IMG/VR virus record: IMGVR_UViG_3300035698_022672
Span: 1 to 34,425 of that record
Reading direction: 5' to 3' (one strand)
DNA: 34,425 nt
DNA from: a virus
Both the position numbers and the translations under genes were made by a program. Shown here piece after piece: positions 1 through 34,425 of this stretch. A model generated the notes under the pieces. That model made no database searches, had not been told where the DNA came from, and saw only the letters and a list, made by a program, of their open reading frames with translations. Every line of letters starts with the position of its first letter. The stretch's first letter is position 1.

Positions 1-311
1 GCCTCATCTCCATTAGACATACGAGATGCATAAACTCTATTAGCAATCATCTCTGGTTTTCTAGCATAATGTGTTGCTAGGTCTTCATTTATAAAGTATT
101 TTTTAAATGTACCTAAGAGTCCGGATGCCCCATAATTTAAATTCTCTGAGAATAATTTAAAGTTTCCGGTTTCGTGTGATGTTTGGGCAAAGAAGTGGGA
201 TGCTCTTATGGGAGTTAATTTGTAAAACTCCATAGCTTTTTTCATTGTACCAGGTCCAAATATTCCGTCATCAGTTGTTCCAATCTTACTCTGTAAATTT
301 TTTAAACTCAT
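1..311 (-). CDS. GH19-type endolysin with N-terminal peptidoglycan-binding domain (C-terminus outside window)
   Basis: Translation from the ATG at 311 gives 103 codons that run off the left edge. Residues 1-30 resemble a PG_binding_1 repeat (LQSKIGTTDDGIFGPGTMKKA). From about residue 38 the pattern of a GH19 chitinase/lysozyme follows: FFAQTSHETGNF with the likely catalytic Glu47, then ENLNYGASGLLGTFKKYF, then IANRVYASRMSNGDE at the edge. Enzymes of this family cut the glycan of peptidoglycan and release progeny at the end of infection. It is the last gene of the leftward transcription unit, behind a run of small membrane proteins, as in a lysis cassette. The second catalytic region lies beyond the window and cannot be checked. 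Confidence 0.87.
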   Translation of the reverse strand, partial: MSLKNLQSKIGTTDDGIFGPGTMKKAMEFYKLTPIRASHFFAQTSHETGNFKLFSENLNYGASGLLGTFKKYFINEDLATHYARKPEMIANRVYASRMSNGDE

Positions 312-359
312 ATTCTTTTATTTCCTATAAATTAAGATACTCTTTATTTTATTTCTATG

Positions 360-1133
360 TTATGAATCTAATTTAGAGAATCCATTGGGTACTACTCCTT
401 CACATATAAGTGTTGCTACAATTGGTGATACTACTGAACCTACGAATAGGCCTACTCCTGCTGGTGTTGATAATGCAGCTGTTGCGTATATTGGATTTGC
501 TTTACCTACTACATTAGTAAGTACTCTTGTTAGTAATGGTTTATCACACTTTCCGTTAACACCTGGTATTAAGAATATTCCATCAGCTAACAATTTACCA
601 ATTACGGTTGATACTGTCATCATTGCTGCTTTTTGTCCTACTGTTGCCATTGCCGCTAACATAGTTGCACTAATTGTAGTTGATGTTACAGTACCGGGGT
701 CAGCGGGTGCGGGTTTTGGTGTGAAGTACATAACACATCCCGTTGTTAGTGCCATATTCAACCCAATGTAACAAGCATTTTCATCTAACCAATCAATAGC
801 AGCCGTTACTCCTTCTTCAACTACTTCCAATCCTTCTTTAGAAAATTCAATTGCCTGTGCACTACCTTCTTTCCATACCGTAGACGTCACATCAATACCT
901 TGTTTTGCCGCTTCAGTTGTGTTCTTAGCAACTACATCGGTTGTATGTGTTACTGCTTTCGTAGCATCCTTATATATGTTCTCAGTTGTTTTAACTACAC
1001 CATCAACCGCATCCTTAACTATATCAATTGGGTTAGGTATATTCGGTATTGGGTTAGGTATATTCGGTATTGGGTTAGGTATATTTGGTACTTCAATTTT
1101 TGGTACTTTAATTTTTTTTAATGGATTCTTCAT
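360..1133 (-). CDS. Hypothetical protein with PNIPNPI repeats and hydrophobic C-terminal half
   Basis: The 257-residue product is not a family I recognise. Residues 1-14 are basic and are followed by three tandem PNIPNPI units. Next comes an amphipathic Thr/Val/Lys-rich stretch (about 40-110) that could be helical. The second half is Gly/Ala/Val-rich with several hydrophobic segments (about 120-140, 155-175, 205-245) and four cysteines. It sits between the endolysin and a small two-helix membrane protein, so a role at the envelope, or a product delivered to the host, is possible. The proline-rich repeat could act as a spacer. No enzyme motif is visible and no function is assigned. The start at 1133 lies 5 bases after the upstream stop. 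Confidence 0.7.
   Translation of the reverse strand: MKNPLKKIKVPKIEVPNIPNPIPNIPNPIPNIPNPIDIVKDAVDGVVKTTENIYKDATKAVTHTTDVVAKNTTEAAKQGIDVTSTVWKEGSAQAIEFSKEGLEVVEEGVTAAIDWLDENACYIGLNMALTTGCVMYFTPKPAPADPGTVTSTTISATMLAAMATVGQKAAMMTVSTVIGKLLADGIFLIPGVNGKCDKPLLTRVLTNVVGKANPIYATAALSTPAGVGLFVGSVVSPIVATLICEGVVPNGFSKLDS
1027..1089 (-). repeat. Three tandem 21-bp repeats encoding PNIPNPI
   Basis: Three head-to-tail 21-base units occupy 1027-1047, 1048-1068 and 1069-1089, differing by one C/T change in the third. They encode the proline-asparagine heptad near the N-terminus of the 257-residue protein. The near identity at DNA level suggests recent duplication, and the copy number may vary between related phages. 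Confidence 0.9.
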
Positions 1134-1138
1134 AATTG

Positions 1139-1342
1139 TTATTTATTTCTTTTATTACTGTTCATACCGAAATAAGTACCTACTATGGCTACTAATCCTG
1201 TAATAGTTACTTGTAAAAGATGTATTATGTTTTCGTCTATAGGTCTACTATCTTCTAATGCAATGTAGAAATCTCCTATTACTATAAGTAATAAAAGTAG
1301 CATTATTCCTGTAACTAATATTAATACAACTCTTTCTTTCAT
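1139..1342 (-). CDS. Small two-helix membrane protein, holin-like
   Basis: The 67-residue product starts with a short basic segment (MKER). It has a very hydrophobic helix at about residues 5-25, a charged loop (ALEDSRPIDEN) and a second hydrophobic helix at about 41-60, and ends in a basic tail (NSNKRNK). Two helices with a charged loop and a positive C-terminus fit a class II holin or another small phage inner-membrane protein. It lies in the lysis region between two other predicted membrane proteins. The assignment rests on topology and position only. Confidence 0.6.
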   Translation of the reverse strand: MKERVVLILVTGIMLLLLLIVIGDFYIALEDSRPIDENIIHLLQVTITGLVAIVGTYFGMNSNKRNK

Positions 1343-1351
1343 TTTGGTACT

Positions 1352-1606
1352 TTATTCTTTTTTACCAAATATTTTACTTGCTTCTGCTATACCAAATGAT
1401 CCTAAGGTAATTATTACAAACGAATTATAAATTAATTCATTAATAACTAAATCTTTTCCAAATAATCCGGATACTATATCTGCTGATGCAAATATTACCA
1501 TTATTGCGAATGAAGAAAAACCTACAATAGTTTTTTCATTGAGGTCATTACTATCTTTAAATATGTCTTTAAAAGCCACCCATTTAAGTTTTAATTTGTT
1601 TAACAT
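1352..1606 (-). CDS. Small membrane protein of the lysis region
   Basis: The 84-residue product has a charged N-terminal segment (residues 1-25, with KLKLKWVAFKDIFKDSNDLNEK). Two hydrophobic helices follow at about 28-48 and 55-74, and the tail is basic (ASKIFGKKE). I do not recognise a family. It is 9 bases from the next small membrane gene and may be part of the same lysis unit, either as an alternative holin or as an antiholin. No functional residue can be named. Confidence 0.6.
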   Translation of the reverse strand: MLNKLKLKWVAFKDIFKDSNDLNEKTIVGFSSFAIMVIFASADIVSGLFGKDLVINELIYNSFVIITLGSFGIAEASKIFGKKE

Positions 1607-1645
1607 AATATAACGTATTTAAGCAACTTATTTATTTTTATTTTC

Positions 1646-2068
1646 TTATTCCCTTATTCCCTTATGTTTGTCGAGTTTATCTAGAATGATATTTAATAAC
1701 TCGTTTTTAATAAGTCCGGCCATTGAGGCGTTTTTAAGTGCTGAGATTACTTGGAATACAATAAAAGGGGCTATTATAGTTTCACTTAACCATCCTGTTC
1801 CTGCAAACCCCTTCTCTATCATTAATATAGAGGTTAATATTAGAGTCCAAGTAAATGTTGATTTAATTATCCTTAAGGCTTTGTAGGTTTTAAAACCCTC
1901 CCGTTTACACCCCGCTAACATGCCAAAAATCCCATCTATTAAAACTACTGCTACTACTGCTATATACTGCTCTGTGTTCGTGGTTGTTAGATCCATAAAG
2001 TAGGATATAATGAACCCGAATCCTAGAGATCCAGCTAAAATTATCTTCATATTTAAATTGTATGTCAT
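1646..2068 (-). CDS. Holin candidate, phage holin 4 family-like
   Basis: The 140-residue protein has hydrophobic helices at about residues 8-27, 35-54 and 72-90. It also carries the layout typical of the Phage_holin_4 family: a VLIDGIFGMLAG turn, a basic KREGFKTYKALRIIKS segment, then a further hydrophobic stretch running into a charged C-terminal helix (LDKLDKHKGIRE). Holins of this type permeabilise the inner membrane so that the endolysin reaches the wall. An alternative start at Met7 is possible. It is the first gene after the hairpin at 2117-2140, so the lysis genes may be expressed separately from the nrd genes. Family membership is judged by eye. Confidence 0.6.
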   Translation of the reverse strand: MTYNLNMKIILAGSLGFGFIISYFMDLTTTNTEQYIAVVAVVLIDGIFGMLAGCKREGFKTYKALRIIKSTFTWTLILTSILMIEKGFAGTGWLSETIIAPFIVFQVISALKNASMAGLIKNELLNIILDKLDKHKGIRE

Positions 2069-2116
2069 GATGGGTTATTGAATATAATAACAACGCGTCT
2101 AACCATACATATAGAG

Positions 2117-2140
2117 AAGGGGGTGCTAATGCACCCCCTT
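2117..2140 (-). terminator. Perfect 10-bp hairpin between nrd-side gene and lysis genes
   Basis: AAGGGGGTGC and GCACCCCCTT form a perfect 10-bp inverted repeat around a TAAT loop. It lies 27 bases beyond the stop of the 82-residue gene and 48 bases before the holin candidate. The minus-strand sequence after the stem is not T-rich, so termination there may be partial. The other strand has a short T run (CTTTTG). It could also be an RNA-processing or stability element. Confidence 0.65.
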
Positions 2141-2166
2141 TTGTATAAAAAATAATAATTTTTTTG

Positions 2167-2415
2167 TTATTTTACTAAGCCTCTTACCCAATTTTTGAAT
2201 AAGTCCCAATTACGCGTTGCAAATACACCAAATGCTATGCCTGCGTAAAGTTTGAAACCTAGTGGTAAAAGAACTAATCCTATAATTAATCCTAAAAACC
2301 CTTCTATTCCATTACCTACTATCCATTTTTTTACAGAGTTAAAGATTCTTTTAAGAAATCCAACTTTTTCAACTGGTACGGGTGATGGTTTAACTGTTTT
2401 TTTTCTGTTTGCCAT
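2167..2415 (-). CDS. Small membrane protein, unknown function
   Basis: The 82-residue product has a basic, proline-containing N-terminus (MANRKKTVKPSPVPVEK). An amphipathic basic helix follows (FLKRIFNSVKKWI), then a glycine-rich hydrophobic segment at about residues 38-65, and a Trp/Lys-containing tail. It lies just downstream of nrdA and just upstream of the hairpin at 2117-2140, so it appears to be the last gene of the replication unit. The composition suggests an inner-membrane protein. I do not recognise a family. Confidence 0.6.
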   Translation of the reverse strand: MANRKKTVKPSPVPVEKVGFLKRIFNSVKKWIVGNGIEGFLGLIIGLVLLPLGFKLYAGIAFGVFATRNWDLFKNWVRGLVK

Positions 2416-2459
2416 AATAATTTTAGTTTAAATGTTTATTATACATATGAAAGGAACCA

Positions 2460-4175
2460 TTATCCTTCACAGCTTATACAATCAGCCATTCTTGAACCTA
2501 AATCTCCTTTAATTACGCTGTCGGTTCTTAGGTAATATAGCGTTTTAATCCCCAACTTCCATGCCTCAAGGTGAACTTGATTTATCCATTTAGGAGAGTC
2601 ATTTACATCAAAAGATAAATTTAAAGATTGAGTTTGGTCAATATAACGTTGTCTAATTGCCGCTTGACGTACTAGTTCTAACTGGTTAATCTCGGGGAAG
2701 GTAAGAAATAATTCTTTTTCTTCTGGTGTTAAAACGTTGTCAGGTAGACCTTGTGCTGATCCATCTTCAATTAACATTTGATCCCACCATTTATCCTTAT
2801 CTTCTCCTTTAGATTCTAAAATTTCTTGTAATACTTTGTTTTTTCTAATAAAAGTTCCTTTTGCTCCATTGAATGTATAAATGTTAGCCGGTAAGGGCTC
2901 AATACCCGCACTAATACCACCACATATAACTGAATTTGAAACTGTTGGTGCTACTGCTAGAACATGAGTATTTCTCATACCCGTTCCTCTACACCACAAT
3001 GGTTCTCCATACTCTGCTGCTAAAGCCATTGAAGCCTTGTCAGCTTTTCCTCTAATATCTGAAAATATGTTGTGAGTGTGTGCTGTTGATGCTATTGAAT
3101 TAAAAGGTAATCCTTTTTGTTGTAAAAATGAATGCCAACCCATTACACCTAAACCTAAAGCACGTCCTTTACGGGCATGGTTATATGTTCTTTGTAATGA
3201 GTCTTTTCCTGCTGATTTATCAATAAATTCTTGCATAACACCATCTAGGAACCAAGTTGCTAATTCTACTGCGTCTGTATCTTTCCATTCGTCGTATTTT
3301 GCTAAATTCATAGAAGATAAACAACAAATAAATGAATGTTCCTCATCTGTAAATAAAGTTATCTCAGAACAAATATTAGTCATAGATACTTTTAAATTAT
3401 TTAATCTATAGGCGATAGGGTTATCTTTGTTAACATTATCTCTATACATTATGTAGGGTTCTCCAGTCTCCATTCTAGATTTTAACACAGTAGCCCATTT
3501 ATTCATAGATTCTTGGTCTCTTGCTTCTAATTTTCTCATGAATGAATCCCCTACAACAACACATTGGTGTAAGTTTAAACATTGTCTATTAGGATCACCC
3601 TTAGGTCTACGAATTTGTAAAAACTCATCAATATCTCCATGTTCAATATCCAAATTTACTGAAGCTGCTCCTCTACGAACATTCCCCTGATTTGTTGCTA
3701 TGATTGATGAGTCAAATATTTTAGCCCATGGTACTACTCCTTCACTTTTACCATTTCCTGTAATTTCATATCCGCGTTCTCTAATGCGGGATAACGAAAT
3801 ACCTACACCCCCACCGGACGCGGTGAGTTTCATTAGTTCCGCGTTAGTTAAACCGATTCCACGTATTGAATCAGGTGTATCTACACCAAAACACGAAATT
3901 GGTAAGCCTCTATCAGTTCCCATGTTTGATAAAACAGGTGATGCTAAGCCTAACCACCCATTCCACATTATTTTGAAGAATTTACTAGCTAGCTCAGGTT
4001 TTTTAAGTCTTGAGGCCGCGGCATTTGATACTCTTCGGTAGGCTGTTCTTACTGTTTCTCCGGGTAGTAAATATCCTTTGCTAATTGTAGCTAGTGATAT
4101 TTCATCCATAAAGTCAGGGTAATCTTTTCCTTTTACCCATTGGTTATAATCTATTTGTAGTGCGTTATTTTCCAT
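2460..4175 (-). CDS. nrdA: Class I ribonucleoside-diphosphate reductase, large subunit
   Basis: The enzyme reduces ribonucleotides to deoxyribonucleotides for phage DNA synthesis, together with NrdB encoded just upstream. All expected residues are visible in the 571-residue product. Cys95 (PISCFG) and Cys284 (ICCLSS) are the redox pair. Asn267, Cys269 and Glu271 (NICSEI) form the active site. Tyr547-Tyr548 (LYYLRT) are the radical-transfer tyrosines. The C-terminal Cys566/Cys569 (CISCEG) is the shuttle pair. The protein is clearly shorter than cellular NrdA (about 760 residues) and begins directly in the core, with no N-terminal ATP-cone. dATP feedback inhibition at the usual site is therefore probably absent. 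The gene starts 4 bases after the nrdB stop. Confidence 0.96.
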   Translation of the reverse strand: MENNALQIDYNQWVKGKDYPDFMDEISLATISKGYLLPGETVRTAYRRVSNAAASRLKKPELASKFFKIMWNGWLGLASPVLSNMGTDRGLPISCFGVDTPDSIRGIGLTNAELMKLTASGGGVGISLSRIRERGYEITGNGKSEGVVPWAKIFDSSIIATNQGNVRRGAASVNLDIEHGDIDEFLQIRRPKGDPNRQCLNLHQCVVVGDSFMRKLEARDQESMNKWATVLKSRMETGEPYIMYRDNVNKDNPIAYRLNNLKVSMTNICSEITLFTDEEHSFICCLSSMNLAKYDEWKDTDAVELATWFLDGVMQEFIDKSAGKDSLQRTYNHARKGRALGLGVMGWHSFLQQKGLPFNSIASTAHTHNIFSDIRGKADKASMALAAEYGEPLWCRGTGMRNTHVLAVAPTVSNSVICGGISAGIEPLPANIYTFNGAKGTFIRKNKVLQEILESKGEDKDKWWDQMLIEDGSAQGLPDNVLTPEEKELFLTFPEINQLELVRQAAIRQRYIDQTQSLNLSFDVNDSPKWINQVHLEAWKLGIKTLYYLRTDSVIKGDLGSRMADCISCEG

Positions 4176-4179
4176 ATTT

Positions 4180-5166
4180 TTAAAATATACTATTTGCGTC
4201 CCAATTTTGTACTCCTTTTGAGTAATTAGTCACCCTTACGGCGAAGAAATCGGAGTGCTGTTTCCCTGCAGATAAACTATCAAACCATTTCATTCTTTTT
4301 ACTGCGTCTTTATCAATACCATTTACTACAGGTCCGTATCCTAAATCCCCCATTTTAGTGTTTACTCTATGTTTAATAAAAGAAATTAAATCATATTTTG
4401 GACACCCCTCTAAATCACCCATTTCATATACTTTATCAATAAAATCTAATTCTAATTTTAAAGACAATAATGCTGCTTCTTCGATATCTGCTTTTAATTC
4501 GGGTGTATTAAATTCAGGGTGTTCTTGTAATAAAGTTCTAAATAACCAACACCCCGCATCCGAATGTAATGACTCATCTCTAATACTCCACTCTACTATT
4601 TGTCCTACTCCTTTAAGTTTATTATCTAATTTAAAAGATAACAAAATAGCAAATGATGAAAATAAATTAACTCCCTCAGTAAAGGCAGAAAATATTGCTA
4701 AGGATTTAGCTCTTTCATGCCAGTCAGGTTCCCCATCATGTGAATCTCTAACTTTAGTTAAAGCGTCTATTTTAGCCATTGTTGCCTCGTCTTCTAAAAA
4801 CTCACTAAAATCATCTAAACCTAACTCTTCATTTAACAAAGAATAGGCCTCGGCGTGGATGGTTTCAAATGCAGCAAAAGTAACAGCCATCATAATTACT
4901 TCAGGTTTTCTAAACCATTTAGTAACTAAGGTGGACCAATAATCATTTACTAATGTTTCAGTTTGTGCAAAACCCTTTAAGATAGTACCAATTATATTTT
5001 TTTCAGTTTCTGAGAGGTTTTGTTTCCAGTCATTAACATCGGACATCATAGGTACTTCGGTGTGTAACCAGTGGGCTTGTTGTTGTTTTAACCAGTAATC
5101 GTAAGCTTCTGGGTATTCGAACGGTTTATAAACTATACGTTCTTTTAATAGTGAGGATTTTGCCAT
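4180..5166 (-). CDS. nrdB: Class I ribonucleotide reductase, small (radical-generating) subunit
   Basis: The 328-residue protein is a ferritin-like diiron protein that makes the tyrosyl radical used by NrdA. Visible ligands are Glu37 (probable first carboxylate, HWLHTEVPM), Glu101 and His104 (FETIHAEAY), Glu164 (FTEGVNLF), and Glu198 and His201 (RDESLHSDAG). The radical Tyr108 is kept four residues after His104, which argues for a normal tyrosyl-radical enzyme rather than a Tyr-lacking subclass. The C-terminus (NWDANSIF) would be the tail that docks onto NrdA. It lies between the helicase gene (15-base gap) and nrdA (4-base gap), so the two subunits should be co-translated. Confidence 0.96.
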   Translation of the reverse strand: MAKSSLLKERIVYKPFEYPEAYDYWLKQQQAHWLHTEVPMMSDVNDWKQNLSETEKNIIGTILKGFAQTETLVNDYWSTLVTKWFRKPEVIMMAVTFAAFETIHAEAYSLLNEELGLDDFSEFLEDEATMAKIDALTKVRDSHDGEPDWHERAKSLAIFSAFTEGVNLFSSFAILLSFKLDNKLKGVGQIVEWSIRDESLHSDAGCWLFRTLLQEHPEFNTPELKADIEEAALLSLKLELDFIDKVYEMGDLEGCPKYDLISFIKHRVNTKMGDLGYGPVVNGIDKDAVKRMKWFDSLSAGKQHSDFFAVRVTNYSKGVQNWDANSIF

Positions 5167-5181
5167 TTATTATTTTTAATG

Positions 5182-6555
5182 TTAAGGATTTAATTCAAAA
5201 AATTTCTTACGTAATAATTGTTTATCAAAAGTATCAACGTCAGTATCAAACTTATTAGAGCGAGGTTGTAAAGCGGAGGCATCAGGTTCATTCCCCTCAA
5301 TGTATTCATCTTTTACAATAAAGTGACCTGTAGAGGTATCTGCTTCTAAACCAAATGTAATTCCATCCATACCATATCTGTTTTTCATTAAGTGAAACCT
5401 ACCGGTGTTATTAACTTTGTCTTCTTTTTTACGAGAAAGAGACATACAAAAATCTGTGATCATAATCTTATCATATGACCCTGCAGCTTTATCTCCTTGA
5501 ATAACATTGTCTTGTGCACCAGCACGATTTACTTGTGAGACTGACCAAATTGGTATGTTAAGTTGTCTAGCTAATCCTTTTGTGCTAATATAAATATCAT
5601 CAATTTCATCTTTTCGTTCACGATTTGTTTTTCTTGATGAAAGTAAGTCTACATAATCAATAATAACCATATCAGGTTTAACCCCCATACTAGTACTCTT
5701 TGCAATATGTGATTCAATAGTGGACACTGATGCGCGTCCAGTTGGGTATTCTTTAATAATTAACTTCCCGGGTAATTGGGGTATCATATCCTCAACTTTA
5801 TCTCTATGAGAATCGATTTTATTAACCGGTATTTTAGTGAAGAAGGCATCGTATCTTTTACCAACATATTCTTCTCCTAATTCTAAAGTATAATGTAAAA
5901 CATTATATCCCATTTTTACGGCATGTCCTCCTATAGCAACTAAAGACCAAGATTTACCACCTCCGGGATTACCAAATATAAGACCAAAATCTCCATTTCC
6001 TAATCCACCTTGTAATAAAACATTAATTTTATCCCAAGGAGTTGGTACTGTTTCTCTTGAATTTTCTCTATAACGGGATTCAATATCTTTAACATATTCA
6101 TGTCCTATATTTTTATCTTGTCCTGCTTTAAGGGCATTATCAACAATAAATCTAATCCCATCAAAATCGCCTGCTTTCAATAAGTCCACAGACGACATTA
6201 ACGCCTTCTTCAATTGTTGGTTTTTACAAAAATTTGTAAATTCTTCTTGTACATATTCTAAATCATCGTCTGAGGTAACATATGCTAATTTTAATTGTTC
6301 TTTTATAGAAATTTGTAATACTTCATTATCTACTTTTTGTAGTTCTACTTTTAATATATCTAGTGATGGAGTTGTATGGTATTTATCATAATAATTTAAT
6401 ATCTCCTTAATAGCCCACTTAATCGCAGAATTATCGAAATATTCTTCTGATATTATATCATGAATATTTACTAAAAATTCTTTATGTGTTAATAAAGAGG
6501 ATAAAACCTTTATTTGGAAACCTTGCCCATAACTTTGTAACGAATTTAGTGTCAT
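5182..6555 (-). CDS. Replicative DNA helicase, DnaB/T4 gp41-like
   Basis: The 457-residue protein is a hexameric 5'-3' helicase of the RecA-fold SF4 family and should unwind the phage replication fork. The N-terminal domain (about 1-140) is helical and DnaB-like. Walker A is GNPGGGKS at 195-202 with Lys201. Walker B is MVIIDYVDLL ending near Asp300. The SVSQVNRAG motif is at about 338-346, and the KNRYG segment at 391-395 carries the likely arginine finger. The gene is part of the block exonuclease-helicase-nrdB-nrdA with gaps under 20 bases. No primase domain is fused to it, and no primase gene is recognisable in the window, so priming must be supplied elsewhere. Confidence 0.93.
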   Translation of the reverse strand: MTLNSLQSYGQGFQIKVLSSLLTHKEFLVNIHDIISEEYFDNSAIKWAIKEILNYYDKYHTTPSLDILKVELQKVDNEVLQISIKEQLKLAYVTSDDDLEYVQEEFTNFCKNQQLKKALMSSVDLLKAGDFDGIRFIVDNALKAGQDKNIGHEYVKDIESRYRENSRETVPTPWDKINVLLQGGLGNGDFGLIFGNPGGGKSWSLVAIGGHAVKMGYNVLHYTLELGEEYVGKRYDAFFTKIPVNKIDSHRDKVEDMIPQLPGKLIIKEYPTGRASVSTIESHIAKSTSMGVKPDMVIIDYVDLLSSRKTNRERKDEIDDIYISTKGLARQLNIPIWSVSQVNRAGAQDNVIQGDKAAGSYDKIMITDFCMSLSRKKEDKVNNTGRFHLMKNRYGMDGITFGLEADTSTGHFIVKDEYIEGNEPDASALQPRSNKFDTDVDTFDKQLLRKKFFELNP

Positions 6556-6573
6556 CTACAACCTTTTTAATTT

Positions 6574-7614
6574 TTATTTTTTATATGTTGGGAATAAAGC
6601 AAATATATCTTTTAACCAAGTTTCTAAATTCCTTATCATTCCCCCTAATTTATCTTCATTATAGAATGAAACAAACATTTCAGGATTAAAATCATTTAAT
6701 TCCTCATCTATTAAGTTAATAACGTGCTCAATTCCTTTTTCATCAATCATCGGATTACTTAAATCCATAACCTTATAATTAGTTTCTATTCTTTCACGAT
6801 CCTGAATTATACGTGAATATACGATATGTTCCTTGAATTTCCTAGCACAAATGTCGAAAATGTCTTCTAAGGTTAAAGGAGTTGTTATTAACTCTGGGAA
6901 TTTTTTAAATATACCCTTTGCTCCTAAACCTTTAATACCCTTGATATTATCTGAACTATCTCCTAATAACGCCTTATGTAAAATGAAATTTGATGGTAAT
7001 AAACCTATCTTTTCTTCTATAACTTTTGGAGTGTAGTATTCTTTCTCCATTGGTCTATATACAATGATTTTGTCTGTTACCAGTTGTAGAAAATCCTTAT
7101 CACTAGATACTATAAAACAGGTTGAATTATGTTTTTCTACAAGTTTTTCACATAATACCGCTATAATATCATCGGCCTCAACCTTACTAAGTGTAGTGGT
7201 TTTAATTGGTAGTAGTTTTAAATATTGGATAATTCTTACAATTTGGTCTATTTTGGAATCATGTTCTTCCTCTAAATTATCAAATGCCTCCCAATTCGTA
7301 ATTCTTTGAATATTTCTTGTTCCTTTGTACTCGGAGAGCAGGTTCTTGCGATTTACGGTAGAACCTGGTCCGTCGAATACAACATAAACAGAAGTTGGAT
7401 TTGTTTGTCTAATCATAGCACCCAAAGAGCGAAAAAAACCACCTAACCCTCCAATATGAACACCATCGGGATTTACCATATTCATCATGGCAAAATTCCT
7501 AAAAAATAGATTTAAACCATCTAATATTAGTACCCTATCATGCCTGTTTGGAGTAGGTACTTCCTGGTCTTCTTGGATGTCATCCAAGAGACTAAATAAC
7601 TCTTTGTTTTTCAT
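6574..7614 (-). CDS. 5'-3' exonuclease / RNase H-like flap nuclease
   Basis: The 346-residue product has the PIN-like nuclease fold plus helix-3-turn-helix of T4 RNase H and FEN-type nucleases, which remove RNA primers and 5' flaps. Metal-binding acidic residues are visible at Asp32 (LILDGLN), Asp81 (VVFDGPG), Glu146/Asp148/Asp149 (KVEADDI) and Asp172/Asp174 (SSDKDF). Asp219/Asp222 follow (LGDSSDN), and then the Gly-rich DNA-binding turn IKGIKGLGAKG at about 224-234. About 25 acidic and polar residues precede the domain. It is encoded between uvsX and the helicase in the replication block, which supports a role in lagging-strand maturation. Confidence 0.92.
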   Translation of the reverse strand: MKNKELFSLLDDIQEDQEVPTPNRHDRVLILDGLNLFFRNFAMMNMVNPDGVHIGGLGGFFRSLGAMIRQTNPTSVYVVFDGPGSTVNRKNLLSEYKGTRNIQRITNWEAFDNLEEEHDSKIDQIVRIIQYLKLLPIKTTTLSKVEADDIIAVLCEKLVEKHNSTCFIVSSDKDFLQLVTDKIIVYRPMEKEYYTPKVIEEKIGLLPSNFILHKALLGDSSDNIKGIKGLGAKGIFKKFPELITTPLTLEDIFDICARKFKEHIVYSRIIQDRERIETNYKVMDLSNPMIDEKGIEHVINLIDEELNDFNPEMFVSFYNEDKLGGMIRNLETWLKDIFALFPTYKK

Positions 7615-7622
7615 GTTTTTGT

Positions 7623-8696
7623 TTATAAGTCCTCTACGTCGTAAAGTACGGGTGATACATCTTCTTCATCTTCAACAATCGTAAATTTACCACCTCCTAA
7701 GATTTTAGCCCACTCTTCAGAATGGTCTTTCTTATATTGGTTTTTATCCTTGTCAGAATCCTCAATAAAACCGTGAGTTGTCATAACAATTTTACCTCTT
7801 GATTGAATACCATTAACGTGATTTTTATCAATTTGTAAATTAGTACGTTTACCCCATTCTACTTGCTTACCACCTTTAATTGCTTTAATTTTGGAAGTTC
7901 CAGCATTAGAAACATTACCAAATGTAACTACAAATGTTGCATCATACCACATAGCCATCCCACCTTTATTCATCATCTTTGGTTGCCCCATTGGTGATTC
8001 TGCTTTGGCGGTCCATACTTTGTTAATTGCAATTAGGGTATTGGTAAAGGGTGATGATTCTTTACGAGACATTACAATACTTTGGTTAACGGTGTTACCA
8101 AATTGGGTTGACATTGCTCCAGCATTCCATTCGTTGTTATTTTTTAATTTTTCAACTGACATAGCACAAGGAATAGAACCAATTGAATCCCAAAAGAAAG
8201 CTAAATCGTAAGGTAAATTACCGCTTTTTTGTTCATTCTGTAGGTCCATAATGAAGGCTGCTACGTCTTCTATAGTGTGTACTGTTTCTCTATCTACATA
8301 AATAAAGTTACCGTCATAATCTATAACTTCACCGTCTTCATCCTTAATTAGATTAACTTGTAACCCCATTTGGGCTGCATGTTCCCAGTTCCATTTCATC
8401 TCAGTGATAATGAAAACAGGCAGTATACCCATTTTTTGGGCATTGACTGCTGCTTCGAGTAGGGCGGTTGTTTTCCCTGTATCTGAATGTCCTCTAAGTA
8501 AGGTGATGTGCCCCATTGGTATACCAGGTACTCCAGCAATTTCTTGAAATGCTGGTGATAAGGGTATCCACTTTTGTTCCTTAAATTTGACGTTTTTATC
8601 TAAACCCTTAGAGGATTTAAATTTATTAAGGTCAAATTTGCTCTTGATCTCGGCAGACACTGCTGCCGAGAGAGACTTTGGGGTTTTCTTTGCCAT
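7623..8696 (-). CDS. uvsX: UvsX/RecA-like recombinase
   Basis: The 357-residue product should form filaments on single-stranded DNA and catalyse strand exchange for recombination-dependent replication and repair. Walker A is GHSDTGKT (69-76, Lys75). The catalytic Glu is likely in IITEMKW near residue 99. Walker B is YDLAFFWDSIG with Asp170. A loop region follows at MSTQFGNTVNQS, then LIAINKVW. The C-terminus is acidic (EDEEDVSPVLYDVEDL), as in other RecA-like recombinases, where it tunes DNA and SSB interaction. The gene lies 2 bases downstream of the gp32-like SSB gene, its usual functional partner. Confidence 0.92.
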   Translation of the reverse strand: MAKKTPKSLSAAVSAEIKSKFDLNKFKSSKGLDKNVKFKEQKWIPLSPAFQEIAGVPGIPMGHITLLRGHSDTGKTTALLEAAVNAQKMGILPVFIITEMKWNWEHAAQMGLQVNLIKDEDGEVIDYDGNFIYVDRETVHTIEDVAAFIMDLQNEQKSGNLPYDLAFFWDSIGSIPCAMSVEKLKNNNEWNAGAMSTQFGNTVNQSIVMSRKESSPFTNTLIAINKVWTAKAESPMGQPKMMNKGGMAMWYDATFVVTFGNVSNAGTSKIKAIKGGKQVEWGKRTNLQIDKNHVNGIQSRGKIVMTTHGFIEDSDKDKNQYKKDHSEEWAKILGGGKFTIVEDEEDVSPVLYDVEDL

Positions 8697-8698
8697 AC

Positions 8699-9523
8699 TT
8701 AGAAAGGAAGATCATCATCTTCATTTGAGGGTCCATCAAATAAATTATCGAATTTATCTACTTTACTTTGTTTAACATTAGAAGTATCTAAACTAAAATT
8801 TCCGCTTGTGGTTACTGGTTCTCTAGTAGTGGGTAAGGGGATAACTTCTTCTTCTGGTGATAACCATTTTTCTAATGCTGATTTCATCTCATCAAATGAA
8901 TACACTTTAAATAACCCATCTTTAGGATTTGGTTGTTCTGATGTCCATTTTTCAACTGTTGAAGCATCCTCGCTTAATGGAGATGTTTTTAATCTAACAC
9001 GTATAGATGATTTGTTATAAGGAGTTCCTGTAGATTCTGGTCCTACTGTTTCTACTGTAAGATCTCTACCACCTACAATGTCGGTATAATCCCCGATTTC
9101 ATCATCTATTGCAAGTGCCAATAATTCCTCATACACTTGTTTACCAAATTGCCACAGTCTAACACCTTTCTCTTCTTCTCCTCTAACTACTACAGGAACA
9201 AAAATACGGTTTTTAGCATCTAACTTTTTAGCTAGTACATAATTTTCCTTATTATACTCCCCATCACGAAGTTTACCTGCGAATAGAGCAATTGGATCTT
9301 TCTCACCAAAATTGGCAGGAGAAATCATTACCTTATTGGTAATCCCGTAATAGAACTTTAATTCAGTAAAAGGGTTAGTGGGTTCGTACACTGAGGGTAC
9401 GATTCTAATTTGTTGTTTACCAACTGTTGGTCTCCAAAAAATTAGTGAATAGTCGGTCTTTTGACCTCCTTTAGGGTTTGATTGGAGTGTATCCAATTTT
9501 GCTTTTAATGCATTTAAATCCAT
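8699..9523 (-). CDS. Single-stranded DNA-binding protein, T4 gp32-like
   Basis: The 274-residue protein has the layout of gp32. A basic N-terminal segment (LNALKAKLDTLQ) would serve cooperativity. The central DNA-binding region (about 25-190) is rich in aromatic and basic residues, for example DYSLIFWRPTVGKQQIRIVPS and VRLWQFGKQVYEELLAL. A linker leads to an acidic tail ending EDDDLPF that would recruit UvsX, helicase and polymerase. The protein contains no cysteine, so the zinc ribbon of T4 gp32 is absent. It is the first gene after the promoter-like element at 9564-9595, just ahead of uvsX. Confidence 0.88.
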   Translation of the reverse strand: MDLNALKAKLDTLQSNPKGGQKTDYSLIFWRPTVGKQQIRIVPSVYEPTNPFTELKFYYGITNKVMISPANFGEKDPIALFAGKLRDGEYNKENYVLAKKLDAKNRIFVPVVVRGEEEKGVRLWQFGKQVYEELLALAIDDEIGDYTDIVGGRDLTVETVGPESTGTPYNKSSIRVRLKTSPLSEDASTVEKWTSEQPNPKDGLFKVYSFDEMKSALEKWLSPEEEVIPLPTTREPVTTSGNFSLDTSNVKQSKVDKFDNLFDGPSNEDDDLPF

Positions 9524-9563
9524 AATGTAACTTTATTTTAATTATAACTGTTTATTGTAACTC

Positions 9564-9595
9564 AAATATACGAATCCCCTTCCGGGGATCCTAAT
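9564..9595 (-). promoter_or_regulatory. Bipartite promoter-like element upstream of gp32, with inner hairpin
   Basis: Read on the minus strand, ATTAGGAT is followed by 12 bases and then ATTCGTATATTT, ending 40 bases before the gp32 start. The same two boxes with the same 12-base spacing lie upstream of the polymerase-like gene (11413-11444). TATATTTG within the second box fits the Bacteroidetes -7 consensus TAnnTTTG. Here the spacer contains a small hairpin, ATCCCC-TTCC-GGGGAT at 9574-9589, which could act as an operator or RNA control element for gp32. Promoter function is inferred. Confidence 0.55.
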
Positions 9596-9600
9596 TTATT

Positions 9601-9660
9601 TTAATAATCTTCGTATTCGTCTTCGTTTAAATATTGTCTAAAATTGTTTAATTCTTTCAT
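9601..9660 (-). CDS. 19-residue ORF coupled to the upstream gene
   Basis: The ATG at 9660 overlaps the stop of the preceding 155-codon gene as TAATG. The short frame encodes MKELNNFRQYLNEDEYEDY and then stops at 9601. The peptide has a basic/amide N-terminal half and a strongly acidic, tyrosine-rich end. The overlap would let terminating ribosomes restart directly. The promoter-like element for gp32 begins a few bases downstream. It may be a real micropeptide or a non-functional remnant. Its length gives little statistical support. Confidence 0.35.
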   Translation of the reverse strand: MKELNNFRQYLNEDEYEDY

Positions 9661-10127
9661 TATACCTCGATTATTTTATGGATTTTTGTATTTAATTGGT
9701 TTAAATCATTGTGTTGTGTAAGTAATACACAATTTCTATAATGTTGCCAATCGATTTGGAATTTAGTATCTACAACACCACCATTCAACTTCTTAATTAA
9801 CTCGTTAAGAGCATTAATTGTGTATAATGTATTGGATTCTTTTTTCCTATGTACTAAAATAGTGTTATCTGGGATAGTATGTACGTTCCCCTGATCTACA
9901 TTATAAGTAACAACATATTCATCTTTACCCTCAATCTCGAGGACAAACATTTTATTATATATAATTGTATACTTTGATTGTATATCTTCTACAAGTGCGT
10001 CAAGACCTTCTAAATCGGTGAAGGTACAGAATAATTTATTGTTCAAATCTCCTAAATTTTGTATTTCATGAATAACATCGTATTCCGCATTATACATATT
10101 AGGGCTGTTCTTTAAAATCGTAGTCAT
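9660..10127 (-). CDS. Hypothetical protein next to the polymerase-like gene
   Basis: The 155-residue product is not recognised. It reads as a compact alpha/beta protein without membrane segments, with a HRKKESNTLYTINALNELIKKLNGG segment near residues 93-117 and WQHYRNCVLLTQ near the C-terminus. The ATG at 10127 overlaps the polymerase-like gene by 29 bases. An alternative ATG at 10097 (Met11) sits directly behind that gene's stop (TAATATG) and may be the real start, giving 145 residues. The tight coupling to the polymerase-like protein suggests an accessory replication role, but nothing in the sequence shows a function. Confidence 0.65.
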   Translation of the reverse strand: MTTILKNSPNMYNAEYDVIHEIQNLGDLNNKLFCTFTDLEGLDALVEDIQSKYTIIYNKMFVLEIEGKDEYVVTYNVDQGNVHTIPDNTILVHRKKESNTLYTINALNELIKKLNGGVVDTKFQIDWQHYRNCVLLTQHNDLNQLNTKIHKIIEV

Positions 10128-11385
10128 AACCTTCTATTTCTTTTATATTAAATTTATATTTACTAAATGTTTCTCTTATTTGTTCTAACACATCTTTTTC
10201 ACTATCATCTATGTCTAATAAAAACGAATCGTACGTATAAAGCACAAGCTTCGTCTTCTTCCCCCTCAATATACACAACATATCCCACAAAATCAACACG
10301 TTTGTTGACGTTTCCAAATTTTGCAAAACATAATTAAATAGTTTTTGTGGATTCATATTATCCAGGTTTTCTTTTTTGTATATGTACCCAGATATACCAC
10401 ATTCTATAAACCCATCTCTTTCAAATTTTACCCAATTCTCTCCTACGTATTTTTCGATTCCTTGAAAGAATTCCAAATGTCTATAATTTTCAAATACCCC
10501 TCCATAGAGTTGTTTAAAAGTAAGCTCTTTCGATTTCTTGTAATCCACATCATATAAGGTAGCAAAATGAGCGTGAATATCAATATTACCAAAATCGTAA
10601 CCAATGAGACGAGCAGAAAGACTAGGATGATAAGCGCTAATATCAATTTCCACAAACCTGTTATTACGTGGAATAAAACTTTTCCTACATCCATTTTCCT
10701 TGTTAAGTGCGGCATAATTTACATTTTTGAATTTATTTGATGGTCTTGTTGTGGTTGTTTTTAAGTTGAACTGAGTGTAGACGTATTCACCATCAACGGG
10801 ATGGAAGTGTTCACTGAAGGTTTCATTGTGTATTCGAATTCCATTTCTCTCGATAGCGTTGAACACCATGGATACCTTACTGTTAAAGAAGTCATCATAT
10901 TTTGTTTTTTCTCTGTTAATATTCGCTTTTAGATCTCCAAAAATTGTCTCGCACAATTCGTAGTGTTTGACAATCGGTATAATTAAGTTTATATCCGGAT
11001 TATCCTTGTGTTTACCATAATATAACGCGTGGGTTTGTGTGGTTGGGCGTATATATGTATGAGGTGGTGGTGTTATGTCATAAAGAGATTTTATTGGAAA
11101 ATGATGTAGTATTTCCTTCTTATCGCGACAATATAACTTTTCAAACTTTTTTATTAATTTTACTACGCTTGTCTTATACGTGATTAACTCATTTGAAACT
11201 TCACTATGATGTAGGCATACCATGAAGCCCTTAGTTGCTTCAAGTGGTTTAATATACAGTAAACTAACATATGTTTGTGTTGGGTGTATAGTATCATTAT
11301 AAGGTATCACCTCTATGAAAGCCTCTCTATAACTACTATTAATTAGAACATCTAACTGTTCCTTATTTTCCACTAACCAATACAT
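10099..11385 (-). CDS. Minimal, divergent family A DNA polymerase-like protein
   Basis: The 428-residue protein keeps the order of family A motifs. TTTTRPSNKFKNVNYAAL (about 210-227) corresponds to the R..S..PNLQN segment. Motif A is EIDISAYHPSL with Asp248. The finger helix is KELTFKQLYG with Lys286, Phe290 and Tyr294 (K-x3-F-x3-YG). Motif C is YTYDSF with Asp386. It departs from Pol I in that the motif A Glu is His253, motif C has Ser387 where HDE has Glu, and the finger-helix Arg is Tyr. The first 180 residues show no intact DEDD exonuclease motifs, though 20-70 could be a decayed exonuclease fold. At 428 residues it is far shorter than Pol I. It may be the phage replicase or a specialised polymerase. 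Confidence 0.75.
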   Translation of the reverse strand: MYWLVENKEQLDVLINSSYREAFIEVIPYNDTIHPTQTYVSLLYIKPLEATKGFMVCLHHSEVSNELITYKTSVVKLIKKFEKLYCRDKKEILHHFPIKSLYDITPPPHTYIRPTTQTHALYYGKHKDNPDINLIIPIVKHYELCETIFGDLKANINREKTKYDDFFNSKVSMVFNAIERNGIRIHNETFSEHFHPVDGEYVYTQFNLKTTTTRPSNKFKNVNYAALNKENGCRKSFIPRNNRFVEIDISAYHPSLSARLIGYDFGNIDIHAHFATLYDVDYKKSKELTFKQLYGGVFENYRHLEFFQGIEKYVGENWVKFERDGFIECGISGYIYKKENLDNMNPQKLFNYVLQNLETSTNVLILWDMLCILRGKKTKLVLYTYDSFLLDIDDSEKDVLEQIRETFSKYKFNIKEIEGYDYDFKEQP

Positions 11386-11412
11386 AAACCTTTATTTTAT
11401 TATCTTATACGT

Positions 11413-11444
11413 AAATATACGAATAATCCTAGCGGCATCCTAAT
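11413..11444 (-). promoter_or_regulatory. Second copy of the bipartite promoter-like element, upstream of the polymerase-like gene
   Basis: On the minus strand ATTAGGAT, a 12-base spacer and ATTCGTATATTT match the element in front of gp32 in both boxes and in spacing. It ends 27 bases before the polymerase-like start and lies in the 65-base gap that separates tail from replication genes. Here the spacer has no hairpin but repeats AGGAT. It is a likely promoter for the replication block (inference). Confidence 0.55.
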
Positions 11445-11450
11445 ATATTA

Positions 11451-12092
11451 TTAAATGTCTTTGTCTTCTTTGTAGAATTGATCGTATCTACCTTTAAAGT
11501 AGGAATTGAAGCCTACTAATTTAAGATTATTAGAAACTCTTGTTATTGTTTTTTTGTTTACATTATAAACCTTTGACCTATCACCTGTGATTTCCCAAGG
11601 TAAACTAAAGGGATTGTACATCATCCAATTTACATTTGATTCTTTATTTAGGAATTTAGTAAAATCACTTTTATTAATTTCAGTGTATTTTATACTATTG
11701 GTTTTTTTTACAAAATACCTCTCTATTTCACCTACTTGGTAATCACTTTTTGATGGTTTTGGTTGGATTTGAACAGGGGCAGCGGGTGGAATTGCTAAGG
11801 GGTTTATTGGATTTGATAGAGAATTGTTATATTGACTATCTATAATATACCTACCAGGGTTAATGATTGGTTTAGGATTGCTTATTATTAAGGGTGTGGG
11901 AGAATTACTAAATCTATTAAAGGTTGGTGATAAAGGGAAGTTGGGTTTATCATTTGGGTTTTTACCAGTAAATGCTTGATTATCCCCTGTTATAAAATAC
12001 GCACCACTATAACTTTTACCTGAAAAATTAAGAGTAAAATCATCACCATTAGTGTACAGTTCTGTTTGGGTTTGGGATTTTGGATAATACAT
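11451..12092 (-). CDS. Hypothetical protein at the end of the tail module
   Basis: The 213-residue product is Asn/Pro/Ser/Tyr-rich and has no membrane segment. Residues 1-45 (YYPKSQTQTELYTNGDDF, then SGAYFITGDNQAFTGKNP) look like a compact beta region. A Pro-rich linker fills about 50-115, and a more globular C-terminal part contains GEIERYFVKKTNSIKYTEI and SNVNWMMYNPFSLPWEITG. It follows the hub-lysozyme gene by 8 bases and is the last gene before the replication promoter. Position and composition favour a virion structural or tail-assembly protein. I know no named family that it clearly matches. Confidence 0.65.
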   Translation of the reverse strand: MYYPKSQTQTELYTNGDDFTLNFSGKSYSGAYFITGDNQAFTGKNPNDKPNFPLSPTFNRFSNSPTPLIISNPKPIINPGRYIIDSQYNNSLSNPINPLAIPPAAPVQIQPKPSKSDYQVGEIERYFVKKTNSIKYTEINKSDFTKFLNKESNVNWMMYNPFSLPWEITGDRSKVYNVNKKTITRVSNNLKLVGFNSYFKGRYDQFYKEDKDI

Positions 12093-12100
12093 ATTTTTGT

Positions 12101-15100
12101 TTAAAAGGATTTGAAAGTTGGGTTTGGATCAAAATATGGGGGTTTGTAAATACCTTCATCATGACCACTTAATATTCGTGATTGAATAAGGGCGTTTACT
12201 ACAGTGGGAAGTTGTACATGAGAAACAGCAGGGTTTGCACCTACTCTACCATAGTAACCTTTATTTGCAATCCCAGTAACTATATTACCTGTTTGTTCTT
12301 TTTTACCATTAACTTTAACCCACATAACAGGCATACTCGCCCATTCAAGACCCACGTCTTGGACTGCTCTTTCTAAATCTGTTTGGTTACCACTATTTTC
12401 TCCTAATAAATATTTTTTTAGGTACTTTCTTTTAGCACCGGTAAAGAAATAAGTATTTGCAAGTCTTTCTTGCACAACGGGGGTAAAATATTCATCTCCC
12501 TTTACTAACCCAGCTTTAAGGGCGGACCTGATTGGGTCTGGTGTGTATTGGTATCTACCTATAGCAAATAACCTAGAAGGATCATCCTTAGACAGTTGGG
12601 AGAAGTTGTTTAAATATTTATTAACTGTAACTGTTTTTAAATCGGTGGTTGAAAGTTTAGCTTCTCCACCGGAGTTAGCTATATAATAATCTCCATTACT
12701 TTCGTATTTTGCTACTAAGTTTTGGATAGGTCTTATTTTTTGATTACCCTTAAATCGAGTATCTAAATAAGAAAAAATCCTTTTGGCTACATATGTAGTG
12801 GCAGTAACTGATAGGCTTGTAGGAACTTTACTCAAGGGAGGTTTTTCTGAAAGTACTGGTACTGAAATAGTTTTAAGTTCTGTATCCCAAAGATTGCCGG
12901 ATATTTTGTGGTTTACTCCTATTGCTAAAAACTTTAGGGATCTTGGATAAGATGCAGGAAGAACTTTAGTATTTACATTAATTTTATTAAATATATTAAT
13001 TCCACTTATCCCATCCATAGTAATTCCAAGTTCTAGGGGGATGAAACCCGTACCGGAAATTACAGGGATTGATTTTTCAGCTTCAATATGGTTTTTGGCA
13101 TTTAGATATAATTTAAAGGAATTATTTCCTTGGGTTTGGAGTGAATCGTTAAATTCCCAATATTTTCCACGGGAAGGGTAGATGTAAAACCCTCTTGGGG
13201 AAGTATCTTTAGGTGAGTTCATTAAATCTAAAGCTAATGATGGGTTCAATTTTGCAATATTTATAATATCAATTACATTTGGTTCGTTTTTTTCTTTTTT
13301 CTTTATATCCTCAATAGAGGCTTGTGTAAGTTCCCCTCCAAAAGCATTAATCAAATAATAAGAATAACTATTTTTTGCAGATTCCAAATCATCTTCTAAG
13401 GTTATACCCTTTTTTTTATAAGCATCTTTTTTAGCTTCTCTTAGTTTGATTGCTTTTTTGTATTTATTAAAACCCTCAGAGAGGATGCCATTATTTTCAG
13501 AATCCCAATTTTTTTGATAATAAACCTGTCTTTTCCAACCACCACCTCCTATATCTGTTAAATCATAACCCTTATATGTAAAAGAATAACTTGAATCCCA
13601 GAAGCCGAGTTTAGCAGTTCCATCTAAAATAGCGGCACTAAAGGCTTTTTTAAATTCTTTTAAATTAATAATATCCTTTTGTGCTTTTGTTGGTAATTTT
13701 GGGGGAGGAAGTGATACATACTTATGGGCGAATCTATTATTTAAACCCTTGTTCCATTTTCTATAAGGGATAGCATTAATATTTTTTGCATTACTACCAT
13801 TAGCTGCAGCACCAATTGATATCATACTAGCTAAATTAGGGGTGATTTTAGTTTGTACCTTAAAATCTTTTACAAAATTTGAAGTCCCCTCGGTATTATT
13901 ATAACCATTAATCTCTAATTGAGTATAATTATGTGTATATTTGGGTAGAAGATTATCGTACCCTTTTATTGGATTTTCATCTATAAAAGTTATAATTTTA
14001 TTATTTTTTATTATAGGGGTGATGTCAGTAAGATTTCCAGTAGATTCATTAATAGAATTACATATACCTTCTAGAAATTTAAAAAGTGTAACCTCCCCCT
14101 TTTGATTCTTATTTGAATTTAGAATTTCTACAAGGTGTCTCATTTCTATATAACAGTTTAATAACTTACCATAAAGGACACCATTTTCTACTGTTGCAAA
14201 TTCTGCTAAACCAGCATTATAATTTTTAATAGTAGTTTTAGTATTTCTTCCTAGGGTTTTGAGTCCGGGTATAGCAGAAAACTTTACTTTAAAAAGTACT
14301 TTGTTTGGGGTTAATGAAATTAAATTCTCTTCGTACCCACATATAATGTTTTCGTCATCTTCATCAAAATCTAATTCTAAACTACTAACTAGGGATTCAC
14401 CATTTTGGATCTTGGAAATTGTTAGGTTTTGTAAAATATTTAAGAAATGACCCAACCTAACGTAACCTACGGAAACCTTCTTTTCAATTTTGTAGTAAAA
14501 ATCATTTGAATAATTTACCTCCCCGTTAGCACTTACAAAGGTTTGTGCCACCCACTGGGTTATAGCATCTGATCCAAGGTTGGAAAGTACTGTATCAGTA
14601 TATTCATCCTTTTCATCATCATCTAATTTATTATATTCATCACCTATAGATTTTACATACTCCCTTTTTAATTCGGATATATCAGCAGCTGTTTTTGTTA
14701 GAACCGGGATGTTAACCTTTAAGGATTCAATTACTGAACCTAATGTAATTAGATTTACTGTGATATCATAAGTGTTGTCAGAATTTAGTTTCCATGAAAA
14801 ATTAACTACTTTTCCAAAAAAACCACCATAATTCCCTTTATATCTACTTTCATATATATCAATTAACCCTAAAATATCATCTTGACTTTGGTCTTTTGAA
14901 CCAAACCATTGATTATCAATTATGGTATCCTCCATATCTTTTATTATAACCTCGGGTGGATTTCCTTCAACTTCTTTGATATCGTCTACATATTTATCCC
15001 AACCCCATTCTAACATCATCATGTACCCCAATCTAAGATAAAGTATCTCTATTAGACTAAATTGGAATTTATTGTACGCCTTTAAAGTAACTGTTGCTTT

Positions 15101-15598
15101 TTTAATAGAACCTCGGTTAAGACAATCAATGGATACATCTATAATACCGGGGACGGGTTGGAGTCCTCTAGAGTTTCCTCCTAGACCCCCATACATTTTA
15201 TTAATACTATCAGATAGTTTGTTGGAATTTCTTACACCACTTCTTTCAATATATTCACTATTTTCTCCCTTTTTATCTAGTCTTTGAACAGTATTAAATA
15301 ATACTATATTTTCAGCTAAACCGGTGGACATGACGTTTTTAATCTCACTGTTAGTAGCATAATCTGCACCTTCGTCATTAAAAAAATCTGTAAGTTTTTC
15401 TTCCCCAGCAGAACCAGATATTGAAACTCCAGATGCAAATTTAACCCAAGAATTTCTATTATTTAAATAATTTAAAACTTCTGGTGATCTATTTACACTT
15501 TTATCCTCTAAATACCCTGCACCCTGTAATTGTTGTCTAAATTTTATTTGGGTATCAACAATTTGGTTAATTTCTTCGCCTAATAGGTTTCCTGTCAT
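12101..15598 (-). CDS. Baseplate hub protein fused to a C-terminal muramidase-like domain
   Basis: The frame is open to an ATG at 15733, but that start would overlap the gp53-like gene by 133 bases. The ATG at 15598, two bases after that gene's stop, is preferred and gives 1165 residues beginning MTGNLLGEEINQIVD. The first several hundred residues look like a gp27/gp44-type hub (LRLGYMMMLEWGWDKYVDD; FSWKLNSDNTYDITVNLITLGS). The last ~170 residues resemble lysozyme/transglycosylase domains (LVAKYESNGDYY, FAIGRYQYTPDPI, FTPVVQERLANTYFF), with a candidate catalytic Glu in YESNGD. It should plug the tail tip and digest peptidoglycan locally during injection, combining roles that T4 splits between gp27 and gp5. 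Confidence 0.8.
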   Translation of the reverse strand: MTGNLLGEEINQIVDTQIKFRQQLQGAGYLEDKSVNRSPEVLNYLNNRNSWVKFASGVSISGSAGEEKLTDFFNDEGADYATNSEIKNVMSTGLAENIVLFNTVQRLDKKGENSEYIERSGVRNSNKLSDSINKMYGGLGGNSRGLQPVPGIIDVSIDCLNRGSIKKATVTLKAYNKFQFSLIEILYLRLGYMMMLEWGWDKYVDDIKEVEGNPPEVIIKDMEDTIIDNQWFGSKDQSQDDILGLIDIYESRYKGNYGGFFGKVVNFSWKLNSDNTYDITVNLITLGSVIESLKVNIPVLTKTAADISELKREYVKSIGDEYNKLDDDEKDEYTDTVLSNLGSDAITQWVAQTFVSANGEVNYSNDFYYKIEKKVSVGYVRLGHFLNILQNLTISKIQNGESLVSSLELDFDEDDENIICGYEENLISLTPNKVLFKVKFSAIPGLKTLGRNTKTTIKNYNAGLAEFATVENGVLYGKLLNCYIEMRHLVEILNSNKNQKGEVTLFKFLEGICNSINESTGNLTDITPIIKNNKIITFIDENPIKGYDNLLPKYTHNYTQLEINGYNNTEGTSNFVKDFKVQTKITPNLASMISIGAAANGSNAKNINAIPYRKWNKGLNNRFAHKYVSLPPPKLPTKAQKDIINLKEFKKAFSAAILDGTAKLGFWDSSYSFTYKGYDLTDIGGGGWKRQVYYQKNWDSENNGILSEGFNKYKKAIKLREAKKDAYKKKGITLEDDLESAKNSYSYYLINAFGGELTQASIEDIKKKEKNEPNVIDIINIAKLNPSLALDLMNSPKDTSPRGFYIYPSRGKYWEFNDSLQTQGNNSFKLYLNAKNHIEAEKSIPVISGTGFIPLELGITMDGISGINIFNKINVNTKVLPASYPRSLKFLAIGVNHKISGNLWDTELKTISVPVLSEKPPLSKVPTSLSVTATTYVAKRIFSYLDTRFKGNQKIRPIQNLVAKYESNGDYYIANSGGEAKLSTTDLKTVTVNKYLNNFSQLSKDDPSRLFAIGRYQYTPDPIRSALKAGLVKGDEYFTPVVQERLANTYFFTGAKRKYLKKYLLGENSGNQTDLERAVQDVGLEWASMPVMWVKVNGKKEQTGNIVTGIANKGYYGRVGANPAVSHVQLPTVVNALIQSRILSGHDEGIYKPPYFDPNPTFKSF

Positions 15599-15600
15599 AA

Positions 15601-15903
15601 CTATTTTCCATTTAATTTGTTGAATTGCAATAATATTGCTCCCTGGTTGTTTGGGATTCGGATTTGTACTCCTAAAGGAGGATAGTATGAATTTTGGGAA
15701 AATTGTGGGTTTGCTATTGCTATTATCCACCATAAACTTGCATCTCCATAAGCCTTGTGAGCTAATATATCAAATCTATCACCTTCATCAGTATAAACAT
15801 ATATATCATTAAAACTAAGAGGAATATCCGGGTACTTTGTTGTACCTTTAAATATTTTACCCCCCGGGGTAGTTAATGTTGGAATATTAGAATATCTACC
15901 CAT
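15601..15903 (-). CDS. Baseplate wedge protein, gp53/LysM-like
   Basis: The 100-residue protein contains a LysM-type core, DEGDRFDILAHKAYGDASLWWIIAIANP followed by YPPLGVQIRIP (about 40-86). This is the signature of T4 gp53 and tail protein X-like proteins, which bridge wedges and hub in the baseplate. Its start overlaps the stop of the large upstream tail gene by 8 bases, and its stop is two bases from the hub-lysozyme start. The three products are therefore likely made in fixed proportion for baseplate assembly. Confidence 0.82.
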   Translation of the reverse strand: MGRYSNIPTLTTPGGKIFKGTTKYPDIPLSFNDIYVYTDEGDRFDILAHKAYGDASLWWIIAIANPQFSQNSYYPPLGVQIRIPNNQGAILLQFNKLNGK

Positions 15904-18022
15904 TATTTAAGGTTGTTATTATATCAGAAAGCATTGGGCCTTGTGTCGTATTTAGGGGTTGAATAGGTTTGGATTTTAAAATTGGTATAGGTTGTATTCT
16001 AGGCCTATTTTTATAGTTATCATTATCATAACTATTATCCTCAGATCTAGTTCCTCTAGATAAAGATATGTATCTTTGTTTTCCAAACTTAGAAAGTGTT
16101 CCTTTTGAAATTGGAGTAGTACCATCTAAGGTTGCTAATTCACCATTGGATGTTGTTAGTTTATCTTTCAAACCATCAAAATCATTTTTCTGTACTTGAG
16201 GTACAAAATCTTGAATTGGGATAAATTGAAATCCAGATACTTTTATCATCATTGGTAGTTCTTGTAATGTTAGATCCCGTCCACCATTATCATCTATGGA
16301 TATTTCCCATGGAGATTCTTGTGGTACAGTATACGTAATCCCTTTTAATATCCCTACCTGTTCATATAAATAACCACCTACAGTTAATTTAATTAAATTA
16401 CCTCTCATATACCCATCACTAGAATAATCAGGGGCACAAACGGAGGCCAGATAATTTAGTTTTTGATACATGGGTATAAGTTCTTCTTGAGATTGTGCCG
16501 CTACTGTCCATGACAAACTTATAGAACGGTCAAACCCTTGGTAGTTATACAAGTTTTCAGCTCTACCAGAAAACTTTTGTGAACCCCAGTTTGCATTGTA
16601 GCTGTCTTCCATACCATCTAAAAGTGCTCTGAAGTGTAGGTAGTTGGTAAAACTAGGATCATCATTATTTATTATACCAATTCTAAATGATACAAAATCA
16701 TTATAATCATTTTTCCCTAATTGGGATCCGTTTCCTACGGTATTGGTGGAATATATAGGGTATGCATTTATTTTATCAATAGCTTCTCCTGTTCCCTCTG
16801 TATAGCTATTTTTTCTCCATTTTGATGTTCTCCCAGGATCTCCTAAATTTACTCTACCTGTTGAGGTTTTAGTTGTATCTGTGTAATTTACTGATGATGT
16901 TCCTGTTTTTCTAAAATCTTGTAAACCATTTTCTCCTTTTTCAGAAGCATCCCCGGCTGACATTAATTCGTTGTAGTCTAAAGTATTTTTTAATCCTGCT
17001 ACAGTGTTATCTGCTTTAAAGGTATTTGATTGGAAAACATTAGTTTTAAAATCTCTAAGGGGTGTATTTAAATTATTATATGTTTTGTATTTACCCTGGT
17101 TTATGTCTTGGACCGTTATACTATCATAAATTTGACTTACAGATAGACCTAAGATTTTTGCCCCTTGGTATTGAGGGTTTGGTCTTTTAAAAACTGAATA
17201 GTTTTCCCTACCTATCTCAACAGGACCTAAGGGGTTAGCATCATCTTTTATTTTATTACTTGTAGAAAAGAATAAATCTGAATTAGATTTGGATCCTGCT
17301 AGGTTTGGGTTGTTTACACCTGTTCTATTTTTTGATAAAAGTATTTGCGTATTTCCTACACCTAAAACTGATCCCGGTCCTCCACTATATTCGTAAAGAA
17401 CATTATTTTTAGTACTGTTGGGGGTGATCCATTTATCGGTAAAAGTTATTAACCTACTTGAATTGGTGTTTTTTACTCTTTCTCGAGAGGCATCTGTCTT
17501 CCAATAAGTGGCATTTGCTAATGGAAGATTTTGACCGAGAATCCCGTTTATAAAACCAAGTATACCATCACCAAAGTCACCATTGGCCGCGGCTTCACTA
17601 TTATCTACAAAGGGGTTTAGACCTTGTTTAACTAAATGACCACCAAGAGGATTTGCAGCTGCCTGTAATATTGTAGATGTTGGTAGATATATACCATTAT
17701 TTAAAATTCTATCTTTTCCTTTCCCTGCTTTTATATCTACTGCAGATCTTGATAATACATTCTGCTTTGCTATAAATAATATACCGTTTGGTGATTTAAA
17801 ATCAAAAAACATTTTAGTTAATCTAGAAACATCCTTGGCTACTTGTGTAGGGAGTAAGGATCCTCCTCTTAATAAGAAGTCCTCATCACCTAAACCCCCA
17901 CCATCAATAAATCCGGTTGGGATAGGTTTGGTAACGTAAGGTTGACCACTACTGGCACCATCACGTCGATCATTTCCGTACCTTAAAGATTTAAGGTTGG
18001 TAATTAGATTAACTAAAGCCAT
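15896..18022 (-). CDS. Large tail/baseplate structural protein
   Basis: The 708-residue product lies between the tape measure region and the gp53-like gene. Most of it is Asn/Gly/Ser-rich and looks like a beta-rich virion protein with flexible linkers. About residues 450-600 form a denser domain containing FTNYLHFRALLDGMEDSYNAN, YNYQGFDRSISLSWTVAAQS and VGGYLYEQVGILKGITYTVP. This pattern is reminiscent of tube-like or tube-initiator domains of contractile tails. A role at the tube-baseplate junction (the place of T4 gp48/gp54) is my inference from that domain and the gene order. There is no signal peptide or membrane segment. Confidence 0.68.
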   Translation of the reverse strand: MALVNLITNLKSLRYGNDRRDGASSGQPYVTKPIPTGFIDGGGLGDEDFLLRGGSLLPTQVAKDVSRLTKMFFDFKSPNGILFIAKQNVLSRSAVDIKAGKGKDRILNNGIYLPTSTILQAAANPLGGHLVKQGLNPFVDNSEAAANGDFGDGILGFINGILGQNLPLANATYWKTDASRERVKNTNSSRLITFTDKWITPNSTKNNVLYEYSGGPGSVLGVGNTQILLSKNRTGVNNPNLAGSKSNSDLFFSTSNKIKDDANPLGPVEIGRENYSVFKRPNPQYQGAKILGLSVSQIYDSITVQDINQGKYKTYNNLNTPLRDFKTNVFQSNTFKADNTVAGLKNTLDYNELMSAGDASEKGENGLQDFRKTGTSSVNYTDTTKTSTGRVNLGDPGRTSKWRKNSYTEGTGEAIDKINAYPIYSTNTVGNGSQLGKNDYNDFVSFRIGIINNDDPSFTNYLHFRALLDGMEDSYNANWGSQKFSGRAENLYNYQGFDRSISLSWTVAAQSQEELIPMYQKLNYLASVCAPDYSSDGYMRGNLIKLTVGGYLYEQVGILKGITYTVPQESPWEISIDDNGGRDLTLQELPMMIKVSGFQFIPIQDFVPQVQKNDFDGLKDKLTTSNGELATLDGTTPISKGTLSKFGKQRYISLSRGTRSEDNSYDNDNYKNRPRIQPIPILKSKPIQPLNTTQGPMLSDIITTLNNG

Positions 18023-18038
18023 ATTTTAGGTATTTTTA

Positions 18039-18215
18039 TTAGTTACCTGTATTGTCTGTAGAAGTTGGGGTTTTTAATACATAATCTTGATAAGTTCCAT
18101 CTTGGAAAGAATTATTGATTGGTATTGCACCCATTTGTAATGGAGCCGTTGGTTGATTACCCTTTAATGGGGTCATTGTTGTACCAGAAGTTGTTAATTT
18201 GTCTAATAATGCCAT
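18039..18215 (-). CDS. 58-residue tail-module protein
   Basis: An ATG at 18215 opens a 58-codon frame ending in TAA at 18041-18039. It encodes a Thr/Pro/Gln-rich peptide starting MALLDKLTTSGTTMTPLKG and ending KTPTSTDNTGN. The next gene starts 16 bases after its stop, and a copy of the AATATTTATAATAAAA box lies 28 bases before its start. Both spacings are what other tail genes here show, so I accept it as real despite its length. The function is unknown. It could be a small structural or scaffolding component. Confidence 0.6.
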   Translation of the reverse strand: MALLDKLTTSGTTMTPLKGNQPTAPLQMGAIPINNSFQDGTYQDYVLKTPTSTDNTGN

Positions 18216-18243
18216 AATTTTTGATTTTTATAGTTAGGGTTAA

Positions 18244-18259
18244 TTTTATTATAAATATT
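18244..18259 (-). promoter_or_regulatory. AATATTTATAATAAAA box, copy 1
   Basis: Minus-strand AATATTTATAATAAAA lies between the tape measure stop and the 58-residue gene. Three exact copies and one with a single change occur in the window, all just before tail genes. It contains TATAAT, and read from the other strand it contains TATAAATA, the T4 late-promoter box. It is a candidate late promoter or translation-leader element. Confidence 0.5.
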
Positions 18260-18260
18260 G

Positions 18261-20519
18261 TTATTGGATAGAATATGCACTCATACCTGCAACCGTACCC
18301 ACTTCTATTGAGTCCATGTTTAATTGGGGTGTTGGTTTATTTATTAAGGCTTGAAGTAATGCATTGGTCTTTTTTGATTCTGTATTATCCGGCATCTGTA
18401 TTGAGCCTTTTGGTTGGGATACTACATCATCACCCTTAGGAAATAAATTAGTTCCAGCTATGACCGTATCTTTATTATTTAAGGATATTGAGCCTTCAGG
18501 ACCCATTAATGTCCTAGCACCATAACCCCCACCACTTCCTCCAGGTGACATTATATCATCCCCCTGTTTAGCTTTGCTAAGGTATCCGGATAAACCAGCA
18601 AAAACAGCAGCTGCCATACCCAGGGCAAGAAAACCACCAATAACCGGGATTCCTCCGACAGATTTAGCAACATTTGCAGCTGCACCCACTATAGAGGCAC
18701 CTGCGGATTTTAGGTTTTGTTTTATAATTGTTTTATTTAATCCTATTTGTGCTAATTTAGCTGCTATTGATAAAGCGGAGTTTACTACAATAACCCCCCC
18801 AATTAAACCCATCATGGTATAAAGCCCAAATGAACTTTCTGTTAATTTTGCAAAAACATCTAACATAGAACCTAGAGGACCATCTACCATATTTGCAAGA
18901 GAAGATTGAATCTTAACTATAACATCTGCTAATTTATCTTGTGCCGCCTGTTGTTGGTATTGTTGTAGTAGAAGTTTTCCGTTTTCAGTACCTCTTAATT
19001 TATCTAAGGTTCCAGCTTCTGCTAGTTGTTTAATATTTGTTACCCCCAAGGCATTTAAAGTTTCTTGGGTCCTTAAAGTATCAGCTAATTGATCAGCACT
19101 CATTCCTGCTGCCTTTGCTAATGACTCTTGTTGTATAACATTTAATTTACCAAAATCAGTGGCGCTACCCATCTGTTTTACAATTTCTTCGGTAGCTTCT
19201 GCACTTTTTCCTTGTAAAGATAATGATCTAGCTCTTTCAAGATTCAAAGATTTACCAGTCAGTAATTCTGCTTCTAATTCACTAGAAATAGAAGATTCAA
19301 AATCAAGTAACCCCCTAGCTATACCTTGTGTTTCTTTTAAAGAAAGACCTAATTTATTAGCGGTTACAACTGCTTGGGCTAAAGCTTTATTATTAAAACC
19401 ATATTGTGCCCCTAATTGACCATTAGCATTGGCTACCTCTTTTAATACTTTTTGACCTTCTAACCTTATCCCTGTTTCTTTTTCTAAACCAACTACACTA
19501 TTTAGTATTTCTTCTGATACTACTTTTGCGCTTTTACCTTGTGCTAGCCCTAGTTTTAATAGATTAGCTGCCTCTTCACCTTGTAAGCCTACCTTTTTGG
19601 AAAGCATTATTTGATCCTTTAATTGATCATGTGTATAACCTCTTGAAGTACCTAAGGAGGAAGATAAATCCTCTTGGGCATGCATCATTTTTTCTACGGT
19701 TATATAGGCTTTACCACTAGCCATGGCAACAGAATTCATTTCATCTGTTATCCCTCTAGCCTCGTCTTTGCTTATTCCTAGGGTTTTAGCAAAATTGGTT
19801 GTTGCCGTTTCTAATTTAAAAAAACCTGCTATAATAAAGGCAATCCCCCCTTGGGCCATTGCATTAGTTGAGTTTTTAGCTCTATCTATTTGAGCAGCAA
19901 ATTTGTCAGCACCATTTAGTTTTGGGTCAATACCTACTTTAAATTGGGCTATTCCTTTCCCTAAACTTTCTAAAGGACCCGATAATAGGGGGCCAAGTCC
20001 TGGTATGGTTTTTAAACCTTTTGCTAGTTTATCAACAAAACCCGTGGATTTATTTATATTTTCAATTTGGGTAGCGGTATTACCAAAGGATTTCGTTAAA
20101 TCATCTGAAGTATTTACTGCATCTTGGAGTTTTAGGTTGGTCTTTGATAAGGCTAATAATTCCTCATCGGTAGCATTACTCATTTTTGACTGATTAGCTA
20201 GTATGGTACTTTGGGCCATAGCCCTCTTACTTGCTAAATTTGCTAAATCCTTGTTAAGTGAAGTTCTTGTTTTGGTGTTAGATAAGTCTTTATCACCATA
20301 TTGAGCCAATTTCGCGGCAGTTGCAGATAAATTTCTTATATCTTTTTCTGCTGTTTTGTAATTAGTGGAAAATTCTTTGGAGGTTTTGGCGTTGTTAGAT
20401 AACTGAGTCGCGATATCATTAAAAGTTTGTCTGGATTCTGCTGCTGCAACCGAGGCATCTTTTAAGGCATCCCTATACTCTATAGCACTTAATTTTGCTT
20501 TTTCTATGTCATCCGCCAT
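18261..20519 (-). CDS. Tail tape measure protein
   Basis: The 752-residue protein is largely alpha-helical. The charged coiled-coil N-terminal part (about 1-165) has many Ala/Lys/Asp/Ser heptads. Helical repeats follow, and then a hydrophobic, glycine-rich segment near residues 565-650 (YTMMGLIGGVIVVNSALSIA; GGIPVIGGFLALGMAAAVFAGL), as expected for a protein that lines the tube and helps open the host membrane. The last ~100 residues form a Gly/Ser-rich tail that may contact the hub. At roughly 1.5 angstrom per residue the predicted tail is about 110 nm. It lies downstream of the tube and gp26-like genes, the standard place. Confidence 0.9.
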   Translation of the reverse strand: MADDIEKAKLSAIEYRDALKDASVAAAESRQTFNDIATQLSNNAKTSKEFSTNYKTAEKDIRNLSATAAKLAQYGDKDLSNTKTRTSLNKDLANLASKRAMAQSTILANQSKMSNATDEELLALSKTNLKLQDAVNTSDDLTKSFGNTATQIENINKSTGFVDKLAKGLKTIPGLGPLLSGPLESLGKGIAQFKVGIDPKLNGADKFAAQIDRAKNSTNAMAQGGIAFIIAGFFKLETATTNFAKTLGISKDEARGITDEMNSVAMASGKAYITVEKMMHAQEDLSSSLGTSRGYTHDQLKDQIMLSKKVGLQGEEAANLLKLGLAQGKSAKVVSEEILNSVVGLEKETGIRLEGQKVLKEVANANGQLGAQYGFNNKALAQAVVTANKLGLSLKETQGIARGLLDFESSISSELEAELLTGKSLNLERARSLSLQGKSAEATEEIVKQMGSATDFGKLNVIQQESLAKAAGMSADQLADTLRTQETLNALGVTNIKQLAEAGTLDKLRGTENGKLLLQQYQQQAAQDKLADVIVKIQSSLANMVDGPLGSMLDVFAKLTESSFGLYTMMGLIGGVIVVNSALSIAAKLAQIGLNKTIIKQNLKSAGASIVGAAANVAKSVGGIPVIGGFLALGMAAAVFAGLSGYLSKAKQGDDIMSPGGSGGGYGARTLMGPEGSISLNNKDTVIAGTNLFPKGDDVVSQPKGSIQMPDNTESKKTNALLQALINKPTPQLNMDSIEVGTVAGMSAYSIQ

Positions 20520-20526
20520 AAGTATG

Positions 20527-20542
20527 TTTTGTTATAAATATT
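20527..20542 (-). promoter_or_regulatory. AATATTTATAACAAAA box, copy 2 (one change)
   Basis: This copy differs from the other three by one base (TATAAC instead of TATAAT) and ends only 7 bases before the tape measure ATG. That is too close to serve as a -10 box for this gene. The position fits a translation-leader element better, or a different transcription geometry. Confidence 0.4.
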
Positions 20543-20563
20543 AGGAATAATTAAAATTTAAAT

Positions 20564-20860
20564 CTATTTATAACTACTTTTATTTTGGTAGGGTTTTGAG
20601 GCTTTAGCAAATTCGGGAACATTGGCCGTTCCATCGGAGTTTGTTAGAGAAGGAGACCCAGAATTATTTGATGCAGCTTTTAATTTTTCATTTTCGCTGT
20701 CAACATAATCCTGGATTTCTTTAAATGTGAATTTTCTTAACCAAATAGGCATATTGTAAACTGTGAACCAATCATACCCACCATTACCGTGGTATACTAT
20801 ATTATGAATCTGTCTAAAAATACCTTGTCTAGTATATCCTGCTTCTTTAGACCTCAGGCC
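20564..20860 (-). CDS. Frameshifted extension of the gp26-like protein (tail assembly chaperone C-terminus)
   Basis: This frame is open from a stop at 20923 down to 20564. Its only ATG, at 20752, falls inside a conserved-looking stretch: GIFRQIHNIVYHGNGGYDWFT, then VYNMPIWLRKFTFKEIQDY. An independent 62-residue protein from that ATG would lose the upstream half. Entry by a +1 shift at the T7 run (20861-20867), after codon 238 of the gp26-like gene, gives a 336-residue fusion. The position between tube and tape measure is where many tailed phages make chaperone pairs by frameshifting. The last ~50 residues are Ser/Asn/Lys-rich and look disordered. Protein-like composition supports translation. 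The mechanism is inferred. Confidence 0.6.
   Translation of the reverse strand, partial: GLRSKEAGYTRQGIFRQIHNIVYHGNGGYDWFTVYNMPIWLRKFTFKEIQDYVDSENEKLKAASNNSGSPSLTNSDGTANVPEFAKASKPYQNKSSYK
20565..20572 (-). promoter_or_regulatory. TATAAATA late-promoter-like box before tape measure
   Basis: The minus strand reads TATAAATA at 20572-20565, an exact match to the T4 late-promoter box in the sense orientation, with 45 bases between it and the tape measure ATG. It overlaps the last codons of the upstream open frame. A single 8-base match in AT-rich DNA is weak evidence. Confidence 0.35.
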
Positions 20861-21575
20861 AAAAAAAGTTGATATTAACAGGGATGGGTTTTTTTGTATT
20901 TGAGTTATTGGGAAAAAAAGTCAAATCAACGTCTGGTTGTATTTGATTAACATATTCTCTTAATGCCCTTGAATCCCGAGCTAAGAGAGCAGTGTCTACA
21001 AATTTTCTAACGGATGGTGGATCTGTTTCTCCATTAACCGAGGTAATCATATACTTCAATCTGGTGGATAGTTCAGGATTTGCATCCTTATTTAATCTTC
21101 TAAGCCCTTCTAATTCTTGTGTTATTTTTAATTCATCTCCGTGAGTAAGAAGTTTAAAGGTAATTGGTGTTGTTGTGTGTGGTAAGGTGAATGCAAAATC
21201 ATTTTGACCTTGGTTGAACATTGTTTCATCTAGTTCTCTATTTTCTATAAGTCCTAAATCCACCTCATATTCCTCATCGGAGTATGTAAATTTATATTCT
21301 CCCCCATAACCCAATACTCTAGCGGCTACCATTATAGCATTTTTATCTCCTACTATAATATCATTATAATCAATTTTAGAAACTATTAAAGATTTCAATA
21401 GTCTATCAATTACTGTTCCTTTTTCAATGTAAGATTGGTTAGTTAAAATATCTTCTTCCTTAGCGGTCATATATTTGAGTTCAATTTTACCACTTGATAA
21501 GGGATTATCTTTAGGATATACTAACCCTTTAGAGGGTAATTCAATTATTTCAGTTGGGAATTTAAATTCGGTCAT
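20847..21575 (-). CDS. T4 gp26-like baseplate/tail assembly protein
   Basis: The 242-residue product resembles the T4_baseplate (gp26) family. It starts FKFPTEIIELPSKGLVYPKD, continues with SSGKIELKYMTAKEEDILTNQSYIEKG and GDKNAIMVAARVLGYG, and ends in the short hydrophobic motif NINFFWPEV. In T4, gp26 takes part in baseplate hub assembly. Its location here, between tube and tape measure, also fits a tape-measure chaperone. It is the first gene after the terminator at 21624-21647. The T7 run inside the final FF codons may divert some ribosomes into the downstream frame. Confidence 0.78.
   Translation of the reverse strand: MTEFKFPTEIIELPSKGLVYPKDNPLSSGKIELKYMTAKEEDILTNQSYIEKGTVIDRLLKSLIVSKIDYNDIIVGDKNAIMVAARVLGYGGEYKFTYSDEEYEVDLGLIENRELDETMFNQGQNDFAFTLPHTTTPITFKLLTHGDELKITQELEGLRRLNKDANPELSTRLKYMITSVNGETDPPSVRKFVDTALLARDSRALREYVNQIQPDVDLTFFPNNSNTKKPIPVNINFFWPEV
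20861..20868 (-). other. Candidate +1 frameshift site
   Basis: The gp26-like frame reads AAC TTT TTT TGG CCT GAG GTC TAA on the minus strand. Skipping one T after TTT TTT gives GGC CTG AGG and enters the downstream open frame, with the upstream stop only a few codons away. A second possible site is TTT TTT CCC A at about 20909-20917, where slipping by +1 reaches the same frame. Either choice is untested. Confidence 0.45.
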
Positions 21576-21623
21576 AGTCTTTATTTATTAAAACGTTTGT
21601 TTGTTGATACATATGTAAAATAC

Positions 21624-21647
21624 AAAAAAGCTTAGTATAAACCAAGC
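21624..21647 (-). terminator. Rho-independent terminator after the tail tube gene
   Basis: On the minus strand GCTTGG and CTAAGC pair (one G-T) around a TTTATA loop and are followed directly by TTTTTT. It lies 27 bases after the tube stop. It would end or attenuate transcripts carrying sheath and tube, which are needed in many copies, before the assembly-protein and tape measure genes. Confidence 0.8.
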
Positions 21648-21673
21648 AATTTTGAAAAATATTTGTATTGTTT

Positions 21674-22162
21674 TTAGAAATTTAACACACAATAATCAGG
21701 TTGTACTGTCATTGTGATTTCTTGAGCGGCACCATCTTGGTCCCAACCATAATCTCCAAATGAAGCTTCTGTAATCATTGCTCCTTTGATTATCCATTCT
21801 GATACTACATCCCCTACAGGACCTAATACATTTATGGTTAAATCTTTTTTATAGAAATCACTATATCCATCTCTACCTGTTACTGATTCGTGGTGTAATC
21901 TAACCCACTCCATTACTGATTGTGCACCAGATGGGGTAATTGGGTCGAATAATGTGAACTGAATAGTTCCCCAAGTTGTTTTACCCTTTACAAAACGTTG
22001 AACGTTGATGTGATTTAAAGGTACTGTTCCTTGTGATACTGTTACAGCTCCAACTCCCTTCATAATATATGCGGGAAATCCATCTACAAAAGCAATGAAT
22101 CTATTCTTTTGTTTTGGTTCAAATGCTGTGAAAAATATTTCGTTTGGGTTTAATACTGCCAT
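21674..22162 (-). CDS. Tail tube protein, T4 gp19-like
   Basis: The 162-residue protein matches the contractile-tail tube fold in length and pattern. It has the N-terminal NRFIAFVDGFPAYIMKGVGAVTVSQ, and the KTTWGTIQFTLFDPITPSGAQSVMEWVRLHHES strand and loop. LTINVLGPVGDVVSEWIIKGAMITEASFG follows, and the end is ITMTVQPDYCVLNF. Stacked hexamers form the inner tube through which DNA passes. The gene follows the sheath gene, as in T4 (gp18-gp19), and is followed by a strong terminator. The start at 22162 is 14 bases from a promoter-like box. Confidence 0.9.
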   Translation of the reverse strand: MAVLNPNEIFFTAFEPKQKNRFIAFVDGFPAYIMKGVGAVTVSQGTVPLNHINVQRFVKGKTTWGTIQFTLFDPITPSGAQSVMEWVRLHHESVTGRDGYSDFYKKDLTINVLGPVGDVVSEWIIKGAMITEASFGDYGWDQDGAAQEITMTVQPDYCVLNF

Positions 22163-22175
22163 TTTTGTTATCTTA

Positions 22176-22191
22176 TTTTATTATAAATATT
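22176..22191 (-). promoter_or_regulatory. AATATTTATAATAAAA box, copy 3
   Basis: An exact copy of the 16-base box sits in the 43-base gap between the sheath stop and the tube start, 13 bases upstream of the tube ATG. Its presence inside the sheath-tube gap would allow separate high-level expression of the tube gene. Confidence 0.5.
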
Positions 22192-22205
22192 CGATTTTTT
22201 TATTC

Positions 22206-23951
22206 TTACGATGGAAATGTTGCTCCAGTTGGTAAAACATTGAAATCTAGTAAAATAAATTCTGCTGTTTTAGTTGGCTGTAAGAATAACTGTCCTATTA
22301 ACTCGTTTCTATCTATTACATCTGGTGTATTATTAGATTCGTCCATTACAACTTTAAAGGCATATAATCCTTGTCTTTGTTGAACGTTTTCTAAATATGG
22401 ATTAACTTGTGTTAAGAAATTATTTCTTGTTGCTATTGTATTTTGTTCAAATACTAAATTATCAGCAATTTGAGATATATAATCTTTAAGTGTTATCAAT
22501 AATCTACGTACATTTATTCTATCAAGTGCAGAAGCGGCTTTTTGTAATGTTTTCTGACCAAATACTACAACACCTTGATTGGGGAAGGTAGCTATTGGAT
22601 TTATGTTTGCTTCGTATAAAGTATCTCTATTTCCAGAAGTTAATTTTCTTTCAGCTCTAACTACTTGCCCCATTCCTCCCCTAGTAATACCTGCGGGTGC
22701 GAACCATGGATCACTTGAAGCATCTGTAAATGCATATATTCCAGGAATAAACGTTGAAGCTGGTATGTAAACTAACATTCCAGTGTTTGGATCAACTGTT
22801 TGTAACCATGGCCAATATGTGGATGTATAGCTATTATCAATACCCGCTACTTGTGTCGTCACTGCAGATATTGCGGCACCATAAGGTACCATATCAACTA
22901 CGGCAATGTTATCACCACGTGAAATGGCATTGTTCATTAAACTAGTGACTTGTGTTGCATGTTTTGAGTTTAATAAACCGGGTGCATAAATTACATTATA
23001 TTGGTAATCGTCTTGATTGGCTAATAAAGCAATTGCATCTGTATAGTCAGTTCCTATTAAACCCTGTGTTTGTAATCCGATTGCTTCATAAAATTTATTA
23101 GCTCCACCTGTCATTATATTACTTCCAACACCAGTACCAAAAACACCTTGTGCACTACCTGACCCGGCTGCTGGTAAACTACCAGTAAACTCGTTTTTAG
23201 CAGAACCATCGTTATTAAAATAATGAGGGGTTGGGAAATTTACTTGTTTTACTCTTACATAAGAAGAGATATTAGGGTGAGATCCTGATTCTTGTAAATA
23301 TGTTGAACCATCTAGAGTTATTACTGTTGTTGATACGTCACCAATTGCTCTTGAAATATAATTAGGTGCAAATGGATCTAATGAAATATTATTGTAGTTT
23401 TCTAAAATAACTTTATTATTTTGAGTATCATTTCCTCGTCTAATTAATAATGAAAATACACCTGATGATGAGTTTACACTTGCGATTTCCCATCTAAAGT
23501 TATCAGATGATCCAGATAATAATGAATTATTAGACCCAGACGGTCCACTACTATTCATTAAGTCTCCTTGTGATATTGTTTCTAATACAAAAGGTGAGGT
23601 ATTAGCAGCACCCGTTCCTTTAGAACCCGTAGGCATCAATGAACTAGTTGCTGATGTCCAATTTGCAGATGATGATACCACACGTGTTACTAACAATGAA
23701 TTACCCCCATTTTGGAAGTATTGATTGGCTGCAATTGAAGTTAGGTAAGTAAATTGACCTGATCCGCTTTCTAGGGCTCCACCAAAAATATTTTGGTAAG
23801 AACTAAATGAGCTAATTAAAGTAGGTCTTTCAACAGGACCCTTAGTTGTTGGTCCTATAATAGCCGCGCCTCTAACAGTTGGTTGAGCGGTAACAAAGGA
23901 TTGATCGTTTTCTCTTGCTAGTACTCCAGGAGATATTAATGTTTCTGCCAT
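22206..23951 (-). CDS. Tail sheath protein, T4 gp18-like
   Basis: The 581-residue protein shows the sheath signature. The N-terminus PGVLARENDQSFVTAQPTVRGAAIIGPTTKGP is followed by the middle variable domain. The conserved C-terminal half contains APAGITRGGMGQVVRAERKL, INPIATFPNQGVVVFGQKTL, LDRINVRRLLITLKDYI and a final strand AEFILLDFNVLP. The sheath contracts to drive the tube through the host envelope, which fixes the phage as a myovirus. About residues 90-270, rich in Ser/Gly/Asn, correspond to the outer protrusion domain, the part most free to vary between phages. Confidence 0.93.
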   Translation of the reverse strand: MAETLISPGVLARENDQSFVTAQPTVRGAAIIGPTTKGPVERPTLISSFSSYQNIFGGALESGSGQFTYLTSIAANQYFQNGGNSLLVTRVVSSSANWTSATSSLMPTGSKGTGAANTSPFVLETISQGDLMNSSGPSGSNNSLLSGSSDNFRWEIASVNSSSGVFSLLIRRGNDTQNNKVILENYNNISLDPFAPNYISRAIGDVSTTVITLDGSTYLQESGSHPNISSYVRVKQVNFPTPHYFNNDGSAKNEFTGSLPAAGSGSAQGVFGTGVGSNIMTGGANKFYEAIGLQTQGLIGTDYTDAIALLANQDDYQYNVIYAPGLLNSKHATQVTSLMNNAISRGDNIAVVDMVPYGAAISAVTTQVAGIDNSYTSTYWPWLQTVDPNTGMLVYIPASTFIPGIYAFTDASSDPWFAPAGITRGGMGQVVRAERKLTSGNRDTLYEANINPIATFPNQGVVVFGQKTLQKAASALDRINVRRLLITLKDYISQIADNLVFEQNTIATRNNFLTQVNPYLENVQQRQGLYAFKVVMDESNNTPDVIDRNELIGQLFLQPTKTAEFILLDFNVLPTGATFPS

Positions 23952-23975
23952 CTTATTATATTATTTTTAATATTG

Positions 23976-23991
23976 TTTTATTATAAATATT
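23976..23991 (-). promoter_or_regulatory. AATATTTATAATAAAA box, copy 4
   Basis: An exact copy of the 16-base box lies 24 bases before the sheath ATG, in the 58-base gap after the coiled-coil gene. If it is a promoter, it would start the sheath-tube transcript that ends at the terminator at 21624-21647. Confidence 0.5.
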
Positions 23992-24009
23992 AAATTTTCT
24001 TTCAAAAAA

Positions 24010-24264
24010 CTATTTTGATAGAGTAAATTCTCCATTTTCTAAATTAATACTACCATCACCATATTTATCTTGTAAGGATTTAGCAGTTTTATTAGATTCT
24101 TCTTGTAAATCAGCAAATTTATCTAATATTGTACTTCTTTGACCCTCTAACATGGCTTTCTGGATGTCAACATTACCTAAATTGATTGTAAGTTGGGTTT
24201 GTTTGTTTTGATAATCTCTTAAGTTTTTTAATTCTTCTTCTGATAGTTTAATTTTTTCACTCAT
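24010..24264 (-). CDS. Short coiled-coil protein upstream of sheath
   Basis: The 84-residue product is highly charged with leucine-spaced heptads (LSEEELKNLRDYQNKQTQLTIN; TILDKFADLQEESNKTAKSLQDKYGDG) and ends in a short GEFTLSK strand. It predicts one long coiled coil with no membrane segment. It lies between the sugar cassette and the sheath gene. It could be a small tail-assembly or chaperone protein, but no homologous family can be named. Confidence 0.6.
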   Translation of the reverse strand: MSEKIKLSEEELKNLRDYQNKQTQLTINLGNVDIQKAMLEGQRSTILDKFADLQEESNKTAKSLQDKYGDGSINLENGEFTLSK

Positions 24265-24279
24265 AATTTCTGTTTTTAT

Positions 24280-25218
24280 TTAATTGTTATTGTTTAAGGG
24301 TTTGAAATAATTATATAATTCTAACATATTTCTTAGTTCATCCTTGGATACTACTACCTTACCACTGGTGAACTCTTCTTTATCTCCAGTATCCGTAATA
24401 TCTTTATAATGCATATAAATGGTACCTTCTAATGTTTGACATCGTGGTGCTTCTTCCTTAGATATCATCATTTCATGGATTTTTTCTGATATTCTGGGGA
24501 CTCCGTGTCTATATTGTAACCCAAATTCTTCTTCGTATATTTCAAATAAGTCTTTAACTAAAAATGATTTTAAGTTGGGTATAACATTAAACCCACTAAC
24601 CCCAAGTCCTTTTTCAATCAGATCCATAGCTTCTTCTATTTCAATCATGAAACGAGTCATTTCTTTGGAGTATAGGGTAAGTTGATATTTCTTATTAATA
24701 GAATCCCAAATTAATGGTATAATACTGCCCGTAGAATTCAACACATTGCCATAGATTGCGGTGGATAAACGCACGTTAGATTTTTCGGCATTGACTATGA
24801 ATGACTCACCCGCTACGAATTTCATCGCGCCATATAACGTAGTTGCCGCTCTTGATTTATCGGAAGATATGAAACAAGCGGCTTCAAAATTGTTATCTTC
24901 TGCCGCTCTTCTTGAATTTATAGCCCCATCTATTAAAACTCTAACAGACTCTTCAACGTTTTGATCTACGGCACCTATCTGTTTTAAAGATGCGGCAAAT
25001 ATTCCTATATCATGTCCAAAAGCGGATCTAGTTAATAAATCAAAATTTCTTATATCCCCTATAATACATTTAATATTAGGAAATCTTTTCTTAAGGTAAT
25101 AATGTTTAGCCTCATCTCTTGAGTATACAGTAATCTCATTATCTTTATAATAACGTTCTACTAAGTGAGAGCCTAAATAACCAGCACCTCCTGTTATAAA
25201 TATTTTTTTATTTTTCAT
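24280..25218 (-). CDS. Nucleotide-sugar dehydratase/epimerase, PseB/CapD-like SDR
   Basis: The 312-residue protein is an extended short-chain dehydrogenase. The NAD(P)-binding motif TGGAGYLGS has Gly10/Gly13/Gly16. DIRN near residue 55 is the adenine-binding acidic spot, SSDK is at 118-121 and the catalytic YGAMK has Tyr129 and Lys133. MTRFMIEIEEAMDLI near 185-200 is typical of UDP-GlcNAc 4,6-dehydratases of the PseB/FlaA1/CapD type. It probably makes a 4-keto-6-deoxy sugar nucleotide that the neighbouring methyltransferase could use. Its start overlaps the methyltransferase stop by 4 bases (ATGA). The exact substrate cannot be read from the sequence. Confidence 0.85.
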   Translation of the reverse strand: MKNKKIFITGGAGYLGSHLVERYYKDNEITVYSRDEAKHYYLKKRFPNIKCIIGDIRNFDLLTRSAFGHDIGIFAASLKQIGAVDQNVEESVRVLIDGAINSRRAAEDNNFEAACFISSDKSRAATTLYGAMKFVAGESFIVNAEKSNVRLSTAIYGNVLNSTGSIIPLIWDSINKKYQLTLYSKEMTRFMIEIEEAMDLIEKGLGVSGFNVIPNLKSFLVKDLFEIYEEEFGLQYRHGVPRISEKIHEMMISKEEAPRCQTLEGTIYMHYKDITDTGDKEEFTSGKVVVSKDELRNMLELYNYFKPLNNNN

Positions 25219-26405
25219 CCTACTTGTTTTATTTGGGGGAATGGAATTATATAAGGGATCCCTAAATGTTTCGTTTTATCAATAATCATATCAGAAAAAT
25301 TCCAGGCAAATATTAAAATAAAGTCAACATCAGATTCAATAGCTTCGGGGGGTAAAATTTTAATTTTACCGTTTGATGTAAATCTATTATATCTTTCTGG
25401 GGATTCATCTATTATATACTTAATATCATTACTATCTAAATCTAATGTTCCTATTACAGTATTTGCTCTACCTGATGCTCCATATCCTATTATTTTTTTA
25501 TCTTTATTATCTTTTAGGAATTGTTTTAATTCACTTAATGATTTTTCAATAGATGAAGTAAAATTGCACAAACTATGATAATCTTTTTCAGATTCTATTA
25601 ACTCTTCAACTTTTTTATTAGGTATTAGAGATTTATCTTTAGTTGCTGTTACCCTAATAGACCCTGAATGTATCGGGATTCTTGTAAAGTCAATTATTGT
25701 TAATCCATGGTTTGCTAATAAATGTTTTAAGCTAGTTAGTGTGTAGTAGTATAAATGTTCATGATACATAAAATCGAATTGAAATTTATCTACTAAATCT
25801 ATTAAATATTGTACTTCAAATATAAATTTACCATCTTCTTTTAAGGAAAACTCAACTGCCTTTACTACTGAGTTTATATCCGTAATGTGTGCGAAGGTGT
25901 TGCTTGCTAGAATGTAGTCGAATTTATTATCCCAATTAAGATTACTAACGAATTCATAATTGAAGAAATCATTAACTAGGTTTAATCCTTTTTTTCTACC
26001 TAGTTTTACTATGTTAGTAGCGGGGTCAATCCCTACAGTATTACGTATGCCTTTTTTGTTTAAAGCATCTAATAAAGGGCCATCGTTGCATCCAAATTCT
26101 AATATTTGTGAATCCGGGGTTATTTTCTCTTCAGTTATTAACCAATCTGCGTATTGGTTAAAATGTTTTTGCATACCTACAGAGGAAACATACCTATAGT
26201 CTTTAAATAAAACTTCTGGTTCTATTAAGGTGTCTGTTTGTACCAATTTACAATTGGGGCATGTTATAATGGCTAAGGGGTAACGGATAATTTTATCTTT
26301 ATCTTGTTCCAATGGGAAACTACCAGCTAAGGGTATTTCTCCAAAGTCATACAAGGTATTAAACTTCTTCCCACCACAACACGCACATTTATTCCTTTTA
26401 GTCAT
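25215..26405 (-). CDS. Sugar C-methyltransferase (zinc-binding, SAM-dependent)
   Basis: The 396-residue protein has the three-part layout of NovU/TylCIII-type deoxysugar C-methyltransferases. An N-terminal zinc domain has Cys7/Cys10 and a second CPNC pair, with the typical DFGEIPLAGSFP and LVQTDTLIEPEVLFKDYRYVSS segments. A SAM-binding Rossmann domain carries ILEFGCNDGPLL at about 100-111. The C-terminal domain contains IIGYGASGRANTV. Such enzymes methylate C3 of nucleotide-linked 4-keto sugars, which fits translational coupling to the dehydratase. Together they point to a branched-chain or modified deoxysugar precursor. The gene is 12 bases from the preceding glycosyltransferase. Confidence 0.88.
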   Translation of the reverse strand: MTKRNKCACCGGKKFNTLYDFGEIPLAGSFPLEQDKDKIIRYPLAIITCPNCKLVQTDTLIEPEVLFKDYRYVSSVGMQKHFNQYADWLITEEKITPDSQILEFGCNDGPLLDALNKKGIRNTVGIDPATNIVKLGRKKGLNLVNDFFNYEFVSNLNWDNKFDYILASNTFAHITDINSVVKAVEFSLKEDGKFIFEVQYLIDLVDKFQFDFMYHEHLYYYTLTSLKHLLANHGLTIIDFTRIPIHSGSIRVTATKDKSLIPNKKVEELIESEKDYHSLCNFTSSIEKSLSELKQFLKDNKDKKIIGYGASGRANTVIGTLDLDSNDIKYIIDESPERYNRFTSNGKIKILPPEAIESDVDFILIFAWNFSDMIIDKTKHLGIPYIIPFPQIKQVG

Positions 26406-26417
26406 AATTTTTTATTA

Positions 26418-27335
26418 TTAATAAGATATCGCAGTTGGTCTATCTGTAATTAGTAGATGGTTTATATTTACTAGTTTATTATTGGAATCATAATAACTAA
26501 GGGAAGTCATTGGTTTTTTAAGTTTAGTATTTTTATTAATCATTATGTCTTCACCATCAATATTAAATTTTATATCCTTTATTAACCCGTATAATATAAT
26601 GAAACTTTTATCAAAAAACAACCTAAAATAATTATTTTCTGTATTAAAATTCCACAAATGGGTATCTTTTATAAAATTAAATTCTAAACTATCCTCTACA
26701 ACTTCTTTAAATACTTTAAATTCAATATCTTTTAATAAATATTTCAAATAAGCTTCAGGAGGAGTCATTTCCCCGGATATTAAAAAATTAGTTTTGGAAA
26801 TGTATTCTTTCCTATCAATGGAAGAAGTGATTTTATTAAAATCTTGTTTAGTAAAAGAGAAAAACAGTAAATTAGGTGAATATTCATTATGGTCTTTTTT
26901 CCATTTAACCTTACTTACTATATTACCTTTAATATTTGAAAATTCTTCAATCATATTAGGGGTTATTTTAATATCGTAATTAATAAATGTAAAATTATCA
27001 TATTCTAATTCTTTACAAAAGGCACCTATTTTTTTTATTTGATTATAAGGGGTAAAACCATAATCAGGGAGTAATTCATCTAGACTAGTAAAGGTATCAC
27101 CAATAAGGATGGATTTCCAATAAACTAGTGCTTTTTCAGGAAATTCCAATATAGGATTACTTTTATCATAAATAAAATAATTCACGGAGGTTGTTATTTT
27201 ATCATCTAGTGGGATGTGTGAAGCCAACAATATATCAAACCCACATTCCTTTAGGATATGGATATTATTCTCCAAAGCTACTAATTTTTCATTGCTATCG
27301 CAATGACTTAATATACAAGCTAAATTATTAATCAT
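26418..27335 (-). CDS. Glycosyltransferase-like protein (paralogue of neighbour)
   Basis: The 305-residue product begins with LACILSHCDSNEKLVALENNIHILK and FDILLASHIPLDDKIT, then YFIYDKSNPI. It also has GFTPYNQIKKIGAFCKELEYDNFTFINYDIKI, where INYDI may be the metal-binding strand end of a GT-A-like fold. The same three blocks occur in the next gene, so the two are tandem paralogues (DILLFSHYPIEED-type core). No classic DxD motif is present, and the C-terminal part is divergent. It is probably a transferase of the sugar cassette. Donor and acceptor are unknown. It overlaps the neighbouring stop by 8 bases. Confidence 0.68.
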   Translation of the reverse strand: MINNLACILSHCDSNEKLVALENNIHILKECGFDILLASHIPLDDKITTSVNYFIYDKSNPILEFPEKALVYWKSILIGDTFTSLDELLPDYGFTPYNQIKKIGAFCKELEYDNFTFINYDIKITPNMIEEFSNIKGNIVSKVKWKKDHNEYSPNLLFFSFTKQDFNKITSSIDRKEYISKTNFLISGEMTPPEAYLKYLLKDIEFKVFKEVVEDSLEFNFIKDTHLWNFNTENNYFRLFFDKSFIILYGLIKDIKFNIDGEDIMINKNTKLKKPMTSLSYYDSNNKLVNINHLLITDRPTAISY

Positions 27336-28359
27336 TATGTGCTATTTCAATTGATGATATTCTGTTTAATATAAGTAAATCCTTTGGAATTTCCCAGCCA
27401 TCAATCACAACTTTTACATCTTCGGGTCTTTTTGAAAATTGTTGGTGGTTTATAGGTAAATAAATAATATGGTATTCTGATTCTTTAGGTATAAATGATT
27501 TGTTGATTAATTTATTTTTGATGAATATCTCAACATCCAAGTCTTTATTCATGCCCCACAACATTAGTAGTTGTTTGTTTGTATCCTTTCTTTTATTTTT
27601 TATGTAAAGGAGTTCATGCCCTATAAACCAATTAAAATCTTCTTCAGAAAATCTATCCATTATATTACCTTCCATTACAATAGTTGTTCTAATTTTACTA
27701 TTGAAAGGATCGGGACCTTCCCATTCTATTCTGGGAATTGGTTTACTATTTTTTCCATTAAGTTTAGAATACAAATATTCTTCGACAATGCCCTCTCCTA
27801 TGGATTTAACATAATCTTCTTTTGAAATATCTTTTATATTATTAAGATAGGGTTTGATCTTTAAAGCAAACCAGGCCATATATAATCCTTTATCACTCCC
27901 GTATATTGGGAGTATGCTATCATATTCTAACATAAGTTTGTCAAAATCATCTACCATCTTATCATATACCTCTAAATCATAATTTAATACAAATACTTCT
28001 TCATACCCATTTTCATAGGCGAACAATATTCCTCTTTTGATTTGTTGGGCGGCGGCATACCCGTAATCAACAGCGTGTGTATTAATTTTAAAGGGTATTC
28101 CGTTTTTAATGAATTTACTCCAATTTACCATAGATCGAGAACCCCCACCAGGTAAAATATGGTTATTAAATACCGGGTTACTATAATCGTATATAGAATA
28201 ATCCGTTAAATGGTAAGTATCTTCTTCAATGGGGTAATGGGAAAATAAAATTATATCAGTATCATATTTTTTAAGGTTTTTTAAGGTATCATTTAATGCT
28301 TTTTTCTTTGTAGGGTTGTTACAATAAGCAGTAACTAAGAAACAACGTTTATTTGTCAT
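27328..28359 (-). CDS. Glycosyltransferase-like protein (paralogue of neighbour)
   Basis: The 343-residue product shares with the downstream gene the segments CFLVTAYCNNPTKKKALNDTL, DTDIILFSHYPIEEDTYHLTDYSIYDYSNPV, and YGYAAAQQIKRGILFAYENGYEEVFVLNYDLEV. The last resembles a GT-A metal/donor-binding strand (NYDLEV). A WFALKIKPYL and WEGPDPF region follows in the middle, and the C-terminal ~100 residues may be a beta domain. I read it as a glycosyltransferase of the phage sugar cassette, with low certainty on the catalytic mechanism. The start at 28359 overlaps the preceding gene by 11 bases, which suggests coupled translation. Confidence 0.7.
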   Translation of the reverse strand: MTNKRCFLVTAYCNNPTKKKALNDTLKNLKKYDTDIILFSHYPIEEDTYHLTDYSIYDYSNPVFNNHILPGGGSRSMVNWSKFIKNGIPFKINTHAVDYGYAAAQQIKRGILFAYENGYEEVFVLNYDLEVYDKMVDDFDKLMLEYDSILPIYGSDKGLYMAWFALKIKPYLNNIKDISKEDYVKSIGEGIVEEYLYSKLNGKNSKPIPRIEWEGPDPFNSKIRTTIVMEGNIMDRFSEEDFNWFIGHELLYIKNKRKDTNKQLLMLWGMNKDLDVEIFIKNKLINKSFIPKESEYHIIYLPINHQQFSKRPEDVKVVIDGWEIPKDLLILNRISSIEIAHND

Positions 28360-29734
28360 AACAGGCTATATATGGTGTTTTATCTTTATTTGGTGAATAT
28401 TTTTTTATTGATTCAAATTCAATATAATTTGTGTTTCTATTATTACTTTTGAACCAATCCCCATTATTAGTTAATAATTGGGATATTATAGAGTGTTCGG
28501 ATTTATACAATGTAAGTAATTTTTCCTTAATATCCAAAATATCCTTATCTAACTTAATATCTGATTTACCGAATACGTGGAAATTATTTGTTAGCTTTTT
28601 TATAGTATCAAAGACTAATTTATGTTGTGGGTGACCATATTCACCAATGGGGTTATGAGTAACAACCATCTCCCAATTTTTAGAATTAATAATACCACTT
28701 AAATCATATTCTTCTGTTGGGTTTAATGTATCTTCATAATCTAACATTTCCCAAGAACCTACATTAAGTTCTTTCATTACAGATTCGAATTCATATTTTC
28801 TGGTTGTATTAGAGTTGTTGGTCAAACATACAACCTTATATTCTGGTCCGTGGTTTATTAATTCGGCCCCCCCAAATATTAATTCATCATCGGGGTGTGC
28901 CACTATCATTAATCGGGTTGTTGAGTAATCTTTAAAAGCATTTAGTAAAGTTAATGCGTTTTTTGGTTTTACAGAAGGATCTGGACCATGTATGAAATAG
29001 GGTTTTAATGATAATTTGTCGTACATTACATCAAATCCTTGTTTTAGGAAATAAGAATTAACAACTCTTTCCTCTTTTGAGCTATAATAATTATTCCAAG
29101 TAATAGGTAGATCTAATATTTTATTTTCCTCCCATAATATATTATTAGCTACTCTTTCTTCAGAAAAGGCGTTATCATCCACGTAGTCTTTAATACTATG
29201 TTTATTTAACTCTTTATTCCATTCTAAACATTTTTTAAAGAAGGGTATGCTTTTAACATCATAGAAATAAAAACCGGTGGCTATTAATTTATTATTAGGG
29301 TTTCTTTTTATACCCTTAATAGAAGACAATTCATTACCATAATTCCCTTCTAACTTTACATCATTATAATATCTCCATTGGTTTATATCCTGATGGTAAT
29401 ATTTCATGAATAAAGGGTAGTCTTGCAAACCATCAAGATATTGTAATGAGGCATCAATATTTTCAGTAACAAAGGCATCACCATCAACCCAAGCAAATTT
29501 TGTAAAATCTTCATTTAAAGACTCTATCGAGGCTAAATACTTAGCAAAGTAAATGGAATAATCTTTTTTGATTAAATCGGGTTCTTGTGTGGGATTTAAT
29601 GTAGGTTTAGGTGTATAATCGATTCTTCTATTAAGGACATTAGGTAAGTTTATGTTAGGGTCACAATTGAAACCATACACTATAAGTTTATAGTTAGAAT
29701 ATAATAATAAACTTTTAGCTAATACTTCTATCAT
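28349..29734 (-). CDS. GT-A glycosyltransferase fused to PIG-L/LmbE deacetylase
   Basis: From the ATG at 29734 the product has 461 residues. The N-terminal part is a GT-A-type transferase with the DxD-like AWVDGDAFV (Asp84/Asp86). From about residue 272 it is a PIG-L/LmbE N-deacetylase: AHPDDE (His280, Asp283) and GEYGHPQHK (His368, His371) would bind zinc. The fusion could transfer and then de-N-acetylate an amino sugar. The start is doubtful. The same frame continues upstream, without a start codon, as VNFTWITGGDKSYLP back to the A11 run at 29780-29790. That sequence looks like the first beta strand of the GT fold, and a hairpin sits directly before the ATG. Production as an extension of the upstream protein is likely. 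Confidence 0.8.
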   Translation of the reverse strand: MIEVLAKSLLLYSNYKLIVYGFNCDPNINLPNVLNRRIDYTPKPTLNPTQEPDLIKKDYSIYFAKYLASIESLNEDFTKFAWVDGDAFVTENIDASLQYLDGLQDYPLFMKYYHQDINQWRYYNDVKLEGNYGNELSSIKGIKRNPNNKLIATGFYFYDVKSIPFFKKCLEWNKELNKHSIKDYVDDNAFSEERVANNILWEENKILDLPITWNNYYSSKEERVVNSYFLKQGFDVMYDKLSLKPYFIHGPDPSVKPKNALTLLNAFKDYSTTRLMIVAHPDDELIFGGAELINHGPEYKVVCLTNNSNTTRKYEFESVMKELNVGSWEMLDYEDTLNPTEEYDLSGIINSKNWEMVVTHNPIGEYGHPQHKLVFDTIKKLTNNFHVFGKSDIKLDKDILDIKEKLLTLYKSEHSIISQLLTNNGDWFKSNNRNTNYIEFESIKKYSPNKDKTPYIACYDK

Positions 29735-29735
29735 A

Positions 29736-29756
29736 GGGAGATAAGACTTATCCCCC
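29736..29756 (-). other. Strong hairpin directly before ATG 29734
   Basis: On the minus strand GGGGGATAA pairs with TTATCTCCC (nine pairs, one G-T) around a GTC loop, and the ATG follows one base later. In RNA it would block initiation at that ATG, or act as a stimulator 22 bases downstream of the slip site. That spacing is long for a classical -1 stimulator. No T run follows, so it is not a terminator. Confidence 0.6.
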
Positions 29757-29760
29757 CCAG

Positions 29761-32082
29761 TTATCCAAGTAAAGTTAACTTTTTTTTTTTATTTAAAACA
29801 TCTGAAACAGAATTGTAAACTTGATCTACAGAAATAGATTTTTGACATATATGTTGAAGTTCGGTACCTTCGTTTTCTGGGCACCAATCCCAATTTCCGG
29901 CATCAAAAGAATGTTCGGGATGAACCCAACAATTGTTACATACCGAGTGGTTTTCGATTTTGGTTAAATTGTGAGTAAATTCAAAACCATGAGGAATGAA
30001 ATTATTAATCATTAGAGTATGTTTGTCCAATACCCAATTAACCCAAGATAGCCCAGATCCTAGTCCTATAAATAAATCTGCATGGTAAAGATGGTTTAAG
30101 GTGTCTTCCCATTTTAAATTCTTTTTATCTATTATATTTTTACCCTTAAATCCTTCTTGGGATAGGTTTATTATCTTATATCCTTCATTACGTAATCGGT
30201 TAGCTAACTCTCCCCACCTATCATGAGGCCATTCTTTTAAACCTGAGGTTGCTCTAGGTCCTATACATACATATTTTCCCTTAATTGGTGATTTTTTAGG
30301 TTTAAAATTAATATCGTAATGAATTTCTTTATATGGTAGACCTAAGATATCGGTTGCAGTTTGAATTAGGGGGATGGTGTTTACTTGATTTGGGTGGTCA
30401 TCAAAATTTTTCCATGAATTATTTGGACCCCTGAACCATCCTATTTTATATGATACATAAACCTCGTGGTGGGTTTCGGGTTTGCTAAATTTAATATTTT
30501 TATATTGTGGGAGGGTTTCAAACCATTCATTATGAAAAGTACTTACAATTACCTCACACTTATGTTTTTTATAAAATTCTAAGACTTGTGGAACCCATGC
30601 TATTGTATCCCCAACAGATTTAGAATCTAAATTTATTAAAACTTTTTTATTATTTAAATCAAAAGTATGTACCACTACCCCATTTACTTTTATTACCCAT
30701 GGAATATAGTAAGATTTACTACATTTAGTCCACATATTAGTATTAATTGTGGATGAATACACAACCTTATTGGTTGAACCATCTATAAATTCTATAAGAT
30801 ATTCTTTATGTGTAGAACCTTTAACTTCTACTTTAGGACCAAAATTAAAACTAATTTCTATTTTATTTGGAGGGATGTTTTCCATAAGATTATCTATTTC
30901 CTTTTTAGCTAATTTTGCGGAATTTTCCCAAGTAAAATCCTTTCTGATTAATTTTGATTCTATTAGTGATTTTTCTTTATGGTGGTCATAATTTTCATAT
31001 GAATCTCTCATAACTTTCTTTAAGTCTTCATAATCAGGTACATAAAATTCTCCCGTCATCTCAGATTGAGAGTATGTACTATATTCACCCATAATAGCGG
31101 GAATAGTACCTTTAATTTTTACAGGTAAACCTTTACCTTCAGCAAATTCTAATTGTGCACTACATTCTGAGTATATAGAAGGGGTACCACATGCCATAGC
31201 TTCTATTAAGGGTAAATTCCATCCCTCAGAGCGAGCACAAGATAAAAATACATGGCCCTTTTGTAAATATTTTATGTATTCGTCTCTAGTAGGAAAATGT
31301 TTTATTTTGATTCTAGGGTCTTTTAAATTATAATGATCTAGTCTTTCTTCAGTAGATTTAAATCCATCTTTGGCAAATCCATTATCTATAGATAAAACTA
31401 AATCAATAGGTTCGTCTTTATTAAATTCTTGTAAGAACGATTCTATTATTTCTTTTGTTGATTTTCGAAAATCCCACCTACCAAACATTATAAATTTAAA
31501 TCTATTATCCTCATATTCGGGTAATGTAACTTGGTCATTAGGATGAAAGGTATTCCCATTAACAGCTTCAGGTATTACTTTTACTTTGTTTGGATCCATT
31601 CCCTGTTCTATAGAGCAATTTCTTTGCCATTTTGAAGGAACCCATACTTGATCGTATTCATTTAAAACCTTAAAGAAAGAATCTGGATATCTGGTTGTTT
31701 CCCAAACAGTGTATCCAATTTTAGGACCTATATAAGATTGGTAGAAGTAATGGTGGTTAACTTCAGATAAAATTATATTGAGGTTATGATTAAAATAGTT
31801 GGGGTAATTAGGATATATATCATGATCCATTAAAGTAAGGGGATCATTAGATTCTATAAGGGTTTGTTGAGTTAGAAGTTTTTTATCTAGATCTGCTAGA
31901 TAATATTCACCATTAAAGGGCTCATCACTCAAACCATCCCACGTAAGGGGTACAGTGAAGTTTCTAACTTTCAAATCGTAGAGTTTGGAAAGTTCTTTAA
32001 AAAAATCTCTAGTATGGTTGTTATAACCCGTAGTTCCTATATAACTACCATGGGTAAAAATTTTAGTTTGGTTTTTTTGCAT
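29761..32082 (-). CDS. Two-domain glycosyltransferase: GT4 plus TibC-like O-heptosyltransferase
   Basis: The 773-residue protein has an N-terminal GT-B domain of the GT4 type. It contains VIPEAVNGNTFHP, then FIMFGRWDFRKSTKEIIESF, then the EX7E motif SEGWNLPLIEAMACG with Glu286 and Glu294. From about residue 410 it matches the autotransporter heptosyltransferase (BAHT/TibC) pattern: HKEYLIEFIDGSTNKVVY, NLDSKSVGDTIAWVPQVLEFY, FIGLGSGLSWVNWVL, and the cysteine cluster CNNCW, WDWC and HICQ (Cys715, 718, 734, 746). In TibC this cluster binds iron. TibC-type enzymes put heptose on serines of repetitive adhesins. The C-terminus ends in four lysines at the A11 slip site. Confidence 0.87.
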   Translation of the reverse strand: MQKNQTKIFTHGSYIGTTGYNNHTRDFFKELSKLYDLKVRNFTVPLTWDGLSDEPFNGEYYLADLDKKLLTQQTLIESNDPLTLMDHDIYPNYPNYFNHNLNIILSEVNHHYFYQSYIGPKIGYTVWETTRYPDSFFKVLNEYDQVWVPSKWQRNCSIEQGMDPNKVKVIPEAVNGNTFHPNDQVTLPEYEDNRFKFIMFGRWDFRKSTKEIIESFLQEFNKDEPIDLVLSIDNGFAKDGFKSTEERLDHYNLKDPRIKIKHFPTRDEYIKYLQKGHVFLSCARSEGWNLPLIEAMACGTPSIYSECSAQLEFAEGKGLPVKIKGTIPAIMGEYSTYSQSEMTGEFYVPDYEDLKKVMRDSYENYDHHKEKSLIESKLIRKDFTWENSAKLAKKEIDNLMENIPPNKIEISFNFGPKVEVKGSTHKEYLIEFIDGSTNKVVYSSTINTNMWTKCSKSYYIPWVIKVNGVVVHTFDLNNKKVLINLDSKSVGDTIAWVPQVLEFYKKHKCEVIVSTFHNEWFETLPQYKNIKFSKPETHHEVYVSYKIGWFRGPNNSWKNFDDHPNQVNTIPLIQTATDILGLPYKEIHYDINFKPKKSPIKGKYVCIGPRATSGLKEWPHDRWGELANRLRNEGYKIINLSQEGFKGKNIIDKKNLKWEDTLNHLYHADLFIGLGSGLSWVNWVLDKHTLMINNFIPHGFEFTHNLTKIENHSVCNNCWVHPEHSFDAGNWDWCPENEGTELQHICQKSISVDQVYNSVSDVLNKKKKLTLLG
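29779..29790 (-). other. A11 run with A_AAA_AAG slip site
   Basis: The end of the 773-residue gene reads AAT AAA AAA AAA AAG TTA on the minus strand. A_AAA_AAG is the most efficient known bacterial -1 slip heptamer (as in E. coli dnaX). A -1 shift here reads on as GTT AAC TTT ACT TGG, exactly the start-less frame of the next glycosyltransferase, and gives a product of 1244 residues. RNA polymerase slippage adding one A, or a missing base in the assembly, would give the same joined frame. Confidence 0.6.
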
Positions 32083-32168
32083 ATTTAAATATTACTATAA
32101 TGTGTAATATACAAAATAATTGTTACCCCCCCAACTAACCTTTAATAATTTATTTTATTATTTTCAAA

Positions 32169-32516
32169 TTAATTACCTACAGTAAGGGCTATGGTTGTTG
32201 GGTTAATTAAGGATTCAAGGATATTGTTGATATTATCCTCTATACTAGTAACTTCTTCAGGTCCCATAGCGGCTTGGGTCCATGCTACTACCTCGGTATT
32301 TGTTACTTGATCAAAGGGTATAAAATTAGTTATATCACTAGTGTTTAGGTCTTGGGTGCCCACCATTGAATATTGGAAGAAGGGTTCGGGGGAATTGGGG
32401 TCTAAAACATCTGAAGTACCCGTTACTACCCAATTTACTTTATACACAACATCAGAATTTCCTGATTGTTCTATGTAGGCTTCTACTGATCTGCAATTCC
32501 AATTATAAGTTACCAT
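32169..32516 (-). CDS. Small phage protein of the tail-fibre region (DUF7936-like)
   Basis: The 115-residue product reads as a beta-strand-rich N-terminal part (VTYNWNCRSVEAYIE; DVVYKVNWVVTGT) followed by FIPFDQVTNTEVVAWTQAAMGPEEVTSIEDNINNILESLINP. This two-part pattern is one I associate with short proteins encoded next to tail fibres in marine phages. The family name is from memory and not verified. The function is unknown. It could be a fibre-associated or structural protein. It has its own 49-base upstream gap, so it is not translationally coupled to the fibre gene. Confidence 0.6.
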   Translation of the reverse strand: MVTYNWNCRSVEAYIEQSGNSDVVYKVNWVVTGTSDVLDPNSPEPFFQYSMVGTQDLNTSDITNFIPFDQVTNTEVVAWTQAAMGPEEVTSIEDNINNILESLINPTTIALTVGN

Positions 32517-32565
32517 AGTTTTTTATTTAATATTTAATATACTTAAATTTATTTGTTATTCCTAG

Positions 32566-34425
32566 TTATTTGCTTTTTAACATTAATTCAACAAGACCTT
32601 CTAACCTTTCAATTTTCTTATCCTGTTCTTTTATGGCTTCAATAAGCAACCCTACCATATTACCATAGGCTACAGAGTATTTACCTTCGTCATCTTGTTG
32701 TACTACTTCAGGAAGTATTTCTAGTACTTCTTGAGCTATAACACCTATACAAGTTGACTTATCTTCTATGTCATTTCTGGTGTATGAGACACCCCTTAAT
32801 TTTGTTACTTTATCTAAGGCATTATCAATTGTTTCAACATTGTCTTTTACTCTAGCATCAGAATATGCAATCACATCTCCTGTTGCTCTAATAGTTCCAT
32901 TAACGTCTAAGGCATAAGTTGCTGGTGCAGTTGTACTACTCTCTCCGTATCCAATTCTTGTGTAACTAGCTACATTTAATCTACCATCAGTAGTTAAAGA
33001 CATTGCTCCTTGAGCATTTGTATGACCAGCATCTCCCCACCAAAAACCTCTATTAGAACTATTATCCATCTGGAAAGTCATAGCATAATCACTTAATCCT
33101 CCAAAGGTGTAAGTGGTTCCCATTCCTATACCATAAGTTGTTCCTGACCAAACATTCAATTTAGTTCTGCTGTTAGTATTATTTGATTGAATGCTAGAAT
33201 TATTATAAATAACACCAGAGGTTCTAAATGAACCATTTACATCTAAAGTGTAAGTGGTGTTTGTATTTGCTATTCCTACATTAGTTCCATTATCAAAAAT
33301 AATAGAATTACCTATAGTAGACGCTCCTGTAAATTTAACTACTTTATTTGTTGTTCCTGATACCGTTACCGATGTTCCTGAAGTTCCTGATGAACCTGAA
33401 GAACCTGGGGTTCCTGTTGCTCCCGAGGTTCCTGATGAACCTGAAGAGCCTGAGTTACCTGAGGTTCCTGATGAACCTGAAGAGCCCGAGTTACCTGAGC
33501 TTCCTGAAGAACCTGAGTTACCTGAGCTTCCTGAAGAGCCTGATACACCTGAAGTTCCTGATGAACCTGAAGAACCTGAGTTACCTGAGGTTCCTGATGA
33601 GCCCGAGGTTCCTGATGAGCCCGAGGTTCCTGAGGTACCACTAGTTCCTGAAGATGCTGCGTTTTCTCTATATCCTAACTGACCTGTAGAATTAATTACA
33701 AGAGTTGTATTTTCTGTTGTATAATTAGGTAATGTTTGGTCAAACTGTACAAAATCTGTATCAAATGTTACTTGGTTTGAGGCCGAAACTTCAAATATAG
33801 GAATACCTGATATATCTGCTACTGAAAATAATGTTCCTGTTAAATCATCTGTAATAGAGAATAATTGACCTTGTGAACCTTGTATATCTAATATAGTAGA
33901 ACCTGACCCACTAACTGTTAATAAAGTACCATCAAAAGTTAAATTTGATTCTGCAGTTAATTCTCCTTGAACCCCGGTTGAGGTAGTAACTCGATTATTG
34001 CCTAAATTTGTTATTGTTGCGGTACCACTAGTTCCTGAAGAACCACTGGTTCCTGATGTTCCTGATGAGCCTGAAGTACCCGATGTTCCTGATGTTCCTG
34101 ATGTTCCTGATGTTCCTGAAGAGCCTGACGTTCCTGAAGAGCCACTAGTTCCTGAGGTACCTGATGTACCCGAAGTACCTGATGAGCCTGATGTACCTGA
34201 TGTACCGGATGAGCCACTTGAGCCTGATACCCCTGATGTTCCTGATGATCCACTTGAGCCTGATACCCCTGATGTTCCTGATGATCCACTAACACCCGAA
34301 GTACCTGAAGTCCCACTTGAACCACTTGTTCCTGAAGTACCGGATGAACCTGAAGAACCAGAATTACCTGAAGTTCCTGAAGTTCCTGATGAACCTGATG
34401 TACCCGATGTTCCTGATGTTCCTGA
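32566..34425 (-). CDS. Collagen-like tail fibre with C-terminal S74 self-cleaving chaperone (N-terminus outside window)
   Basis: The frame is open without a stop over 620 codons and runs off the right edge. The TTG at 33159 that could be taken as a start is internal, because in-frame sequence continues upstream (LDVNGSFRTSG). Visible order from the N-terminal side: Gly-X-Y block, a beta domain (NLTFDGTLLTVSG, ILDIQGSQGQLFSITDDL, LFSVADISGIPIFEVSA), a second Gly-X-Y block, a linker, and the S74 intramolecular chaperone. The chaperone has YSDARVKDN (Ser codon 32860-32862, Lys five residues later), CIGVIAQEVLEILPEVV and a final coiled coil. The chaperone trimerises the fibre and then releases itself, removing about 100 residues. 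The fibre probably binds the host surface. Confidence 0.9.
   Translation of the reverse strand, partial: SGTSGTSGTSGSSGTSGTSGNSGSSGSSGTSGTSGSSGTSGTSGVSGSSGTSGVSGSSGSSGTSGVSGSSGSSGTSGTSGSSGTSGTSGTSGTSGSSGTSGSSGTSGTSGTSGTSGTSGSSGTSGTSGSSGTSGTATITNLGNNRVTTSTGVQGELTAESNLTFDGTLLTVSGSGSTILDIQGSQGQLFSITDDLTGTLFSVADISGIPIFEVSASNQVTFDTDFVQFDQTLPNYTTENTTLVINSTGQLGYRENAASSGTSGTSGTSGSSGTSGSSGTSGNSGSSGSSGTSGVSGSSGSSGNSGSSGSSGNSGSSGSSGTSGNSGSSGSSGTSGATGTPGSSGSSGTSGTSVTVSGTTNKVVKFTGASTIGNSIIFDNGTNVGIANTNTTYTLDVNGSFRTSGVIYNNSSIQSNNTNSRTKLNVWSGTTYGIGMGTTYTFGGLSDYAMTFQMDNSSNRGFWWGDAGHTNAQGAMSLTTDGRLNVASYTRIGYGESSTTAPATYALDVNGTIRATGDVIAYSDARVKDNVETIDNALDKVTKLRGVSYTRNDIEDKSTCIGVIAQEVLEILPEVVQQDDEGKYSVAYGNMVGLLIEAIKEQDKKIERLEGLVELMLKSK
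33373..33648 (-). repeat. Collagen-like Gly-X-Y block, C-terminal
   Basis: About 30 consecutive Gly-X-Y triplets, mostly Gly-Thr-Ser and Gly-Ser-Ser with some Gly-Asn-Ser, are encoded by a 9/18-base repeat pattern (TCA GGA ACT TCA GGT). X and Y are almost all Ser or Thr, and proline is nearly absent. The block should form a triple-helical rod in the trimeric fibre. Confidence 0.9.
34024..34425 (-). repeat. Collagen-like Gly-X-Y block, N-terminal, runs off window
   Basis: At least 44 Gly-X-Y triplets continue to the right edge, again dominated by Gly-Thr-Ser and Gly-Ser-Ser, with a few Gly-Val-Ser. The underlying short DNA repeats could recombine, so block length may vary between isolates or be misassembled. 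Confidence 0.9.

Follow-up and report, generated by a model that had tools for sequence, protein, structure and literature searches.

A phage tail-module cassette with a TibC-like domain, proposed to glycosylate the phage's own Ser/Thr-rich collagen-like tail fibre

Our analysis suggests that a phage glycosylates its own collagen-like tail fibre, with a TibC-like domain priming the glycan and the surrounding sugar cassette extending it. We put the probability of this reading at roughly 0.8. An earlier note, made from the DNA alone, had proposed such O-glycosylation of the fibre, and the proposal is now supported by the superposition of the domain on TibC, by the co-occurrence of enzyme and repeats across phages and by gene pairs in bacteria. 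Modification of Gly-(Ser/Thr)-Ser repeats is most likely the function of this TibC-like O-glycosyltransferase subfamily, the repeats being its predicted acceptor. TibC is already known, as is phage-encoded virion glycosylation (Freeman 2023, as cited in PMC12619734). Within the open-access literature (subscription papers and preprints were outside the scope) we found no earlier report that ties TibC-like enzymes to collagen-like repeats.

The window, which is the whole stretch of DNA that was analysed, is a 34.4 kb IMG/VR virus fragment. All genes of the module lie on the minus strand in the list of open reading frames of the window:

32566..34425, minus strand: tail-fibre gene, 5' end beyond the window, S74 chaperone at the C-terminus, proposed glycan acceptor (ORF, Pfam, PHROG)
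32169..32516, minus strand: DUF7936 protein, 115 aa, between fibre and cassette (ORF, Pfam)
30871..32082, minus strand: GT4 domain of the GT4-TibC fusion, residues 1-404, proposed to extend the first sugar (Pfam, alignment, model)
29761..30870, minus strand: TibC-like domain of the GT4-TibC fusion, residues 405-773, proposed protein O-glycosyltransferase (profile, alignment, model)
28349..29734, minus strand: 461-aa GT/PIG-L protein with a C-terminal PIG-L-type de-N-acetylase (ORF, Pfam)
27328..28359, minus strand: 343-aa protein, GT-A-fold glycosyltransferase by model, with a C-terminal beta domain (predicted model)
26418..27335, minus strand: 305-aa protein of the same family as the 343-aa protein (comparison among relatives)
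25215..26405, minus strand: sugar C-methyltransferase (Pfam Methyltransf_13, _23, _14)
24280..25218, minus strand: UDP-GlcNAc 4,6-dehydratase-like enzyme of the PseB/FnlA type (Pfam, NCBIfam; below the equivalog cutoffs)
22206..23951, minus strand: tail sheath (context), 57% identical to that of Flavobacterium phage immuto

The gene order from 5' to 3' is tail fibre, DUF7936 protein, GT4-TibC fusion, GT/PIG-L protein, the two GT-A proteins, C-methyltransferase, dehydratase, an 84-aa protein, tail sheath and tail tube, with the cassette lying between tail fibre and tail sheath. The dehydratase, the C-methyltransferase, the further transferases and the PIG-L deacetylase that had been read from the letters were all recovered in the cassette by profile matches or, for the 343-aa GT-A protein, by model. 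These genes had been placed within 29761-34425, but the cassette runs on to 24280. It had also been described as directly beside the fibre; the two are neighbours, but the DUF7936 gene lies in between. A protein of similar size occupies this slot in the related loci L021 and L022. Phage immuto carries the nearest sheath among 50,697 phage records, and a Bacteroidota host is therefore likely.

The visible part of the fibre ORF comprises 619 aa, which match Pfam Collagen (E 6e-32) and PHROG tail fibre families and end in a Peptidase_S74 chaperone (residues 522-575, E 4e-15, Pfam). Both features of the collagen-like S74 tail-fibre class, Gly-X-Y repeats and a C-terminal Peptidase_S74, are thus present. 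There are 76 Gly-X-Y triplets, 45 of them in a first run (residues 2-136 of the visible part) and 31 in a second (260-352), whereas no run exceeded six triplets in 2000 shuffles that preserved the composition. The repeat fibre described from the letters is therefore real, but the claim of at least 74 Gly-(Thr/Ser)-Ser triplets was an overcount, as the strict number is 64. Serine occupies the Y position in 73 of the 76 triplets and the X position in 28; X and Y positions together are 92% Ser/Thr and include one Pro. We rejected the Pro-Glu-Val-rich frames on the plus strand over the fibre (33254-33682 and 33998-34423), which we read as the mere antisense of the repeat.

The first cassette gene (29761-32082) encodes the GT4-TibC fusion of 773 aa, in which the GT4 domain spans about residues 1-401. 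Its TibC/Aah domain (residues 405-761) scores 209.1 bits against TIGR04414, for which the cutoff is 200 (E 9e-62, NCBIfam), and matches PDB 4rap with an E value of 1.8e-33. A structural check against TibC had been suggested and was run. In an AlphaFold2 model (mean pLDDT 88), residues 406-769 superpose on the TibC crystal structures with Z 39.7 and 1.8 A over 351 residues. TibC numbering was transferred via sequence alignment to the residues discussed in PMC4358343. The catalytic base Asp110 corresponds to D492, Thr226 to T612, Lys230 (phosphate contact) to K616 and Trp305 to W680, while Cys339/342/358/370 correspond to C715/C718/C734/C746, the predicted iron-finger site. The catalytic Asp, the Lys, the Trp and the four Cys are invariant in a 29-row alignment of relatives. 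The TibC/BAHT-type domain with its four-cysteine site was thus correctly recognised, and judging by sequence and model it should work like TibC. In the GT4 half, E286 and E294 (E-x7-E) are both invariant in the alignment of relatives; among solved structures, this half is closest to a glycosyltransferase from a chlorella virus (Z 34.2, 3.0 A, 355 residues).

The heptose part of the same claim found no support, as the position of TibC Arg286 is taken by T661. In TibC, this arginine contacts the adenine of the ADP donor; it is highly conserved in BAHT, and the alanine mutant loses most activity (PMC4358343). Arginine is found at this position in 16 of 88 phage sequences versus 78 of 92 bacterial sequences. 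The replacement makes ADP-heptose doubtful as a donor: the donor of the TibC-like domain may be a different one, and a heptose delivered by ADP-heptose is improbable as the first sugar. Heptose as the default sugar was rejected on two grounds, the replacement of Arg286 and a cassette in which we saw no heptose-pathway gene. A scan of nine window proteins (genes 24010-34425) gave no match to an autotransporter; the partner gene is the collagen-like tail fibre. Since both Arg286 and an autotransporter partner are missing, we did not file the enzyme as a BAHT, although it is predicted to work like one. It shares with TibC/AAH (BAHT; TIGR04414; PDB 4RAP, 4RB4) the fold, the catalytic Asp, the equivalents of Thr226, Lys230 and Trp305, the four-cysteine site and a Ser-rich repetitive partner gene nearby. 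It differs in T661, in the fused GT4 domain and in its partner, which is a Gly-X-Y fibre instead of a beta-helical autotransporter.

In the mechanism that we propose, the TibC domain would act in the infected cell's cytoplasm, before assembly, and attach the first sugar to hydroxyl groups of Ser (or Thr) in the repeats. TibC-type enzymes modify protein serines, and TibC itself serines, not threonines (PMC4358343). Such serine specificity would be satisfied here, because serine fills Y almost throughout and X in those 28 triplets. The fused GT4, both GT-A proteins and the GT/PIG-L protein would extend and N-deacetylate the glycan, while the dehydratase and C-methyltransferase would produce a special nucleotide sugar, a C-methylated deoxysugar. 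The fibre would thus gain a collagen-like shaft that is almost free of proline, densely covered with sugar and trimerised with the help of the S74 chaperone. Glycosylated threonine has been described as stabilising collagen (Bann 2000, as cited in PMC3368898), which fits a shaft with almost no proline; helix stabilisation and shielding of the fibre are both putative roles of the glycan. A more tentative idea, to which we give slightly less than even odds, is that one TibC-like subfamily, present in phages and in some bacteria, is specialised for Gly-(Ser/Thr)-(Ser/Thr) repeats and yields a densely glycosylated, proline-poor collagen-like material whose sugars replace proline/hydroxyproline.

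Adjacency alone is insufficient as proof, since the L008-L020 clade has no Gly-X-Y run within the flank of the enzyme, and whole-record searches were therefore used. Viral contigs were scanned for two DNA patterns, (GGNWSNWSN)x12, which describes twelve Ser/Thr-rich Gly-X-Y triplets, and a Gly-Pro-X control, (GGNCCNNNN)x8; the samples were the longer contigs among the loci listed, 50 per pattern. TIGR04414 was found over cutoff in 20/50 Ser/Thr-rich contigs versus 1/50 Gly-Pro-X contigs (Fisher p 2.4e-6), and the sole control match (L228/G076) carries Ser/Thr-rich runs too. Because the Ser/Thr-rich set has longer contigs, we stratified by length. The enzyme was present in 12/18 versus 0/11 contigs at 60-125 kb (p 4e-4) and in 10/35 versus 1/32 at 25-85 kb (p 0.007). 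In the 25-60 kb stratum alone (4/25 versus 1/22) the difference was not significant, which is expected if short contigs miss genes. Most of the 30 Ser/Thr-rich contigs without a TibC match are fragments.

In the reverse direction, all six contigs of at least 60 kb found only via the enzyme carry Ser/Thr-rich runs, the threshold being eight triplets for G106 and G108 and six for G150, G151, G157 and G159. Such runs were found in 0/11 Gly-Pro-X contigs of at least 60 kb. Enzyme-bearing contigs below 60 kb often have no run. G106 and G108, both near 120 kb, matter because they belong to the L008-L020 clade, which has no Gly-X-Y fibre near the enzyme; their repeats are present elsewhere in the contig. 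A lack of correlation across phages had been named beforehand as a possible refutation of the own-fibre reading, and a correlation was found in both directions. Of the 20 enzyme contigs from the forward test, 13 have a run no more than 10 kb away from the enzyme (distances of 0.5 to 8.6 kb), where 5.6 are expected when the runs of each contig are treated as one randomly placed cluster (simulated p 2e-4); one of these close pairs is in a 548-kb contig. When contigs were chosen by their tail-tube protein, runs were found in 4/8 with and 1/13 without the enzyme (one-sided p 0.047), or in 6/8 and 2/13 with a looser run definition. Shared ancestry or shared ecology may inflate these numbers: phylogenetically independent pairs on the tail-tube tree are few, and relatedness limits all phage co-occurrence counts.

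A similar pairing was observed in bacteria. Scanning species genomes with the single sequence found no relative of the enzyme, while an alignment scan of 84,980 species genomes gave 516 matches, with 78 loci. A Ser/Thr-rich Gly-X-Y open frame lies nearby in 17 of the 19 loci L387-L405 (30-37% identity), three of which (L389, L390, L395) may be phage contigs that were placed in metagenome bins. Most of the partners are small proteins in which a signal peptide or Cys lipobox precedes (GTS)n, (GTA)n or (GSS)n; in gammaproteobacteria their genes lie 4 to 917 bp from the TibC-like gene. At L391, L396, L397, L400 and L403, the small secreted proteins or lipoproteins beside the TibC-like gene consist largely of such repeats. 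In the methanotroph Methylobacter luteus, enzyme and repeat protein genes are likewise neighbours. No Ser/Thr-rich Gly-X-Y frame was found near the classical BAHT-like loci L406-L463, and in a tree of 129 domains the repeat-partner label needs only two changes among bacteria. We also searched six whole genomes of 3.7-5 Mb (G160-G165) with a six-triplet pattern. In five of them (G160, G162, G163, G164, G165) a Gly-(Ser/Thr)-(Ser/Thr/Ala) tract occurs only beside the TibC-like gene, within about 2 kb, and G161 carries a tract of this kind on another contig; other pattern matches in these and in the BAHT-like genomes were Gly-Thr-Gly, Gly-Ser-Gly or unrelated triplets. The bacterial pairs, which the earlier note did not foresee, point to the same putative substrate as in phages.

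These data bear on the other possible targets. The cassette could remodel a host surface polysaccharide (O-chain or capsule) against superinfection and neighbour the fibre as part of a shared host-recognition module. Glycosyltransferases beside tail fibres have been read in this way in pelagimyophages (PMC7029224), and the enzyme set with its dehydratase, C-methyltransferase and several transferases would be suitable for a surface glycan too. However, the acceptors of TibC-type enzymes are serines in proteins (PMC4358343), Pfam and NCBIfam gave no match to a flippase, polymerase or lipid-carrier transferase for any cassette protein, and this explanation predicts neither the link to Ser/Thr repeats in phages nor the bacterial gene pairs. 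We consider it unlikely. Where glycosyltransferases beside the tail fibres of aquatic phages have been read as host O-antigen modifiers (PMC7029224), the pairing points instead to the phage's own fibre, which is directly testable in the cultured phage Mel-JY01 and in methanotrophs such as M. luteus.

Slightly less probable still is that the enzyme mainly glycosylates other virion proteins, such as the sheath, the DUF7936 protein, the capsid or another fibre. The genes do sit between fibre and sheath, the enzyme is not beside repeats in the L008-L020 clade, and mycobacteriophage glycans have been reported on capsid and tail-tube subunits (Freeman 2023, as cited in PMC12619734). Against this, Gly-(Ser/Thr) repeats are the only feature common to the phage and bacterial enzyme neighbourhoods, which sheath and capsid are not, and the two near-120-kb contigs of the non-adjacent clade carry repeats elsewhere. 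Modification of phage DNA bases against host nucleases, as in some T4-like phages, is very improbable. In its favour are the T4-like tail and replication genes of this phage and the common interpretation of phage glycosyltransferases as enzymes of DNA glucosylation (PMC10202952). Against it, the key domain resembles TibC, whose family is known to act on protein, and the genes are part of the tail module and co-occur with a repeat protein.

Glycosylation of the phage's own fibre has parallels in known systems. According to profiles and models the glycosyltransferases are encoded by the phage itself, as in phage-encoded virion glycosylation, and mycobacteriophage enzymes are likewise proposed to modify their own virion; as described in PMC12619734 (citing Freeman 2023), those glycans are on capsid and tail-tube C-termini, unlike the fibre glycan proposed here. 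The E. coli prophage fibres EPcl are also phage-encoded trimeric fibres with collagen-like segments, but have proline-rich X positions (GPK, GPQ, GPA), and the recombinant protein was reported not to be glycosylated (PMC3368898). BclA of Bacillus anthracis spores has a collagen-like region with O-linked sugars (Daubenspeck 2004, as cited in PMC3368898). Set beside the window fibre by description, it is a cellular spore protein and not a phage fibre. The BclA repeats are Gly-Pro-Thr, proline-rich, with an unrelated glycan. If our reading is true, the repeats would be a new acceptor class for TibC-like enzymes, enzyme and repeat protein would form a simple two-gene system for sugar-coated collagen-like polymers, and phages would have a testable way to protect or tune their fibres.

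Comparison among relatives showed that the GT4-TibC fusion is the constant part and that the other cassette genes are accessory, because the L031-L038, L040 lineage carries the enzyme between fibre region and sheath without them. In many relatives GT4-TibC and GT/PIG-L form a single open frame of about 1240 aa; in the window, the N-terminal part of the 461-aa protein has no family match. The 343-aa and 305-aa proteins matched no family in Pfam, NCBIfam or PHROGs. The model of the former resembles mannosylglycerate synthase (Z 13.9, 3.2 A, 169 residues) in a comparison covering residues 1-232 only. Their GT-A family recurs beside TibC-like genes in divergent phages (L369, L366, L371, L379, L314, L228), with three copies in L369 (3761-8403). 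In L042 a member is fused with the TibC protein itself, in L043 with the neighbouring glycosyltransferase.

Some relatives have additional genes between the GTS fibre and GT4-TibC (L022 3837-7502, L031 4954-5571), namely a GT25-family transferase, a PhyH dioxygenase, a methyltransferase or a 2OG-Fe(II) oxygenase. The GT25 family includes collagen galactosyltransferases. Directly upstream of GT4-TibC in L018 (7126-8363) lie APS-kinase-like, HAD and cytidylyltransferase-like genes, a trio that adjoins the enzyme in some relatives. The L018 trio might make a donor for GT4-TibC, a role in ADP-heptose supply being only putative. In the non-adjacent clade, a variable small TGS-rich repeat protein is encoded a few genes upstream (L016 1-339, L010 5663-6046). 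One TibC-like domain (L381 9520-10627) lacks all four iron-finger cysteines and keeps the remainder. Tandem TibC-like copies occur at G047:C1:32334-34281, G027:C1:4622-6558 and G114:C1:20300-22239, the second copy being ~290 aa long and without the N-terminal part.

Among the 50,697 phage records, the TibC domain was found in only four. In the cultured relative immuto we found neither a TibC match nor, within the structural region, a Gly-X-Y run. No GTS repeat was found in the flank of the enzyme in LR756504. In the huge-phage record LR756501, a GTS fibre is divergent from, and ~100 bp upstream of, a glycosyltransferase gene that precedes the TibC protein. LR756503, another of the four records, gave the same coordinates as LR756501. 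The cultured Microcystis phage Mel-JY01 encodes a GT4-GT-methyltransferase-TibC fusion between GTS-repeat frames. Its record (PP395634.1; L042 1-3049) contains a long GTS-repeat collagen-like frame on the plus strand, over which minus-strand genes are annotated (1-651 and 739-2298); gene callers can pick the wrong strand because the antisense of Gly-Thr-Ser repeats also reads open.
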